From contig NZ_JACIJS010000002.1 of NCBI RefSeq assembly GCF_014199445.1, forward strand, positions 124,001 through 188,000: a stretch of DNA of 64,000 nt, read 5' to 3'. This document shows positions 1 through 64,000 of the stretch, in pieces (position 1 is the first letter of the stretch; each line of letters opens with the position of its first letter). Source of the DNA: Rubricella aquisinus (GTDB lineage: Bacteria; Pseudomonadota; Alphaproteobacteria; Rhodobacterales; Rhodobacteraceae). The notes beneath the pieces are model-generated. The model was not told the origin of the DNA and did no database searches. It was given only the letters and a program-made list of their open reading frames with translations. A program made the position numbers and the translations under genes.

Positions 1-13
1 CAGGAGAGCCTGA

Positions 14-1279
14 ATGACGACGAATAGCGGCGATTCAAAGAACACCCTGTACTGTTCTTTCTGCGGAAAGAGCCAGCATGAGGTGCGTAAGCTGATTGCC
101 GGGCCGACTGTCTTTATCTGTGACGAATGTGTCAGCCTCTGCATGGACATCATTCGGGAAGAGACGAAATCGGGACTGGTGAAATCCACCGATGGTGTGC
201 CGACACCGCAGGAAATCTGCTCGGTGCTGGATGACTATGTCATCGGGCAAATGCAGGCCAAACGGGTTTTGTCTGTTGCGGTGCATAACCACTATAAACG
301 TCTCAACCACGCGTCAAAGAATGGCGATGTGGAATTGGCGAAATCCAATATCATGCTGATTGGCCCGACGGGCTGCGGCAAGACGTTGCTGGCGCAGACA
401 TTGGCGCGCATCCTCGATGTGCCGTTCACGATGGCCGATGCCACGACCCTGACCGAAGCGGGCTATGTTGGTGAGGATGTGGAGAACATCATCCTCAAGC
501 TGCTGCAATCTGCGGAGTATAACGTGGAGCGCGCGCAGCGTGGCATCGTCTATATCGACGAGGTCGACAAGATCAGCCGCAAATCCGACAACCCGTCCAT
601 CACCCGTGATGTGAGCGGGGAGGGCGTGCAGCAGGCACTCCTCAAGATCATGGAAGGCACGGTCGCCTCCGTCCCGCCGCAGGGGGGGCGCAAGCATCCG
701 CAGCAGGAATTCCTGCAGGTCGATACGACAAACATCCTGTTCATCTGTGGTGGTGCCTTCGCGGGTCTTGATAAGATCATCGCGCAGCGGGGCAAGGGGT
801 CCGCGATGGGCTTTGGCGCCGATGTCCGCTCGGATGAAGATCGCACGATCGGTGAGACATTCATGGATCTTGAGCCGGAAGACCTGTTGAAATTCGGGTT
901 GATCCCCGAGTTTGTCGGTCGTTTGCCGGTGATCGCGACCCTGACCGACCTTGATGAGGACGCGCTGGTCACGATCCTGAGCGAGCCGAAAAACGCGCTC
1001 ATCAAACAGTATCAGCGCCTGTTTGAGATGGAGGATGCGCAGCTCACCTTCACCGATGAGGCGCTGAAGGAAGTGGCCCGCAAGGCGATCGAGCGGAAAA
1101 CCGGCGCGCGCGGTCTGCGCTCTATCATGGAAGACGTGCTGCTCGATACGATGTTCGATCTGCCTGGTCTGGATGGGGTTGAGGAGGTCGTGGTGAATGA
1201 AGAAGTCATCGCGGCGAAGGCGAAACCTCTCCTGATCTATTCCGAGTCGAAAAAGAACGAGCCGGCTTCGGCATCTTAA
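14..1279 (+). CDS. clpX: ATP-dependent Clp protease ATP-binding subunit ClpX
   Basis: AAA+ unfoldase that recognises tagged or specific substrates, unfolds them with ATP and feeds them to ClpP in the cytoplasm. The 421-residue product has the N-terminal four-cysteine zinc-binding domain (C14, C17, C36, C39), a Walker A box GPTGCGKT at about residues 117-124, a Walker B YIDEVDKI, and the C-terminal ClpX signature FVGRLPV followed by the small AAA lid. Length is normal for the family. An AGGAGAG ribosome binding site lies at 2-8, just before the ATG. clpP normally sits directly upstream and would lie outside this window. No irregularity is seen. Confidence 0.98.
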
Positions 1280-1286
1280 TGCCCTC

Positions 1287-1316
1287 CTGCGGCGCTCAGG
1301 CAACTGGACGCCGCAG
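1287..1316. repeat. Inverted repeat after clpX, possible terminator stem
   Basis: An 8-bp perfect inverted repeat (CTGCGGCG at 1287-1294 and CGCCGCAG at 1309-1316, 14-nt loop) follows the clpX stop within a few bases. There is no T-tract after it, so it may stabilise the clpX 3' end or support weak termination rather than act as a classical terminator. Confidence 0.4.
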
Positions 1317-1368
1317 CCACACTCGGGCATAAGCGGGTGAAATATCCGATTTCGGGAGCATATGAACG

Positions 1369-1749
1369 ATGGGTATCATCAGCCAAGTTCTGACGTGGTG
1401 GAATGGCCAAACGCTGGGCACCCGCCTGCACACATGGCGCAAGGGCGAACGCGTTGGTGAGGATGAGCAGGGCAATATCTTCTACCAAACTGCGGATAAA
1501 TCACGCCGCTGGGTGATCTATAACGGGGATAGCGAAGCATCGCGCGTGTCGCCCGCATGGCATGGCTGGCTGCACCACACATTTGACGAATTGCCGACGG
1601 AGGCGCCTTTGCCGCGCAAATCCTGGGAAAAGGACCATAAGGAAAACATGACCGGCACACCGCTGGCATGGCGCCCGCCCGGTTCTGTCCTGACGCCGCA
1701 GTCGCGCAATAGCGTCAGCGGCGACTACGAAGCCTGGCAACCGGAGTAA
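1369..1749 (+). CDS. NADH:ubiquinone oxidoreductase subunit NDUFA12 family protein
   Basis: 126-residue homologue of the mitochondrial complex I accessory subunit NDUFA12 (B17.2), found in Alphaproteobacteria as a peripheral or assembly-related subunit of NDH-1. Recognisable family features are the N-terminal FxxxxTWWNGxTLGT-like opening (TWWNGQTLGTRL), the GxDEQGNxFY core (VGEDEQGNIFYQ), RRWVIYNG, and the tryptophan-rich WHGWLHHTFDELP motif. No membrane segment. It lies outside the nuo operon, as is usual in this order of bacteria, between clpX and an MCE gene only 6 bases downstream, so it may be cotranscribed with mlaD. The family assignment is firm; the exact role in this organism is inferred. 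Confidence 0.93.
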   Translation: MGIISQVLTWWNGQTLGTRLHTWRKGERVGEDEQGNIFYQTADKSRRWVIYNGDSEASRVSPAWHGWLHHTFDELPTEAPLPRKSWEKDHKENMTGTPLAWRPPGSVLTPQSRNSVSGDYEAWQPE

Positions 1750-1755
1750 CCTGAC

Positions 1756-2208
1756 ATGGCCGCAGGAAGTGCTGCTGAAACTGTCATTGGCGCGATCGTT
1801 CTGGTTGCGGCGGCGGGCTTCATTGCTTTTGCGGCCGAAACGGCGGACCTCTCCGCCGGTGGCGACCGCTATGAATTGGAAGCCAAGTTCCGCAAGGCGG
1901 ATGGCCTGTCCGTGGGCACGGATGTGCGTGTCTCCGGTGTGAAAGTGGGCACGGTTGAAGCGTTGGAGCTTGATCCCACGACCTACCTTGCCGTGGCGCG
2001 CCTGTCGCTCGACAGCGAGATCGAATTGCCCGAAGATTCGGATGCGCGCATCGAATCCGATGGCCTCTTGGGTGGAAACTATGTGGCGATCACCCCCGGC
2101 GCGTCGGATTTCATGCTGATTTCGGGGGATGAGATCATCAACACCCAAGGTTCCGTCAGCCTGATCGACCTGATCCTCAAATTCGGCAGCAGTGTCGGCG
2201 GGGAGTGA
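1756..2208 (+). CDS. mlaD: MlaD-type MCE domain protein, outer membrane lipid asymmetry
   Basis: Substrate-binding component of a phospholipid transporter that works between the inner and outer membranes. The 150-residue protein has an N-terminal membrane anchor (about residues 8-28, ETVIGAIVLVAAAGFIAFA) followed by one MCE domain (about 38-116) with the typical YELEAKFRKADGLSVG and VRVSGVKVGTV motifs and a GGNYVAITPG segment. Length matches single-MCE MlaD. The other Mla components (MlaE, F, B, C) are not adjacent, which is common when this gene sits in the clpX-NDUFA12 context. It overlaps the next gene at TGATG, suggesting coupled translation. Confidence 0.93.
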   Translation: MAAGSAAETVIGAIVLVAAAGFIAFAAETADLSAGGDRYELEAKFRKADGLSVGTDVRVSGVKVGTVEALELDPTTYLAVARLSLDSEIELPEDSDARIESDGLLGGNYVAITPGASDFMLISGDEIINTQGSVSLIDLILKFGSSVGGE

Positions 2209-2672
2209 TGCGCAAGGCGTTGCTCATTCTGGCGCTTTTGGCCAGCGGGGCGCAGGCGCAGGTCGCGTCCACGCCTCTTGAGCCATTGGTGCTGCCCGAC
2301 CCTGTGCCAGACATTCCCATCCGTCCCGACATCGCCCTCGAAGATCGCGATATCGCCCTGTTGCGCGGCCTCGATAAAATGACGGCGCTGCCCGCCGATA
2401 TCGTGGCTCCCGTCGGTGAGACGGTCCAATGGGAGCGGCTCGAAATTCATGTGGCAGGGTGCCGTGCGACCGCCGAAGGGGAAAAGCCCGACGCCTATGC
2501 GTGGCTATCCTTGCGCGATATCCGGCATGATGCGCCCGATTTTCAGGGATGGATGATTGCCTCATCTCCCGCGCTGAGCGCGATGGACCATCCGCGCTAT
2601 GACATCTGGGTCGCGCGCTGTATCACTTCCGCCGAGCTTGCCGCGATGGAAAGCGCGCCCCAATCTGAGTGA
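2208..2672 (+). CDS. DUF2155 domain secreted protein
   Basis: Predicted periplasmic protein of 154 residues. Residues 1-17 (MRKALLILALLASGAQA) are a typical Sec signal peptide with an AQA cleavage site, followed by a proline-rich linker (residues 20-45) and a DUF2155 domain containing the conserved ALDKMT-like LDKMTALPADI segment, GETVQWERLEI, a conserved VAGC and a C-terminal YDIWVARC. The two cysteines could form a disulfide. The start used is the ATG at 2208, which overlaps the mlaD stop codon (TGATG) and has GGGGAG before it; a GTG one codon earlier is possible. The function of the domain is unknown; its fixed position beside mlaD hints at an envelope role. The last 76 bases overlap the convergent aat gene. 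Confidence 0.85.
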   Translation: MRKALLILALLASGAQAQVASTPLEPLVLPDPVPDIPIRPDIALEDRDIALLRGLDKMTALPADIVAPVGETVQWERLEIHVAGCRATAEGEKPDAYAWLSLRDIRHDAPDFQGWMIASSPALSAMDHPRYDIWVARCITSAELAAMESAPQSE

Positions 2673-3250
2673 CGCCGCAACGCGCGGTAAAGGTGGGCGT
2701 GGTATTCCGCGCGGCTGATCTCCACGGCACCCATGCTCACCAGATGATCCGTCAGAAATTGCGTGTCGAGAAGCGTGAATCCCCTTGTGCGGAGTTGCGC
2801 GACCAGCCACACAAGCGCGATCCGGGAGGCAGAGCGCGCGCGGGAAAACATGCTTTCCCCAAAAAACGCCGCACCAATCCGCACGCCATAAAGGCCCCCG
2901 ATCAGCGCACCATCCTCATCCCAGATTTCGACGGAATGGGCATAGCCGCGCTGGTGCAAGCCAACATAGGCCGCGATCAGTTCTTCGCTGATCCAAGTTT
3001 CGTCGCGATCCGCACAGGCGCGCATGACCTGCTCAAAGCATGTATCCGTCGTCACCCGAAATCCGCCGCGCAGGATTTGCTTCTTCAGACTGCGGGAGAT
3101 GTGCAATCCGTCCAGCGGGATGATCCCACGCGCCAGCGGGTCAATCCAACGGACAGTGTCGTCATCCGGTTCCGCCATGGGAAACACGCCGCTGGCATAG
3201 GCTTGCAGCAGCAATGATGGGGTAATTTCAAAGAAATCGTCGCGGGGCAT
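2597..3250 (-). CDS. aat: Leucyl/phenylalanyl-tRNA-protein transferase
   Basis: Transfers Leu or Phe from tRNA to proteins with N-terminal Arg or Lys, creating N-degrons for ClpS/ClpAP. The 217-residue protein carries the family motifs: LLLQAYASGVFPMAE near the N terminus, WIDPLARGIIPLD, FRVTTDTCFEQVM, TWISEELIAAYVGLHQRGYAHSVE (given here in pieces: TWISEELIAAY and RGYAHSVEIWD), GGLYGVRIG, FFGESMFS and the C-terminal DTQFLTDHLVSMGA. Length is typical. It lies downstream of accC on the same strand, separated by 51 bases that hold a strong hairpin. Its 3' end overlaps the DUF2155 gene by 76 bases tail to tail. Presence of clpX in the same window fits a shared proteolysis theme but is not proof of a link. 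Confidence 0.96.
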   Translation of the reverse strand: MPRDDFFEITPSLLLQAYASGVFPMAEPDDDTVRWIDPLARGIIPLDGLHISRSLKKQILRGGFRVTTDTCFEQVMRACADRDETWISEELIAAYVGLHQRGYAHSVEIWDEDGALIGGLYGVRIGAAFFGESMFSRARSASRIALVWLVAQLRTRGFTLLDTQFLTDHLVSMGAVEISRAEYHAHLYRALRRHSDWGALSIAASSAEVIQRATQMS

Positions 3251-3266
3251 GGCCGCAGGATGTCAT

Positions 3267-3295
3267 CGACGGGGCCGGGCTGTCCAGCCCCGTCG
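3267..3295. repeat. Strong hairpin between accC and aat
   Basis: A 9-bp perfect inverted repeat (CGACGGGGC at 3267-3275 and GCCCCGTCG at 3287-3295, 11-nt loop) fills most of the accC-aat gap. There is no T-tract in either direction. It could reduce read-through from accBC into aat or protect the accC mRNA end. Confidence 0.5.
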
Positions 3296-3301
3296 CATGG
3301 G

Positions 3302-4645
3302 TCAGCCCTGACTGTCGAGCCAGTTTTCCAGCCAATGGATCGTGTAGTTGCCGGTCTGCACGGCTTCTGCCTCAAGGAGAGCGGCAAACAGGGGTAGGGT
3401 GGTGTCCACGCCCTCAACCACAACCTCGTCCAAGGCGCGGGACAGGCGCGCAAGCGCCTCTTGCCGGTCGCGGCCATGCACAATCAGTTTTCCGATGAGG
3501 CTGTCGTAATAGGGGGGGATCGAATAGCCCGCATAGATCGCGCTATCCATCCGCACGCCAAGCCCGCCGGGCGCGTGGAACATTGTCACCTTTCCAGGGG
3601 AGGGGCGGAAGGACGGCAGCGCTTCGGCATTGATCCGACATTCGATCGCATGTCCCTGCGGCACAAGCTCGTCTTGGGTCCATGACAGGGGCAACCCCGC
3701 CGCGACACGGATCTGCTCGCGCACCAGATCGACGCCAAAGATGGCTTCCGTCACCGGATGCTCCACCTGAAGGCGGGTGTTCATCTCGATGAAATAGAAT
3801 TCCCCGTTTTCAAACAGAAATTCGATGGTGCCGGCACCGATATAATTGATCCGAGCCACGGCATCCGCACAGGTTTTGCCGATGCGCGCGCGCGTTTCAG
3901 CGTCAATCACCGGGGAGGGGGCTTCCTCAAACACCTTCTGATGCCGCCGTTGCAGCGAACAATCCCGCTCCCCCAGATGCACCGCTTTGCCTTTGCCGTC
4001 GCCAAATACCTGCACCTCGATATGGCGCGGTTTTTCAAGATATTTCTCGATATAGACGGCATCATCGCCGAACGCAGCCTTCGCCTCGGACCGGGCGGAT
4101 TGGAAAGCCACGTCCATTTCGGATGCGTCGCGGGCCACTTTCATGCCACGCCCGCCGCCGCCAGCGGCCGCTTTGACGATCACGGGATAGCCGATCTCCT
4201 CACCCACACGGCGGGCCTCCGCCAAATCGGTGACGCCGCCGTCAGAGCCGGGGACGCAGGGCACGCCAAGCGCCTTCATCGTTTCCTTGGCCGCGATTTT
4301 GTCGCCCATCACATTGATATGCTCGGCGGAAGGGCCAATGAATGTCAGGCCGTGATCTTCAATGATCTGGCTGAAATTCGCGTTCTCGCTCAAAAAGCCA
4401 TAGCCGGGATGGATCGCGTCCGCCCCCGAAATCTCACAGGCAGAGATGATGGACGGGATCGACAGATAGCTGTCCGTGCTCGACGGGGGCCCGATGCACA
4501 CGCTTTCATCGGCCATGCGCACATGCATCGCGTCACTGTCAGCGGTGGAATGGACGGCAACCGTCTTGATCCCCATCTCGCGACAGGCGCGTTGGATGCG
4601 AAGGGCAATCTCGCCCCGGTTGGCGATCAGAATTTTCTCGAACAT
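3302..4645 (-). CDS. accC: Acetyl-CoA carboxylase, biotin carboxylase subunit
   Basis: Catalyses the ATP-dependent carboxylation of biotin on AccB, first half-reaction of malonyl-CoA and hence fatty acid synthesis. The 447-residue protein begins [17 protein letters not shown], the conserved biotin carboxylase N-domain opening, and shows the ATP-grasp glycine-rich loop [13 protein letters not shown], the catalytic [13 protein letters not shown] and the [13 protein letters not shown] signature. Length equals the bacterial AccC norm, with no carboxyltransferase or carrier fusion. It follows accB by 4 bases on the same strand, the usual accBC operon. accA and accD are not in the window. Confidence 0.98.
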
Positions 4646-4649
4646 CAGA

Positions 4650-5144
4650 TTACTCGATGATCATCAACGGAGAGCCGAATTCGACCGGCGTGCCATCTTC
4701 AACCAAAATCCGCTTGATCGTCCCGGATTTGGGGGAGGGGATTTGGTTCATCGTTTTCATGGCTTCGATGATGAGCAGGGTTTGCCCTTCGCTCACCTTG
4801 TCGCCCACTTTGGAGAATTGCGGCGCGCCCGGCTCGGCCTGAAGGTAGACCGTGCCAACCATGGGGGAGGTCACGGCGCCCGGATGCTGCGCGGGATCAT
4901 CGGAGACAGGGGCGGCGGCAGCAGGAGCAGCGGCGGGTGCCGGAGCCGGGGCAACAGCGGCAGCAGGCGCGGGTGCATATTGGATCGCGGGGGCCGCGTC
5001 GGTCTGGCGGCTCACGCGCACTTCCAGCTCATCATCCTCGGAAAACTTCCGGGCGACCTCAATCTCCGTCAATTCGGTTTCCGCCAGAAGCTCTGCCAGG
5101 GCGCGGATAAAGGCCACGTCGCTTGCGTATTTTTCTTCGCTCAT
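4650..5144 (-). CDS. accB: Acetyl-CoA carboxylase biotin carboxyl carrier protein
   Basis: Carries the biotin that shuttles carboxyl groups between AccC and AccAD. The C-terminal half is a biotinyl domain with the site [10 protein letters not shown]; the biotinylated lysine is about residue 130 of a 164-residue product. The centre is an alanine/proline-rich swinging linker. The consensus motif usually reads EAMKLMN, so the threonine after the lysine is a small deviation. I chose the ATG at 5144 because GAGGA lies 6 bases before it; a GTG at 5159 would add five residues (MHEDQ). First gene of accB-accC; a TATAAG-like -10 lies upstream on this strand, but its -35 is poor. Confidence 0.96.
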
Positions 5145-5230
5145 CTGATCCTCGTGCACAGGAATGTCGGCTGTCGCCGCTCTTTGAATTTCCGCCCTTA
5201 TACAGGTCGCTTGACGCTGGGGAAAGGCCG

Positions 5231-6061
5231 CTATTGCTGGATGCGCCGCAAACGGGCAAGGGTTTCCTCCATGGTTTCCAGCGGGATGTAGCCGCGCACC
5301 ATGGTTTCCCCGAAAATGAAGGTCGGCGTCCCCGAAATATCGAGCCGTTGGCCAAGTGCGCGGGTCGCCGTGATCCGGTCCGTGATCGTCTGACTGTCCA
5401 TCATATCAAGCATGGCTTGGGCATCGGCACCGGATTGTTCCGCGATGCGGGTCAGCACCTGCTCATTGATCGGGCCGCCAAAGCGCATCACACGATCCGA
5501 AAACGTGTCATAAACTTCTGGCCCTGCGGTTTCCAACACGGAAAGCGCCGCGCGGCTCGCCATAACCGATTCCGCGCCGAGGATCGGAAATTCCTTTCGG
5601 ATGAAGCGAATATCGTCATTATTTGCGACGAGTTGCACCATCTCGGGATGGGCGCGTTTGCAAAAACCACATTTGTAATCGACAAATTCGACGATTGTGA
5701 TAGCCCCATCGGGGTTGCCGCCGACATAGGAAAAACCGTCATCATAGAGCGCGCGGGCCTCCGCGCGGACCATGTCCGTTTCTGCGGCTTCCGCCGCGAT
5801 CCTTTGGCGCGCCTCCAGAAGGTCGAACACTTCGACCATGATTTCTGGGTTTTGCAGCAGATACCGGCGGAATTCCGCGTCGAGCCGCTGGCGATCCTCC
5901 GTGATCGGCGCCGAAACGGCGGGCTGCGGGAGGGCGGCGGTCTGCGTCACCACCGGCACATCCGGCGTTGCAGGTGCAGGCAGGTTTTGCGCGCTATAGG
6001 CCCCAAGGGCCGCAACACCCAATATGCCAATGGCAACCAGTCCGGTGATCGTGTTCGACAT
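5231..6061 (-). CDS. Secreted DsbA-family thiol:disulfide oxidoreductase
   Basis: Predicted membrane-anchored or periplasmic thioredoxin-fold protein of 276 residues. A hydrophobic N-terminal segment (about 5-23) is followed by a proline-rich linker, a helical stretch typical of the Com1/ScsC-like group ([20 protein letters not shown]), and a DsbA domain with the active site [15 protein letters not shown] (C131-G-F-C134). The cis-proline loop is seen in [11 protein letters not shown]. It probably introduces or isomerises disulfides in envelope proteins. It sits 12 bases after the M48 peptidase gene on the same strand, and such DsbA/M48 pairs suggest joint work in outer-membrane protein maturation; this link is inference. 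Confidence 0.9.
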
Positions 6062-6073
6062 TGCGTTTCCCCC

Positions 6074-7384
6074 TTAGTTGCGTGGCTGAATGCGCTCAAT
6101 CTCGCGCAAAAGATCCTCTGCCCTTATCCATGCGGGCGTTCCCTGCGGCAAGAGGCTGCGGGCGTTTTCCGCAAATCTGCGCGCATCCGGGACGGAGCCG
6201 CGTGCGGCGTGAAATTCCGCCGTGGCAAGGGCCGCTTGCCCCTCATTGCCGGCGCGGGCATGGGCAATGGCCAAGGCGCGCAGCATCAGCGGCATCCCGT
6301 CATCCTGTTGGCGCGCGTCAGTGAGGATGCGGAGCGCTTCTGCATTTGCCTCATCCGTGTCCAGCGCGACCAGCGCGCGGCCGAGCATTCCGGCGATCAG
6401 TGGCGCGCCATCGGTCAGTTCCATCGCCCGCCGATAGGGCGCGACGGAGGCAGCGATTTGCCCGGACTCAAACAAAAACTGCCCCTTAAGCTCATGAAAA
6501 TAGGGATTGTTTGGCTCCATCATCAGGAGCATGTCAGTTTCCCGGATCGCGGCGGCATGGTCCGGCACGCGGTGGAGCGCCACAGCACGGGTGATGCGCT
6601 GCGGGATGGTGCCGCCCTCCCGCGGGACGCGCGACAGCGCATCGCTCGGCCAGTCAATAAAGCCATCAAGCTTTGCCTTTAGGCGCGCGTATTGGTCAGC
6701 AACGGCAGGCGGCACTGTCGCCCCTTTCGAGCGGGCCGTGGCGGCCTGCCGTTGCAGGAAGGTGATCCGGTCGCTGCTGATCGGATGGGTGCGGGCGTAA
6801 AGGTCCTGCCGCGCCTCGCTCAGCAATTCCTGCCCGGCAAAAAGGTCAAGCACATCAATCGCGGCCTGCGGATCAATCCCAGCCTGATCGAGGATGCGCG
6901 CGCCGGTCTGATCTGCGGCCGATTCTTCGGTCCGGGTGAAGCCGCGCAATTGTCCTTGCGCGCTGCCGATGGTGCCGGTTGCAATGGCGATCCCGGCTTC
7001 TGGCCCCGCGACCACCCCCGCGAGCGCGCCCGCCGCGATGCCAAGCGCCGACACATTGCCCGCCGTCTGCATATTGAGCGCGCGGGAGGTCATATGCCCC
7101 CCCGTGATATGGCCGATCTCATGCGCGATCACCGCCTGCAACATATCTGCCCGGTCGAGCCGCTGGATCAGTCCCGTATGGATATAAATCGTCCGATTCG
7201 AGGACACGAAGGCGTTCATCCGGTCATCCTGCACCAGCCTGATGCGCACCGACGATGGATTGACCGCCGCTGCACGCAGCAGTGGATCGGTCATGTCGCG
7301 CAGGGTCTGCTCAACCTCCGTATCACGGATCAAAGACTGCGCGGCGGCCATGTGAACCGTGACAAAAGCCAGAACCAGCGACAA
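6074..7384 (-). CDS. M48 family zinc metalloprotease with TPR region (BepA/LoiP-like)
   Basis: Periplasmic metalloprotease of the M48 family, about 436 residues. The zinc site AVIAHEIGHITGGHM is clear, with a downstream EESAADQTGARI supplying the third ligand, and the C-terminal half is TPR-like (repeated alanine-rich helices, for example PYRRAMELTDGAPLIAGMLG), the BepA layout used in outer-membrane protein quality control. The N terminus is odd. The reading frame contains a signal-peptide core (LLSLVLAFVTVHMAAAQS) but no ATG or GTG that would give a full n-region; the start listed is a TTG at 7384. The well-placed ATG at 7421 (preceded by AAGGAG) is out of frame by one base, and removing one C from the five-C run at 7402-7406 would join it to give MNNPVPLIRTALLS. 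So either a non-canonical start is used, or there is an indel (biological or sequencing). Confidence 0.88.
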   Translation of the reverse strand: MSLVLAFVTVHMAAAQSLIRDTEVEQTLRDMTDPLLRAAAVNPSSVRIRLVQDDRMNAFVSSNRTIYIHTGLIQRLDRADMLQAVIAHEIGHITGGHMTSRALNMQTAGNVSALGIAAGALAGVVAGPEAGIAIATGTIGSAQGQLRGFTRTEESAADQTGARILDQAGIDPQAAIDVLDLFAGQELLSEARQDLYARTHPISSDRITFLQRQAATARSKGATVPPAVADQYARLKAKLDGFIDWPSDALSRVPREGGTIPQRITRAVALHRVPDHAAAIRETDMLLMMEPNNPYFHELKGQFLFESGQIAASVAPYRRAMELTDGAPLIAGMLGRALVALDTDEANAEALRILTDARQQDDGMPLMLRALAIAHARAGNEGQAALATAEFHAARGSVPDARRFAENARSLLPQGTPAWIRAEDLLREIERIQPRN

Positions 7385-7497
7385 AAGCGCGGTGCGGATC
7401 AGGGGGAACAGGATTGTTCATCTCCTTGCATTCAATCGGCTTGACCACATGAGATGGCTCGCGCATGTCTTTGACTTGATTAGGTAAGGGGAAGCTC

Positions 7498-8634
7498 ATG
7501 CGAATTTCAAGCCGAAGCGCCGTCGATAGCTTCATCGTGATGGATGTTATGGAATCCGCCCGTGCTGAGGAGGCAAAAGGAGCGGATATCATCCACATGG
7601 AAGTGGGCCAGCCCGCCACCCCCGCGCCCGCCCGCGCGCGACAGGCACTCGCCCACGCGATGGAGCAAGGGCCGCTTGGCTATACCGTCGCGCTTGGCCT
7701 GCCGGAATTGCGCAAACGCGTCGCCCGGATGTACCGCGAAAAGCATGGCGCCGAGGTTGCAGCGGAGCGTGTGGTGATCACGTCTGGCTCATCCGCCGGG
7801 TTTATTCTCTCGTTCCTGGCGCTGTTTGATGCCGGGCAGCGGGTCGGCATCGCCGATCCCGGCTATCCGAGCTATCGCAACATCCTCAAGGCGCTTAACC
7901 TCACGCCGCAGCGCATTGAGGGAACGCTCGCCAACAGGTATCAGCCGCAGCCAAGCGATGTGGTCGGACTTGACGGTCTTTTGGTCGCCAGCCCCGCCAA
8001 TCCCACAGGCTCCATGCTGGATCGCGCGGCCTTGGCCAGCCTTGCGGCTGCTTGTCAGACGGCGGGCGTCAATCTGATTTCGGATGAGATCTATCACGGC
8101 GTGACCTATGGCACCCCGGCGGTCAGCGCGCTGGAGGTGACCGATGACGTGATCGTCATCAATTCCTTCTCTAAATATTACTCCATGACCGGCTGGCGGA
8201 TCGGCTGGATGGTCGTGCCAGAGGATATGGTCCGTGTGATGGAGCGGCTGAGCCAGAACCTGTTCATCTGTCCCAGCCATGCAAGCCAGATCGCCGCCCT
8301 CGCCGCGATGGATGCGGAAGAGGAGCTACAGGCGAACCTTGCCGTATACGCCGCCAATCGGGCGCTTTTGATGAATGCGCTCCCGGATATCGGATTTCAG
8401 GACATCGCGCCGCCCGATGGCGCGTTCTACATCTATGGCAGCATTGATCGGTGGAGCGCGGATGCGCGCGCCTTTACCTCAGCGATGCTCAAGGAGGCAG
8501 GTGTTGCCGCGACCCCGGGTCTCGATTTCGATCCGGTCCGGGGGCACCGGACGATCCGATTTTCCTATGCCGGGTCCACCGCCCGGATGGAGGAGGGGGT
8601 GCGCAGGCTCACGACATGGTGCGCAAGCCTTTGA
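7498..8634 (+). CDS. PLP-dependent class I/II aminotransferase
   Basis: Fold-type I aminotransferase of 378 residues. The PLP lysine is K226 in SFSKYYSMTGWRIGW; other landmarks are the GYPSYRN substrate/cofactor loop (about 122-128), ASPANPTG (about 164-171) with the PLP-contacting Asn, SDEIYHG (about 195-201) with Asp/Tyr, and the C-terminal RFSYAGS carboxylate-binding arginine. The sequence resembles the AspC/AlaA-like subgroup Ib used for aspartate, alanine or aromatic amino acids, but the substrate cannot be read from sequence. The ATG at 7498 is preceded by a GGGGAAG. It is transcribed away from the M48 gene and converges on rne across a shared terminator. Confidence 0.92.
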   Translation: MRISSRSAVDSFIVMDVMESARAEEAKGADIIHMEVGQPATPAPARARQALAHAMEQGPLGYTVALGLPELRKRVARMYREKHGAEVAAERVVITSGSSAGFILSFLALFDAGQRVGIADPGYPSYRNILKALNLTPQRIEGTLANRYQPQPSDVVGLDGLLVASPANPTGSMLDRAALASLAAACQTAGVNLISDEIYHGVTYGTPAVSALEVTDDVIVINSFSKYYSMTGWRIGWMVVPEDMVRVMERLSQNLFICPSHASQIAALAAMDAEEELQANLAVYAANRALLMNALPDIGFQDIAPPDGAFYIYGSIDRWSADARAFTSAMLKEAGVAATPGLDFDPVRGHRTIRFSYAGSTARMEEGVRRLTTWCASL

Positions 8635-8644
8635 CCCTACAATG

Positions 8645-8680
8645 AAAAACGCCCCTGCTGATCTGAGAAGGGGCGTTTTT
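8645..8680. terminator. Bidirectional Rho-independent terminator
   Basis: Perfect 12-bp inverted repeat (AAAAACGCCCCT at 8645-8656, AGGGGCGTTTTT at 8669-8680) with a 12-nt loop. The A-run on one side and T-run on the other make it work in both directions, ending the aminotransferase gene on the + strand and rne on the - strand. Confidence 0.93.
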
Positions 8681-8683
8681 ATT

Positions 8684-11386
8684 TTATCCGAAATTCCACC
8701 AGCCGCGTTTTTTCGGCTTGGCCGGGTCCACTGGAGTGTCCGGCGGCGGTGCCTTCTGCTCCTCGGCCTCAGGGGCCTGCTCGGCCACCTCGGGCGTGGC
8801 CTCCTCTGGCGCTGCTGCGACCGGTTCCGGGGCAGCCTCTTGCGTGGCGGGTTCAGCCGCGGCGGGCTCCTCCGATGGTGCGGGGTCTGCGGCCGGTGTC
8901 TCCTCAGCGGGCTTTTCCTCAGCCGCTTTCGGTTTGCGCCGGGCGCGGGTCCGCTTGGGTTTCGGTGCTTCCTCTTCCGGCACGGGGACTGGTGCGGTCT
9001 GTTCCGGTTCCGTTTCGATCACCGGGCCTAGGCCGTTATCTTCCGTTGCCTCAGCGGGCTTTTCCGCCTCTGCGTCATCGGTTTTCCGACGGCGGGAGCG
9101 GCTGCGGCTCCGTTTCTTCGGGGCGTCATCCTCGGTTGAGGCCTCGGCATCAGGCTCAGCCGCTGCTTCCGCGTCAGAGTTGTCATCGGATTGATCCTCT
9201 GACGTGTCATCGTCGGTCTGGTTGCCATCCTCATCGGACTTCCGCCGCCGACGACCACCGCGCCGCCGCCGCCGCTTTTTCTTCGGCTGGTCGTCGTCAC
9301 TGTCGGCTTTTGGCGCGTCGGGGGTGGGGGTATCTGCTTCCTCCGCCTCTTCCACGTCATCCGGGATGTTGTCATCTTCGGCAAAGAGCGCGTGCATCTG
9401 CACGGCGCGGTCATCGGGCACAATCGCGATGGTGCGGCTGGAGGTTTTGAACCGCTCCATCCGGTAATCGGGGCCTTGCACGCTGGCATCCGCCTCAATG
9501 CGGATCGCGATGCCAAAGCGGCCTTCGATCTCTGCGATATGCTCGCGTTTGTTGTTGATGATGTAATTCGCGACACCAACGGATGTGGTGACGAGGATTT
9601 CCTTGCAGCGCTGGCGCACGCCCTCTTCCTGCAAATCGCGCAGAATGCCCAACGCAACGGAGTCGGCGGACCGGACGATCCCTGTCCCCTGACAATTCGC
9701 GCAAGGCTGGGTGACAGCCTCGATCATGCCGGGGCGCAGGCGCTGGCGGCTCATTTCCATCAACCCGAAGGAGGAAATGCGGCCTACCTGAATGCGCGCA
9801 CGATCCGATTTCAGCGCGTCCTTCATCCGCTTTTCAACAGCGGAATTGTTGCGCCGCTCGTCCATGTCGATGAAGTCGATCACGATCAGACCGGCCAGAT
9901 CGCGCAGCCGCAACTGGCGCGCCACCTCATCGGCGGCTTCAAGGTTGGTCTTGAGCGCGGTATCCTCGATCGAGCCTTCCTTGGTCGAACGGCCCGAGTT
10001 CACGTCGATGGCAACCAGCGCCTCCGTGATGCCGATCACCAGATAGCCGCCGGATTTCAACTGTACGGTCGGGTTGAACATGCCGTTGAGGTAGCCTTCA
10101 ACCTGATGCCGGCTAAAGAGCGGCACGCCATCGGAATAGAATTTCACGTTCTTGGCATGGGATGGCATCAGCATCCGCATGTAATCCTTCGCCTCGCGAT
10201 AGCCTGCTTCGCCTTCGACGAGGATTTCGCTGATCTCGCGGCTGTAAAGGTCGCGGATCACCCGTTTGATCAGGCTGCCTTCCTCATAAACGAGGGTCGG
10301 GGCCACTGATTTCATCGTCAGGTCACGGACCTGATCCCACTGGCGGATCAAGAATTCATAATCGCGCTTGATTTCCGTCTTGGTGCGCTTGGCACCTGCG
10401 GTGCGGATGATGAGACCCGCGCCTTTCTGGACATCAAGATCGTTCGCTATCTCTTTGAGTTTCTTACGATCTGAAGCAAGCGTGATTTTGCGAGAAATAC
10501 CGCCCCCGCGCGCCGTGTTTGGCATCAAAACGCAATAGCGCCCGGCAAGGGAGAGGTAGGTGGTCAGCGCCGCGCCCTTGTTCCCGCGCTCTTCCTTAAC
10601 GACCTGAACGAGCAGGATCTGGCGGACTTTGATGACCTCTTGGATTTTGTAGCGGCGGACGCGCTGGCGACGGGGGCGGACCTCCTCGGTCACGTCCTCT
10701 GCATCGGTGACGTCTTCGGCCTCTTCCGGGCCGCCCTCATCGTCGTCCTCGTCGGATGCGTCATCGGGTGCCGCTTTCGCCGTCTCCTTGGATGCGGTGG
10801 GCGCGTCCTCGGTCGGCTCCGGTGCGGTTTCCTGCGGGGCGTCGGATGGGGCCTGTTCAGCCTCCGCCGTCGTTTCCGCGGCCTCAGGGGCAGGGGTTTC
10901 CTGTGCTGCTTCGGGCTGCGCGTTCGCGGCCTCGGTCACTTCTGCCGGATCGGCAGAGGTTACTTCATCACCAGCCTCGTCGCCGTCGCGCTTTGCCGCA
11001 CTTGATGACGTGCCACCGGATGACCGGCGGCGGCGGCGGGAGCGGCCATTGCCGGACGATTTGCTATCCTCGTCCTCTTCTTCCGCCGCGCGGCGTTCAT
11101 TCTCCGCATCCTCGGCAAGGATCGCTTCACGGTCCGCGACGGGGATCTGGTAGTAATCGGGATGAATTTCCGAAAACGCGAGGAAGCCATGGCGATTGCC
11201 GCCATAATCCACGAAGGCCGCCTGCAAGGACGGCTCAACCCGTGTCACTTTTGCCAGATAGATATTGCCAGCAAGCTGGCGTTTGTTCAGCGATTCAAAG
11301 TCGAATTCTTCAACACGCGTTCCGTCCGCCACGACAACCCGGGTCTCCTCCGGGTGGGTGGCATCGATAAGCATTTTCTTGGTCAT
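8684..11386 (-). CDS. rne: Ribonuclease E
   Basis: Single-strand endoribonuclease central to mRNA turnover, rRNA and tRNA processing, and scaffold of the degradosome. The 900-residue protein opens with MTKKMLIDATHPEETRVV and the first part of the S1 domain (about 36-92), interrupted by a long acidic and Ala/Pro-rich insert of about 145 residues (about 93-236) before the S1 domain resumes at RRYKIQEVIKVRQILL. The catalytic DNase I-like region shows AIDVNSGRSTKEGSIEDTA, metal-binding DFIDMDERRN, and the Zn-link CANCQGTG. The C-terminal third (about 660-890) is low-complexity, rich in Glu, Ala, Pro and Arg runs such as KKKRRRRRGGRRRR, and ends GWWNFG. The S1 insert is known for alphaproteobacterial RNase E. 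The ATG at 11386 has GAGAGA before it. Confidence 0.97.
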   Translation of the reverse strand: MTKKMLIDATHPEETRVVVADGTRVEEFDFESLNKRQLAGNIYLAKVTRVEPSLQAAFVDYGGNRHGFLAFSEIHPDYYQIPVADREAILAEDAENERRAAEEEDEDSKSSGNGRSRRRRRSSGGTSSSAAKRDGDEAGDEVTSADPAEVTEAANAQPEAAQETPAPEAAETTAEAEQAPSDAPQETAPEPTEDAPTASKETAKAAPDDASDEDDDEGGPEEAEDVTDAEDVTEEVRPRRQRVRRYKIQEVIKVRQILLVQVVKEERGNKGAALTTYLSLAGRYCVLMPNTARGGGISRKITLASDRKKLKEIANDLDVQKGAGLIIRTAGAKRTKTEIKRDYEFLIRQWDQVRDLTMKSVAPTLVYEEGSLIKRVIRDLYSREISEILVEGEAGYREAKDYMRMLMPSHAKNVKFYSDGVPLFSRHQVEGYLNGMFNPTVQLKSGGYLVIGITEALVAIDVNSGRSTKEGSIEDTALKTNLEAADEVARQLRLRDLAGLIVIDFIDMDERRNNSAVEKRMKDALKSDRARIQVGRISSFGLMEMSRQRLRPGMIEAVTQPCANCQGTGIVRSADSVALGILRDLQEEGVRQRCKEILVTTSVGVANYIINNKREHIAEIEGRFGIAIRIEADASVQGPDYRMERFKTSSRTIAIVPDDRAVQMHALFAEDDNIPDDVEEAEEADTPTPDAPKADSDDDQPKKKRRRRRGGRRRRKSDEDGNQTDDDTSEDQSDDNSDAEAAAEPDAEASTEDDAPKKRSRSRSRRRKTDDAEAEKPAEATEDNGLGPVIETEPEQTAPVPVPEEEAPKPKRTRARRKPKAAEEKPAEETPAADPAPSEEPAAAEPATQEAAPEPVAAAPEEATPEVAEQAPEAEEQKAPPPDTPVDPAKPKKRGWWNFG

Positions 11387-11858
11387 TGTCTCTCATTTCC
11401 GCACGATCCCTGCGCCCATGCAGAACACGGGAGGCCAGAATGTGCGATTTGTTCGGATGAGCGATGTCGCCTGCCGCCATAACAGGTGCGGGCAGGGCAT
11501 CTACCCCCCGGTCCTGTCTCACTCTGGCGGTCGCGCGGTGCATCGCGATCATGTCTCCAGCGCCAATATGCGGCGCAATCAAGCCGGTTTAGGCCGGCGG
11601 CTCTGCTTGGCTGCTGCTTTTTCAAGGCGGCAGCCCGGTCGCGATCTGTTTTCTTGAAAACCGCAAGGGCGCGTTTGGGGCCATTGCGTCGATCGGCGAC
11701 AAAACTGTCTGGTCAGGCGGCCTGCGCCGCGTCTGATCTTTCATGCATACGCGGGGCGGGCCTTAATGACAATTCGTTTTTATGATTGTCCCGCACATGA
11801 TAACACTGGGTTAAGAGACAAGTGCTCCAGCAAGGGGCCAAGCATTGAGGATATCGAG
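11387..11858. promoter_or_regulatory. Divergent rne/amiC intergenic region with GC-rich hairpins
   Basis: 472 bases with no supported gene, lying between divergently transcribed rne and amiC. It must hold both promoters and the rne 5' UTR. Several short perfect inverted repeats are visible, for example GCGCC at 11560-11564 with GGCGC at 11572-11576 (7-nt loop). I could not assign promoters with confidence. In other bacteria the rne leader folds into hairpins that RNase E cleaves to control its own level; whether that holds here is inference. Confidence 0.45.
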
Positions 11859-13022
11859 TTGACCCGATGGATCATCGGCATTGCGTGCCTTTTGTGCCTG
11901 TGCGCAAGCCATGTGTTGGCGGCACCGCTTGCCGGTGCGCTGACCGTTGAGACGCGCGGCCTGTTCACCCGTGAGACAGTGCTTGAGATGCCTGTGGATC
12001 AACCGGTTCCGTTTCGGGTGTTCACCGTGGACCGGCCCGACCGGGTGATCGTGGATTTCGACGGATTGGTCCTGCCCGAGGTCACGGGGGGCGGCGGCGT
12101 CGTGTCGGGCCTGCGCGCGGGATGGTTCACCGCGGGGCAAAGCCGGTTGGAGATCACGCTGGCGCGCAAGGCCCGGATCGTGAGTGCCGCTATGGAGGAC
12201 GGACAGTTCCGCCTGATCCTCACGGAAACCGATGCAGCCGAGTTTGCCGAAACGCTCAATCCACCGGAGGGATGGGCGCGGCTGCCTACCCTGACGGCAG
12301 AGATTGCGGGCGATGATGGCCTGCCGCTGGTGATGCTTGATCCCGGTCATGGCGGGATTGATCCCGGTGCCGTGCGCGATGGCATTTCGGAGAAGGATAT
12401 CGCGCTGACCTTCGGGCTTGAGCTGCGTGACGCGCTGCTGGCGACCGGGCGGTATCGGGTCGCGATGACGCGGGAGGAGGACATCTATATCGGCCTGCGC
12501 CGCCGGGTGGACATGGCCCGCGCGGCGGGGGCGGATGTGTTCCTGTCGCTCCATGCCAATACGGTGACACGGGGGGAGGCGCGGGGGGCCGCTGTCTATT
12601 CCTTGTCCGATGACGCGTCTGACGCGGCAACGGCGGCCCTTGCCGCGCTTGAAAATCAGGCCGACCTTTTCGTCGATGTCGATCTGGGCGCGGGGGATAC
12701 GGAGGTCGCGCGCGTCCTGTTGGATCTTGCACGGGTGGAGACGAATGCCCGCTCCGGTCTGCTTGCAGGCGCAATGGTGGAGACCCTGCGCCATTCGGCG
12801 GGCGTGATCCGCACCCATCCGCACCGCTCCGCCGGGTTTGCGGTGCTCAAAGCGCCCGATATTCCCAGCCTCCTCATTGAGCTTGGGTTCCTGTCTGACG
12901 CGCAAGACAGGCTCAACATGCGCTCCCCCATCTGGCGGGCCAAAGCGATTGCGGGGGTGATTGCCGGGCTGGATGAATGGAGCGAGCGCGATCGCCTGAT
13001 GTCCGGCCTGACGCGGCAATGA
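11859..13022 (+). CDS. amiC: N-acetylmuramoyl-L-alanine amidase (AmiC type) with AMIN domain
   Basis: Periplasmic zinc amidase that cuts the peptide from the glycan strand of peptidoglycan during cell separation. About 387 residues: Sec signal peptide (ending SHVLAAP), AMIN domain (about 25-120) that localises such enzymes to the division site, and a C-terminal Amidase_3 domain with zinc ligands in LDPGHGGIDPG, SEKDIAL and FLSLHANT. The start chosen is a TTG at 11859 with GAGG eight bases upstream and a good signal peptide directly after it; the frame stays open to an ATG at 11766, but that would put 31 polar residues before the signal sequence. It is followed on the same strand by PBP1A, a fitting cell-wall pair. 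Confidence 0.93.
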   Translation: MTRWIIGIACLLCLCASHVLAAPLAGALTVETRGLFTRETVLEMPVDQPVPFRVFTVDRPDRVIVDFDGLVLPEVTGGGGVVSGLRAGWFTAGQSRLEITLARKARIVSAAMEDGQFRLILTETDAAEFAETLNPPEGWARLPTLTAEIAGDDGLPLVMLDPGHGGIDPGAVRDGISEKDIALTFGLELRDALLATGRYRVAMTREEDIYIGLRRRVDMARAAGADVFLSLHANTVTRGEARGAAVYSLSDDASDAATAALAALENQADLFVDVDLGAGDTEVARVLLDLARVETNARSGLLAGAMVETLRHSAGVIRTHPHRSAGFAVLKAPDIPSLLIELGFLSDAQDRLNMRSPIWRAKAIAGVIAGLDEWSERDRLMSGLTRQ

Positions 13023-13158
13023 CGGATGCGCGAAGTCTTGCCGGCTTTGCCATGGACCGGGCCGCATCGCGATTTCCCTCACGAAAGACTGATGCATCGG
13101 GCCTGACACCGGCATTTCGTCCTGTTAAGAAGCCTTCAGACACGGATGAGGCGCGGCA

Positions 13159-15720
13159 GTGAAATACGTCCTGAGATTTTTCGGTTTTATCTTCAGTTGG
13201 CTGGTGCTGGGCCTTGCCGCGGCGGTGATTGTTGTGGGTGGGGTGATCTGGTCCTATTCTGGTGATCTGCCGGATCATGAGGAGCTTGCCGCCTATGAGC
13301 CCACGACGCTGAGCCGCGTGTATTCCGGTGAGGGGCGGCTGTTGGACGAATTTGTGCGCGAACGCCGCGTGTTCACGCCTGCCGATGAAATCCCCGATAT
13401 CGTCAAGCAGGCTTTCATCTCTGCCGAGGATAAGAATTTCTATGAGCATTGGGGATTTGATCCGCGCGGCATCGCAAGCGCCGTTTTGGATGCGGCACGG
13501 GGCGGGCGGTTGCGCGGTGCGTCCACGATCACCCAACAGGTGGTCAAAAACTTCCTCCTATCCGGGGAGCGGGAGATCGAGCGGAAAATCCGCGAAATCA
13601 TCCTTGCGGTGCAGCTTGAGTCCGTTCTGGAGAAAGAGCAGATCCTTGAGCTTTATCTCAATGAGATTTTTCTGGGCGAAAACTCCTATGGCATCACGGC
13701 CGCCGCGCGCAATTATTTCGCGAAATCCCTGTCCGAATTGACCCCGGCGGAGGCGGCGTTCCTGGCCGCGTTGCCAAAGGCGCCCTCCAATCGGCACCCG
13801 GTGGATGATCGGGACGTCGCCCTGTTCTGGCGCAACAACACGCTGCGGGAGATGGGGGAGAATGGCTATCTGCCGAAAGAGGATGTCGCCTTCTGGCAGG
13901 AACAGCCGCTTGATACCATCCAAGGGGGAGAGATTGAGGCGCCCGAGGATATCCGCCTGCCTGGGCGCAGCTATTTCACCGATGAAGTGCGCCGCCAGTT
14001 GGTGCGCGAGATCGGGGAGGAAAAGCTGTTCACCGGTGGCCTGACGATCCGCGCCACGATTGATCCGGTGTTGCAGCAGGCCGCGCAGGACGCGCTGCGC
14101 ACGGGCTTGCTGACCTATGCCGAGGGGCGGGAGGGCTATCGCGGCCCCATCGCGCAAATCCCCGAGGATATGACCCTGCGCGAGGAGGATTGGCGCGCCG
14201 CGCTGCGGGATCTGCGCATCCCACGCGATATCGAAGACTGGCGGCCCGCCGTTGTCACGCTCGTGGGCAATTTCTCCGTCCGGGTTGGGATCGAAGGCGT
14301 GGAAGAGGACGAGGACGGCCATTTCGTGCGCCTTGCCGACACGCGATGGGCGCGCCCGCAGGCCGCCGATGGCACCCTTGGCGCGGCCCCGTCGGAGCCG
14401 TCTGATGTCTGGTCCTTGGGCGATGTGATTTATGTCACTGAAGGCGAGGTGGATGGGGAGCCGCGCTGGCTGATGAAACAGGTGCCGGAAATCCAAGGTG
14501 CGTTCATGGCGATGGACACGCGCACCGGGCGGGTTCTGGCGCTTCAAGGTGGGTTTGATTACGGCCTGAGCGCGTTTAACCGTGCCACGCAGGCCCGGCG
14601 ACAGCCCGGCTCATCCTTCAAACCGTTCGTTTATGCAGCCGCTCTCGATCAGGGCTTTACCCCCTCCACAATCGTGCTCGATGCGCCTTTCGTGCTGGAT
14701 CAGGGGCCGAATGAGGATCCGTGGATTCCGAAAAACTATTCGGGCGAGGGCAATTTCTATGGTCCGCAATTGATGCGCGTGGGGATCGAACGCTCCCTCA
14801 ACCTGATGACCGTGCGCATCGCCGATGATGTGGGGATGGAGACGGTGGCGGAATACGCCGAAGGCTTCGGCATTTATGACGAGATGCCGTCGCTCTTGTC
14901 TTATTCGCTTGGCGCGGGGGACACGACGCTCTTTCGGATGCTCGCGGCCTATGCGCAGTTTGCCAATGGCGGGCAGAAGGTCACGCCGTCCCTCGTGGAC
15001 CGGGTGCAGGATCGGCGCGGCAACACGATCATCCGCCACGACGCACGGCTCTGTCAGGGCTGTGACGAAGACTACGCCGAGGGAGACGCGCCATGGGTGC
15101 TCGACCCGGCGGAGCGCGTGATGAGCGATCTGACCGCGTACCGTCTGATCTCCATGCTGGAGGGCGTGGTGGATCGCGGCACGGCAAGCGGGTCGCTCGG
15201 TGATCTCGACTATCCGCTGGCGGGTAAGACCGGCACCACGAATGAGGCGCGCGACGCGTGGTTCATCGGGTTCAGCCCGTCCATCGTCGCGGGCTGTTTC
15301 ATCGGCTACGATTCTCCGCGCCCGATGGGCCGTGGCGGCACCGGCGGCGGGCTTTGCGCGCCAGTGTTCCGCGATTTCATGGATGTGGTGATCGAAAACG
15401 AGGTCGTGCCACCGGGGCAATTCAAGCAGCCCCCCAACACCGTGCTGGTCAAGATTGATCGAAACACTGGCATTCGCCTTCCCGATGAAACGACGCGGGA
15501 TCAGGCGGATTATGTCCAGGAGGTCTATCCGCTTGATGCGGTGCCCGCGGTTTATGCCGATGTGTCCCGGACAATCGGTGGCGGCGGGAATTTCACGCTG
15601 GGGGATTTGGCCGTCACGACCGATCCGCAGGAGGTCGCGGGCGACACGGGCGAGGACGGTGTGCGCCCGCCCCCCCCGCCGCCGCCCGCAGGATCGCTTG
15701 ACAGCGGTGGTCTCTACTAG
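13159..15720 (+). CDS. mrcA: Penicillin-binding protein 1A, bifunctional class A PBP
   Basis: Builds peptidoglycan: glycosyltransferase plus DD-transpeptidase, anchored in the inner membrane. The 853-residue protein has an N-terminal membrane helix (about 8-32), a GT51 domain with catalytic EDKNFYEHWGFD and the GASTITQQVVKNFLL motif, and a transpeptidase domain with SXXK serine S485 (QPGSSFKPF), and KTGTTNEA at about 690-697. Between the two is the usual PBP1A insert (about 300-440). The C-terminal tail is proline-rich (RPPPPPPPAG). GTG start with GAGG upstream. 136 bases separate it from amiC, so a shared transcript is likely. Length is normal for MrcA/PonA. Confidence 0.97.
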   Translation: MKYVLRFFGFIFSWLVLGLAAAVIVVGGVIWSYSGDLPDHEELAAYEPTTLSRVYSGEGRLLDEFVRERRVFTPADEIPDIVKQAFISAEDKNFYEHWGFDPRGIASAVLDAARGGRLRGASTITQQVVKNFLLSGEREIERKIREIILAVQLESVLEKEQILELYLNEIFLGENSYGITAAARNYFAKSLSELTPAEAAFLAALPKAPSNRHPVDDRDVALFWRNNTLREMGENGYLPKEDVAFWQEQPLDTIQGGEIEAPEDIRLPGRSYFTDEVRRQLVREIGEEKLFTGGLTIRATIDPVLQQAAQDALRTGLLTYAEGREGYRGPIAQIPEDMTLREEDWRAALRDLRIPRDIEDWRPAVVTLVGNFSVRVGIEGVEEDEDGHFVRLADTRWARPQAADGTLGAAPSEPSDVWSLGDVIYVTEGEVDGEPRWLMKQVPEIQGAFMAMDTRTGRVLALQGGFDYGLSAFNRATQARRQPGSSFKPFVYAAALDQGFTPSTIVLDAPFVLDQGPNEDPWIPKNYSGEGNFYGPQLMRVGIERSLNLMTVRIADDVGMETVAEYAEGFGIYDEMPSLLSYSLGAGDTTLFRMLAAYAQFANGGQKVTPSLVDRVQDRRGNTIIRHDARLCQGCDEDYAEGDAPWVLDPAERVMSDLTAYRLISMLEGVVDRGTASGSLGDLDYPLAGKTGTTNEARDAWFIGFSPSIVAGCFIGYDSPRPMGRGGTGGGLCAPVFRDFMDVVIENEVVPPGQFKQPPNTVLVKIDRNTGIRLPDETTRDQADYVQEVYPLDAVPAVYADVSRTIGGGGNFTLGDLAVTTDPQEVAGDTGEDGVRPPPPPPPAGSLDSGGLY

Positions 15721-15783
15721 CGCGGCTTTACCATCCGTTTGCCCAAGTCTATGTAGAGCGTGCAAGTCACGTCAGGAAATCCC

Positions 15784-16911
15784 ATGCGCGCTGAAATCCA
15801 AACCCTCTCTGACCAGATCAAGAAATCCATTGCCCTGCTCAAGCAGCGCTCCGGCTGGGACACGGCGGGGCATCGGCTCGAAGAGTTGAACGCGATGACC
15901 GAAGATCCCGAACTATGGAACGACGCGGCGCGCGCCCAAAAGCTAATGCGCGATCGGCAGACGCTCGTTGATTCCATGGACACGATCAAAGGGCTGGAGC
16001 AGGGCCTGTCCGACGGTCTGGAACTGATCGAGTTGGGCGAGATGGAGGAGGATGACGAGGTCGTGAAAGAGGCCGAAGCCTCCATCCGCGCGCTGGCCGA
16101 GCTTGCCGCCAAGAAGGAGCTTGAGGCGCTCCTGGATGGGGAGGCTGACGGCAACGACACGTTCCTTGAGATCAACTCTGGCGCGGGCGGGACGGAAAGC
16201 TGCGATTGGGCCTCGATGCTTGCACGGATGTATGTCCGCTGGGCCGAAAAGCGTGGCTTCAAGGTGGAGTTGCAGTCAGAAAGCGCGGGTGAAGAGGCGG
16301 GGATCAAATCCGCGACCTACAAGATCAGCGGTGAGAATGCCTATGGCTGGCTGAAGTCGGAAAGCGGCGTGCACCGTCTGGTGCGGATCAGCCCGTACGA
16401 TTCGGCGGCGCGGCGGCACACCTCGTTCAGCTCGGTCTGGGTCTATCCCGTGGTGGACGACAATATCGAGATTGAGGTGAACCCCGCCGATATCCGCATC
16501 GACACCTACCGCTCCTCCGGGGCCGGCGGGCAGCACGTCAACACCACCGATTCCGCCGTGCGGATCACCCATATTCCGACGAATATCGTCGTGACCAGTT
16601 CCGAAAAATCCCAGCACCAGAACCGGGATATCGCGATGAAGGCGCTGAAATCGCGGCTCTACCAGATGGAGTTGGACAAGCGGAACGAGGCGATCAATGA
16701 GGCGCATGAGGCCAAGGGCGATGCGGGCTGGGGCAACCAGATCCGCTCTTATGTGTTGCAGCCCTATCAGATGGTGAAAGACCTGCGCACGGGCCATGAA
16801 ACCTCTGACAGTCAGGGCGTGCTGGACGGTGACCTTGATCCGTTCATGGCCGCGACCCTTGCGTTGCAGGTGTCCGGCAAATCGCGGGCAGAGGCCCAGG
16901 CGGAAGACTAA
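15784..16911 (+). CDS. prfB: Peptide chain release factor 2
   Basis: Terminates translation at UGA and UAA. 375 residues with the GGQ peptidyl-hydrolysis motif at about 248-250 ([16 protein letters not shown]) and the stop-codon-recognition region, which reads [13 protein letters not shown] instead of the E. coli SPF tripeptide. The gene is one continuous frame: the in-frame UGA and programmed +1 frameshift that regulate prfB in many bacteria are absent. The ATG at 15784 is preceded by AGGA; the same frame is open slightly further upstream, but those codons have no ribosome binding site. The stop overlaps the convergent MFS gene by four bases. The SPY variant appears common in alphaproteobacterial RF2, from memory. 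Confidence 0.97.
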
Positions 16912-18341
16912 CGCCTGAGAAACACCAGCGCGATCAGGGCGGAGAGGAGCGACAATCCCGCCGCCCACCACGCGACAAGCGCAAAGCCTGCGTTCATCGC
17001 TGCTGCATTCTGGGTGAATTCGCCAAAGCTGCCCATGCCGCCCGCTTGGCCATAGCCATAGGCGGCAACCCCACCCATGGAGGCCACGGCAAACAGCCCT
17101 GAAATCCGGCTCATCGCGTTGTTGATGCCAGATGCGGCCCCGGTGTCGTGATACGCGACAGCCCCCATCACCGCTGCGGAAAGGGGGGCAACCACCAGCG
17201 CCATGCCAAGCCCCATCAGCGCGCTGAGCGGCAAGAGTTGGCCCCAGAAATCCTGCGCGGCCACGGTCAGCGCCAATCCGGCAAACGCCAGCCCAGCCAG
17301 CAGAGAGCCAAGCGCGATCAGCGGCTTCGGGCCGATCCGATCCGCCAATCGCCCAAAGCGGGACGACAACAAGCCGATAAAGATGGAAAGGGGGGCAAAG
17401 GCGAGGATCGTCTGAAATTCGCTTATCCCCCAACCCGTCACCAAGGTCATGGGCAAGAAGAACAACACCGCGCTCAGCGCGAAATAAAGCGCGAAGGTCA
17501 GCGCATTGGCGGCGGCAAAACCGGGCAGGGCGAACAGGCGTAAGGGCATCATCGGGCGGCGCGCGCGTGTCTCCACCCACAAGAACGCAGCCGTCAGCAT
17601 CAGCCCAATGCTGCCAAACCATAACAGATGCTCCAGCGCGGGCCCATCACCGTCCCCCCCACGGCCCGTCATCGCCCATGCCAACGCCCCAAGGCCAAGT
17701 GTTGCCAGCAGTCCACCGAGGTAATCGGGAGCCTCCGACGTGTCCGGCGCGTCGCGTGGGATGCGCCACCACAACAGCGCAAAGGCAATCGCGCCAATGG
17801 GCAGATTGATCGCGAAAATCGCACGCCAGATGCCCGGGATATCAAGGGACAACACCGCCCCGCCCACCGCCGGGCCAAGCGCTGTCGTCACGGCAGAGGC
17901 CGCAGCCCAGATGCCAATCGCGGCCCCGCGTTCGGCTTGCGGATAGGCCTTGGAGATCAGCGCGAGGCTGCCCGGAACCATCGCCGCCGCGCCGATCCCC
18001 TGAAGGCCCCGCGCTGCAATCAAGAATTCGGCGTTGGGGGCAAGCGCGCAAGCCACTGACGCGGCAACAAACAAAAGGATACCAAGGCCAAACAGCCGCA
18101 CGACGCCGTAGCGATCTCCGGCGGCACCCCCCAGAAGGATCAGCGCCGACAGCGTCAGCATATAGGCATTGTTGACCCATTGCATTTGCCCAAGGCTCGC
18201 GCTGAGATCGGCCCGGATCGCCGGGATCGCGATGGAGACGACCGTGCCGTCGATAAACCCCATGGCAGAGCCGATCACGGCTGCGACCAGCACATATTTG
18301 CGGGACGCGACAGGGCAGAATGTCTGCGCAGCACTGGTCAT
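16908..18341 (-). CDS. MFS drug-efflux type transporter, DHA2 (EmrB/QacA) family
   Basis: 477-residue polytopic membrane protein with about 14 hydrophobic segments, as in the DHA2 family of proton-coupled exporters. Family motifs include the N-terminal [14 protein letters not shown] (a DxTIVNVALP variant), the loop motif [10 protein letters not shown] after TM2 (GxxxDRxGRR-type), and the TM5 motif C-like [14 protein letters not shown]. It most likely exports toxic compounds; substrates cannot be deduced. No adjacent membrane fusion protein or TetR regulator is present. It is transcribed towards prfB, with which it overlaps by four bases. Confidence 0.9.
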
Positions 18342-18352
18342 GATGCGCCATC

Positions 18353-18384
18353 AAAAAACCCCCGGCGCGTCTGCACCGGAGGTT
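18353..18384 (-). terminator. Rho-independent terminator of the M23 peptidase-bactofilin unit
   Basis: On the - strand, a 9-bp stem with one mismatch (complement of 18376-18384 and 18357-18365) is followed by a run of six T (complement of 18353-18358). It lies 27 bases past the bactofilin stop codon and 12 bases upstream of the MFS start, so it separates the two units. Confidence 0.8.
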
Positions 18385-18410
18385 CTGAATTCAGTCCTGA
18401 GGACAGAAGA

Positions 18411-18926
18411 TCAGCTTTCGCTGTCCGAACCGGTGCTGCCCGGCTTCGGAATGGAATTACCGCCGATCGGATCGTCGCTGCGCTGGACGGAGCCTTCGAA
18501 ATGGGCGCCGCTCTCGATCGCGATGGTTTTGTGCACGATATCGCCCTCAACCCGTGCGGAGGAGGTCAGGCGCACTTTCAGCCCGCGCACGCGCCCGATG
18601 ACGCGGCCATTGACCACCAGATCGTCCGCGATCACTTCACCCCGGATCGTGGCACTTTCGCCAACGGTCAGCAGATGCGCGCGGATATCGCCCTCGACCA
18701 CGCCTTCGACCTGAATGTCGCCGCTGGTTTCCATATTGCCCTTGATCGTCAGATCAGACGACAGCACGGATGGTGCCGGTTTCGGCTTTGGTGCGGCGGC
18801 AGGTGCCTTGGCCGGGGCGGGGGAGCTGGTGCTCGCGGTGCCCGGTGCGGCGGAGGTGGGGGAGGACGCCGGTTTGTCGCCGGATTTCGGCTCAATGGGG
18901 TCGTTGATTTTGCTCTTAGAGAACAT
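18411..18926 (-). CDS. Bactofilin
   Basis: Polymer-forming cytoskeletal protein of 171 residues. A disordered proline/alanine/serine-rich N-terminal tail (1-55) is followed by the bactofilin beta-helix core (about 57-150) with the characteristic repeating pattern LTIKGNMETSGDIQVEGVV and GDIRAHLLTVGESATIRGEV (quoted as two adjacent pieces), and a short acidic tail. Bactofilins self-assemble on the membrane and position cell-wall enzymes. The start codon overlaps the end of the upstream M23 peptidase gene by 11 bases, a pairing of bactofilin with a LytM-type peptidase known from cell-shape systems. Function in shape or budding is inferred from that pairing. Confidence 0.95.
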   Translation of the reverse strand: MFSKSKINDPIEPKSGDKPASSPTSAAPGTASTSSPAPAKAPAAAPKPKPAPSVLSSDLTIKGNMETSGDIQVEGVVEGDIRAHLLTVGESATIRGEVIADDLVVNGRVIGRVRGLKVRLTSSARVEGDIVHKTIAIESGAHFEGSVQRSDDPIGGNSIPKPGSTGSDSES

Positions 18927-20307
18927 CGCTTGCTGCCCTTACATAGTTCAACGGATCGACGGGACGCCCGTCTTTTCGGATTTCATAATGCAAATGTGTG
19001 CCAGTGCTTCGGCCCGTATTGCCCATATCGCCAATGCGATCACCCTGACGCACAGTATCTCCGACAGACACCCTGACGCGATGCAGGTGCGCATACAAGG
19101 TCTCATAGCCAAATTCGTGCTGGATTTTTACCACCCGACCATAGGCGCCCATGGTGCCAGCCCATGTCACAACCCCGTCGCCCGCCGCCGTGATCGGCGT
19201 GCCGGTGCGGGCCGCGAAATCAAGCCCGTTATGCTGGCGGCGCGTGCCATTGAAGGGATCGCGCCGTGGGCCAAACCGGCTGGTGAAGCGGTGCGCGACC
19301 TGCACGGGATGGGCAAAGGGCATGTTCTGCATCGCCACGCGCAACTGATTGAGCCGCTCCATCCGCTGGAAAAGCGCCTCGGCGCGGGGGTCTTCGGCCC
19401 CGGGGTCAAGGGAGACGGGAGCCAACACGGGCAAATCCCCCTTCAGCACCGCGCCCTCGTCGCCCTCAATCAACACTTCCGGGCCACCCTGACCGGTATA
19501 GTCGCTCATGATAGTGTCCATCAGCGCCTCAACATCCGTGCCGGCACGTTTGAACACGTCCTCAAGTGCGGCAAGCCCGCTGTCGACCGCATCCTCCATC
19601 CGGCTATAGACGCGCTCTTGTTGTTGGCGCAGCAGGGCAATCTCCGTCAGGGTTGCTTCCTGCTCTTGTGCCAAAAGCGTGTTATCGGCGGCGAGGCTTT
19701 CGACCATCACGCTGCGGTCATGCAGGCTGGTCGCGATCTGTGCGAGGGCGGCTTCCATGTCGTCGCGGGTGAATTCTGCCGCGGCGAGTGCTGTGGAAAG
19801 GTGTGCAATTTCAGCCTGCGCCTCGGCCAATTGCGCCTCAAGCCGGACGCGGGCAGCGCGCTCTTCGTCCAGTTGGGCTTGCGTCGCGGCATGGGCCAAT
19901 TCGGCGGCATTCAGCGCCTGCGTCACGCCGACCAATTCGCCATGAAGGCTGGTCACCGTTTCCTGCGCGAGCTTGGCCCGGGCCTGTGCGCTTGCCACAT
20001 TGCCCGATAGAAGCGCGCGATCCGCGCTCAGCCGGTCGATGCGCTGCTCATAGACGTCGCGCACGACTTCAAGCTGATCGGTCGCTTCCAACTGCCCGAC
20101 GCTGCTCATGACCAAAGACGTGATGCCAACGGTCCCGCCCACGCCAAAGCACACAAGCCCAAGCACGGCAAGCACCTGACCCACCGGGGAGAATGTCCTG
20201 AAATAGGTTTTCTCGTCCGTTCGCAAATAAATCGTCCTGTCCGGCAGGACACGCCATTTACGGCGCGTGGTGCCAGTCATGTTTCTTGTCACCGGTGCAT
20301 CCCCCAT
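18916..20307 (-). CDS. Membrane-anchored M23 family (LytM) peptidase, DUF5930-like N-terminal region
   Basis: Up to 463 residues: short cytoplasmic N terminus, one membrane helix (about 43-66, VGQVLAVLGLVCFGVGGTVG), a long periplasmic coiled coil (about 75-240, alanine/glutamate/glutamine heptads), and a C-terminal M23 domain with the zinc motifs RQHNGLDFAARTG (HxxxD) and GTHLHYEIR (HxH). Both zinc motifs are intact, so it should be an active peptidoglycan endopeptidase rather than an EnvC-like activator. The start is uncertain: candidates are ATG 20307, GTG 20292 (preceded by GGGGGA) and ATG 20280. It is cotranscribed with bactofilin, which probably localises it. Confidence 0.93.
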   Translation of the reverse strand: MGDAPVTRNMTGTTRRKWRVLPDRTIYLRTDEKTYFRTFSPVGQVLAVLGLVCFGVGGTVGITSLVMSSVGQLEATDQLEVVRDVYEQRIDRLSADRALLSGNVASAQARAKLAQETVTSLHGELVGVTQALNAAELAHAATQAQLDEERAARVRLEAQLAEAQAEIAHLSTALAAAEFTRDDMEAALAQIATSLHDRSVMVESLAADNTLLAQEQEATLTEIALLRQQQERVYSRMEDAVDSGLAALEDVFKRAGTDVEALMDTIMSDYTGQGGPEVLIEGDEGAVLKGDLPVLAPVSLDPGAEDPRAEALFQRMERLNQLRVAMQNMPFAHPVQVAHRFTSRFGPRRDPFNGTRRQHNGLDFAARTGTPITAAGDGVVTWAGTMGAYGRVVKIQHEFGYETLYAHLHRVRVSVGDTVRQGDRIGDMGNTGRSTGTHLHYEIRKDGRPVDPLNYVRAASDVL

Positions 20308-20409
20308 GCGTCGGTCTGGTTGTCACATCCGCCCCTTTGCTCCCCCCGAAGGAAAGGGACGATCACGCGGATTTGTATAGCGAAACCCGCATGGCCCCAC
20401 AACGCCGAT

Positions 20410-21216
20410 TCACGCCTCCTCGGCAAGGGGCCAATAGAAATCGAGCGGCAGTCCCGCCTCCGCCCGTTTTTCGTCGTTGAATGGCGGTTTGAGCGGGCCG
20501 TGGAAATAGGTTTTGACAAGGTGATGAAAGGCCGGTTTCGGGTCTTTCTCATGCCGCCCGCACAGGTAGTGAAACCATTTCGAGCCGTATGCCACATGGC
20601 CAACCTCTTCTGCATAAATGGTTTTCAGGGCTGCGACGCTGTCGTCATCGCCGGCTTTCTCAAAGAGGGTGATCATGCCGGGTGTCACATCAAGGCCGCG
20701 CGCCTCCAGCACCATTGGCACCACCGCGAGCCGCGCTTCAAGGTCATTTGCGGTGTCCTCAGCGGCGCGCCACATGCCCGCATGGGCGGGAAGGGCGCCG
20801 TAATGGCTGCCATAGGCGGAAAGCCGCGCATTAAGCAGCCCGAAATGCTTTGATTCCTCGTCTGCCGCCCGGACCCAGTCGTCATAAAAGCCGCGCGGCA
20901 TCGGAATATGCGTGAACCGCGCGATCACGTCCCAATGCAGATCGACCGCATTGAGTTCGATATGCGCGATGGCGTGTAACAGCGCGATGCGCCCGGCGGG
21001 CGTGCCGGGCCTGCGACGCGGCACATCACGCGGGCTGAGCAATTCCGGCTCAGCGGGCCGTGCCGGTTGCAGCGGCGGTTTCGCGGTGCCGATGGGCATA
21101 TCGGGTGTATCGCGCCATTTCTGCACACAGGCCCGCGACAGCGTGGTCTTTTCGGTGGCATCGGCCGTGCGCAATACGGCCTCCGCACAGGCGGCAATGG
21201 TGTCGGGCAGGATCAC
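20410..21216 (-). CDS. DUF455 ferritin-like domain protein
   Basis: 268-residue soluble protein of the DUF455 family, whose members have a ferritin-like four-helix core with a probable di-metal site. Candidate ligands are in HAIAHIELNAVDLHWD, AADEESKHFGLL and IYAEEVGHVAYG (E/H residues in the ExxH pattern). The N-terminal 60 residues form a proline-rich extension before the conserved RIALLHAIAHIE. Enzymatic role unknown; related proteins resemble tRNA-modifying MiaE-like or oxygen-handling enzymes. Its start overlaps the bcp stop by four bases (ATGA), linking it to peroxide defence by operon context only. Confidence 0.88.
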   Translation of the reverse strand: MILPDTIAACAEAVLRTADATEKTTLSRACVQKWRDTPDMPIGTAKPPLQPARPAEPELLSPRDVPRRRPGTPAGRIALLHAIAHIELNAVDLHWDVIARFTHIPMPRGFYDDWVRAADEESKHFGLLNARLSAYGSHYGALPAHAGMWRAAEDTANDLEARLAVVPMVLEARGLDVTPGMITLFEKAGDDDSVAALKTIYAEEVGHVAYGSKWFHYLCGRHEKDPKPAFHHLVKTYFHGPLKPPFNDEKRAEAGLPLDFYWPLAEEA

Positions 21217-21677
21217 AGGGATTTCACGGCTTCAAGCACGGCCTCGACATGGCCGGGTACCTTCACCTTGCGCCATTCCGCCCGGATCACCCCGTTCCCA
21301 TCAATCACAAAAGTGGAGCGTTCGATGCCCATATAGGTTTTGCCGTACATGTTCTTTTCTTTCCATGTGCCATAGCGCTCACAAACGTCGCCTTCGGCAT
21401 CGGAAAGAAGGGCAATGCCCAGATCATGCTTGGCGATGAATTTGTCATGCTTGGCCACAGTGTCTTTCGACACGCCAAGGATGGTGGCCCCTGCGGCCTT
21501 GAACGCATCGACAGCCTCGGTAAAGCCGATGGACTCCTTGGTGCAGCCCGGCGTGTCATCCTTGGGGTAGAAATAGAGCACTACCGTTTGCCCCGCGAAA
21601 TCGCTCAGCGACAGGGTCTGACCGCCGCTTGCGGGCAGGGAGAAATCGGGCGCCTTGTCATCAACGGTCACGGTCAT
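21213..21677 (-). CDS. bcp: Peroxiredoxin, BCP/PrxQ family
   Basis: Thiol peroxidase of 154 residues that reduces hydrogen and organic peroxides. The peroxidatic cysteine is C45 in [12 protein letters not shown]. The resolving cysteine found five residues later in E. coli BCP is absent (isoleucine at 50), so this is a variant that may use another cysteine (VCERYGTW) or an external thiol. Thioredoxin-fold landmarks [13 protein letters not shown] and the [11 protein letters not shown] strand are intact. The first gene of a two-gene unit with the DUF455 protein. Divergent from queA with about 120 bases between them. Confidence 0.96.
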
Positions 21678-21798
21678 CGGGATACTCCTTCTAGATGTGC
21701 TGTTTGGGTCAAAGATATGGCCCCTGCGCCGGGGTCAAGGCTTTACGCCGGGAAATCGTGATGGCACATGGGCGAAAACCCAAGACGGAGCCGATCCG

Positions 21799-22851
21799 AT
21801 GAAATTGAGCGACTTTGATTTCGACCTGCCTGACGAGTTGATCGCCCTTCGCCCGGTGCGCCCACGGCCTGCGTCGCGGTTGTTGGTGGGGCAGGGCGCT
21901 GCGATTACGGATGCGCATGTGCGTGATCTGGGTCAGTTTCTGCGGCCGGGCGATATGCTGGTGTTCAACGACACGAAAGTGCTGCCAACCCGGTTGGCAG
22001 GGGAGCGGCGGCGGCAAACGCGGGACGGGTCCGGCACCGCACAGATCGAGGCCACGTTGATCGAGCGTGTGGCGGCGGATCAATGGATCGCACTCGCCAA
22101 ACCGGGCAAGCGGCTGCGGGCGGGTGACCCTATCCATTTCCCCGGTCTTGTGGCGCAGGTCATAGAGAAGAATGAAGGCGGCGAGGTGCTGTTGTCCTTC
22201 GATAAGGCGGGCGACGCGCTCGATGCGGCGATTGTGGCTGGTGGCGACATGCCATTGCCCCCCTATATCGCCCAGCGCCGCGCGCCCGATGCGCAGGATC
22301 TTGAGGATTACCAGACCGTGTTCGCCACCCGCCCCGGCGCGGTCGCGGCACCCACGGCGTCCCTCCATTTCGATGAGCCGCTTCTGGCGCAGCTTGATGA
22401 CATGGGCGTGCTGAACACGCGCGTGACGCTGCATGTGGGGGCGGGCACGTTTTTGCCAGTGAAGGTGGACAATATCGCGGATCACAAAATGCACGCCGAA
22501 TGGGGGGAGATCAGCCAGACCGCCGCCGATGCGATCAACGCGGCCAAGGCTGCGGGCGGGCGCATCATCCCGGTGGGTACCACTGCCATGCGCCTCTTGG
22601 AGAGTGCGGCACGCGACGGCAAAATTAGCCCGTGGGTGGGAGAGACCGATATCTTCATCACGCCGGGCTATAAGATGCAGATCACCGATGGGCTGATGAC
22701 CAATTTCCACCTGCCTAAATCAACACTGATGATGCTTGTCTCCGCCCTGATGGGTGTTGAGGAAATCCGCGCGATCTACGCCCATGCGATTGCGGCGCGT
22801 TATCGGTTCTTTAGCTATGGCGACAGTTCCCTGCTGCTGCCAAAGGGCTGA
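21799..22851 (+). CDS. queA: S-adenosylmethionine:tRNA ribosyltransferase-isomerase
   Basis: Penultimate step of queuosine synthesis: adds the ribosyl moiety of SAM to preQ1 at tRNA position 34, giving epoxyqueuosine. About 350 residues, the normal length, starting [19 protein letters not shown] with the family motifs [31 protein letters not shown], and [19 protein letters not shown]. The ATG at 21799 has ACGGAG upstream; frame extension to 21655 has no ribosome binding site. tgt, often downstream, is not present: an MFS gene follows instead. Confidence 0.97.
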
Positions 22852-22948
22852 TGCACAAAACCGACCCCGCGTGACGATTCTGGACTGGCGGGGCGGGATA
22901 TGCGCTGATAGGCGGCGCCAGAACCACGCGTTATGAGAAGGCCGCGAG

Positions 22949-24226
22949 ATGTTTGGTGTAGTGCGACAATCCTGGGCGCTCCTTCTGGGGATGCTTTTCC
23001 TGATGACCGGCAATGGGTTGCAGGGCACCGTGCTTGGTATTCGGGGCGGCATCGAAGGTTTTGACGCCAATACGATGGCTTGGGTCATGTCGGCCTATTT
23101 CCTCGGGTTTCTGGGGGGATCGCGGCTTGCGCCATGGATGATCCAGCGGGTCGGGCATGTGCGGGTGTTCGCGGCGCTTGGCTCGATGATTTCCGCAGCC
23201 TTTATCCTTTATGCCGCCGTGCCGGACCCGTGGGCCTGGGCGGTGATGCGGCTCATTGTGGGGTTCTGCTTTTCCGGCGTTTATGTGGTCGCTGAAAGCT
23301 GGCTCAATGACAATTCGAGCAATGAGACGCGGGGGCAGGCGCTCTCTGCCTATATGATAACCCAGCTTGTCGGCATTCTGGTGGCGCAAGCGATGATCAA
23401 CTTTGCCGATCCGGCGGGCTTTACGCTGTTTGTCATCATGTCCGTGCTTGTTTCGGTATCTTTCGCGCCGATCCTGCTGTCGGTCAGCCCCGCGCCGCCC
23501 TTCGCGATGACGAAAGGGATGACACTCAAGGCGCTGTTCGTTACCTCGCCTTTGGGGTTTGTGGGGATGTTTTTCCTTGGGCTGGTGTTTGCCGCGATGT
23601 TTGGGATGTCGGCGGTCTACGGGACGGAAAAGGGATTGTCGGTGATCGACATCACGATTTTCGTCTCGGCATTCTATGTGGGCGGGTTGGTGCTGCAATA
23701 TCCGGTGGGATGGTTTTCGGATCGGTTCGACCGACGGCGCCTTGTGCTGATGCTAACCGTGGCAGGCGGGGTGCTGACTCTGCTTGTGATGCCCTTGTCC
23801 CAGTATTTTCTGATCGTGGTTGCGGGGGCTTTCGTCATCGGTGGGATCGCCAATCCGCTCTATTCGCTGCTGATCGCCCACACGGCAGATTACCTGCAGC
23901 CCGAGGATATGGCGGCGGCGTCCTCGGGCCTGATCTTTATCAACGGGCTTGGGGCAATTCTGGGGCCATTTGCGGTGGGTGCCGCGATGAACGCCTTTGG
24001 TGCGGATGCGTATTTCGCGGTCGTGGGCATCCTATTCGTGATCATCGCAGGCTACGCCCTGTGGCGCACGACGCGACGCCCCGCGATCCCGGTGGAAGAT
24101 ACAGGAACCTACACGGCGGTGTTGCCAACGGCGTCCCCCGTCGCGGTGGAGGTTGCAACCGAAATCGCCATTGAGGCCGCCGAAGAAAGTGATGCTGAAG
24201 AGAACAGGGAAAAATCCGACACTTAA
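22949..24226 (+). CDS. MFS transporter, YcaD-like
   Basis: 425-residue 12-helix MFS protein of the YcaD-type group. Characteristic are the N-terminal LLGMLFLMTGNGLQGTVLGIRG, the TM4/5 motif FCFSGVYVVAESWLND and RGQALSAYM, and the loop GWFSDRFDRRRLVLML between TM8 and TM9. The last 40 residues form an acidic, disordered cytoplasmic tail (VEVATEIAIEAAEESDAEE). Substrate unknown. The stop codon TAA forms the loop of a 9-bp inverted repeat. It starts with ATG after GAAGGCCGCGAG and lies 97 bases from queA. Confidence 0.9.
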   Translation: MFGVVRQSWALLLGMLFLMTGNGLQGTVLGIRGGIEGFDANTMAWVMSAYFLGFLGGSRLAPWMIQRVGHVRVFAALGSMISAAFILYAAVPDPWAWAVMRLIVGFCFSGVYVVAESWLNDNSSNETRGQALSAYMITQLVGILVAQAMINFADPAGFTLFVIMSVLVSVSFAPILLSVSPAPPFAMTKGMTLKALFVTSPLGFVGMFFLGLVFAAMFGMSAVYGTEKGLSVIDITIFVSAFYVGGLVLQYPVGWFSDRFDRRRLVLMLTVAGGVLTLLVMPLSQYFLIVVAGAFVIGGIANPLYSLLIAHTADYLQPEDMAAASSGLIFINGLGAILGPFAVGAAMNAFGADAYFAVVGILFVIIAGYALWRTTRRPAIPVEDTGTYTAVLPTASPVAVEVATEIAIEAAEESDAEENREKSDT

Positions 24227-24235
24227 AGTGTCGGA
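24215..24235. repeat. Inverted repeat with the MFS stop codon as its loop
   Basis: Arms TCCGACACT (24215-24223) and AGTGTCGGA (24227-24235) are perfect, and the three bases between them are the TAA stop of the MFS gene. On the + strand there is no T-tract; on the - strand the second arm is followed by a T-run, although no gene is transcribed from that side. It may be an operator for the DUF924 gene 79 bases downstream, or a 3'-end stabilising stem. Confidence 0.55.
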
Positions 24236-24313
24236 AAACTGTCACAAATCGCGTGGGATGTGTTAAGGTTTTTCCAATGGCGAGCATACGCCAAGGAACA
24301 GAGGAGACGAGCG

Positions 24314-24886
24314 GTGGCTGTATCTTTTGAAGAAGTATTGAGCTTCTGGATTGATGATGTGGGGCCTGACGGCTGGTACAAGTCCGATCCAGAACTGGAT
24401 GAGACGATCCGCTCTCGGTTCATGGACACATGGCTGGACGCTGCAGCGGGCAAGCTTGACCATTGGGCGTTTTGCCCACGCGGGATGCTCGCCTTTCTGA
24501 TCGTGACGGACCAGTTTCCGCGCAATATGTTCCGCGACGATCCACGCGCCTTTTTCACCGATGCAATCGCTTTGGAAGCCGCGTCGCGGGCCATCGCGCG
24601 TGATTTCGATCAGGAAGTCAATGAACCGGAGCGGCAGTTTTTCCTGCTTCCCTTCATGCATTCCGAAAGCCTGACCATGCAGGAACGGGGCGTGCGGCTG
24701 TTCATGATGCGGATGTCGCCGGAGAACCAGAATCTGCTTCATGCCCGCGCGCATCGCAAGGTGATCCGCGATTTCGGGCGGTTTCCGTATCGCAACTCGG
24801 CGCTGGGGCGTAGCAGCACGTCTTCTGAGCTGGCCTATCTCGATGCGGGTGGATATCGGCATACCCTGACTGCCTTGGCGAGCTGA
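24314..24886 (+). CDS. DUF924 family protein
   Basis: 190-residue soluble alpha-helical protein of the DUF924 family. Conserved segments are VLSFWIDDVGPDGWYKSDPE near the start, RGMLAFLIVTDQFPRNMFRD, FFLLPFMHSESL and the C-terminal GRFPYRNSALGR. The family adopts a TPR-like fold and its biochemical role is unknown; it is widespread in Proteobacteria. The start used is the GTG at 24314 because GAGGAG stands at 24301-24306; the frame is open from 24260, but that segment has no ribosome binding site and gives a poor N terminus. Confidence 0.9.
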   Translation: MAVSFEEVLSFWIDDVGPDGWYKSDPELDETIRSRFMDTWLDAAAGKLDHWAFCPRGMLAFLIVTDQFPRNMFRDDPRAFFTDAIALEAASRAIARDFDQEVNEPERQFFLLPFMHSESLTMQERGVRLFMMRMSPENQNLLHARAHRKVIRDFGRFPYRNSALGRSSTSSELAYLDAGGYRHTLTALAS

Positions 24887-24962
24887 TTCGCAGGACGCCA
24901 AGGGCTGGTTTGACGTTTCCAAAGCAAGGAATGGTCTCATCAGTGCTATTGTGCGACCGAAT

Positions 24963-25004
24963 AAAACCCGTATTCTCAATACATATCGGTTTTGGGCCGT
25001 TTTT
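24963..25004 (+). terminator. Nested hairpin followed by T-run after the DUF924 gene
   Basis: Outer arms AAAACC (24963-24968) and GGTTTT (24988-24993) enclose inner arms GTATT and AATAC (24970-24974 and 24978-24982). Six bases later a run of five T begins. This looks like an imperfect terminator for the DUF924 gene, or an element in the lpd upstream region. No gene lies between 24887 and 25101. Confidence 0.4.
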
Positions 25005-25062
25005 GCGCCCATTCCTTTACACGGCCCCGTGACGTCGCGTAAGCGTGTGGGGAGACATAAAA

Positions 25063-25078
25063 GGTTTGATATCAAACC
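25063..25078. promoter_or_regulatory. 16-bp perfect palindrome upstream of lpd
   Basis: GGTTTGATATCAAACC is a perfect palindrome ending 23 bases before the lpd ATG, in the expected 5' UTR or promoter zone. It resembles a dimeric regulator operator. It is not an FNR/FnrL box, which needs four bases between TTGAT and ATCAA. Confidence 0.5.
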
Positions 25079-25101
25079 AAATTGGGTCGAGGAAACGGGA
25101 A

Positions 25102-26496
25102 ATGGCTGAAAAACAGTTTGACGTTATAGTAATTGGTGCTGGTCCGGGCGGCTATGTGGCGGCGATCCGCGCTGCACAATTGGGTCTGAAAGCTGCGGTT
25201 GTGGAACGTGAGCATCTGGGTGGCATCTGCCTCAACTGGGGCTGTATCCCAACGAAGGCTATGCTGCGCTCCTCCGAAGTGTTCCACCTGATGCACCGGG
25301 CCAAGGAATTTGGGCTCAAGGCGGACGGGATCGGATACGATCTGAACGCTGTCGTCAAACGTTCCCGCGATGTGGCCAAGCAATTGTCCGGCGGCGTCGG
25401 TCACCTGCTGAAAAAGAACAAGGTCACCGTCATTATGGGTGAGGCGACCCTGCCTGCGAAGGGCAAGGTGAGCGTGAAAACGGATAAAGGCACCGAAGAG
25501 CTTGCCGCAAAACACATCATCCTCGCCACAGGGGCACGGGCGCGCGAATTGCCGGGGCTTGAGGCCGATGGCGATCTTGTCTGGACGTATAAGCACGCGC
25601 TGCAACCGCCCCGGATGCCGAAAAAACTGCTCGTGATCGGATCAGGTGCGATCGGGATCGAATTTGCCAGCTTCTACAACACGCTTGGCTGCGACACGAC
25701 CGTGGTTGAGGTGATGGACCGTGTTCTGCCGGTCGAGGACGCGGAAATCAGCGCTTTTGCCAAGAAATCCTTTGTCAAACAGGGCATGAAGATCATGGAA
25801 AAAGCCATGGTCAAACAGCTTGATCGGGGCAAGGGCAAAGTCACCGCCCATATCGAGACGGGCGACAAGGTTGAAAAGCAGGAGTTTGACACCGTGATCT
25901 CCGCCGTGGGGATCGTCGGCAATGTCGAAGGGCTGAACCTTGAAGGACTGGGCGTAAAGGTGGACCGCACCCATGTCGTGACGGACGAATATTGCCGCAC
26001 GGGTGTGGATGGTCTCTACGCCATCGGGGATATCGCAGGCGCGCCATGGCTTGCCCATAAAGCCTCCCATGAGGGCGTGATGGTGGCCGAAATGATCGCG
26101 GGCGGACATCCGCACCCCGTGAAGCCCGAAAGCATCGCAGGCTGCACCTATTGCCATCCGCAGGTGGCCTCCGTCGGATATACCGAAGCGAAGGCGAAGG
26201 AATTGGGCTATGACATCAAAGTCGGCCATTTCCCCTTCATCGGCAACGGCAAGGCAATCGCGTTAGGCGAACAGGAAGGCATGATCAAGACCGTGTTCGA
26301 TGCGAAAACCGGCGAATTGCTCGGGGCGCATATGGTCGGCGCGGAAGTCACCGAACTGATCCAAGGCTATGTGGTCGGGCGGCAGCTTGAAACCACCGAA
26401 GAAGACTTGATGAACACCGTCTTCCCGCACCCGACGCTGAGCGAAATGATGCATGAAGCGGTGCTGGATGCATATGGGCGCGCGATCCACTTCTGA
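25102..26496 (+). CDS. lpd: Dihydrolipoyl dehydrogenase
   Basis: E3 flavoprotein that reoxidises dihydrolipoamide in 2-oxoacid dehydrogenase complexes or the glycine cleavage system, passing electrons to NAD. 464 residues: FAD-binding VIGAGPGGYVAAIRAA, redox-active disulfide C43-x4-C48 in GGICLNWGCIPTK, NAD-binding IGSGAIGIEFASF, second FAD motif LYAIGDIAGAPWLAHKA, and the C-terminal catalytic HPTLSEMMHEAV with the His-Glu pair. The ATG at 25102 has AGGAAACGGG upstream. It is not beside pdh or suc genes; lipA lies about 3 kb away. Because it stands alone it may serve several complexes. A palindrome lies just upstream. Confidence 0.97.
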   Translation: MAEKQFDVIVIGAGPGGYVAAIRAAQLGLKAAVVEREHLGGICLNWGCIPTKAMLRSSEVFHLMHRAKEFGLKADGIGYDLNAVVKRSRDVAKQLSGGVGHLLKKNKVTVIMGEATLPAKGKVSVKTDKGTEELAAKHIILATGARARELPGLEADGDLVWTYKHALQPPRMPKKLLVIGSGAIGIEFASFYNTLGCDTTVVEVMDRVLPVEDAEISAFAKKSFVKQGMKIMEKAMVKQLDRGKGKVTAHIETGDKVEKQEFDTVISAVGIVGNVEGLNLEGLGVKVDRTHVVTDEYCRTGVDGLYAIGDIAGAPWLAHKASHEGVMVAEMIAGGHPHPVKPESIAGCTYCHPQVASVGYTEAKAKELGYDIKVGHFPFIGNGKAIALGEQEGMIKTVFDAKTGELLGAHMVGAEVTELIQGYVVGRQLETTEEDLMNTVFPHPTLSEMMHEAVLDAYGRAIHF

Positions 26497-26515
26497 TCCG
26501 TCCCACAGGAAATCG

Positions 26516-26552
26516 AAGCCGCCCCTGCAACCATGCGGGGGCGGCTTTCGTT
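26516..26552 (+). terminator. Rho-independent terminator of lpd
   Basis: 13-bp stem with one wobble pair (26516-26528 with 26535-26547; arms AAGCCGCCCCTGC and GCGGGGGCGGCTT, 6-nt loop) followed by a short T-rich tail. It separates lpd from the DUF389 gene. Confidence 0.85.
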
Positions 26553-26579
26553 TACCCACAACCCATGTGAGGACGGCCC

Positions 26580-27566
26580 ATGACGTATCGAATGATCCAA
26601 CTTGCGGTGCCCGAGAATTGTATCGCGGCCGTCGATAAGGCGCTCAAGGGCATTGAGCCGCGCAATTGGTGGCGTGCGGCTGCACAGGACGAGGACGAGC
26701 CAACACAATATTTCATCGTGCTTCACGAGGCGCGGTTGCAAGACGTGCTGGATGATCTGCGCGATCAGTTTGGGGAGAAATCAGGCTGGCGGCTCACTGT
26801 TTCTTCCATCGAGACAGTCTTGCCGGAACTTGACGATGAGGAAGAGCAACAGCGCCTTGCCGACCGCGAATTGACCCATTCGCGCGAGGAAATCCTTGAT
26901 GGTGTGCGCAAGGACGCGGCATTGACCCGCGATTATCTGTTGCTCAACGCTGTCGCAGCACTGCTTGCGGCGGTTGGACTGTATTTGGGGGAAATTGCGG
27001 TGGTGATCGGGGCCATGGTGATCGCGCCGATCCTTGGCCCTATCATGGCGTTCAATTTCGCGACCGCCTTGGGCAACCGGCAGCTTTTGGTAACGGCGCT
27101 CAAAGCACTCGGCGCGGGGTTGGCGGTGGCCTTTGGCGTATCGGTAGCCCTTGGCCTTGTGCTCAAGGTGCAGCCCGATCCCGGAACGATGTTGAGCTTT
27201 TCAGAACCCCTCACGGCCTTTACCGCCGCCTTGCCGCTGGCAGGCGGGGTCGCGGCGGCGATCATCCTTTTGCAGGGCGCGGGCAGTGGCATCGTTGGGG
27301 TCACGGTGGCCGCCGCACTTGTCCCTCCCTTGGCTGCCAGTGGGATGCATGCGGGGGCGGGCGATCATGTGCAGGCCCTGCGCGCGGGCGGCACCGTGAT
27401 CGCCAATATCGTGGCGATCAATCTGGCCAGTCAGGTCGTGTTCATGATCAAGGGCGTGCGCCCGAACCGGTGGATCAGCGATCAATCGGGCGACTCGCGG
27501 TTGTGGAACATGGGCAGTTGGGCAGTGGTGCTGATCCTTATCCTTGCCTATCTGCTCTGGCCCTGA
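26580..27566 (+). CDS. DUF389 (TIGR00341-type) membrane protein
   Basis: 328-residue protein: a soluble N-terminal domain of about 110 residues (MTYRMIQLAVPENCIAAV, ferredoxin-like appearance) followed by six or so hydrophobic helices (about 117-325). The conserved family block is GEIAVVIGAMVIAPILGPIMAFNFATALGN (given here as adjacent pieces GEIAVVIGAMVIAP and ILGPIMAFNF) and VTVAAALVPPLAASGM. The function of DUF389 proteins is not established. Start ATG at 26580 with GAGGA upstream. The last 29 bases overlap panE on the other strand. Confidence 0.88.
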   Translation: MTYRMIQLAVPENCIAAVDKALKGIEPRNWWRAAAQDEDEPTQYFIVLHEARLQDVLDDLRDQFGEKSGWRLTVSSIETVLPELDDEEEQQRLADRELTHSREEILDGVRKDAALTRDYLLLNAVAALLAAVGLYLGEIAVVIGAMVIAPILGPIMAFNFATALGNRQLLVTALKALGAGLAVAFGVSVALGLVLKVQPDPGTMLSFSEPLTAFTAALPLAGGVAAAIILLQGAGSGIVGVTVAAALVPPLAASGMHAGAGDHVQALRAGGTVIANIVAINLASQVVFMIKGVRPNRWISDQSGDSRLWNMGSWAVVLILILAYLLWP

Positions 27567-28500
27567 TCTCTGCTGCGGGGATGGCCCGAGGGGTCTGCTC
27601 CACCTCATGAACAAGGGATGTGAGGGCTGCGTTCAGTGGCGCAGGTAGCCCATAGGTTGCGGCGAGCGACACGATCTCCCCATTGAGGAAGTCAACCTCC
27701 GTCGGTCGCCCAGCGGCCAGATCATCCGCCATGCTGGAGCGCGCGCTGCGGTCGATGCCCTGCAAGCGTAGGCCCACCGTATTGAAGAACCAATCCGGCG
27801 TGCGCAGCATTTGTGGAATGCGGTGGGCGGGCAGGGCACCGACCTTGGCCGGGGTGATCCCCGCTGCATGGAGCACGCCCAATGCCTCCGTTATCGCGTC
27901 GGCCAGAATGCCGCGACAGGCCCGGTCCGACAATTGCGCATGAAGCCCAAGGCCCGACAGCGCATTGACCGCATTGTTCAGATTGAGCAGCAGCTTGCCC
28001 CATGCAACTGGGGCCATATCAGACACTTGCCGCACAGCGGGCAGGCCGCGCGTGGCCGGGTGGTCCCTCACGATGACCTCACCTGCGCTCGCTTTGTGCC
28101 AGTGGTTTGGGCCGCGCCGCACCACATTGAACGGCACCATCCCCGGCAGGACGGTCACGCCGGGCAATGCGGCAGCGATCAGACTGGGTGGCGAGATGCC
28201 GTTCATCAGCGTCACAATCGGTGTGCCCGGCGTCAGATGCGCCCGAAGGTCGGCAATCGCGCCGGGCAGGGCGGTCGCCTTGACCGCGACGACCACGAGA
28301 TCGGCTTTTGACAGCGGCTCCGGCGTCAGGCTGGTGAGCATATCGGTGCGTCCCTCCGGCCCACCGGACAGGCGCAAACCAGCCTCCGCAATCGGATCAA
28401 GCACACCGGGCCGCCCGATCAGGGTCACGTCCCGCCCCGCAAGCGCCCATGTGCCGCCCACAAAACACCCAATCGCACCCGCACCCAGAACCGCGATCAT
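27538..28500 (-). CDS. panE: 2-dehydropantoate 2-reductase
   Basis: NADPH-dependent reductase of the ApbA/PanE family, making pantoate for coenzyme A. 320 residues starting MIAVLGAGAIGCFVGG, the Rossmann GxGxxG. Further landmarks are VVVAVKATALPGAI, LMNGISPP (family NG motif), the catalytic lysine region VAWGKLLLNLNNAVNAL, and AGRPTEVDFLNGEIV with the substrate-binding residues. The start at 28500 overlaps the VIT gene stop (ATGA). ApbA/PanE paralogues act on various 2-oxoacids, so pantothenate synthesis is likely but not certain; no other pan gene is nearby. Confidence 0.9.
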   Translation of the reverse strand: MIAVLGAGAIGCFVGGTWALAGRDVTLIGRPGVLDPIAEAGLRLSGGPEGRTDMLTSLTPEPLSKADLVVVAVKATALPGAIADLRAHLTPGTPIVTLMNGISPPSLIAAALPGVTVLPGMVPFNVVRRGPNHWHKASAGEVIVRDHPATRGLPAVRQVSDMAPVAWGKLLLNLNNAVNALSGLGLHAQLSDRACRGILADAITEALGVLHAAGITPAKVGALPAHRIPQMLRTPDWFFNTVGLRLQGIDRSARSSMADDLAAGRPTEVDFLNGEIVSLAATYGLPAPLNAALTSLVHEVEQTPRAIPAAEIRARADRQG

Positions 28501-29222
28501 CGGAAGGCCAGACCCACGCCAAACGCGACAAAGGCGCAGATGCCACCAACGAGCACCGTCTCCCCCACACAGCGCAACAACCCCTCCGTCGTGACCCGCC
28601 ACCGCAAGAGGCCAAGGGTGGTTAGCGCCAATCCGGTGGCGATCACCGACACGACAAAGGTATCCGGCCCAGCGGGCAGCAGGAAATAGGGAATGAGCGG
28701 CACAAAGCCGAACAGAAGAAAGGACACGAACGTCGCCAAACCATTCAGGGCTGGGTGCTCATTGGTCGGGTCGGCCATGCCGATTTCGTGCTGCATCATG
28801 AAATCCGCCATATATTCGGGGTTGCGCACCATGATGTTGGCCATGGTTTCGGCGTCCTCGGACGGAAGGCCCCGGTCCTTGAGCAACTCCACGGTCTCCA
28901 ATCGCTCAAATTCCGGGTTTGTCTGGATTTCATGCAGCTCTTTGGCCCGCGTCGCGCGGTACACATCCTGCTCTGACCGGGCCGACAGGAATTCGCCCAA
29001 CCCCATCGCGGTGCCATCGGCCAAGAGGTTCGCGAGACCAAACAAAAGCACCGCGATGGCTCCGACCTCCGCCGCGCCCTCTGCCCCGAACCCGGCAAAT
29101 CCCGCGACCACGGCAAAGGTCGTCACGATCCCATCATTGCCGCCATAAACGATCTGGCGCAGATATTCCTGCGCAGGGCTGATTTTATGCTCGTCGCGCA
29201 TATGCTCGTAGAGGTTTGTCAT
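28497..29222 (-). CDS. VIT1/CCC1 family metal transporter
   Basis: 241-residue membrane protein of the vacuolar iron transporter family, predicted to move Fe2+ or Mn2+ across the inner membrane. Typical features are the TM1 motif IVYGGNDGIVTTFAVVAGFAG, DGTAMGLGEFLSARSE at the TM2 end with metal-site glutamates, a cytoplasmic helical metal-binding region (ERLETVELLKDRGL and MVRNPEYMADFMMQHEIGM), then three C-terminal helices. The ATG at 29222 gives the normal N terminus; an upstream extension to 29330 looks non-coding. It is translationally coupled to panE, though no functional connection is known. Confidence 0.92.
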   Translation of the reverse strand: MTNLYEHMRDEHKISPAQEYLRQIVYGGNDGIVTTFAVVAGFAGFGAEGAAEVGAIAVLLFGLANLLADGTAMGLGEFLSARSEQDVYRATRAKELHEIQTNPEFERLETVELLKDRGLPSEDAETMANIMVRNPEYMADFMMQHEIGMADPTNEHPALNGLATFVSFLLFGFVPLIPYFLLPAGPDTFVVSVIATGLALTTLGLLRWRVTTEGLLRCVGETVLVGGICAFVAFGVGLAFR

Positions 29223-29376
29223 ATCCGGCCCGATCCTTGTTTTGGTCAGGATGACACGCCACATCCCGCTTGACGAGAGTGTTGCGCGTGACGCTGTGCC
29301 GCTATGCAAGGCCCTTTCCTGCTTGGACAAAACGGGTCGGACACGCTAAACGAGACGAAACCGTTGGAGGAATGTC

Positions 29377-30342
29377 ATGTCCGAGTTGAAGCCCCGCGAT
29401 CTGAAGATCCCGCAGGAACGCCATCCGGAAAAAGCCCACCGCAAGGACAACGCCCAGCCCAAGAAACCGGATTGGATCCGGGTGAAGGCACCGACCTCGA
29501 AAGCCTATTTCGAGACGCATAAAATCATGCGCGAACATAAACTCGTCACCGTGTGTGAGGAAGCAGGCTGCCCCAATGCCGGCGAATGCTGGGCGCAGGG
29601 CCACGCGACGATGATGATCATGGGGGAGATTTGCACCCGTGGCTGCACCTTCTGCAATGTCGCAACAGGCAAGCCTCAAACCCTTGATGTGTTCGAGCCT
29701 GCGCGCGTTGCCGATGCGGTGGCCAAGCTGGGGCTGAACCACGTTGTGATCACATCCGTGGACCGCGACGATCTGGAAGATGGCGGGGCGGAGCATTTCG
29801 CGCAAACGATCCGCGCCATCCGCCGCAAGACACCCGATACGACCATCGAAATTCTGACGCCCGATTTCCTCAAATGCGATGACCGCGCATTGGAGGTCGT
29901 GGTGGAGGCACGCCCGGACGTGTTCAACCACAATCTTGAGACGGTGCCGCACCTCTATCACGAGGTCCGCCCCGGCGCGCGCTATTTCCATTCCCTGCGT
30001 CTGTTGCAGCGGGTGAAAGAGCTTGATCCCGCGATGTTCACCAAATCCGGCCTGATGGTCGGCCTTGGTGAAGGGCGCACGGATGTGCTGCAAGTCATGG
30101 ATGACATGCGCTCCGCCAATATTGATTTCCTGACGATCGGTCAGTACCTCCAACCGACGCCGAAACACCACGCGGTGGATCGGTTTGTGACTCCGGATGA
30201 GTTCAAGGCCTATGAGAAAGCGGCTTATGGCAAGGGCTTCCTGATGGTGTCAGCGACACCGCTCACCCGGTCAAGCTATCATGCAGGGGATGATTTTGTG
30301 CGGCTGCGGGAGGCGCGGTTGGCCAAACTGGCCAAGGCGTAA
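29377..30342 (+). CDS. lipA: Lipoyl synthase
   Basis: Radical-SAM enzyme that inserts two sulfurs into octanoyl groups on E2 and H proteins, forming lipoate. 321 residues with both iron-sulfur clusters visible: the auxiliary cluster [12 protein letters not shown] and the radical-SAM [13 protein letters not shown], plus the C-terminal [10 protein letters not shown] with the auxiliary cluster serine. TTGGAGGAATGTC precedes the ATG. The nearby lpd uses the lipoate this enzyme makes. Monocistronic: it has its own terminator and is divergent from the VIT gene. Confidence 0.98.
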
Positions 30343-30365
30343 TTTGCCAGTGATGCGATACAGAG

Positions 30366-30391
30366 ACGGCCCCGGTATTGGGGCCGTTTTT
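30366..30391 (+). terminator. Rho-independent terminator of lipA
   Basis: 8-bp perfect stem (ACGGCCCC at 30366-30373, GGGGCCGT at 30380-30387, 6-nt loop) followed by a T-tract through 30391. It lies between lipA and the convergent CBS gene. Confidence 0.9.
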
Positions 30392-30413
30392 CGTTTTCGG
30401 GTGTCGGTACAGC

Positions 30414-30950
30414 TTAGCTCATGCTGCCAAAAATCAGAGCCATAACAATCGTATAGGCCGCGATCCCGCCCCCGATCAGAATGAGCGGGAACCGATCCAG
30501 CAGAGAGGCTTTCGCCAACTCGGTCGCCTGATAAATGAGGTCTGGCCATGTGTAGGACACGAAATCACCTTGCGTGAACACCACCTGTACGCGGCCTTCG
30601 GCATCCACGACGGGCAGGCGACGAAACCGGTCATTGGACATGATCCGCAGCCAGTCGGTGACATCATCGTCTTCTTTTGCGACGCGCGGATCGCGAGTCA
30701 TGATGTCCTCGACCAGCGTCGTGTTCGGATCCCGCCCTTCATTGACCACGCGGCGCAGAATGTCGCGCTCTGTCACCACGCCAATCAGCTTGCCGCCCGC
30801 GTCATTCACCATGATGGAGCCATAGTTCAGGGCCGCCATCTGTCCGACAGCGGTGCTGACGGTTGTATCCGGGGTGGTGGTCAACGGCTTGGGTTTGTTG
30901 GAAAACTCGGGCCGGTCCTTTAGCTTCATCGCGCGTGATTGCTCTGACAT
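30414..30950 (-). CDS. CBS-pair protein with C-terminal membrane helix
   Basis: 178 residues. Two CBS motifs (about 22-80 and 84-135), the first with GSIMVNDAGGKLIGVVTERDIL and the second with RRLPVVDAEGRVQVVFTQGD, forming an adenosine-nucleotide-sensing module. The C terminus has one hydrophobic segment (about 154-176, FPLILIGGGIAAYTIVMALIF), so it is a tail-anchored membrane protein. The sensed ligand and partner are unknown. AGGAG lies 10 bases before the ATG. hpt starts upstream on the same strand with a 70-base gap, so it may be cotranscribed after it. Confidence 0.87.
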   Translation of the reverse strand: MSEQSRAMKLKDRPEFSNKPKPLTTTPDTTVSTAVGQMAALNYGSIMVNDAGGKLIGVVTERDILRRVVNEGRDPNTTLVEDIMTRDPRVAKEDDDVTDWLRIMSNDRFRRLPVVDAEGRVQVVFTQGDFVSYTWPDLIYQATELAKASLLDRFPLILIGGGIAAYTIVMALIFGSMS

Positions 30951-30969
30951 GTCTGCTCCTTTTTCATGC

Positions 30970-30987
30970 TGCGGCCTGTGTGCCGCA
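30970..30987. repeat. Hairpin between hpt and the CBS gene
   Basis: Perfect 6-bp arms TGCGGC (30970-30975) and GCCGCA (30982-30987) with a 6-nt loop. No direct T-tract. A second pair, AACGAT (30999-31004) and ATCGTT (31016-31021), touches the hpt stop codon. They may mark the hpt mRNA end. Confidence 0.35.
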
Positions 30988-31020
30988 CTTGAGGAGTTAA
31001 CGATCTAGAGCGCAAATCGT

Positions 31021-31560
31021 TCACATAAAGCGCACTTTCCCGATATAGGGCAGGTTGCGATTGCGTTGGGCGTAGTCGATGCCGTAGCCGACGACGAATT
31101 TGTCGGGGATGCGAAAACCGGTCCATGTCGCCTCGATATCGACCTCCCGCCGTGAGGGTTTATCGAGGAGCGCGCAGACCTGCAGCCGCGCAGGATTGCG
31201 CGCGCGCAACAGGTGCAGCACATGATGCAGCGTGAAGCCAGTATCGACGATATCCTCGACGACCAGCACATCGCGGCCCTCAATCTCTCCGCGCAAGTCC
31301 TTGAGAATACGCACTTCCCGGCTCGATTCCATCCCGTCGCCATAGGAGGAGGCTTCGATGAAATCGACCTCCACCGGCAGGTCCAATTCCCGCACCAGAT
31401 CGGCGATGAACACGAAAGAGCCGCGCAAAAGCCCCACCACGGTCAGCTTGTCGGTATCGGCAAAATGATCGGAGATATCCCTTGCGAGCCCTTCGACACG
31501 GGCAGCGATCTCCTTGGCGGAGATCATTTCGTCGATGGCATAGGCGGGTTGATCGGTCAT
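31021..31560 (-). CDS. hpt: Hypoxanthine phosphoribosyltransferase
   Basis: Purine salvage enzyme that joins PRPP with hypoxanthine or guanine. 179 residues. Landmarks are the conserved [16 protein letters not shown], the flexible loop [10 protein letters not shown], the PRPP-binding [12 protein letters not shown], and the base-binding [21 protein letters not shown]. The ATG at 31560 is chosen, with GGAG upstream; 22 further codons are open but unlikely. It is divergent from ratA with a 110-base gap. Confidence 0.96.
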
Positions 31561-31670
31561 GGGGCTGCTCCGCGGAATGTGACGCGCGCAGCATAGCGTC
31601 CGCCCATCATTTGTCACCCGCGACAATCAGGCGTGTTTCCTCCTGCGCGCATGTGCATATATCTGCCACC

Positions 31671-32120
31671 ATGCCAAAGCACAGTGAAACCCGTGTCATG
31701 CCCTATACCGCCGATCAGATGTATGCGCTGATCGCGGATATTCAGGCTTATCCCCAATTCCTGCCATGGTGCAGCGCCTGCCGCATTCGCAGCCGCACGC
31801 CCCGGCCCGAGGGAGGGGAGGTCGTGGATGCGGATCTCGTGATATCCTTCAAGGTGTTTCGGGAGCGGTTTACGTCCCGTGTCACCATGATGCCGGATGC
31901 CGGCCGGATCGACGTGGAATACCTTGATGGTCCGTTTAAATATCTGGTGAACAACTGGACGTTTAAACCGCTCGACGACGGGCGGTGCGAGGTCGATTTT
32001 CATGTGGATTTCGAATTCAAATCCCGCACGCTTCAGGCCCTGATCGGGGTCGTGTTTAATGAAGCGATGCGCCGGATCGTGGGTGCATTCGAGGCGCGCG
32101 CCAAAAAGCTCTACGGTTAA
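31671..32120 (+). CDS. RatA/Coq10-type START-domain protein
   Basis: 149 residues of the polyketide cyclase/START-like family (COG2867), which includes mitochondrial Coq10 and E. coli RatA. Typical are MPKHSETRVMPYTADQMY, DIQAYPQFLPWC, and CEVDFHVDFEFKS. Coq10 homologues bind ubiquinone and support respiratory electron transfer; RatA was reported as a ribosome-association toxin. In Alphaproteobacteria the Coq10 reading is more attractive, since these proteins are the closest bacterial relatives, but this is inference. The ATG at 31671 has no clear ribosome binding site. Confidence 0.9.
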   Translation: MPKHSETRVMPYTADQMYALIADIQAYPQFLPWCSACRIRSRTPRPEGGEVVDADLVISFKVFRERFTSRVTMMPDAGRIDVEYLDGPFKYLVNNWTFKPLDDGRCEVDFHVDFEFKSRTLQALIGVVFNEAMRRIVGAFEARAKKLYG

Positions 32121-32125
32121 GGCGG

Positions 32126-32158
32126 GGGCCACGCCGGGATCGGCGCGGCCCTGTTTTT
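32126..32158 (+). terminator. Rho-independent terminator of ratA
   Basis: 10-bp stem with one mismatch (32126-32135 with 32142-32151) and a T-run at 32154-32158, placed between the convergent ratA and amt genes. Confidence 0.85.
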
Positions 32159-32161
32159 GGG

Positions 32162-33325
32162 TTACGAGCGGATATCGTAGGCCCGCTCGCCATGGGCGAC
32201 GAAATCCAGGCCTTCGGTTTCCGCGTCTGCCGTCACGCGCATCGGCACGATCGCCTTGCAGACATAGACAAGGAGGAGCGTCACCACGAGGGTGAACACC
32301 CCAACCGCGATCAGCGCCACGCCCTGCGCCATCCAGGATGCGTATCCGAGCACGGCCAGCATGATTGTCCCGAAAATGCCGCCAATGCCATGCACGGCGA
32401 ACACATCAAGTGTATCGTCAATCTTGAGCATGTTCTTGACCACACCGCAGGCTTCTTGACAGAGAACACCGGCCACGCCGCCGATCACCAGCGCCTCCAC
32501 CGGACCGACAAAGCCCGACGCTGGCGTGATGGAGGCAAGGCCCGCGATCGTTCCTGTGACAAGCCCGACCATCGACGCCTTCCCATGCTTGATCCGCTCA
32601 TAGAACGCCCAAGTGAGCGATGCAGTCGCAGCAGAGATATGCGTGACCGTGATCGCCATCGCAGCCCCACCATCCGCGGCCAGTTGCGAGCCGCCATTAA
32701 AGCCGAACCAACCGACCCAAAGCATCGACGCGCCCAGCATCACATAGCCGGGATTGTGCGGCGGGGTGGCCTTATTCGCGCGGGGGCCAAGGACAGCCGC
32801 GATCACCAGCGCCGCGATCCCAGCGGTTTCGTGCACGACGATGCCGCCCGCGAAATCCAGCGTGCCCATCTCGGCCAGCCAGCCGCCGCCCCAGATCCAG
32901 TTCGCCACAGGCGCGTAGCACAACAGCATCCAAAGGCCGGAGAACAGCATCACAAAGCTGAACCCGATCCGCTCCACATAGGCGCCAACGATCAGCGCGG
33001 GCGTGATCACCGCAAATGTCATCTGGAACGCGAAAAACGCGACCTCGGGCAGGGTGCCGGACAGCGTGTCGGCATCCACACCGTTGAGGAACATGCGGTC
33101 CAGCCCGCCCCAATACGCACTCTCCCCACCACCAAACGCGATGGAATAGCCGAACGCGAGCCACAAAACGCTCATCAAACACGCGATCGAGATGCAATGC
33201 ATAAAAACTGAAAGCACATTTCGTGCCCGAACAAGACCACCATAAAAGAGCGCAAGCCCCGGCAAGGTCATAAACAGGACCAAGGCCGTCGCGACCATGA
33301 TCCATGCGGTATCCGCACCATTCAT
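32162..33325 (-). CDS. amt: Ammonium transporter, Amt family
   Basis: Inner-membrane ammonium channel, 387 residues with about 11 hydrophobic helices. The ammonium-site aspartate and first twin histidine are seen in DFAGGIVVHETAG, the second histidine in VFAVHGIGGIFG, and the phenylalanine gate region in EVAFFAFQMTFAV. The C-terminal tail ends GLDFVAHGERAYDIRS, matching Amt C termini that bind GlnK. No glnK is adjacent. A -24/-12-like element lies upstream, and ntrBC is in the same window, so nitrogen control is likely. GGGGAT precedes the ATG. Also possible: it acts as a sensor as well as a transporter. Confidence 0.95.
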   Translation of the reverse strand: MNGADTAWIMVATALVLFMTLPGLALFYGGLVRARNVLSVFMHCISIACLMSVLWLAFGYSIAFGGGESAYWGGLDRMFLNGVDADTLSGTLPEVAFFAFQMTFAVITPALIVGAYVERIGFSFVMLFSGLWMLLCYAPVANWIWGGGWLAEMGTLDFAGGIVVHETAGIAALVIAAVLGPRANKATPPHNPGYVMLGASMLWVGWFGFNGGSQLAADGGAAMAITVTHISAATASLTWAFYERIKHGKASMVGLVTGTIAGLASITPASGFVGPVEALVIGGVAGVLCQEACGVVKNMLKIDDTLDVFAVHGIGGIFGTIMLAVLGYASWMAQGVALIAVGVFTLVVTLLLVYVCKAIVPMRVTADAETEGLDFVAHGERAYDIRS

Positions 33326-33365
33326 TCTGATATCCCCAGTCTAGTATCGCCCCTTTTTGGAGCAT

Positions 33366-33380
33366 TGCGGTGGGGATGCC
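33366..33380 (-). promoter_or_regulatory. Possible sigma-54 (-24/-12) promoter for amt
   Basis: On the - strand GGCATCCCCACCGCA has GG and GC exactly ten bases apart, as required for RpoN promoters, about 45 bases before the amt start. The -12 box departs from TTGCA. Support comes from its position before an ammonium transporter and from the NtrC with a GAFTGA loop elsewhere in the window. Confidence 0.3.
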
Positions 33381-33473
33381 TTGGGCCTGCGGATCGGTTC
33401 AACAATTTGGCGGTGTGGAACAGCGGAAAAGGAGCAAGTTACAGCCGGTCTGCTGAAAATTTGTGCAGAATGG

Positions 33474-33962
33474 CTATTTTGCAGGCAGGGCGTTGACCGC
33501 ATCGCCCAGCATGTCCAGCGCCGTTTGAACTGCTGCGCGCCGCACTTGGGATCGGCCAAGCGGGCCGAAGCGCATTTCGCGATGCACCACCCCGGCAGCG
33601 GATGCGGCGGCGAAATGGACCAACCCCTCGGGCTTGCTCTCGGACCCGCCGGGGCCGGCCACTCCGGTGATCGCGACGGTGACTTGTGCATCTGAATGCG
33701 CAAGCGCACCTGCCGCCATTTCCCGCGCGACCTCTTCCGACACAGCGCCCACCGCATCAAGCGTGGCCTGCTCTACACCCAAAAGCGCCACTTTCGACGG
33801 GTAGGAATAGGTGACAAATCCACGGTCGAACACGTCTGAGGAGCCGGGCACATCCGTGAGAGCTGCGGCGACAAGCCCGCCAGTGCAGCTTTCCGCCGTG
33901 GCGATCATCAGACCCTTTGCGCGGGCCGCGGCCAGCAGCTCCTCGGCGGTCATCCCAGCCAT
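33474..33962 (-). CDS. CinA C-terminal domain protein (PncC-type NMN amidase)
   Basis: 162 residues, consisting only of the CinA C-terminal (PncC) domain without the N-terminal molybdopterin-binding-like part. Family motifs: LMIATAESCTGGLVAAALTDVPGSS (pieces ATAESCTGG and LVAAALTDVPGSS), FVTYSYPSKVALLGV, SEEVAREMAAGAL and VAITGVAGPGG. It deamidates nicotinamide mononucleotide to NaMN in pyridine nucleotide recycling. The start overlaps the pgpA end by 13 bases. The order ispDF-pgpA-cinA is frequent in Alphaproteobacteria. Confidence 0.94.
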   Translation of the reverse strand: MAGMTAEELLAAARAKGLMIATAESCTGGLVAAALTDVPGSSDVFDRGFVTYSYPSKVALLGVEQATLDAVGAVSEEVAREMAAGALAHSDAQVTVAITGVAGPGGSESKPEGLVHFAAASAAGVVHREMRFGPLGRSQVRRAAVQTALDMLGDAVNALPAK

Positions 33963-34447
33963 CCATGGGAAAAGGCCGCGCCCAGCAGCGTCGTCAGCGC
34001 GACAATCGCACCTGCAACCACATCATCCATCATCACGCCAAAGGGCGTTTTCATCCGGTCGAAATAGGAAACCGGCCAAGGTTTGGAGATGTCCAGAAGC
34101 CGAAACAGGACAAAGCCCATCACCACACCGGGCCATGGAAAGACGTGCGGTGCGGCCCCCGTGACCCATAGACCCGCCGACAAGCCCCAAAGGGCGATCC
34201 ACTGGCCGACAACCTCATCAACGACAATCTCTGACGGGTCGTGATCCGCGCGCCCAGCGGTCTCCACCCGCGTCGCCCAAAGCCCGACGGCAAACACAAC
34301 CACCGTCGCCACCAGCAACAGGGGAAATCCACCGAGCCAATGCAAACCCCATGCAAGGGGCAGGGCTGCGAGGCTCCCCCATGTCCCGGGTGCCTTGGGC
34401 AGAAGGCCCGCCCCAAACCAAACCGTGATCGCGCGTGTCAGGGTCAT
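33950..34447 (-). CDS. pgpA: Phosphatidylglycerophosphatase A
   Basis: Removes phosphate from phosphatidylglycerophosphate to make phosphatidylglycerol in the inner membrane. 165 residues, with three or four membrane segments; conserved residues are in GLLPKAPGTWGSLAALP, DPSEIVVDEVVGQWIAL and FRLLDISKPWPVSYFDR, with the DD of GVMMDDVVAG. Start overlaps the ispDF stop (ATGA). Part of the ispDF-pgpA-cinA unit. Confidence 0.95.
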   Translation of the reverse strand: MTLTRAITVWFGAGLLPKAPGTWGSLAALPLAWGLHWLGGFPLLLVATVVVFAVGLWATRVETAGRADHDPSEIVVDEVVGQWIALWGLSAGLWVTGAAPHVFPWPGVVMGFVLFRLLDISKPWPVSYFDRMKTPFGVMMDDVVAGAIVALTTLLGAAFSHGWLG

Positions 34448-35586
34448 GGCAGCACCACCGTTGCCGTTGCCATCGCGGCGATCCCTTCACCCCGGCCGGT
34501 AAAGCCAAGCCGTTCGGATGTGGTTGCCTTGATGCTCACCCGGTCCAGCTCGATTTTGCAGATCTCCGCGATTTTCGCGCGCATCGCGTCGGCATGAGGG
34601 GTGATTTTGGGGAATTCGCAGATGATCGTGCAGTCGATATTGCCGATCCGTCCGCCGCGCGCGGCGATCCGCTCCACCGCCTTGTCCAGAAAGATATGAG
34701 AGGCCGCACCCTTCCACTGTGGGTCGGAGGGCGGAAACCAGCGCCCGATATCGCCTTCTGCAATCGCGCCAAACAGCGCGTCGGTGATGGTGTGCATGGC
34801 GACATCCGCGTCGGAATGGCCCTTCAGCTTATGGGTGTGGGGAATGTCGATGCCACAGAGGGTGACCACGTCGCCATCCTCGAATGCATGCACGTCAAAC
34901 CCGGTGCCAGTGCGAAAATCCATACGCTGCCTCACATACTGCTCAGCCCGAGCAAAATCGCCGGGCGTGGTGATCTTGAACAAATCCTCCGATCCGGGCA
35001 CGGACGCAACCGAAATCCCCTCAGCGCGGGCAATCGCCACATCATCGGGCAAGTCGCGCAGCACGGCGCGGTGCGCGGCATGGATCGCGTCGAACTGAAA
35101 TGCCTGAGGCGTTTGCGCCCGCAACAGGTGATCGCGGCTGACGCTATAGTCGAGCGTATCGGCCCCTTGCCACAGCGCATCCACCACCGGCAGCACCGGG
35201 CAGGCACCATGGGCGTGCTCAAGCGCCGCAATCAGGCCGTCAACCACCGATGGAGGCACAAAAGGGCGCGCCGCGTCATGGATGAGCACGATATCGGGCC
35301 GCAGGGGTACCAGCGCATCAAGCCCAGCCCGAACGGAGGCGGACCGTGTCTCCCCCCCGATGACAGGGGGATGCAGGCGCAGATCATCCGGCGTCGCCGC
35401 GCGATAGGGGCGGCGATCATCGGCATGGATCACCACTTGCAGATCGGTGATGCGCGGATGGGCAAGCAGGTGATCCAGCGTCCAGCGCAGGATCGGTTGA
35501 CCCGCGACCGGTACATATTGCTTCGGCCCCGGCTGCCCGGCGCGCGTGCCGCGCCCGGCGGCGACGATAAGTGCGGCGATGCGCAT
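34444..35586 (-). CDS. ispDF: Bifunctional IspD/IspF, MEP isoprenoid pathway
   Basis: Fusion of 2-C-methyl-D-erythritol 4-phosphate cytidylyltransferase (IspD, about residues 1-222) and 2-C-methyl-D-erythritol 2,4-cyclodiphosphate synthase (IspF, about 223-380). IspD motifs: ALIVAAGRGTRAGQPGPKQY and VLIHDAARPFV. IspF motifs: GTGFDVHAF (metal-binding DVH), HTHKLKGHSDADVAMH and the C-terminal KATTSERLGFTGRGEGIAA. Such fusions are common in Alphaproteobacteria. The ATG at 35586 is used; the frame is open to 35724, but that would run into the dusB upstream region. First gene of the unit with pgpA and cinA. Confidence 0.97.
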   Translation of the reverse strand: MRIAALIVAAGRGTRAGQPGPKQYVPVAGQPILRWTLDHLLAHPRITDLQVVIHADDRRPYRAATPDDLRLHPPVIGGETRSASVRAGLDALVPLRPDIVLIHDAARPFVPPSVVDGLIAALEHAHGACPVLPVVDALWQGADTLDYSVSRDHLLRAQTPQAFQFDAIHAAHRAVLRDLPDDVAIARAEGISVASVPGSEDLFKITTPGDFARAEQYVRQRMDFRTGTGFDVHAFEDGDVVTLCGIDIPHTHKLKGHSDADVAMHTITDALFGAIAEGDIGRWFPPSDPQWKGAASHIFLDKAVERIAARGGRIGNIDCTIICEFPKITPHADAMRAKIAEICKIELDRVSIKATTSERLGFTGRGEGIAAMATATVVLP

Positions 35587-35661
35587 GTCTGGCCAACCTT
35601 TTCGTTTCCAGCGCGAGGATGCCGTTTTTTGAAACCAGCGGCAAGCAGCGCGCGCGGATGC

Positions 35662-35690
35662 TTGATTTAAAGGCAGTGCTACGCTATCCG
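35662..35690 (+). promoter_or_regulatory. Predicted sigma-70-type promoter for the dusB-ntr operon
   Basis: TTGATT at 35662-35667 and TATCCG at 35685-35690, 17 bases apart, with the -10 ending 26 bases before the dusB GTG. It lies in the 130-base gap between the divergent ispDF and dusB genes. Confidence 0.4.
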
Positions 35691-35716
35691 AGCTTAGCTG
35701 CACAAGGAATAAGCAT

Positions 35717-36703
35717 GTGACCATTCAGATCGGATCACTCGCGACACCATCGCCTGTTTTTCTTGCACCTTTGGCGGGAATTACGGATTTGCCCTATCGT
35801 AAATTGGTCGCCCGGTTCGGCGCGGGGCTGGTCGTGTCCGAAATGGTCGCCAGTCAGGAGGTCGTGCAGGCCCGTCCCGAAGCCCGCGGAAAGGCGGAGA
35901 TTTGCGGCGATCTCGAAGCCGCCTCCGTCCAGATTGCAGGGAATGACGCCTATTGGATGGCTGAGGCCGCGAAATACTGCGCCGGGCAGGGCGCGCGGGT
36001 GATCGACATCAATATGGGCTGCCCGGCCAAAAAGGTCACCAATGGCTATTCCGGCAGCGCGTTGATGCGCGATCCGAACCATGCGCTGACATTGATTGAG
36101 GCGGTGGTGGGCGCGGTTGACGTGCCGGTGACGCTGAAAACCCGGCTTGGCTGGGATGATGAGATGCTCAACGCTCCCGAAATCGCCCGCCGGGCCGAAG
36201 GGGCAGGCGTGCAGATGATCACGATCCATGGCCGCACCCGATGCCAATTCTACAAGGGACGGGCCGATTGGGCCGCGATCCGTGACGTGGTGGAGGCCGT
36301 CTCCGTCCCCGTGATCGCCAATGGTGATATCGTGGACAGCCGGACGGCAAGACAGGCCCTGGGGCAGAGCGGGGCGCAAGGCGTGATGATCGGGCGCGGC
36401 GCGCAGGGGCGGCCATGGCTGCTGGCGCAAGTCACCGCTGATCTGATGGGCAGCACGCAACCTGATGTGCCAACGGGTGATGAGCTAATCGACATGATTT
36501 CAGAGCATTACGAGGCGATGTTGTCCTTTTATGGGGTGCCATTGGGCCTGAAATGCGCGCGCAAGCACCTTGGCTGGTACATGGATGACGCGCAGACACC
36601 CGCGCTGCTGCGCCGCGCGGTGTTGACGGCGGAAAGCCCGCAAAAGGCGCTTTCCCTGTTCGCGGATGCCTTTGGCCCGCATCCGCTGGAGGAGGCCGCA
36701 TGA
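35717..36703 (+). CDS. dusB: tRNA-dihydrouridine synthase B (NifR3)
   Basis: FMN enzyme that reduces uridine to dihydrouridine in tRNA D-loops. 328 residues in a TIM barrel plus helical domain: LAPLAGITDLPYRKLV, NMGCPAKKVTNGYSGSAL with the catalytic cysteine, TLKTRLGWDD, TIHGRTRCQFYKGRADW and VIANGDI. GTG start at 35717 with AAGGA eight bases upstream. It is the NifR3 of the classic nifR3-ntrB-ntrC operon; its stop overlaps the ntrB start (ATGA), so translation is coupled to the nitrogen sensor. Confidence 0.97.
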   Translation: MTIQIGSLATPSPVFLAPLAGITDLPYRKLVARFGAGLVVSEMVASQEVVQARPEARGKAEICGDLEAASVQIAGNDAYWMAEAAKYCAGQGARVIDINMGCPAKKVTNGYSGSALMRDPNHALTLIEAVVGAVDVPVTLKTRLGWDDEMLNAPEIARRAEGAGVQMITIHGRTRCQFYKGRADWAAIRDVVEAVSVPVIANGDIVDSRTARQALGQSGAQGVMIGRGAQGRPWLLAQVTADLMGSTQPDVPTGDELIDMISEHYEAMLSFYGVPLGLKCARKHLGWYMDDAQTPALLRRAVLTAESPQKALSLFADAFGPHPLEEAA

Positions 36704-37782
36704 CCGCGTTTGAACCTGTCTGGAACGCCATTCCCTATCCCGCCTTCGTCATCGACAAGGCTGGTGTGATCGTATCCGCCAATATCGCGGCGGAGCATTT
36801 CGCGGCACAGTCCCAACGGGCGCTTGTGGGCCGGAAATTCTCCCGCTTTTGTGGGGAGGATGGCGCGCTGATGGATTTGGTCGGGCAAGTGCGGCGCGCG
36901 GGCGTGTCCTTTGCCCAGCATGACATTGATATCATGTGGCTCGATATGCCGCCGCGCACGGCTCATATCCACGCCGCACCTGTCTATGAACGGGGTGAAG
37001 ATATCCTCATCCTGATCCAGCCGCGCAGCATCGCGGAGAAGATGGATCGCAGCCTGTCCCACCGGTCTGCCGCGCGCACGGTGACGGGGATGGCCGCGAT
37101 GCTCGCCCATGAGATCAAGAACCCGCTGGCGGGCATATCGGGCGCGGCACAGCTTTTGGAAATGAACCTGTCAGAAGCGGATCAGGAACTCACAACCCTG
37201 ATCCGGGAGGAAACGGCGCGCATCTCCAAACTGCTGGACCGGGTGGAGCATTTCGGCGATCTGCGCCCGACCGCGCGCCAGCCCGTCAATGTGCATGACA
37301 TCCTGAACCGCGCGAAACTGTCCGCCGCAGCAGGATTTGCCAAGCATGTCCGGTTTATCGAGGAATATGATCCGTCTCTCCCGCCCACTGCCGGGGACAA
37401 GGATCAGTTGATGCAGGTGATCCTGAACCTGATCAAGAACGCGGCAGAGGCCACACCCGCCGTGGGCGGCATCATCACCCTGCGCACCGCCTATAGGCCC
37501 GGTGTGACCATGGCCCTGCCTGGGGGTGGGCGCGAAAGCCTGCCCTTGCAGATCTCCATTTCCGACAACGGAAAGGGCGTGCCGGAGGATCTGAAGAAAG
37601 ACCTGTTCGAGCCGTTCGTGTCGTCAAAGGCAGCGGGCAGCGGGCTTGGCCTTGCGCTGGTGTCCAAGGTGATGGCCGATCATGGCGGCGTGATCGAGTA
37701 TGACAGCGATCCGGGATGGACGACATTCCGTATGATGCTGCCCGTTTGGAAAGAGCCGCGTATGCGGAAAGGAGCAAGCTGA
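36700..37782 (+). CDS. ntrB: Nitrogen regulation histidine kinase NtrB (GlnL)
   Basis: Cytosolic sensor kinase/phosphatase that controls NtrC in response to PII. 360 residues: PAS-like N domain (about 8-110), HisKA with the phosphohistidine H137 in [16 protein letters not shown], and HATPase_c with N-box [11 protein letters not shown]1 [10 protein letters not shown] and G2 [13 protein letters not shown]. No membrane segment. Starts inside the dusB stop and ends on the ntrC start (TGATG). Family length and order are canonical. Confidence 0.97.
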
Positions 37783-39236
37783 TGGATGGAACGATACTCC
37801 TCGCTGATGACGACCGCGCCATTCGCACCGTGCTGGGGCAGGCGCTGACCCGCGCGGGCTGCCGGGTGCGCTCCACGGGCTCTGCCACCACCCTGTGGCG
37901 CTGGATCGAGGAAGGGGAGGGCGATGTCGTCGTCTCTGACGTGATGATGCCCGATGGCGACGCGCTCGACCTGCTGCCCGCGATCCGCAAGAAACGCCCC
38001 GATTTGCCCGTGATCGTGATGAGCGCGCAGAACACGGTGATGACCGCCATTCGCGCAGCCGAAGCGGGGGCCTATGAATACCTGCCGAAACCCTTTGACC
38101 TGAAAGAATTGCTGGAACAGGTGCGCAAGGGTTTGGCCCAACGGCCCGGCGGCAAACCTGCGGCGGTGGTGGATGACACGCCGGAGCGGGAGGAAAACCT
38201 GCCGCTCATTGGCCGCAGCCCCGCGATGCAGGAAGTCTACCGCATCATGGCGCGGCTGATGAACACCGACCTGTCTGTGATGATCAGCGGGGAAAGCGGG
38301 ACAGGCAAGGAGCTGGTCGCCCGCGCGCTCCATAACTTTGGCCACCGCAAGAACGGGCCATTTGTGGCCGTGAACATGGCCGCCATCCCGCGCGAATTGA
38401 TCGAGGCTGAGTTGTTTGGCCATGAGAAAGGCGCGTTTACCGGCGCGACGGAGCGGAATGTGGGCCGGTTCGAGCTTGGCAATGGTGGAACCCTGTTTCT
38501 GGATGAGATCGGGGATATGCCGCTTGATGCGCAAACCCGGCTCTTGCGCGTGTTGCAGGAGGGCGAATTTACCCGTGTCGGCGGGCGGGAGGCGATCCCG
38601 GCCAATGTGCGCATCATCGCCGCGACCCATCAGGATCTGAAATCCCTGATCATCGAGGGCAAGTTCCGCGAGGATCTGTTTTATCGTCTGAATGTCGTGC
38701 CCGTGCGCCTGCCACCCCTGCGCGAGCGGCTGGAGGATATCCCCGATCTGGCCCGCGCCTTCCTCAACCGAGCGGAGGAGGAAGGACTGCCCCGCAAGCG
38801 GATCACGCAAGATGCGCTTGAGACCCTGAAACGGCAAAGCTGGGCTGGGAATGTGCGCGAGCTTGAAAACCTCATGCGCCGTCTCGCCGTGCTGTGCCCG
38901 GATGAGACGATCTCCGCGACAGAAGTGGAGCAGGAGGTGGCCTCCCGCCCATCCATGGCAGCAGAGCCAAAGGCGCAATCGGGGCAGAAGCTCTCTCAGG
39001 CGGTGGAAGGGCATTTGCAGCGCTATTTCAGCTTGCATGGCAACGAATTGCCACCGCCGGGCCTTTATGATCGGATCATCCGGGAGGTGGAGATGCCGCT
39101 GATCGCGCTTGCCCTGTCAGCGACGCGCGGAAATCAGGTGAAAACCGCTGAATTGCTGGGGATCAACCGCAATACGCTGCGAAAGAAAATTCGCGAGCTT
39201 GACATTCCGGTCACACGCGGCAAGAAATTGATGTAA
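37782..39236 (+). CDS. ntrC: Nitrogen regulation response regulator NtrC
   Basis: Activator of nitrogen-assimilation genes. 484 residues: receiver domain with phospho-acceptor D53 ([14 protein letters not shown]), AAA+ domain with Walker [16 protein letters not shown], the sigma-54-contacting GAFTGA loop in [15 protein letters not shown], Walker [14 protein letters not shown], and a C-terminal Fis-type HTH ([20 protein letters not shown]). The intact GAFTGA is informative: NtrC of Rhodobacter capsulatus is known for lacking it and working with sigma-70. AAAGGAG lies seven bases before the ATG. Confidence 0.97.
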
Positions 39237-39266
39237 TCGCGCAACAGTAAGGCCGAAAGACATCTC

Positions 39267-41510
39267 GTGATCTCGCGCCGCCGCCGCAGTTTCCTTCGTC
39301 TATGGCAACGCTTTATGTTGTTCAGTCGCCGCGAGTCCGTGCGCACCATTGCGCTGTTCGGGTTTGTGGCGCTGGGGCCGGTGCTTGCGGTTCTCACTTT
39401 TCTGGAATTCGGCCATATCGACACGCCAGTATCCGCGCCATCGCTGCGGATCATCCTGACGGCGGACCTCATTTATCTGCTGCTGATCGCCGGATTGATC
39501 GCGCGCCGCGTGGCCGAAGCCGTCGCTGCCCGGCGCGCGAAATCGGCAGGGTCGCGATTGCATACGCGGCTGACGGGCGTGTTCGCGCTGGTGGCACTGG
39601 CGCCGACGATCCTTGTGGCGCTCTTTGCGGTGGCGACGATCAATTTTGGCTTGGAAAGCTGGTTTTCTGAGCGTGTTCAATCGGTTGTTGGAAATTCTTT
39701 AGAAGCGGCGGAAGCCTATCAGAGCGAACATCGCGAGGATTTGCGCGTTGATGCCGCCGTGCTTGCCAATTACATCAACCGTAACAAGGATCGGTATCCG
39801 TTCATTGATCCGGCGGACCTGCGCGAATTGCTGTCCACCGGGCAACAGCAGATGCAGCGCGAATTGAGCGAGGCCTATATCATCGACGGGGGCGGGGCGC
39901 TGCGTGCGCGGGGCGTGCTCAGCTATCTGTTCGACTATGAGCAGCCCTCCGAGTCCGATCTGCGCATCGCGCGTGCGGGGCAGATCGTGATCCTTGAGGA
40001 TTGGGAGAACAACGAATTTCGCGCGCTCGTTCATCTGACCTCGTTTGTCGATCGCTACCTTTATGTCACGCGGGAAGTGGACGGCCAAATCCTTGAATTG
40101 CTGGACGAAACCCGTGCGACCGTCACCCTCTATGAGGAGTTGGAGGGAGAGCGGGGCGGGCTCCTGTTCCGCTTTGCGCTGATTTATATCGGCTTTGCGG
40201 TGATCGTGATCTTGGGCGCGATCTGGCTCGCGTTCTGGTTTGCCGACCGGTTGGCGCGGCCCGTCGCACGGCTGGCCGGGGCGGCGCAACGGGTCGGGGC
40301 AGGGGATTTGGACGTGCGCGTGCGTGAGGAGGAGGGCGATGACGAGATCGCCATGCTCAGCCGCGTGTTCAACCGCATGACCAGTCAGGTCAAACGCCAG
40401 CGCGACGCGCTGATTGTGGCGCGGAATGAAAGCGACCGCCGCCGCCGGGTGTTTGAGGCGGTGTTGTCGGGCGTGTCGGCGGGTGTCATCGGGCTTGATG
40501 AAACAGGTCGGATCGACGTGATCAATGACGCCGCGCGCGGTCTGTTGACGCTTGGCGATGAGGATTACACAGGCCGGATGCTGGACGAGGTGCAACCGGA
40601 ATTCGCGGCCCTTATGGCTGGGCTTGGCGATGGGAAAGTCGCCCAGCAACAGCTTCAAATCACGACACAAAAACGGGCCGAAGACCTGTTGATCCGCATC
40701 ACGCGGCACAAGGTGGACGAGGACCATTTCGGCTATGTCGTGACCTTTGACAGCATCACCGATCTGATGAGCGCGCAGCGGATGGCCGCGTGGGGGGATG
40801 TGGCGCGCCGCATCGCGCATGAGATCAAGAACCCGCTCACCCCGATCCAGCTTTCCGCCGAACGGATGAAGCGAAAATATGCCAAGCAGATTGATGAGGG
40901 ACGCGACGGGTTTGAGCAAATTGCGGACGTGATCGTGCGCCAAACCAATGACCTGCGCCGCATCGTCGATGAATTCTCGAAATTCGCCCGGATGCCCGAG
41001 CCAGAGAAAAAGCCCGAAGATATCTGTGCGCTGATCCGTGACGCCGTGCTGCTGCGGCAGGACGGGGCGCCCGATATCCGATTTGAAACCGATCTGCCGG
41101 ATGCGCCCGTCATCTTGCGCCTTGATCGCGGGCAGATCGGGCAGGCGATTGGCAATTTACTGAAGAACGCGGCAGAGGCCGTAGAGGCGCAAGAGGCCGA
41201 TGGCCCAAGCGAGGTACATCTTGCCCTGACCCGTGATCCATATGTGACACGGATCACCATTACGGATACAGGGATCGGATTGCCCGATGGCGGGGCCGCG
41301 CGCCTGTTTGAGCCCTATGTGACCAGCCGCGAAAAAGGCACCGGGCTAGGGCTGGCTATCGTCAAGAAGATCATTGAGGACCATGACGGCACGCTTGACC
41401 TGCGCAATAGCGACAATGGGACCGGGGCCGTGGCGGAAATCGTTTTTCCGGCAGCCCTGACAGCGGTCCCTGACATAACAGAAGAAACGAATGAGGCGCT
41501 CCATGCATGA
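39267..41510 (+). CDS. ntrY: Membrane sensor histidine kinase NtrY
   Basis: 747 residues: four membrane helices (about 27-47, 61-80, 103-124 and 300-322) with a periplasmic domain between the third and fourth, a HAMP domain (about 325-380), PAS domain (about 390-495), HisKA with H518 in [18 protein letters not shown], and HATPase_c (NLLKNAAEAV, DTGIGLPDGG, GTGLGLAIVKKI). It phosphorylates NtrX and is linked to nitrogen and redox/envelope signals. The start listed is a GTG at 39267; a weak ribosome binding site makes the ATG at residue 17 a possible alternative. 30 bases separate it from ntrC. Confidence 0.95.
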   Translation: MISRRRRSFLRLWQRFMLFSRRESVRTIALFGFVALGPVLAVLTFLEFGHIDTPVSAPSLRIILTADLIYLLLIAGLIARRVAEAVAARRAKSAGSRLHTRLTGVFALVALAPTILVALFAVATINFGLESWFSERVQSVVGNSLEAAEAYQSEHREDLRVDAAVLANYINRNKDRYPFIDPADLRELLSTGQQQMQRELSEAYIIDGGGALRARGVLSYLFDYEQPSESDLRIARAGQIVILEDWENNEFRALVHLTSFVDRYLYVTREVDGQILELLDETRATVTLYEELEGERGGLLFRFALIYIGFAVIVILGAIWLAFWFADRLARPVARLAGAAQRVGAGDLDVRVREEEGDDEIAMLSRVFNRMTSQVKRQRDALIVARNESDRRRRVFEAVLSGVSAGVIGLDETGRIDVINDAARGLLTLGDEDYTGRMLDEVQPEFAALMAGLGDGKVAQQQLQITTQKRAEDLLIRITRHKVDEDHFGYVVTFDSITDLMSAQRMAAWGDVARRIAHEIKNPLTPIQLSAERMKRKYAKQIDEGRDGFEQIADVIVRQTNDLRRIVDEFSKFARMPEPEKKPEDICALIRDAVLLRQDGAPDIRFETDLPDAPVILRLDRGQIGQAIGNLLKNAAEAVEAQEADGPSEVHLALTRDPYVTRITITDTGIGLPDGGAARLFEPYVTSREKGTGLGLAIVKKIIEDHDGTLDLRNSDNGTGAVAEIVFPAALTAVPDITEETNEALHA

Positions 41511-42933
41511 TGGAACGAGCCGGGATAGCGATATCCTGATTGTGGACGATGAACAGGACATCCGGGAGATCGTGTCGGACATCCTCGCGGATGAAGGGCA
41601 CGGCACCCGCGTTGCGTGGGACGCCGATGGCGCACTGGCAGAGGTGAACCGCGCCGCCCCCGATCTGATCATCCTCGACATCTGGCTGAAAGAAAGCCGT
41701 CTGGACGGGATCGAAATTCTGAAAACGGTGCGGCGGGACAATCCGTCCGTTCCCGTGATCATCATCTCGGGCCACGGGAATATCGAGCTTGCCGTGGCTG
41801 CCGTGAAACAGGGCGCCTACGACTTCATCGAAAAGCCGTTCAACACCGATAAGCTGTTGATGACGGTGGACCGCGCATTGGAAGCATCGCGACTGCGGCG
41901 GGAGAATGCCGCCCTGCGGGTGCGGGAGGAGACGGAAAGCCATCTGATCGGCTCAGGCTCTGCGATGCGGGCCTTGCGGGCGCAATTGGAGCGGGTGGCC
42001 CGGTCCAACGGGCGCGTGCTGCTCACCGGGCCTGCCGGCGCGGGCAAGGAGGTTGCGGCCCGGTTCATCCATGACCATTCGGCCCGCCATGGGCGGCCGT
42101 TTATCTCCGTTAATTCGGCATCCGTCTCTCCCGACCGGATGGAGGAAGTGCTGTTTGGCCGCGAATATGAGGACCGGCCCCATGATCCGGGCCTCTTTGA
42201 GAAGGCCCATGGCGGAACGCTATTTTTTGACGAAGTGGCGGATATGCCAATCGGCAGCCAGTCAAAGATTCTCCGCGTGATGCTTGATCAGGCCTTTACC
42301 CGCATTGGCGGCACGGACACGGTGCGCGTCGATGTGCGTCTGATCTCCGCCACCAACAAGGATTTGCCGAAGGAAATTTCCGAAGGCCGCTTCCGGCAGG
42401 ATCTCTATCACCGGCTGAATGTGGTGCCGGTGGAGGTGCCGGGGCTCGATATGCGCTGCGAAGATATCCCGGAATTGTTTGATTATTTCGCAGCGCGCCT
42501 GAACACCGAGCAAGGCTTGCCCAAGCGCGCGCTGAGTGATGAAGCCGCCGCGACCTTGCAAGCGATGCCATGGCCGGGCCATGTCCGGCAGTTGCGCAAT
42601 CTGGTGGAGCGTTTGTTGATCCTCGGGCCGGAAAGCGGGGCGATCTCCCTAGAGGAATTGCCGCGTGAGCGGGTCAGCGATCAGGCCAGCGGATCAGAGG
42701 CGCTCAACGCGGCCCTCGTGGGCCTGCCCCTGCGAGAGGCCCGCGAAGTGTTCGAGCGGGAATATCTGATCGCCCAGATCAACCGCTTTGGTGGCAATAT
42801 CTCCCGCACGGCGGCCTTTGTCGGGATGGAGCGGTCCGCGCTCCATCGCAAGCTCAAGGCGCTGAGCGTCGTGACCACGGCCAAGGGGGGCGCGCGCATC
42901 GCGCGGTTGGACGAAGTCGAAGAAACCGAGTAA
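41491..42933 (+). CDS. ntrX: Response regulator NtrX
   Basis: 480 residues: receiver domain with phospho-acceptor D63 (LIILDIWLKESRLDG), AAA+ domain with Walker A TGPAGAGKEVAARF and Walker B GGTLFFDEVADM, and a Fis-type HTH (FGGNISRTAAFVGMERSALH). The segment after VLFGRE has no GAFTGA, the loop being replaced by EYEDRPHDPGLF, so it should not activate sigma-54 promoters directly. An ATG at 41503, with GAGG before it, is an alternative start (D59 then). The gene overlaps the ntrY 3' end by 20 bases. Confidence 0.95.
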   Translation: MRRSMHDGTSRDSDILIVDDEQDIREIVSDILADEGHGTRVAWDADGALAEVNRAAPDLIILDIWLKESRLDGIEILKTVRRDNPSVPVIIISGHGNIELAVAAVKQGAYDFIEKPFNTDKLLMTVDRALEASRLRRENAALRVREETESHLIGSGSAMRALRAQLERVARSNGRVLLTGPAGAGKEVAARFIHDHSARHGRPFISVNSASVSPDRMEEVLFGREYEDRPHDPGLFEKAHGGTLFFDEVADMPIGSQSKILRVMLDQAFTRIGGTDTVRVDVRLISATNKDLPKEISEGRFRQDLYHRLNVVPVEVPGLDMRCEDIPELFDYFAARLNTEQGLPKRALSDEAAATLQAMPWPGHVRQLRNLVERLLILGPESGAISLEELPRERVSDQASGSEALNAALVGLPLREAREVFEREYLIAQINRFGGNISRTAAFVGMERSALHRKLKALSVVTTAKGGARIARLDEVEETE

Positions 42934-42978
42934 CACTCGATGCTGAGGCGGCCCATGGCCCGACAGTAAGGATAAGTC

Positions 42979-44355
42979 ATGAAAGTGATCGTCTGTGGTG
43001 CGGGTCAGGTCGGCTGGCAAATCGCCCGGCATCTTTCGTCGGAAAACAATGACGTGACGGTGGTGGATAATGACCCCGCGCTGGTCCGTCGGATCACCGA
43101 CAGCCTTGATGTGGGCGGGGTAACTGGGTTTGCGTCGCTGCCTGATGTGCTGGAACAGGCGGGCGCGCGCGACAGTGACATGATCATCGCGGCGACCTTT
43201 TCCGATGAGGTGAACATGATCGCCTGTCAGGTCGCCCACTCGGTGTTCAAGGTGCCCCGCAAAATCGCGCGGGTCCGGGCGCAAAGCTATCTGGACCCGA
43301 AATGGGCGGATATCTACCGGCAGGATCACATGCCGATTGACGTCATCATCTCCCCCGAGCGCGAAGTGGCGAATGCAGCGATGCAGCGGCTCGCAGCCCC
43401 GTCTGCGTTCGATATCCAGAGCTTTGCCGACGGAAAGGTGCAGTTGATCGGGCTGACACTTGATGAAAACTGCCCGGTGCTGAACACGCCCTTGCGCCAG
43501 TTGACGGAGCTGTTTTCAACGCTCAAAGCCTATGTCGTGGGGGTGCGCAGCGGGACGAAACTGCGCGCGGCCTTCTCCGATGATCAGCTATTCGCGGGCG
43601 ATCAGATTTATGTCGTCACCGATGAGGGCGATATTCCGCGCATGCTGGAGATTTTTGGCAAGTCCACGCAGGTCGGCAAACGCAATCTGATTGTGGGGGC
43701 CGGCAATGTCGGCCTGTCTGTCGCGAGTGCGTTGGAGGCACTGCCAAGCCGCCCGCGCACCAAGATTGTCGAGCGGGACCGCGCCCGCGCGGAATTCGCC
43801 GCGGACAAGCTCGACCGGACAATCGTTTTGCATGGGGACGGGTTGTCGATTGATATGCTGGAGGAGGCGGGCATCACCTCCACCGATGCGTTCATGGCGG
43901 TGACCGATGATGACAAGACGAACCTTCTATCCTGCGCACGCGCCAAAACGATGGGCGCGCCGCTCACCGTTTGTCTGATCAACGATCCGAGCCTTGTGCC
44001 GTTGATGAAGCCGCTTGGCGTGGATGCCTATATCAACCCCCGCGCTACCACCGTGTCCTCCATCCTGCGCCATGTGCGCCATGGCCGGGTGCGCGCGGTC
44101 TATTCCATCGGTGATGCAGAGGCCGAAGTGATCGAAGCGCAGGTGCTGTCCACATCCCCCATCGCGGGCAAGCGCGTGCGCGACACCAACCTGCCCGAAG
44201 GCGCGATGATCGGGGCTGTCGTCAAGGGCAAACAGGTCGTGATCCCGCGCAGCGATACGCTGATCGAAGAGACGGACGTGCTGATCGTGTTCGCCATGGC
44301 GCGGCAGGTGCCACAGGTGGAGCAGTTGTTCCGCGTCTCCATCGACTTTTTCTGA
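42979..44355 (+). CDS. trkA: Trk potassium uptake regulatory protein TrkA
   Basis: 458-residue peripheral protein that gates TrkH. Two RCK halves, each with a Rossmann NAD(H)-binding part: MKVIVCGAGQVGWQIARHL at the N terminus and LIVGAGNVGLSVASAL at about residue 234, each followed by a TrkA_C domain. AAGGATAAG precedes the ATG. It lies 45 bases after ntrX and 6 bases before trkH. Its place behind ntrYX is conserved in many Alphaproteobacteria and suggests coordination of nitrogen and potassium status, an inference. Confidence 0.97.
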   Translation: MKVIVCGAGQVGWQIARHLSSENNDVTVVDNDPALVRRITDSLDVGGVTGFASLPDVLEQAGARDSDMIIAATFSDEVNMIACQVAHSVFKVPRKIARVRAQSYLDPKWADIYRQDHMPIDVIISPEREVANAAMQRLAAPSAFDIQSFADGKVQLIGLTLDENCPVLNTPLRQLTELFSTLKAYVVGVRSGTKLRAAFSDDQLFAGDQIYVVTDEGDIPRMLEIFGKSTQVGKRNLIVGAGNVGLSVASALEALPSRPRTKIVERDRARAEFAADKLDRTIVLHGDGLSIDMLEEAGITSTDAFMAVTDDDKTNLLSCARAKTMGAPLTVCLINDPSLVPLMKPLGVDAYINPRATTVSSILRHVRHGRVRAVYSIGDAEAEVIEAQVLSTSPIAGKRVRDTNLPEGAMIGAVVKGKQVVIPRSDTLIEETDVLIVFAMARQVPQVEQLFRVSIDFF

Positions 44356-44361
44356 TCCGTC

Positions 44362-45873
44362 ATGCTGCCCTGGCGCCGCTTTCCCTTTTTCGTCTATGTC
44401 ATCGCGGTGTCGGGGGCGGCGATGTTCGTGCCGACCTTTTATGGGGCATCGGTGGGCGATTTCGCCTCGGCGCGGCTATTCCTGTATTGTGGCGTGCTGA
44501 TCCTGTTCTCCGCCGTGCTGATCGGCCTGTCCTTGGCCAATCGGCATGTGCGCGGACATGCGCGGTCGCATCTTTTGGCGATTGTGGCCACTTTCGTGGT
44601 GTTGCCCGCAATTCTGTGCATTCCCATCGTCGTACGCCTGCCTGCGCTGAGTTTTCTGGGCGGGTATTTCGAGATGGTATCGAGCCTCACCACGACCGGG
44701 GCCACGGTGTTCAGCAATCCGAATGTGATCCCTGAAACGATCCATCTGTGGCGCGGGATGATCGGGTGGATGGGGGGATATCTGATCGTTCTGGCGGCGT
44801 TAGCGATCATGGCGCCGCTGGATATCGGCGGGTTTGAAATCCGCTCCGCCATTCACGGCGCGCAGGCAGGGGGCGCCAATAGCGGCCAGCGGCTATTGCA
44901 AGGGGGCGACCGGCTCTTGCGCACCGCCCGGCAGCTGACCCCGATCTATGGCGGGCTGACGGCCCTTTTGTTTCTGATGTTGCTTTTTGCGGGGCAAGAC
45001 GGGTTTTCTGCGGCACTCACCGCGATGGCGGTGATCTCCACAAGCGGCATCACGCATATGTCTGGCCCGATCAGCGGGGACAGCGGGATGCTGGTGGAGA
45101 TGGTCATCGCCGTGTTTCTTATCTGTGCGGCGAGTGGCTTTGTGTTTGACGCCTCCCGCCGCCGCAACCCGCGAGAAGTCCGGCGGGATGTGGAATTGCG
45201 GATGCTGCTGTCCATCCTGATGATCGTTCCGGGCTTTCTGTTCATCCGCCATTTCATCGGAGCGATCGAGGTTGAGGCGCTTGGAGGCTTTTCGCAGGCA
45301 TTTGAAGCGGCGTGGGGTCTGATGTTCACGGTGCTAAGCTTTCTGACCACGATGGGCGGGCAAAGCGCGTTTTGGGACACAGCACAAGCGTGGTCCGGGC
45401 TGGAAACACCGGGGCTATTGTTCATGGCGCTTGCCGCGATGGGGGGAGGGGTGGCGAGCACCGCGGGCGGGATCAAGCTTTTGCGCGTCTATGCGCTCTA
45501 CAAACACGGGATACGGGAGATGGAGCGTCTGACCTTGCCAAATTCCGTAGCCGGGGCAGGGCAGGCGCAGCGGCGCATCCGGCGGGAAGGGGCCTTTATC
45601 GCGTGGGTGTTTCTGATGCTCTTTCTGCTCTCTATCGCGGTGTCGATGCTGGCGCTGGCGCTGACGGGGATTGATATGGTCACCGCGATGCAGCTTGCCG
45701 TTGTCAGCCTGTCCAATACCGGGCCGGGCGTCACCCTGATCATGGAAACGCCGGTTCTGTTCGGCTCCCTCAGTTCTGAGGCGCAATTGATCCTCTGTGC
45801 CACGATGATCCTTGGTCGGCTTGAGGCGCTGGCGCTGATCGCACTGTTCGATCCGACCTTCTGGCGACGCTAA
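44362..45873 (+). CDS. trkH: Trk potassium transporter, membrane subunit TrkH
   Basis: 503-residue potassium channel-like transporter with about 10-12 helices in four pore-loop repeats. Selectivity-filter-like segments are visible: SSLTTTGATVFSNP, TAMAVISTSGITHMS, LSFLTTMGGQSAF (replacing the more usual STTGFS-type) and AVVSLSNTGPGVT. Partner of the TrkA encoded six bases upstream. The final 30 residues (CATMILGRLEALALIALFDPTFWR in pieces CATMILGRLE and ALIALFDPTFWRR) carry the conserved GRLE motif. No defects seen. Confidence 0.96.
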   Translation: MLPWRRFPFFVYVIAVSGAAMFVPTFYGASVGDFASARLFLYCGVLILFSAVLIGLSLANRHVRGHARSHLLAIVATFVVLPAILCIPIVVRLPALSFLGGYFEMVSSLTTTGATVFSNPNVIPETIHLWRGMIGWMGGYLIVLAALAIMAPLDIGGFEIRSAIHGAQAGGANSGQRLLQGGDRLLRTARQLTPIYGGLTALLFLMLLFAGQDGFSAALTAMAVISTSGITHMSGPISGDSGMLVEMVIAVFLICAASGFVFDASRRRNPREVRRDVELRMLLSILMIVPGFLFIRHFIGAIEVEALGGFSQAFEAAWGLMFTVLSFLTTMGGQSAFWDTAQAWSGLETPGLLFMALAAMGGGVASTAGGIKLLRVYALYKHGIREMERLTLPNSVAGAGQAQRRIRREGAFIAWVFLMLFLLSIAVSMLALALTGIDMVTAMQLAVVSLSNTGPGVTLIMETPVLFGSLSSEAQLILCATMILGRLEALALIALFDPTFWRR

Positions 45874-45891
45874 GGATATTTCTATTGTGAA

Positions 45892-45919
45892 TTGATATTG
45901 CGTCGCATTTGACTATGTG
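45892..45919 (+). promoter_or_regulatory. Predicted promoter for hfq-hflX
   Basis: TTGATA (45892-45897) and TATGTG (45914-45919) are 16 bases apart in the 148-base trkH-hfq gap. A small stem (GGCCC 45980-45984 with GGGCC 45996-46000) lies in the presumed leader just before the hfq ribosome binding site GAGAG. Confidence 0.4.
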
Positions 45920-46021
45920 AAACTCATGAGCGTGACCGAACAGCCCGCGCAAGACGGACGAACTGGTTAGTAGGAATATGGCCCAGCCGGGGATGGGGCC
46001 GCAAAATAATGAGAGCATTCA

Positions 46022-46261
46022 ATGCCCAACGATAAACAGAACCTTCAAGACGCGTTCCTGAATCACATCCGCAAGCAGAAAGTGTCGGTCACGATCTTTC
46101 TGGTGAACGGCGTGAAACTGCAGGGTGTGGTCACATGGTTTGACAACTTTTGTGTGTTATTGCGCCGCGATGGCCAGTCCCAACTGGTTTATAAGCACGC
46201 GATCTCGACGATCATGCCAGCCACACCGATCAGCCTCTACGACCCGGAGGACGAGGCCTGA
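46022..46261 (+). CDS. hfq: RNA chaperone Hfq
   Basis: 79-residue Sm-like protein, forming a hexamer that pairs small RNAs with mRNAs. Conserved positions include the proximal-face Q8 and F42 region ([22 protein letters not shown]) and the YKH motif ([11 protein letters not shown]). The C-terminal tail is short ([11 protein letters not shown]), as in Alphaproteobacteria. The stop codon appears to be shared with an hflX start. Relevant to the predicted small RNA at about 50.3 kb. Confidence 0.98.
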
Positions 46262-47571
46262 GCGACCCCATTTTGACGCGTACCGCCGTCCTGCATCCCG
46301 ACCTCAAAACCGGGAGAGAACGGCGTGCGCCTGAACACGCCCTTGAAGAAGCGGTCAGCCTTGCGCATGCCCTGAGCGGGCTTGAGGTTTGTGACGCGCG
46401 TGTCGTTCCGCTGAAAAATCCGCGGGCAGGAACACTATTCGGAAGCGGTAAGGTCAAGGAAATCAAAGACCTGCTTGAAGGTCTTGACGTGACACTCGTG
46501 GTCATTGATGGCCCCGTGACACCTGTCCAGCAGCGCAATCTGGAAAAGGAATGGAACGTCAAAATCCTTGATCGCACGGGTCTGATCCTTGAGATTTTCG
46601 CGGATCGGGCAGGGACACGCGAAGGGGTTTTGCAGGTCGATCTGGCCGCGCTCAATTACCAGCGCACGCGACTTGTCCGGTCCTGGACGCACCTTGAGCG
46701 GCAGCGCGGTGGACTTGGATTTGTCGGTGGCCCTGGTGAAACCCAGATCGAGGCGGACCGCCGCGCGATTGACGAGCAGATCGTCGTGATCCGCCGCCAG
46801 CTTGAAAAAGTGACGCGGACGCGCGGGTTGCACCGGTCGGCGCGCAAAAAGGTGCCATTTCCCATTGTCGCGCTTGTCGGCTATACGAATGCTGGAAAAT
46901 CAACGCTTTTCAACCGGTTAACCGGCGCGGATGTGATGGCCAAAGACATGCTTTTTGCCACGCTCGATCCGACCATGCGGACGGTGGAATTGCCCGATGG
47001 CCCGAACGTGATCCTCAGCGACACGGTTGGCTTCATCTCTGATCTGCCGACGGAGCTGGTCGCGGCGTTTCGCGCGACGCTGGAGGAAGTCCTCGATGCC
47101 GATCTGATCCTGCACGTACGCGACATCTCCCATCCTGAGACGGAGGCGCAAGCCGCCGATGTGCGCGACATCCTCGACAGTCTTGGTGTGACAGAAACGA
47201 AACGCGATGCGATGATTGAGGTCTGGAACAAGATTGACCTCATTCCGCAAGAGGATCGCGCAGCGGCGCTGAATGTCGGCAATCGCAAGGCGCATGTGCA
47301 GCCGCTCTCCGCGATCACGGGTGAAGGGCTGGACGCGCTCATCTCTGCGATTGATGTGGCACTGCGGCCGGTGGAGATTGAGGATGAATTGCAGATGAGC
47401 CACGCGGCGGGGGAAGCAATGGCCTGGCTTCATGCACGCAAGCTCATACAATCCGTCGCCACGGATGAGCATGGCAACACGGTTCTTGTGAAGTGGTCGG
47501 ATAAGCAAAAACGTCAGTTTGCCAAGCAGTTTCCAGCCATTCTTACACTACCGGACGATATATATATTTAA
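46258..47571 (+). CDS. hflX: GTPase HflX
   Basis: Ribosome-binding GTPase that splits stalled ribosomes under stress. About 437 residues: N-terminal HflX domain ([25 protein letters not shown]), then [14 protein letters not shown] and [13 protein letters not shown], and the G domain with G1 [10 protein letters not shown]3 DTVGF and G4 NKID. Start choice: the frame holds no ATG or GTG near the N terminus. A CTG at 46258 overlaps the hfq stop (CTGA) and has GGAGG exactly seven bases upstream, giving [18 protein letters not shown] at 46273 is the other option but has no ribosome binding site at suitable spacing. hfq-hflX order is conserved in Proteobacteria. Confidence 0.95.
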
Positions 47572-47677
47572 CATAATTATGATTATATGATTTAGGCATT
47601 ACAGGATGTGACATTTGGGGGGCTGGCGGAAAACCACTTGCTCCCCTATCTGCTAAGGCAGCAAGGACGGAACGATC

Positions 47678-48415
47678 ATGGCACAACGCCCCAATCCCAA
47701 TCGCCGCGTCAAACGGCCCCGGCAAAGTTTGCTCCAGCGGTTTCGCGGTAACTTCCTGACCGGGCTTGTCATCGTCGCTCCCGTTGGATTGACGATCTGG
47801 GTCGTGTGGTCCGTCATCACGTTGATTGATGCGCAGGTCGTGCCGCTGGTGCCAGCGTTCTACAACCCGTCGACCTATCTTGGAAATGACGTGCCGGGGT
47901 TCGGCGTCATCATCTTTTTCCTGTTCACGGCAGTTGTGGGCTCTTTGACCAAGGGGTTGGTTGGTCGGCGTATCCTGTCCTGGGCAGAGCACGTCGTGGA
48001 TCGCCTGCCCCTCGTGCGCTCCATCTATAACGGGATCAAGCAGATCGCGGAGACGATCCTGAACCCGTCCAACACCAGTTTTCAAAAAGCGGCGCTGATC
48101 GAATATCCCCGACGGGGCATTTGGGCGGTGGCGTTCGTCTCGACGGAGACAAAGGGTGAAGTCGGCCAAAAACTGCCCGAGGATGAGAATGTCTCCGTGT
48201 TTCTGCCCACGACACCCAACCCCACGTCGGGTTTTCTGCTGTTCGTGCCGCGCAGAGATCTGGTGATCTTGGATATGGAAGTGGAGGATGCGGCGAAGCT
48301 CATCATCTCCGCAGGGCTGGTAACGCCCCCTACCCCGGCAGAGAAAGCCGCCGGGGTAAAGACCGTGTCGAAAGAGACTATTCGGAAGATTCGCTCCACC
48401 AAACGTCCGGCATAA
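47678..48415 (+). CDS. DUF502 membrane protein
   Basis: 245-residue inner-membrane protein of the DUF502 family. Basic N-terminal tail (1-22), two membrane helices (about 27-50 and 74-95), and the conserved cytosolic block SWAEHVVDRLPLVRSIYNGIKQIAETI (pieces WAEHVVDRLPLVRSIYNG and IKQIAETI), LIEYPRRGIWAVAFVS and PTTPNPTSGFLLFVP. Function not established; plant homologues are called COV. The 106-base gap before it is AT-rich (TATATATATTTAAC near 47560), probably holding its promoter. The 3' end overlaps the convergent binding-protein gene by 38 bases. Confidence 0.9.
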   Translation: MAQRPNPNRRVKRPRQSLLQRFRGNFLTGLVIVAPVGLTIWVVWSVITLIDAQVVPLVPAFYNPSTYLGNDVPGFGVIIFFLFTAVVGSLTKGLVGRRILSWAEHVVDRLPLVRSIYNGIKQIAETILNPSNTSFQKAALIEYPRRGIWAVAFVSTETKGEVGQKLPEDENVSVFLPTTPNPTSGFLLFVPRRDLVILDMEVEDAAKLIISAGLVTPPTPAEKAAGVKTVSKETIRKIRSTKRPA

Positions 48416-50165
48416 AGCCGATCCAATCGCCGTAAATCGGCAGCGCCTCCGGGAAGGTGAGGCTGCTGTCATGGGCAATGCGGCTGACGGGGATGAACCA
48501 GAACGGGATGGTGTAGCGCCCCGCCGTGAGTGTGCGGTCAAGCGCACGGGTGGCCGCCACGAATTCCTCATTCGTGCTGGAGGTCAAGATCGCGTCGATC
48601 ATCGCATCCACCGCCGGGCTGTTGACGCCCATATAATTGCGCGTGCCCGGCGTCTCCACCCCTTCAGCGCCCCAATAGAACCGCTGTTCATTGCCAGGGC
48701 TGAGCGACAGGGACCAGCGATTGACGATCATGTCGTAGTCATAGGCATTGCGCCGCTCGGTATATTGCGCGCCATCAATCAGGTTGATCTCCACCTCAAT
48801 CCCAAGCCGGGTCAGCGCATCGGCATAAATATTGGCGATGGCTTCATTCGCGGTGGAACGGAGCAGGATTTCAAAGCGGAACGGCTCGCCCTCTGCATTC
48901 ACCAATGTCCCACCGTCGATGGTCCATCCGGCCTGTTCAAGAAGCGCCGTTGCCTTCCGCAGGTTACGCCGATTGCGCACGTCGCCGGTGGATTTCGGGA
49001 GCGCATAGCCTTCCAGCGTGCCGGGCAACAGATCATCGGCATAAGGTTCAAGCAGGGCCAGTTCCAGCCCCGTCGGCACGCCTTCATAGGCCAGTTGCGA
49101 ATTGGCGAAATAGCTGGTGATGCGCGGATAGGCGCTCTCATTCAGGCGGTCATTGATCCATTCGAAATTGAACGCGAGGATCAGCGCCTCCCGCACCCGC
49201 CAGTCTGAAAAGATGTCTTTGCGGGTGTTGAACACAAATCCGTTCATCCCCGAGGGCCGCTGGTGTGGCACGACGCTTTGCGCGATTTCGCCCCGCTCTG
49301 CCCGGCCAAATGTGTATTCCTCCCGCCATTTGGTGATGTTGCCCTCGCGGAAAATGGAGGTTTCCCCGGCGGTAAACGCCGTCCAGACAGCAGCCGCATC
49401 CCCGAAGAAATCATAGCGGATGGTATCAAGGTTATGCCGCCCCTTGTTGAACGGCAGATCGGCGCCCCAGTAATCGGGATCACGATCAAATTCGATATAT
49501 CGGTTCGGCTCAAAATCCCCGATCACATAGGGGCCAGAGGCGATGAGGGGCCTTGTGGTCGACTCAGCGAAATCCTGCCCTTCCCAATCCGCTTTCTTCA
49601 GAATCGGGCGTAGGCCGAGGATCAGCGGCAATTCCAGATCACCGCCCGTCAGATTGAACCGGACGGAGCGCTCGCCCGTCTGCTCCCAGCTTTCCACCTT
49701 GTCCCAGGAGGAGCGGAAATTCGGGCGGCCCTGCTCGGCCAGAATCTCCATCGACCAGACCACATCCTCCACGGTGACGGGACTACCGTCCGAAAACCGG
49801 GCGGCGGGGTTCAGCGTGAATTCGACCCATTCGCGATTCGGGCCGGTCTCGATGGTTTCCGCGAGCAGACCGTAGAGCGAGAAAGGCTCATCCCAATTCC
49901 GCCCCATCAGCGATTCGACCACATGCGCCTGCACGCCCCACGGGCTGCGTCCTTTGATGATATAGGGGTTGAGACTGTCGAACCCGCCGGTCTCCCCAAA
50001 AACGATTTCACCCCCTTTGGGCGCGTCTGGATTGGCGTATGGCAGGTGCTCAAACCCCTGCCCGAGTGCCGGATCGCCATACATGGCGATGCCGTGCTGT
50101 GGTTCGGCAAAGGCCGCGTTGCCTGCCAAAAGCGCGGCGGAGAGTGTCAGGAAAAGCCGTGTCAT
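48378..50165 (-). CDS. YejA-type ABC transporter substrate-binding protein
   Basis: 595-residue periplasmic solute-binding protein of family 5 (oligopeptide/YejA-like). Signal peptide MTRLFLTLSAALLAGNAAFA, then GIAMYGDPALGQGFEHLPYA, PDAPKGGEIVFGETGGFDSL, FSDGSPVTVEDVVWSME and the C-terminal YDYDMIVNRWSLSLSPGNEQ, all typical of YejA. The ATG at 50165 is used; an extension to 50234 is unlikely. No permease or ATPase genes (yejBEF) adjoin it, so it is either an orphan receptor or partners with a distant transporter. Peptides or peptide-like antibiotics are the likely ligands. Confidence 0.92.
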   Translation of the reverse strand: MTRLFLTLSAALLAGNAAFAEPQHGIAMYGDPALGQGFEHLPYANPDAPKGGEIVFGETGGFDSLNPYIIKGRSPWGVQAHVVESLMGRNWDEPFSLYGLLAETIETGPNREWVEFTLNPAARFSDGSPVTVEDVVWSMEILAEQGRPNFRSSWDKVESWEQTGERSVRFNLTGGDLELPLILGLRPILKKADWEGQDFAESTTRPLIASGPYVIGDFEPNRYIEFDRDPDYWGADLPFNKGRHNLDTIRYDFFGDAAAVWTAFTAGETSIFREGNITKWREEYTFGRAERGEIAQSVVPHQRPSGMNGFVFNTRKDIFSDWRVREALILAFNFEWINDRLNESAYPRITSYFANSQLAYEGVPTGLELALLEPYADDLLPGTLEGYALPKSTGDVRNRRNLRKATALLEQAGWTIDGGTLVNAEGEPFRFEILLRSTANEAIANIYADALTRLGIEVEINLIDGAQYTERRNAYDYDMIVNRWSLSLSPGNEQRFYWGAEGVETPGTRNYMGVNSPAVDAMIDAILTSSTNEEFVAATRALDRTLTAGRYTIPFWFIPVSRIAHDSSLTFPEALPIYGDWIGFMPDVWWSESSE

Positions 50166-50205
50166 TTCTGCACCATTTATCTGCTCTATGTTATCATTGC
50201 CTGAA

Positions 50206-50234
50206 ATCCTACAGGAGCCGCGGCCCGCGCGCAA
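50206..50234 (-). promoter_or_regulatory. Predicted promoter for the binding-protein gene
   Basis: On the - strand TTGCGC (complement of 50229-50234) and TAGGAT (complement of 50206-50211) are 17 bases apart, about 40 bases before the start codon. Confidence 0.4.
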
Positions 50235-50243
50235 AAAATTATC

Positions 50244-50272
50244 TTGGGTTTTCTGCGGTGGTTCAGTATGTT
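50244..50272 (+). promoter_or_regulatory. Predicted promoter of the small RNA candidate
   Basis: TTGGGT (50244-50249) and TATGTT (50267-50272) are 17 bases apart. A start of transcription would be expected at about 50279. It lies back to back with the promoter of the binding-protein gene. Confidence 0.4.
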
Positions 50273-50278
50273 GATGTT

Positions 50279-50354
50279 ACTGCTCGATAGGTTTCTAGCC
50301 TGTATGAAACCTGCCTCAATAACTTGCGCCCTCCTTCGTGGAGGGCGTTTTTTT
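50279..50354 (+). ncRNA. Candidate small regulatory RNA or bdhA leader
   Basis: A strong + strand terminator stands in a gap where no + strand gene lies upstream for nearly 2 kb, so a short transcript is implied. The predicted RNA is about 75 nt: a first hairpin with 7-bp arms AGGTTTC (50289-...50295) and GAAACCT (50306-50312, 10-nt loop), an unpaired CTCAATAACTTG linker, then the terminator stem with a seven-base T-tract. This is the layout of Hfq-dependent small RNAs, and the terminator stem contains an anti-Shine-Dalgarno-like CCCTCC. The alternative is an attenuated leader of bdhA, whose ATG lies 80 bases further. Not recognised as a known family. Confidence 0.5.
50327..50354 (+). terminator. 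Rho-independent terminator upstream of bdhA
   Basis: 8-bp perfect stem (CGCCCTCC at 50327-50334, GGAGGGCG at 50340-50347), 5-nt loop TTCGT and seven T (50348-50354). The reverse strand lacks a T-tract, so it acts on + strand transcription only. Confidence 0.9.
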
Positions 50355-50433
50355 ATGTTTTGCGGCCCGCGCCCCCTCGTTTTTCGCATGTGCAATATGT
50401 AGATATAGGGCCACGACATTGTGGAGGTTGTTC

Positions 50434-51219
50434 ATGTCCCTAAACGGAAAAGTTGCCGTTATCACTGGCTCAAACTCGGGTATCGGGCTGGGCGTTGCCG
50501 AAGAATTGGCCAAGGCGGGCGCCACGGTCGTGCTCAATTCCTTTACCGATCGGGATGAGGACCACGCACTTGCAGCAGAGCTGGCTGAGCGGACCGAAGG
50601 CCGCGCCATCTATATCAAGGCGGATATGTCAAAAGCCGATGAATGCCGCGCCCTGATCGACCAAACCGTGGAGCGGTTCGGAAGTGTCGACATCATCGTC
50701 AACAACGCAGGCATCCAGCATGTCGAAGGGATCGACACTTTCCCGACCGAAAAATGGGATGCGATCATCGCGATCAACATGTCGAGCGCGTTTCACACCA
50801 CGGCCGCTGCCCTGCCCCATATGCGCAAGGCCGGCTGGGGACGTGTGGTCAATATCGCCTCTGCCCACGGGCTGACCGCCTCTCCCTATAAATCGGCCTA
50901 TGTGGCGGCAAAACATGGCGTCGTGGGCATGACTAAGGTTGTGGCGCTGGAAACCGCGCAGGAGCCGATCACGGCGAATGCGATCTGCCCCGGCTATGTG
51001 CTGACCCCATTGGTCGAATCGCAAATCCCCGACACGATGAAGAAATACGATATGGACCGCGAAACGGTGATCAAACAGGTGATGCTGGAGCGCCAACCGT
51101 CCAAGGAATTTGCCACGACAGAGCAGATCGGCGGCACCGTCGTGTTTCTGTGCTCGGATGCGGCAACGCAGATCACCGGCACGACAATCAGCGTTGATGG
51201 CGGCTGGACCGCACTTTGA
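50434..51219 (+). CDS. bdhA: 3-hydroxybutyrate dehydrogenase
   Basis: Short-chain dehydrogenase that oxidises (R)-3-hydroxybutyrate to acetoacetate with NAD, part of polyhydroxybutyrate breakdown. 261 residues: cofactor motif ITGSNSGIGLGVAEE, NNAGIQHVEG, catalytic Ser-Tyr-Lys in NIASAHGL and SAYVAAKHG, and the family-specific CPGYVLTPLVESQIPD and C-terminal ISVDGGWTAL. The start at ATG 50434 has GGAGG eight bases upstream; earlier in-frame codons cross the terminator and are rejected. The stop overlaps the next gene by four bases. Confidence 0.95.
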   Translation: MSLNGKVAVITGSNSGIGLGVAEELAKAGATVVLNSFTDRDEDHALAAELAERTEGRAIYIKADMSKADECRALIDQTVERFGSVDIIVNNAGIQHVEGIDTFPTEKWDAIIAINMSSAFHTTAAALPHMRKAGWGRVVNIASAHGLTASPYKSAYVAAKHGVVGMTKVVALETAQEPITANAICPGYVLTPLVESQIPDTMKKYDMDRETVIKQVMLERQPSKEFATTEQIGGTVVFLCSDAATQITGTTISVDGGWTAL

Positions 51220-52256
51220 GCCAGAAAACCATCAACCTCGCCCTTCAGGGCGGCGGGGCGCATGGTGCGCTCACCTGGGGCGTGCTGGACCGACTTTTGG
51301 AGGAGGAGCGGCTGTCCTTTGAAGGGATCACCGCAACCTCCGCAGGCGCGATGAACGCGGCGGTCCTGAAACACGGGTTGATGTCGGGTGGGCGCGCGCA
51401 GGCGAAAGCAGCTCTTGAGGCGTTCTGGCTCGAAGTCGCGCGGCGCGGCACGGTGTCCAACCCGGTGGTTGGGTGGCTGTCGGCGCTCAACCCGATGCTT
51501 GCCCCCTTGGCGGAGGCGCAGGCGCAGGCCAGCTATTTCGCGGGGGAGCAGTTGACCCGCGTCTTCTCCCCCTATGACCTGAACCCGCTGAATGTGCACC
51601 CATTGCGCGATCTGCTGGACGCGCTTGATTTCGGGCATGTCTGCCACGCGGACGGGCCGCATCTGTTCATCTGTGCCACCAACGTGCGGACCGGTAAGAT
51701 CAAGGTGTTCGAGGGGGAGGAGATCAGCACCGACGCAATCCTCGCCTCCGCCTGCCTGCCGACCCTGTTTCAGGCGGTGGAGATCGCGGATAAGGAAACC
51801 GGTAAGCGAGAGGCCTATTGGGATGGCGGCTATATCGGCAATCCCGCCCTTTATCCGCTCTTTTACGCGACGCAAACCCGCGACATTCTGATCGTGCATA
51901 TCAATCCGATTGAACGCGATGACGTGCCGAAAGACGCGCAAGGTATTCTTAACCGGGTGAATGAAGTGTCCTTCAACTCGTCCCTTTTGCGGGAATTGCG
52001 CGCGATTGAATTCGTAAAGCGCCTGATTGACGATGGCACCCTTCGTGGGCGCAGTTTCAAGGACGTGCTGATCCATTCGATCCGCGATGATGAAACGATG
52101 GCGGCACTCTCCGTTGCCACGAAACTCCATCCCGACCGCGCACTGCTAGAGCGGCTCCGGGACAAGGGGCGCGCGGCGGCGGAGGCGTTCCTCACCGCCC
52201 ATTGGGACGATCTGGGCACGCGCAGCAGTGTCGATCTGCGGCAGATGTTCTCCTGA
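51216..52256 (+). CDS. Patatin-like serine hydrolase
   Basis: 346-residue cytosolic hydrolase with the patatin fold: oxyanion loop LALQGGGAHGALTWGVLD, nucleophile serine in ITATSAGAMNAAV (GxSxG with the first glycine replaced by alanine), and catalytic aspartate in YWDGGYIGNPAL. It starts with TTG at 51216, overlapping the bdhA stop. The pairing with 3-hydroxybutyrate dehydrogenase makes an intracellular polyhydroxybutyrate or oligomer hydrolase attractive, though phospholipase A activity is the default family annotation. No signal peptide. 111 bases at its 3' end overlap the sulfotransferase-like gene on the other strand. Confidence 0.9.
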   Translation: MSQKTINLALQGGGAHGALTWGVLDRLLEEERLSFEGITATSAGAMNAAVLKHGLMSGGRAQAKAALEAFWLEVARRGTVSNPVVGWLSALNPMLAPLAEAQAQASYFAGEQLTRVFSPYDLNPLNVHPLRDLLDALDFGHVCHADGPHLFICATNVRTGKIKVFEGEEISTDAILASACLPTLFQAVEIADKETGKREAYWDGGYIGNPALYPLFYATQTRDILIVHINPIERDDVPKDAQGILNRVNEVSFNSSLLRELRAIEFVKRLIDDGTLRGRSFKDVLIHSIRDDETMAALSVATKLHPDRALLERLRDKGRAAAEAFLTAHWDDLGTRSSVDLRQMFS

Positions 52257-52976
52257 TCCGAATAGGTCATAGAGCGGCCAATCCCGCTGCCTGACCCGTA
52301 CTTTCAGAGTGTCAGGCAACGCCTGCGTCGTAATATCGGCCCCACCCCGACTGGCATTTGGGCGCCTTTCGCGTTGAGCAAATTCGCTGATCTGCGCGAT
52401 GCTGTGTTGCAGCGGCAAACGATCGGCATGACAGCTCAGAAAGGCGATGAGATCCGCCTCCAGATGACTGTTGCGGATCAGCCCATCCGGCCTTAACCGC
52501 CTGCGAGACAAGCGCGCTGTCAGATCAAACTGGCTGCGCGCCCGCGCCAACACCCCGCGCGCACCCGGAATGGCGAGGCTCAGGGTCATGTGGCTCGCAA
52601 AACCGATCTGGCGCGCGATCACGCCCGCGCCATAGCCGAGCCCAATATGGTCCGCATGGCGCGGCTCCATCATCCAAGCGAGCCAATGCGCAAAGCCATC
52701 CTGATCGGGTGTGTAGAGCGCGCCCTGCCCCGCCGCGACCAACCGATGATACAACCGCCCGCGGCCGTCACACCCATAGCGAAACAGCGAGAGGTAAAGT
52801 GGCAAGGGCGCGCGCACCGACAAAAGGCGCAAATACCCCCGATCCGGCTGACGCGGCAGCGGACGATGCGGCGCGAGGTCCACGGGGGGCCCCAACGCGA
52901 AATCCAGAATATCGCGAATCCGCGTCGTGCCCGTTTTAGGCACATCAAGGAAATAGAGGCCGGGATAGGCGATCAT
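52146..52976 (-). CDS. Sulfotransferase-like protein
   Basis: 276 residues. The N terminus YFLDVPKTGTTRIRDIL matches the PAPS 5'-phosphosulfate-binding loop of the sulfotransferase family (PKTGTT). The region after it (RLLSVRAPLPLYLSLFRYG) resembles the 3'-phosphate loop with the R-x7-S pattern. Typical sulfotransferases acting on carbohydrates are of this size. The C-terminal 90 residues are basic and poorly conserved in appearance, and 111 bases of coding overlap the patatin gene, so the exact 3' end deserves checking. Substrate unknown; no polysaccharide genes adjoin it. Confidence 0.72.
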   Translation of the reverse strand: MIAYPGLYFLDVPKTGTTRIRDILDFALGPPVDLAPHRPLPRQPDRGYLRLLSVRAPLPLYLSLFRYGCDGRGRLYHRLVAAGQGALYTPDQDGFAHWLAWMMEPRHADHIGLGYGAGVIARQIGFASHMTLSLAIPGARGVLARARSQFDLTARLSRRRLRPDGLIRNSHLEADLIAFLSCHADRLPLQHSIAQISEFAQRERRPNASRGGADITTQALPDTLKVRVRQRDWPLYDLFGSGEHLPQIDTAARAQIVPMGGEERLRRRAPLVPEPL

Positions 52977-52991
52977 GCGCCCTCCATGGGC

Positions 52992-53615
52992 TCAATCCAG
53001 TGTCGTCACCCAGAGTATTTCCGCATCTTCTTCAGAAATCGTTACCACGTTATGCCCCATCGCCGCGTCATAATAGGCGCTGTCGCCTCGGGCCATGTCC
53101 ACGGGGGCATAATGTTCGGTGAAAAAGCGGATGCGCCCGGTCAGGACATACAGGAATTCTTCGCCGTCATGGCGCACCCAGCCGTCGAAATCCTCCATCC
53201 GGCGGGCGCGCACGCGGGCGCGATAGGGCAGCATCTTTTTCCGGGTCAGATCGGCGGCGAGCATTTCATGCTCATAGGTCGCGGTCACATGGGCCTGTCC
53301 CTGCCCCGCCTTGGTGATCGCGCGCCGGGCCATCGGCGCGTCCGTTTTGGCAGGGGTAAAGAGTTGCGGCACACTGATGCCAAGCCCTTGCGCGAGTTTC
53401 TGCACCGCGTCGAATGTGGGCGACATCTGTTCGTTCTCGATCTTCGACAGGGTAGATCGGGCAAGCCCCGCCTTTTGCGCCGCCTGTTCCAGCGTCCAGT
53501 TCCGCTCCTGCCGCAGGGCGCGGACCCGGGCGCCAAGGTTGAGCGGCACGACCTCTTCCTCCCCGCCATTGGCGCGGGCGATTTGCAGAACGGATGGGGC
53601 GGGTGTTTCACTCAT
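52992..53615 (-). CDS. XRE-family regulator with C-terminal cupin domain
   Basis: 207-residue transcription factor. HTH_XRE domain (about 25-85: LGARVRALRQERNWTLEQAA, AGLARSTLSKIENEQMSPTF) and a cupin sensor domain (about 120-205: MEDFDGWVRHDGEEFLYVLT, DSAYYDAAMGHNVVTI). Such proteins (PuuR/SutR-like) control small metabolite pathways, often amino acids, polyamines or sulfur. It is divergent from the FrnE gene across an 81-base gap with two inverted repeats that could be its operators. The ATG at 53615 is used; a GTG three codons earlier is possible. Confidence 0.92.
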   Translation of the reverse strand: MSETPAPSVLQIARANGGEEEVVPLNLGARVRALRQERNWTLEQAAQKAGLARSTLSKIENEQMSPTFDAVQKLAQGLGISVPQLFTPAKTDAPMARRAITKAGQGQAHVTATYEHEMLAADLTRKKMLPYRARVRARRMEDFDGWVRHDGEEFLYVLTGRIRFFTEHYAPVDMARGDSAYYDAAMGHNVVTISEEDAEILWVTTLD

Positions 53616-53626
53616 GCACGCCACAT

Positions 53627-53638
53627 ATCGTGAACGAT
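53627..53638. promoter_or_regulatory. Small dyad before the XRE gene
   Basis: ATCGT (53627-53631) and ACGAT (53634-53638) form a 12-base near palindrome with a two-base centre, 12 bases from the XRE start. Confidence 0.35.
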
Positions 53639-53658
53639 CGGATATTTCCAGTTCCCGC

Positions 53659-53681
53659 TTTCCCCCTTATCTATGGGGAAA
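53659..53681. promoter_or_regulatory. Possible XRE operator in the divergent gap
   Basis: Perfect 7-bp arms TTTCCCC (53659-53665) and GGGGAAA (53675-53681) with a nine-base spacer lie between the XRE/cupin gene and frnE, 15 bases before the frnE ATG. A plausible autoregulatory site that would also control frnE. Confidence 0.45.
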
Positions 53682-53696
53682 CAGGAAAGGCCGCCC

Positions 53697-54344
53697 ATGA
53701 TAACGCTCGACATTCTTTCAGACCCGATTTGCCCGTGGTGCTATATCGGGAAACACCGGTTGGAAAAGGCGATGGCGGCGGCTGGCGTCAATCCGTTTGA
53801 GATCACATGGCGGCCCTTTCAGCTGAACCCGGACATGCCCGCCGAAGGGGTGGACCGCACCGCCTATCTGGAAACGAAATTCGGGAAGAAGCGGGCGGCG
53901 GGCTTTTATGCCCAGATCGAAGAAACCGCGAAGGCTGACGGGCTGGACGTGGATTTCGCCGCGATCAAGCGCACGCCCAACACCATCGACGCGCATCGCG
54001 TGATCCGCTGGGCCGCGCAAGCCGGACACCAGACGCCACTCGTGCAGGAATTGTTTGAGCGGTATTTCACGCGCGGGCAGGACATTTCCGATCACGCCGT
54101 CCTGTCCGATGCGGCAGAGATCGCGGGGCTTGACCGGGATGTCATCGTCCGCGCGCTCAGCACCGACGCGGACCGCGATGCGGTGATTGATGAGGACAAA
54201 CAGGCCCGCACGATGGGCGTAAATTCTGTCCCCACTTTCATCGTCGCGGGGCGTCATGTGGTGAACGGTGCCCAGCCCCCTGAGTTGTGGGAGCGCGTCA
54301 TTCAGGACATTCTGTCGCTCGACGGCACAAAAGGAACCGCCTGA
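53697..54344 (+). CDS. frnE: DsbA-family oxidoreductase, FrnE type
   Basis: 215-residue cytosolic thioredoxin-fold protein with a helical insertion, as in FrnE. Active site ILSDPICPWCYIGKHRLEKA (C12-P-W-C15); the cis-proline loop is in GVNSVPTFIVAGRHVVNGAQ. No signal peptide, so it works in the cytoplasm, in contrast to the DsbA-like protein at 5.2-6.1 kb. AGGAAAGG precedes the ATG. FrnE proteins are linked to oxidative or metal stress. It is divergent from the XRE regulator, and its stop overlaps the next small gene (TGATG). Confidence 0.93.
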   Translation: MITLDILSDPICPWCYIGKHRLEKAMAAAGVNPFEITWRPFQLNPDMPAEGVDRTAYLETKFGKKRAAGFYAQIEETAKADGLDVDFAAIKRTPNTIDAHRVIRWAAQAGHQTPLVQELFERYFTRGQDISDHAVLSDAAEIAGLDRDVIVRALSTDADRDAVIDEDKQARTMGVNSVPTFIVAGRHVVNGAQPPELWERVIQDILSLDGTKGTA

Positions 54345-54586
54345 TGTTCACCATCGAGCATGAGTTCGACGGCACGCTCGTCACCCTCGTTGATGACGAC
54401 GGCGATGCGGTGCATGGGGATGTGACGATCTATATTCAGGATGATGGCGTCATCCTCGAACAGGCGGATGCGCATACCGATATGGTGAACCGCATCCGCC
54501 TCTCGGATGGGCAAGTCAAGGATCTGGTCGCAGCCCTGAACCTGCCCGAAGGCACCTATCAGCGCGCAGGCAAGGATCAAGACTGA
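54344..54586 (+). CDS. Small acidic hypothetical protein coupled to frnE
   Basis: 80-residue acidic protein (MFTIEHEFDGTLVTLVDDDG...) that I do not recognise. Predicted as a beta-rich N-terminal half (alternating hydrophobic FTIEHEF, TLVTLVDDDG, DVTIYIQDDGVILEQ) and a helical C-terminal part (SDGQVKDLVAALNLPEG). It is likely real: the ATG overlaps the frnE stop (TGATG), AAAGGA lies eight bases upstream, and coding extends cleanly to a stop that abuts the mfd stop on the other strand (TGATCA). Function unknown; context suggests work with FrnE. Confidence 0.75.
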   Translation: MFTIEHEFDGTLVTLVDDDGDAVHGDVTIYIQDDGVILEQADAHTDMVNRIRLSDGQVKDLVAALNLPEGTYQRAGKDQD

Positions 54587-57500
54587 TCAGCCCTTCGCCA
54601 GCACCGCCAAGTCTTTCGCGATTGAGAAACAGCCCCGGATGCGCGCGCCCCCATCGGGCCAGTTGCGCGCGATGATGACCTTATTGTCCTTGATCCGCGC
54701 GCGGCCCTGCTGATCCTCCAGAAACTGCACCAATCCTTCGGGCCGGGCGTAGCGATTTTCGTGAAACTGCACGGTCGCACCCTTTGGCCCGGCATCAATG
54801 CGCCCGATATGCGCGCGGCGGCACATTGCCTTGATCCGCACGATTTTCATCAGCGTGTCGACTTCTTCGGGCAAGGGGCCGAACCGGTCGATCAATTCGG
54901 CGGCGAAGCCTTCCAATTCCACCTTTTTCTCCAGCGCGGAAAGGCGCCGATAAAGGCCAAGCCGGACATCCAGATCGGTCACATAGGTCTCAGGGATCAG
55001 GACCGGGACGCCAAGGTTGATCTGCGGCGACCATTGCCCGTCAAAGTCGGTGACACCTTCGCCCTGCCCCGAGCGCAGCTTGGCAATCGCTTCCTCCAGC
55101 ATATCCTGATAGAGCGCGTAGCCGACCTCCTTGACCTGCCCTGACTGCTCCTCCCCAAGGAGGTTCCCTGCCCCCCGGATATCGAGGTCTTGGCTCGCCA
55201 GCGTGAACCCCGCGCCAAGACTGTCGAGACTGCCCAGCACCCGCAACCGCTTGCTGGCTTGCGGGGTCAGTTTCTGGCGCGGTTTGGTGGTGAAATAGGC
55301 ATAGGCGCGCAGTTTCGCGCGCCCCACACGGCCCCGGATCTGATAAAGCTGCGCCAGCCCGAACTTGTCGGCGCGGTGCACGATCAGGGTGTTGGCAGCC
55401 GGAATATCAATGCCGCTTTCCACAATCGTGGTGGCAAGCAACAGATCATATCGCCCGTCATAAAACGCATTCATCCGCTCATCCAACTCACCCGCTGCCA
55501 TTTGTCCATGGGCGGTGATGAAGCTGATTTCCGGCACCTGCTCGCGCAAAAATTCCTCGATCTCCCGCAAATCGCTGATCCGGGGGCAGACATAGAAAAT
55601 CTGCCCGCCGCGGTAATGTTCGCGCAGGATCGCCTCCCGCACGGTCACCGGATCGAATTCGCTGACATAGGTACGGATGGCGAGCCGATCCACGGGCGGT
55701 GTGCCAATGATGGACATCTCCCGCACGCCAGACAGCGCCAGTTGCAGGGTCCGGGGGATCGGGGTTGCGGTCATGGTCAGCACATGAATGTCGGAGCGCA
55801 GCTCCTTCATCCGTTCCTTGTGCTGCACCCCGAAATGCTGCTCCTCATCAATGATCAACAGACCCAGATTGGCGAAACGCACGCCCTTGGCGAGCAGAGC
55901 ATGGGTGCCCACGACGATATCCACGGCGTTGCGCGAGAGCCCGTCGCGCGTGGCGGCCATTTCCTTTTGTCCAACAAAACGAGACATTTGCCGCACATTG
56001 ATCGGCAGGCCCCGGAACCGTTCCGCGAAATTCTTGTAATGCTGACGGGCCAGCAGCGTCGTGGGCGCGATCACGGCGACCTGTACGCCCGACATCGCCG
56101 CGACAAAGGCCGCGCGCAGGGCAACCTCGGTTTTGCCGAACCCCACATCGCCGCAAACAAGCCGGTCCATCGGCGTGCCTTTGGCCATGTCGTCAAGCAC
56201 ATCCTCAATCGCGGCCATCTGATCGTCGGTCTCGGTATAGGGGAAGCGCGCGCAAAATTCGTCCCACATCCCATCGGGCGGGGTCAGGATCGGTGCCTTG
56301 CGGATCGCGCGTTCTGCCGCGACACGGATCAGGCGTTCGGCGGCGAGCTTGACCCGCTCTTTCAGCTTGGCCTTCTTGGCCTGCCACGCACCACCGCCGA
56401 GCCTGTCGAGCAATCCCTCCTCATGCCCAAACCGGGTCAGGAGTTCGATATTCTCGACCGGGAGGTAGAGTTTATCCCCGCCCGCATATTCAAGGCTGAG
56501 GCATTCATGCGGCGCGCCGAGCGCCTCCACCGTTTCAAGCCCCAAATACCTTCCGACACCGTGATCCACATGCACGATCAGATCACCGGGCGTGAGGCTT
56601 TGCGTCTCGGTCAGGAAATTCTCAGCCCGGCGTTTGCGCTTACCCGACCGGATCAGCCGATCGCCAAGGATATCCTGCTCCGACACAACGGTGACGCCAC
56701 GCGCGGAGAAGCCTTGCTCCAGCGTCCAGACGGCCAGCGCCAGATCGCCCTTACCGCCCATATCCGACCAGCGATCGGTGAGCCGCAAACCCGGCACGCC
56801 GCTGTCCGCCAGCAGGGTTTTCATCCGGTCGCGCGAGCCTTCCGAATAGCAGGCCACCAGAACGCCACCGGTTTTAGACCGGTCGTGAAGGTAGTCTGCC
56901 ACCACCTTGAAAAGGTTGATATCTTCGCTTTGGCGCTCTGGCGCGAAACTGCGCCCGATGCGCCCGCCTGCATCAATCACACCGGGGCCAGAGGGCGTCG
57001 GGTTGGGGGAGAATTGCCGCAGCGGGCGCCCGGCCATCGCCACGTCCCATGCGTCAGGATCAAGATAGAGCATCCCCGGCGGCACGGGTTTGTAGGGCGA
57101 CCCGCCTTTAACCTTGTTTTTCAGCGCCTCGGCGCGGGTGTCGTAATGGTCTGCGACCATATCCCAGCGGGATAGCCGCGCTGCCTCCACCTGATCGTCA
57201 AGCGACACGGGCGCGCCGGGCAGATAGTCGAACAGCGTCTCCATCTCCCCATGAAAGAACGGTGCCCAGTGTTCATAGCCGGCATGTTTGCGCCCCGCGC
57301 TGACACTCTCATAGAGTGCGTCATCGGGGGATGGTGCGCCAAAATTCTGCCTGTAGGCGGCGCGGAACCGGGTGATCGCCGCGTCATCAAGGATCACCTC
57401 GGACACGGGCGCAAGCTCTACCCGCTTGATCGGCTCAATCGTGCGTTGGGTTTCCGGATCAAACCGCCGCGCGCTGTCCAGAACATCCCCAAACAGATCA

Positions 57501-58039
57501 AGCCGCACCGGCCCGCCCCGGCCCGGCGGGAAGATGTCGATAATGCCGCCCCGGATCGCATAATCGCCCGGCTCCGTCACTGTGGGCGTCTGCGAAAAAC
57601 CCATACGGACGAGGAAGTTGCGCAGTTTTGCTTCGTCCACCGTACGGCCCACCTCGGCGACAAAGGCGCTCTCTGCCACGGTCGCGCGCGGCGGGACATA
57701 TTGAGTGGCCGCGTTCACCGTCGTCAGGATCACCGCCCGCCGGTCGAACCCATCCGCGAGTGTGGCAAGCGTCGCCATCCGCGCGGCGGAGACCTCAGCA
57801 TTCGGCGAAATCCGATCATAAGGCAAACAATCCCATGCCGGGAACACCAACACGGGCAAATCAGGCGCCATGAAGCCGAGCGTTTCGCGAAGGCTCGCAA
57901 CCCGGGCGTCATCCCGTGCGACATGGATCACCGGGCCGTCAGCCTTAGCGGACAGTTCCGCAATCAGTTGCGCGTCAAATCCTTCGGGTGCGCCACCAAC
58001 AAGCAGACGACCGGGCGTGAGGGGGGAAGTGCGTGTCAT
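54587..58039 (-). CDS. mfd: Transcription-repair coupling factor Mfd
   Basis: 1150-residue ATP-driven translocase that removes stalled RNA polymerase at lesions and recruits UvrA. Domains in order: UvrB-homology N-terminal region (about 10-330), a linker, the RNA-polymerase interaction domain with the HVDHGVGRYLGLE opening (about 490-560), SF2 helicase/RecG-like core with Walker A GDVGFGKTEVALRAA, Walker B-type IIDEEQHFGVQHKE, motif III MTATPIPRTL, and IVESGIDIPAANTLI, QIRGRVGR, then the C-terminal TRCF regulatory domain (about 1000-1120). The ATG at 58039 is used; the frame is open twelve codons further. No ribosome binding site is evident. Confidence 0.98.
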   Translation of the reverse strand: MTRTSPLTPGRLLVGGAPEGFDAQLIAELSAKADGPVIHVARDDARVASLRETLGFMAPDLPVLVFPAWDCLPYDRISPNAEVSAARMATLATLADGFDRRAVILTTVNAATQYVPPRATVAESAFVAEVGRTVDEAKLRNFLVRMGFSQTPTVTEPGDYAIRGGIIDIFPPGRGGPVRLDLFGDVLDSARRFDPETQRTIEPIKRVELAPVSEVILDDAAITRFRAAYRQNFGAPSPDDALYESVSAGRKHAGYEHWAPFFHGEMETLFDYLPGAPVSLDDQVEAARLSRWDMVADHYDTRAEALKNKVKGGSPYKPVPPGMLYLDPDAWDVAMAGRPLRQFSPNPTPSGPGVIDAGGRIGRSFAPERQSEDINLFKVVADYLHDRSKTGGVLVACYSEGSRDRMKTLLADSGVPGLRLTDRWSDMGGKGDLALAVWTLEQGFSARGVTVVSEQDILGDRLIRSGKRKRRAENFLTETQSLTPGDLIVHVDHGVGRYLGLETVEALGAPHECLSLEYAGGDKLYLPVENIELLTRFGHEEGLLDRLGGGAWQAKKAKLKERVKLAAERLIRVAAERAIRKAPILTPPDGMWDEFCARFPYTETDDQMAAIEDVLDDMAKGTPMDRLVCGDVGFGKTEVALRAAFVAAMSGVQVAVIAPTTLLARQHYKNFAERFRGLPINVRQMSRFVGQKEMAATRDGLSRNAVDIVVGTHALLAKGVRFANLGLLIIDEEQHFGVQHKERMKELRSDIHVLTMTATPIPRTLQLALSGVREMSIIGTPPVDRLAIRTYVSEFDPVTVREAILREHYRGGQIFYVCPRISDLREIEEFLREQVPEISFITAHGQMAAGELDERMNAFYDGRYDLLLATTIVESGIDIPAANTLIVHRADKFGLAQLYQIRGRVGRAKLRAYAYFTTKPRQKLTPQASKRLRVLGSLDSLGAGFTLASQDLDIRGAGNLLGEEQSGQVKEVGYALYQDMLEEAIAKLRSGQGEGVTDFDGQWSPQINLGVPVLIPETYVTDLDVRLGLYRRLSALEKKVELEGFAAELIDRFGPLPEEVDTLMKIVRIKAMCRRAHIGRIDAGPKGATVQFHENRYARPEGLVQFLEDQQGRARIKDNKVIIARNWPDGGARIRGCFSIAKDLAVLAKG

Positions 58040-58101
58040 GCCGCGCGAGGTAGCGCCTGCGCGCGCGAAGGGCAAGCCTTCACCTCACGCCATGGCCTCC
58101 A

Positions 58102-58626
58102 TCAGGGGACCGTGCGGCTCATCATCGCGAAGGCGTAATAGGAGGTGCCCAGTGCGGCCATGACCAAAGACCACAGTCCAATCAATTGATGATAAAAGCG
58201 AAACCGCACGATGCGCCGCCGCAGGGTCGTGCCGTATAGCCCCGCTCCCCGCCGCACGATATAGGCCAGCCGCACCTCATTGGCCCAAACGATGATGACT
58301 GGCAGCGCCACCACGAACATGGCTTGCGCCAATTGGATACCGAGCACAAAGGCCGCTGCCGCCAGCGCCCCCACGACAAAGGCCGCCACCCCGATCAGAA
58401 CCACGCCGAACCGCCCGAACATATAGGTCAACCGATGGGCCTGCGCATGGGCCAGCGCGTCTAGGTCCGCGCCAAACCGCGCCTCGTCTCCATCCGCCCT
58501 GATGATCATATCAAACGGCACGCCCATCGTGCGGTGCGTCACGCTGTTCCATGTCAAACACAGGAAAATCCAGTACCAAAGCGTGGTGAAGCTGGTCAGG
58601 TCGATATGTTCCAGAATGTCAAACAT
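58102..58626 (-). CDS. Small polytopic membrane protein (DUF599-like)
   Basis: 174 residues, starting MFDILEHIDLTSFTTLWYW, with about four hydrophobic helices (about 10-25, 65-90, 92-115 and 145-167). I recall related Rhodobacterales proteins being labelled as a component of the SufBCD complex; that label is not supported by anything visible here, so I call it a DUF599-like membrane protein of unknown function. The ATG at 58626 is used. It lies 62 bases before mfd on the same strand and is divergent from hemB. Confidence 0.65.
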   Translation of the reverse strand: MFDILEHIDLTSFTTLWYWIFLCLTWNSVTHRTMGVPFDMIIRADGDEARFGADLDALAHAQAHRLTYMFGRFGVVLIGVAAFVVGALAAAAFVLGIQLAQAMFVVALPVIIVWANEVRLAYIVRRGAGLYGTTLRRRIVRFRFYHQLIGLWSLVMAALGTSYYAFAMMSRTVP

Positions 58627-58756
58627 CGCCTGCCCTTTTGCGTAGCACTCCACACAATAGGCGGCAGGGCGCGGGGGGCAAGGGACGAAATTGCCCCTTG
58701 AGCGGACTGGCAGCGCCATGCGACACAAGACGACAGATGTAACGAAGGATTGACAT

Positions 58757-59758
58757 ATGCCCGCTCCCTTTGCGCCCTACCCGCTGAGCCGCCCGCGCCG
58801 TTTGCGCCGCACGCCATGGATGCGCAATCTGGTGCAGGAAACGACGCTTTCGGTCAGTGACCTGATCTGGCCGCTTTTCGTGCGGGAGGGGCAGAACGAA
58901 TTGGAGCCGGTGGCCTCCATGCCCGGTGTGGCGCGGCGCAGTGTCGATCTGATCCCCGACGCCGCGGCAGAGGCAGCCGCGCTTGGCATCCCCGTGATCG
59001 CGCTCTTTCCCTATACCGAGCCCGCGCGCAAATCGCCGGGCTGCGAGGAAGCATGGAACCCCGAAAACCTCGTTAATCAGGCGACCCGCGCCGTGCGCGC
59101 GGCTGGGATCGAGATTGGCATCATGCTTGATGTGGCGCTTGATCCGTATAATTCGCTGGGCCATGACGGGATCGTCCGCGATGGTGTCGTGCTCAATGAC
59201 GAGAGCCTGATCGGGCTGGAAAAACAGGCGCTCGCCCATGCCGAGGCAGGCGCAGATATCCTTGGCCCCTCGGACATGATGGATGGCCGGATCGCGCATC
59301 TGCGCCGCGCGCTGGAGCGCGAAGGGTATCAGGACACCGCGATCATGTCCTATGCCGCGAAATACGCATCGGCCTTTTATGGCCCGTTTCGGGACGCCGT
59401 GGGCGCCTCCGGTGCGCTGGTGGGCGACAAGAAAACCTATCAGATGGACCCAGCCAACAGCGATGAGGCCCTGCGGGAGGTCGCACAGGACATCGCGGAA
59501 GGTGCGGATATGGTCATGGTCAAGCCGGGCATGCCCTATCTCGATATCTGCACCCGGGTGAAGCGGGAGCTGGGGGCGCCGACCTACGCCTATCAGGTCA
59601 GCGGCGAGTACGCGATGATCCAGGCGGCGGCGCAAAACGGCTGGATCGACGGGGACAAGGCGATGATGGAAAGCCTTGCCGGGTTCAAACGGGCTGGATG
59701 TGACGGCATTCTCTCCTATTTCTCATTGGATGTGGCCAAACGGTTGAAGGCGGGCTGA
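58757..59758 (+). CDS. hemB: Delta-aminolevulinic acid dehydratase (porphobilinogen synthase)
   Basis: Condenses two 5-aminolevulinate molecules to porphobilinogen for haem, cobalamin and, where present, bacteriochlorophyll. 333 residues: RPRRLRRTPWMRNLV, the active-site Schiff-base lysines in MSYAAKYASAFYGPFRDA and MVMVKPGMPYLD. The metal region reads DVALDPYNSLGHDG, without the cysteines of the zinc-dependent enzyme (DVCLCEYTSHGHCG), so it belongs to the Zn-independent type. AAGGA precedes the ATG. Confidence 0.98.
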   Translation: MPAPFAPYPLSRPRRLRRTPWMRNLVQETTLSVSDLIWPLFVREGQNELEPVASMPGVARRSVDLIPDAAAEAAALGIPVIALFPYTEPARKSPGCEEAWNPENLVNQATRAVRAAGIEIGIMLDVALDPYNSLGHDGIVRDGVVLNDESLIGLEKQALAHAEAGADILGPSDMMDGRIAHLRRALEREGYQDTAIMSYAAKYASAFYGPFRDAVGASGALVGDKKTYQMDPANSDEALREVAQDIAEGADMVMVKPGMPYLDICTRVKRELGAPTYAYQVSGEYAMIQAAAQNGWIDGDKAMMESLAGFKRAGCDGILSYFSLDVAKRLKAG

Positions 59759-59794
59759 CCGCCTATCGGGCCACCTGACGATGGGAGACCCGAC

Positions 59795-60895
59795 ATGCTA
59801 CGCACCCTCTGTGCCCTGATCGCCCTGCCCGGCCTTGCGCTGGCGGATACCTATGAGACGTCCCACGGGACCGTCGAAGTCACCCAAATCGCCGCGGATA
59901 TCGAAAACGGCTGGGCCTTCGCATTTCTGCCCACAGGGGAAATTTTGGTGACGGAGCGGGGCGGCACGCTCTGGATGATCTCCGATCTGGGGCGGGAGCG
60001 TGTGCGCGGCGTACCAACGGTCGTGGCGCGGCAGCAAGGCGGGCTTCTGGACATCGCCCTTGCCCATGATTTTGAGCGCAGCAATCGTTTGTACCTGACC
60101 TATGCCAAGGATCGCAGCCTTGGCGAAAGCAGCACAGCGGTGGCCGCCGCGACCTTTGATCGTTTCGGACCGGCGCTGCATGATGTGACGGACCTTTTCG
60201 TGCAAGACCCGCCGCTGCGGTCAGGCAGGCATTACGGCTCTCGCATCGTGGTGGCTGAGAATGGCGATTTGTGGGTGACCTTTGGCGACCGGGGGGAGCG
60301 GCCAGAGGCGCAGGATCCGTCCAACGCGATCGGCTCCATCATCCGCATCACGCCGCAGGGTGCGCCCTCCCCCGAAAATCCGATTGAACAGCCGGACAAT
60401 GCGATTGCGCAGACATGGTCCTATGGCCATCGCAACGTGCAGGGTGCGACCATGGCCGCTGATGGCAGCCTGTGGACGGTGGAGCATGGCGCGCGCGGCG
60501 GCGACGAATTGAACCATCCGCAACCGGGCCGCAACTATGGCTGGCCGCTCATTTCCTATGGCACGCATTACACGGGCGGAAAGATCGGGTTCGGCACGGC
60601 GCAAGAAGGCATGGAACAGCCGGTGCATTATTGGGATCCGTCCATTGCACCCTCTGGCCTCACGTCCTACGCGGGCGATCTGTTTCCGCAATGGCAGGGT
60701 GACCTGTTTGTCGGCGCGCTCGCCGGGCAGATGATCGTGCGGCTTGATATGGAAGATGGTAAGGTTCTAGGCGAGGAAGAACTGTTCGCGGGCGATTATG
60801 GCCGCGTGCGCGACGTGCGCACGGGCCCCGATGGGGCGCTTTGGTTCCTCACGGATGCGAGCGATGGTGCGCTTTACCGTGTGACGCCTAATTGA
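59795..60895 (+). CDS. PQQ-dependent aldose sugar dehydrogenase-like protein (YliI/Asd)
   Basis: 366-residue secreted beta-propeller. Signal peptide (MLRTLCALIALPGLALADTY), followed by the YliI-type motifs LPTGEILVTERGGTLWMI, GGLLDIALAHDF, RHYGSRIV, RPEAQDPSNAIGSIIRI, TWSYGHRNVQG, and WTVEHGARGGDELN with the conserved His/Arg residues of the PQQ/Ca site. It probably oxidises soluble aldoses in the periplasm if PQQ is made or imported. Its last eight bases overlap the DUF2237 gene on the other strand. 36 bases follow hemB. Confidence 0.9.
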   Translation: MLRTLCALIALPGLALADTYETSHGTVEVTQIAADIENGWAFAFLPTGEILVTERGGTLWMISDLGRERVRGVPTVVARQQGGLLDIALAHDFERSNRLYLTYAKDRSLGESSTAVAAATFDRFGPALHDVTDLFVQDPPLRSGRHYGSRIVVAENGDLWVTFGDRGERPEAQDPSNAIGSIIRITPQGAPSPENPIEQPDNAIAQTWSYGHRNVQGATMAADGSLWTVEHGARGGDELNHPQPGRNYGWPLISYGTHYTGGKIGFGTAQEGMEQPVHYWDPSIAPSGLTSYAGDLFPQWQGDLFVGALAGQMIVRLDMEDGKVLGEEELFAGDYGRVRDVRTGPDGALWFLTDASDGALYRVTPN

Positions 60896-61289
60896 GGTCG
60901 ACCGCGCATTGGCGCAACGCCCTTAAGCTGCATGCCTCAAGGGCGCGCTTATGGGTGGCGGCGAGTTTCACCTTGGGCGCTTTGCCCGCGTTGAATGCCT
61001 CCATCCAGCGGCTGGCGCATAGGCACCAATAGTCCCCGGCCTTCAGCCCCGGAAACCCGAATTCGGGCCGGGCTGTGCTCAGGTCATTGCCCTGCGCTTT
61101 CGAGAACGCGAGGAAAGCATCGGTCATCTGCGCACATACCGTGTGTGATCCGCCATCCTGACTGCATGTGTCGCACGACCCGTTGCGAAACCATCCCGTC
61201 AAGGGATCAGCGGAGCAGGCGATAAGCTGCTCACCAAATACGTTTACCGACTCATCTGCGATCACAGTCCCACGCGCCCGTTCCGCCAT
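60888..61289 (-). CDS. DUF2237 family protein
   Basis: 133 residues of the DUF2237 family, recognised by NVFGEQLIACSADPLTGWFR, GSHTVCAQMTDAFLAFSKAQ, GNDLSTARPEFGFPGLK, and GDYWCLCASRWMEA. Conserved cysteines in CSADP, CDTCSQDGGSHTVC and CLC could bind a metal. No signal peptide. Biochemical function not established. It lies between a convergent sugar dehydrogenase and a divergent SYLF gene. Confidence 0.92.
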   Translation of the reverse strand: MAERARGTVIADESVNVFGEQLIACSADPLTGWFRNGSCDTCSQDGGSHTVCAQMTDAFLAFSKAQGNDLSTARPEFGFPGLKAGDYWCLCASRWMEAFNAGKAPKVKLAATHKRALEACSLRALRQCAVDLN

Positions 61290-61330
61290 TGTTCATTCAC
61301 CCTTGACCCTACCCAACTTCTCTATCGTGG

Positions 61331-61336
61331 TATACT
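61331..61336 (+). promoter_or_regulatory. Possible -10 element for the SYLF gene
   Basis: TATACT stands about 80 bases before the SYLF ATG. The nearest TTGACC (61303-61308) is 22 bases away, too far for a normal -35, so sigma usage is open. An imperfect GAAC/GTTC dyad follows the -10. Weak evidence. Confidence 0.25.
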
Positions 61337-61414
61337 ATTGAAGAACCCTTAAAGTTCCGGCGTGAGATCAGATAACAGGGTTAAGAGCAGGCTAACCAAA
61401 CGAGGAACAGGCAA

Positions 61415-61963
61415 ATGACCATTCTCAACAGACGCGGCCTGATGGCCGGCGCGCTCGCTTTGGGCGCGGTTCCCAATGCCGTGCGCGCGGCGGACCGGGC
61501 CACAATCGACGCCCGCGTGGACAGCGCATTGGCCCTCTTGTTCGCGCAGCGCCCCGGATCGGAGGAGCTGTTCCGCCGGGCAAAAGGCGTGCTTGTGATG
61601 CCCGATGTGCGCAAGGCGGGGTTGTTCGTGGGGGGCGCTTACGGCGAGGGCGCGCTGATCGTGGAAGGGGTCAAGGTCGCCTATTATTCGGTGGCGGCGG
61701 CGTCCTTCGGGCTTCAGCTTGGCGCTCAGATCACCCGACAGGCGATTTTCTTCCTGACCGAAGAAGCGTTGCGCGAATTCCGCCTCGCCGATGGGTGGGA
61801 TTTGTCCGCTGGCGCGGAAATCACGGGCGAAGGCGATGGATTTGACCTTTCCGCCAGCACCGCCCTGTCCAACCGCCCCATCGTGTCGGTCACGTTTGGG
61901 CAGGATGGCGCGATGCTGTCGGCGGCCCTTGAGGGCGCGAAATACTCGCCTATTTCGCGGTAG
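61415..61963 (+). CDS. SYLF (DUF500/Ysc84) lipid-binding domain protein
   Basis: 182 residues. An N-terminal twin-residue-rich segment ([20 protein letters not shown]) with RR followed by a hydrophobic stretch and AVRAAD looks like a Tat-type signal peptide. The rest is a SYLF domain (about 40-180) with [37 protein letters not shown] and the C-terminal [17 protein letters not shown]. In eukaryotes this domain binds phosphoinositides; bacterial role is unclear, probably envelope lipid binding. GAGG precedes the ATG. The 3' end overlaps the convergent rpe by 14 bases. Confidence 0.9.
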
Positions 61964-62633
61964 AGGCGCGGATCGCCCGGATATTTGCCCCATAAGGCGC
62001 GGGATCGGCAACGGACCCGCCCTTGAACACGGCGGAGCCTGCGACCAGCACATCGGCCCCGGCTTCCGCCATCAATGGCGCGGTTTCGGGCGTTATCCCA
62101 CCATCAATTTCGATATGGATCGGGCGATCCCCGATCATCGCACGCAGGCGGCGCACTTTCTCCACGCCCGAGGTGATGAATTTCTGCCCGCCAAATCCGG
62201 GGTTCACCGTCATCACACAAACCAGATCAATTTGGTCCAGCACATATTCAATGCTCTCCGCGGGCGTGCCGGGATTAAGGGCGACCCCGGCCTTGCAGCC
62301 TGCCCCGCGAATGGCTTGCAAGGTGCGGTGAATATGGGGGCCTGCCTCCACATGCGCGGTGATCACGTCCGCACCCGCGCGGGCAAACGCGTCAATATAG
62401 GGATCGACTGGTGCTATCATCAGATGAACATCCATCACCGTCTTGATATGGGGTCGGATCGCGGCACAGGTTTCCGGGCCAAAGGTGATGTTCGGCACGA
62501 AATGGCCGTCCATCACGTCGACATGGATCCAATCGGCCCCCTGCGCCTCAACCGCCTTAATCTCAGCCCCGAAATTCGCGAAATCGGCGGCGAGGATGGA
62601 GGGCGCAATCTTGATGGAACGGTCGAAGGACAT
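61950..62633 (-). CDS. rpe: Ribulose-phosphate 3-epimerase
   Basis: Interconverts ribulose 5-phosphate and xylulose 5-phosphate in the pentose phosphate and Calvin pathways. 227-residue TIM barrel: [33 protein letters not shown] with the catalytic Asp and metal ligands, [25 protein letters not shown], and [12 protein letters not shown] with the second catalytic Asp. AAAGGAGC lies upstream. No other Calvin genes are present, so a housekeeping role is most likely. Confidence 0.97.
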
Positions 62634-62734
62634 GGCGGATGCTCCTTTTGCTTGGCGGTCACCTAACGCGCGCGGGCGAATGGCGCAATATCCAAATGAA
62701 ACGGGGTACCGTTTTCACGATGCCCCGTCTTTTG

Positions 62735-64000
62735 TCACAGCTCCTTGGCGTCTTCGGCTGTGGGCTTTGCTTTGGGGTCCGATGTCGGACCGGTCAAAGC
62801 CTGATCCACAACACCCGCAAGCCCATCCTCCATCGAGATGCCAAGCTCTTCACCCAGCTTTTTCATTGCGGGCATTTGCAAGGCCATGCCAAGGATCGAG
62901 TCCATTGCCTGATTGACCGGGGTTCCGCCCCCTGACCCATCACCTTTGGACCCGCCACCGCCATTAAGGCCGGTGACCTGATGGATTTTGATCGAGTCGA
63001 TCTTCTCCGCAGGTTTGACCATCTGTTCAACGATCGCCGGCATCGCCTCCAAACGGGCGAGGGCCACCTTCATGTCGACAATGGCGCTGCTCAGGGCGTT
63101 TTCCGCATCCACGATGGCGCGCTGACCTTCGGCTTGTGCAAGCAGGTCGGTTTTCTTGGCTTCTGCCTTGATCGTGACAGCGTCGGCCTCTGCGCGCGCC
63201 TCTTCCCGGCGGGCGGTGGCGCGATCTGTCGCAGCGTCTTTCTCGGCTTCCGCCTCGACCCGCAGGGCAGTTGCCCGGCGCTCCGCTTCGCGTGTGGCTT
63301 CGATCAACGTAATCTGCTTTTGACGCTCGGCGGCTGCGACGGACCGTGCGGTCTCAATTGCCTCTTGTGCCTTTGTTGCCTCGGCCCGCGCCGTGTCAGC
63401 GGATGCCCGCGCTTGGCTTTCCTCTTCAGATTTCTTGGCGATGATGATCTGGCGTTCCTGATCGGCCACCTCGACCTCACGCTCCTTGGCGATCTCAGCG
63501 GCACGGATGGCCTGCTCTCGCTCAATCTCGGAGGCCCGCACCTCACGCTCCCGCTTGATCCGGGCTTGCTCGCGTGCCTGTTCGGCGGCTTCACGCTGGC
63601 GGGCAACTTCGGCTTCCTGCGCGGACCGAAGGGTCTCCAGCTCCTGAATTTGCGAAATCTTCGCGGTCTCTTCATCCCGCTCGATCAGGTATTTCTGACG
63701 CTCCGCCTCCATCGCGGCACGGCGCACGGCCACGTCGGCCTCCGCATCAATCTGGGCGCGTTCTTTCTTAGAGAGTGCGATGACCTCTGCCAATTTACGC
63801 ATCCCGACGGCGTTAAAGGCGTTGTTCTCGTCCAGGGCTTCAAAGGGTGTCTGATCCAGCGCGGTGAGCGATACGGATTCAAGCTCCAAGCCGTTCTTGA
63901 GCAAATCTTCGGACACGGCATTTTGCACTTCCTGCACGAACTCAGCGCGGTTCTCATGCAATTCATCCATGGTCATGCGCGCAGCTACGGAGCGCAGACC
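62735..64000 (-). CDS. Flotillin family protein (partial, 5' end outside the window)
   Basis: The C-terminal part of a flotillin/YqiK-like membrane-raft scaffold protein. Coding continues past 63976 to the window edge without a stop (residues GLRSVAAR before MTMDELHEN), so the N-terminal membrane anchor and much of the Band 7/SPFH domain lie beyond 64000. Visible are the end of the SPFH domain (NGLELESVSLTALDQTPFE), the long coiled coil of charged alanine/glutamate repeats (about 300 residues; EAEKDAATDRATARREEARA) and a glycine-rich linker (GGGGSKGDGSGGG) before a helical tail. Flotillins organise membrane domains and may act with the NfeD-type partner often adjacent upstream, not visible here. 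It lies 101 bases before rpe on the same strand. Confidence 0.93.
   Translation of the reverse strand, partial: GLRSVAARMTMDELHENRAEFVQEVQNAVSEDLLKNGLELESVSLTALDQTPFEALDENNAFNAVGMRKLAEVIALSKKERAQIDAEADVAVRRAAMEAERQKYLIERDEETAKISQIQELETLRSAQEAEVARQREAAEQAREQARIKREREVRASEIEREQAIRAAEIAKEREVEVADQERQIIIAKKSEEESQARASADTARAEATKAQEAIETARSVAAAERQKQITLIEATREAERRATALRVEAEAEKDAATDRATARREEARAEADAVTIKAEAKKTDLLAQAEGQRAIVDAENALSSAIVDMKVALARLEAMPAIVEQMVKPAEKIDSIKIHQVTGLNGGGGSKGDGSGGGTPVNQAMDSILGMALQMPAMKKLGEELGISMEDGLAGVVDQALTGPTSDPKAKPTAEDAKEL

Follow-up and report, generated by a model that had tools for sequence, protein, structure and literature searches.

A probable StsR-type small RNA, near-invariant in Rhodobacteraceae, upstream of bdhA in Rubricella aquisinus

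The intergenic region upstream of bdhA

The window analysed here is the whole stretch of 64,000 nucleotides taken from contig NZ_JACIJS010000002.1 of Rubricella aquisinus (positions 124,001 to 188,000). Within it, a gene for a solute-binding protein and the gene bdhA are divergently oriented, and the gap between them holds a promoter-like element, a predicted small RNA and its terminator (Table 1). By direct reading, the sequence TTGGGT (50244-50249) is separated by a 17-base spacer from TATGTT (50267-50272), the strands AGGTTTC (50289-50295) and GAAACCT (50306-50312) enclose a 10-nt loop containing GCCUGUAU, and a hairpin at 50326-50348 is followed by seven T up to 50354. An earlier sequence-only reading of this DNA had reported the same promoter-like pair, hairpin and terminator, and its description was correct base for base. 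It had also called the terminator an orphan, which agrees with our finding that no + strand genes end just upstream of the RNA other than mechanical ORFs antisense to the binding-protein gene, and it had rightly placed an Hfq gene about 4 kb away.

The predicted RNA (ACUGCUCGAUAGGUUUCUUGCCUG..., 50279-50354) folds at −27.7 kcal/mol with a z of −4.2, a value that none of 200 shuffles equalled. Between 48000 and 53000 we counted six terminator-like sites against 4.8 (sd 2.2) expected, the longest stem among them being that of the small RNA terminator (9 pairs, 7 of them GC), while a consensus scan of the same interval returned no sigma-70 promoter against 1.5 expected. Pattern scans by themselves are no proof of the putative small RNA, and the weight of the case rests on its conservation.

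Table 1. Features of the window around the predicted small RNA.
Feature	Position	Strand	Basis
hfq, 79 aa	46022..46261	+	Pfam Hfq E 1e-33, ORF
hflX, after hfq	46273-47571	+	HflX domains
Extracellular solute-binding protein family 5, divergent gene	48378..50165	−	Pfam SBP_bac_5 E 7.7e-62
Predicted promoter	50244..50272	+	TTGGGT at −35, TATGTT at −12; RpoH-type signature TTG/TAT
Probable StsR-type small RNA, ~72-76 nt	50279..50354	+	family matches, 57-row alignment (A2), fold z
Stem-loop 1 (AGGTTTC / 10-nt loop / GAAACCT)	50289..50312	+	fold and alignment
Predicted pairing stretch, RNA nt 20-37	50298..50315	+	complementary to mraZ (UpsM) leader
Intrinsic terminator	50326..50354	+	variable stem sequence, 7 pairs with compensatory changes
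bdhA, 3-hydroxybutyrate dehydrogenase; neighbour, outside the RNA	50434..51219	+	TIGR01963 375 bits, over cut-off

Conservation of the RNA and its promoter

A 122-base query running from the predicted start matched 290 of the 295 genomes of the family, and 259 of the 260 that are at least 90% complete and at most 5% contaminated. The five genomes lacking a match are 71-90% complete, and one of the 290 matches (G154) is weak and disappears with a shorter query. Among the matches listed, most begin at base 1 and end at about base 76-95, with 81-95% identity. A 39-base core was found in at least 118 stretches of named genomes, including Ruegeria pomeroyi, Leisingera, Roseovarius and Sulfitobacter; these loci were collected with a 39-base exact pattern, which means that positions 4-43 of the RNA, except 19, are fixed by selection. 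The 5' ACT start lies outside that search pattern and is present in 118 of the 118 matches listed. At the exempted position 19 (50297), the window strain carries an A where 118 of the 118 matches listed have a T.

A second alignment (A2) was less selected, yet also seeded from matches to the small RNA. It was drawn from 169 RNAs (122 of them unique) as 58 picks that include the most divergent sequences at hand; with L232 (wrong strand) and L046 removed and the window added, it has 57 rows. Across these 57 sequences the first 40 nt are almost invariant. Six of the seven pairs of stem 1 never vary and the remaining pair is broken in one sequence, and since this stem barely varies it yields no evidence of covariation; we infer that it is under a double constraint, imposed by its own stem and by a target. 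The terminator stem, on the other side, shows compensating changes at 7 pairs, and conservation stops at the T run within the 82 nt aligned. The motif CCCTCC, to which the sequence-only reading had ascribed pairing with Shine-Dalgarno sequences, does lie in a stem as stated, that of the terminator; the proposed role was rejected, for the sequence of this stem is variable and the conserved part of the RNA is its 5' 40 nt.

Covariance searching, one of the checks that the same reading had suggested, gave model scores of 97-107 bits in the four family genomes listed, and no score above 33 bits in the other 285 genomes of the class. Twenty-four of those 285 gave model matches with E ≤ 0.01 (24-33 bits). 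We took them for background, as the 24 examinable of their 26 loci (24 genomes) match a 37-nt core at 17-22 of 37 positions, against 14-19 with one shuffle each. By covariance model and core match, then, the small RNA was not found beyond the family among these 285 genomes. A cmscan of the whole window against Rfam returned no match at the gathering threshold although 290 of the 295 family genomes match, so the small RNA looks like an Rfam family that is still missing.

The promoter was compared in the 114 of the at least 118 loci that had enough flanking sequence, which together with the window make 115 rows. Among the matches listed, the majority bases of these rows are TTGG at −35 to −32 and TATAAA at −12 to −7, and TTGGGT and TATGTT of the window fall on these positions in the same register. 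The R. sphaeroides RpoHI/HII consensus has TTG at −35 and TAT at −12 (PMC10673084, in the legend of its Figure 1). By this sequence signature alone, TTG at −35 and TAT at −12, the promoter of the small RNA fits the RpoHI/RpoHII type. A conserved A/T-rich block, TTTTCAAACTTTTAG, adjoins the −35 element at −51 to −37 in the 114 relatives (among the matches listed) and is weak in the window strain; perhaps it is an UP element or the site of a regulator.

These comparisons agree with the sequence-only reading, which had predicted a ~75-nt RNA from about 50279 and had proposed conservation of promoter, hairpin and terminator as a check: the matches cover nearly the whole family, the 5' boundary is sharp, the promoter is conserved with its TTGG/TATAAA register kept, and the terminator changes in a compensating manner. 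Judged by its sequence, the small RNA is very probably real, a near-unchanging regulator of ~72-76 bases in almost every Rhodobacteraceae genome examined.

Complementarity to the mraZ leader

We searched the RNA by BLAST against genome G050, which we take to be R. sphaeroides 2.4.1; it is the only one of the 295 genomes over the SorY cut-off, and we counted this as support for that identity. The search gave 16 matches. The best is the ortholog of the small RNA, located at 1444 kb, which measures 68 nt plus a U tail when counted on the sequence from the conserved A start to the end of the intrinsic terminator. Another match was at chance level (E 3.17) and lay ~220 bases upstream of mraZ, and because of it we tested pairing between the RNA and the mraZ leader.

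The sequence GCAGGCTTCATACAGGC occurs in the mraZ leaders of both G050 and the window's genome; it complements the RNA over 17 of 18 nt in a register that covers RNA nt 20-37 in the window's genome and 19-36 in G050. The parts of the RNA that would pair are the loop and the 3' strand of the stem. Allowing up to 3 mismatches, the window's genome holds the complement in two places only, the gene of the RNA and the mraZ leader (C3:346989-347007). Duplexes with a 50-nt piece of the leader were predicted at −34.5 kcal/mol for the window's genome and −38.4 kcal/mol for G050, and in both genomes the duplex beats 500 of 500 shuffles by a margin of ~1 kcal/mol.

We then scored the site in 30 mraZ leaders of the family, which are the best-scoring MraZ matches and not a random sample. 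A perfect 16-nt complement is present in 20 of the 30 and at least 14 of the 16 positions match in 24, while the controls reached at best 13 positions in 3000 shuffles, 12 in downstream sequence and 11 on the antisense strand. Scored with the C-variant of the site, 24 of the 30 leaders match at 15 or more of 18 positions, against at most 14 in shuffles. The relatives mostly carry a T-variant that is perfectly complementary to the RNA. The site of the window's genome, at G000:C3:346990-347006, is a C-variant, with one C mismatch to the RNA; its exact form was found in 12 of the 295 genomes (the window's and 11 others), and a reversed-pattern control in none.

A second set of 15 leaders was picked by hand, nine for their divergent RNAs, five for the C-variant site and one other. 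Eight of them match at 15 or more of 19 positions and two are partial at 14 (G226, G236). Five lack a good site: G028, G058 and G101, whose RNAs have altered loops, and G008 and G193, whose RNAs are intact. No pairs of compensatory changes between RNA and leader were seen in this set. Since five of these 15 leaders have no good site and two have a partial one, UpsM is not the sole reason why the RNA is kept. The leader of mraZ and the dcw cluster is the best candidate target that we found.

Identity of the RNA and its possible role

In R. sphaeroides this leader is the source of UpsM (RSs0682), an sRNA of 206 nt that starts 268 nt upstream of mraZ and is cut by RNase E to 130 nt, a processing that needs Hfq and either RpoHI or RpoHII (accessible text of PMC5089854). 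Its partner StsR, formerly RSs0827, is described in the accessible parts of PMC8307010 as a 72-nt, Hfq-associated RNA controlled by RpoHI/RpoHII that binds UpsM and the rpoE mRNA and promotes the cleavage of UpsM by RNase E. The pairing lays open a site for RNase E, which then cuts UpsM and the dcw leader, and expression of the cell-division genes falls in stationary phase and under stress, as the excerpts of PMC8307010, PMC11354728 and PMC8625941 have it; RSs0827 is induced by iron limitation and in late singlet-oxygen stress, according to the passages available from PMC3413700 and PMC3688512.

The RNA of the window shares with StsR a length of about 72 nt, its nature as an orphan intergenic RNA, the RpoHI/HII-type promoter signature and a stretch complementary to UpsM next to the part of the dcw leader that RNase E processes. 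Counting from the published start of UpsM and the mraZ start that we read at 694904, the site in G050 corresponds to about nt 54-70 of UpsM, and it would lie just 5' of an RNase E cut at about nt 76, a position deduced from the lengths (206 nt to 130 nt). In the 2.14 Mb of G050 chromosome 1 that we covered (67%), nine loci combine TTG-N19-21-TA with a terminated RNA of 50-95 nt, and only the ortholog of the small RNA pairs with UpsM over more than 12 nt (17 nt); this filter was devised after the small RNA was known and its scope is that 67% of one chromosome. The host genus and the terminator sequence differ from StsR; in the copy of the window, loop nt 19 is changed from T to A, and its UpsM site carries one C mismatch. 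Motif scans for rpoE, with whose mRNA StsR is reported to pair near the start codon, did not locate this gene in the sequence covered, and some of the patterns were probably too strict. On comparison with the published description of StsR, we hold with good confidence that the StsR-type sRNA of this Rhodobacteraceae species is encoded here.

One apparent mismatch concerns map position. We placed CcsR-type motifs at 691.7-692.4 kb of G050, UpsM (RSs0682) at ~695 kb and SorY at ~1633 kb; CcsR and SorY carry the numbers RSs0680 and RSs1543. The RSs numbers seem to follow map position, and by this rule, which we deduced from these three anchors, RSs0827 would be expected near 850 kb, whereas the ortholog lies at 1444 kb. 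This would favour a different account, in which the RNA is another, unstudied family-wide sRNA with the UpsM leader as a shared pairing partner, and the true StsR sits at another place, in R. sphaeroides near 850 kb. Scanning 780-900 kb of G050 we found four terminator candidates, the best of which could pair with the 5' part of UpsM over 11 nt, a further point for this account. This strong terminator, at ~858,060-858,137 on the + strand of G050:C4 (L301:18060-18137), follows a gene that by eye resembles rlmB. No TTG/TAT promoter was seen at this candidate, however, and only the small RNA, among the nine loci mentioned above, joins promoter, length and 17-nt pairing. We regard this account as unlikely; if it were true, UpsM would be a hub of two small RNAs governing Rhodobacteraceae cell division. 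In a weaker version StsR may have a further conserved target, as UpsM alone explains neither why the 5' end (ACUGCUCGAU), which falls outside the UpsM site, is invariant nor why the RNA persists where no UpsM site is visible.

Far less credible is that the element is an attenuated leader of bdhA, an alternative already raised by the sequence-only reading. The RNA and bdhA are on the same strand, with 80 nt from the terminator to the ATG, and bdhA lies downstream of the RNA in 86 of the 106 loci with room; in 78 of them it is no more than 400 bases away. The adjacency is not universal, though: in the other 20 bdhA was undetected in the 1.3-7.4 kb downstream while the RNA was kept, and for this reason we consider the RNA independent of bdhA. 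The divergent solute-binding gene adjoins it in 103 of the 108 loci with room, across a gap of 114-158 bases. Conservation ending with the T run also speaks against a leader, as does the predicted pairing of the RNA with the start region of bdhA (−26.0 kcal/mol), which 56 of 200 shuffles equalled and which is thus at chance level. The same two results, the chance-level pairing and the loci without a detected bdhA, leave unsupported the suggested tie to storage-carbon use: we found no link between the RNA and this neighbour.

Membership in the alpha-r8 family (MmgR/suhB, SisA-D; PMC12559287, in the portion available), with control of PHB storage, is barely conceivable: the RNA shares with MmgR/suhB (RF00519) a two-hairpin layout and an alphaproteobacterial host, has bdhA, a PHB-related gene, as a neighbour, and gave with this family the lowest E-value of six sub-threshold Rfam matches (E 0.006 on 311 nt), yet it scores 23.9 bits against a gathering score of 41, and within the window's genome its locus is of background rank (E 0.0149) while a true member stands elsewhere at 68.2 bits. 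That MmgR/suhB RNA, over the Rfam cut-off, is located outside the window at G000:C1:610561-610637 on the + strand (L170). SorY (RF02651), likewise a short terminated RNA of the same bacteria, was rejected because the score of 19 bits falls far below its gathering score of 111, the best SorY-like match of the genome being elsewhere (G000:C7:224775-224863, − strand). SorY-like RNAs reach E ≤ 0.001 in 279 of the 295 family genomes, one of them over the gathering score, and SorY may be far more widespread than the Rfam cut-off admits. The conserved 'intergenic 134' of Paracoccus is probably another RNA, as relatives of it are also reported from Actinobacteria.

Returning to the StsR-type RNA, its anatomy, family-wide conservation, promoter signature and conserved complementarity, as read from the sequences, are consistent with the following model. 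The RNA would be expressed from the promoter with the RpoH-type signature, presumably in an RpoH-dependent manner in this species too, as a ~72-76-nt transcript made of a 5' stem-loop, a linker and the terminator, and it may bind Hfq. The exposed 10-nt loop with GCCUGUAU would begin to pair with GGCAGGCUUCAUACAGGC in the long mraZ leader (the UpsM region of the dcw cluster), and the pairing would then extend into the 3' strand of the stem and open the hairpin. As with StsR in R. sphaeroides, an RNase E site would be exposed, the UpsM/dcw leader cut and the expression of the cell-division genes lowered.

In the terms that we searched, the accessible text of a published Ruegeria sRNA study makes no mention of the small RNA, and a search on RSs1368 found nothing. 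A literature search combining StsR and Rhodobacterales, whose scope left out most subscription journals, found no paper; family-wide conservation of the small RNA may already be in print.

The perfect site in 20 of the 30 leaders points to an ancient origin, across much of the Rhodobacteraceae, of the StsR-UpsM circuit that has been elucidated in R. sphaeroides. An orphan terminator at first linked by guess to storage carbon would in this way lead to a specific and testable circuit, in which a small RNA may license the cleavage of the cell-division leader.
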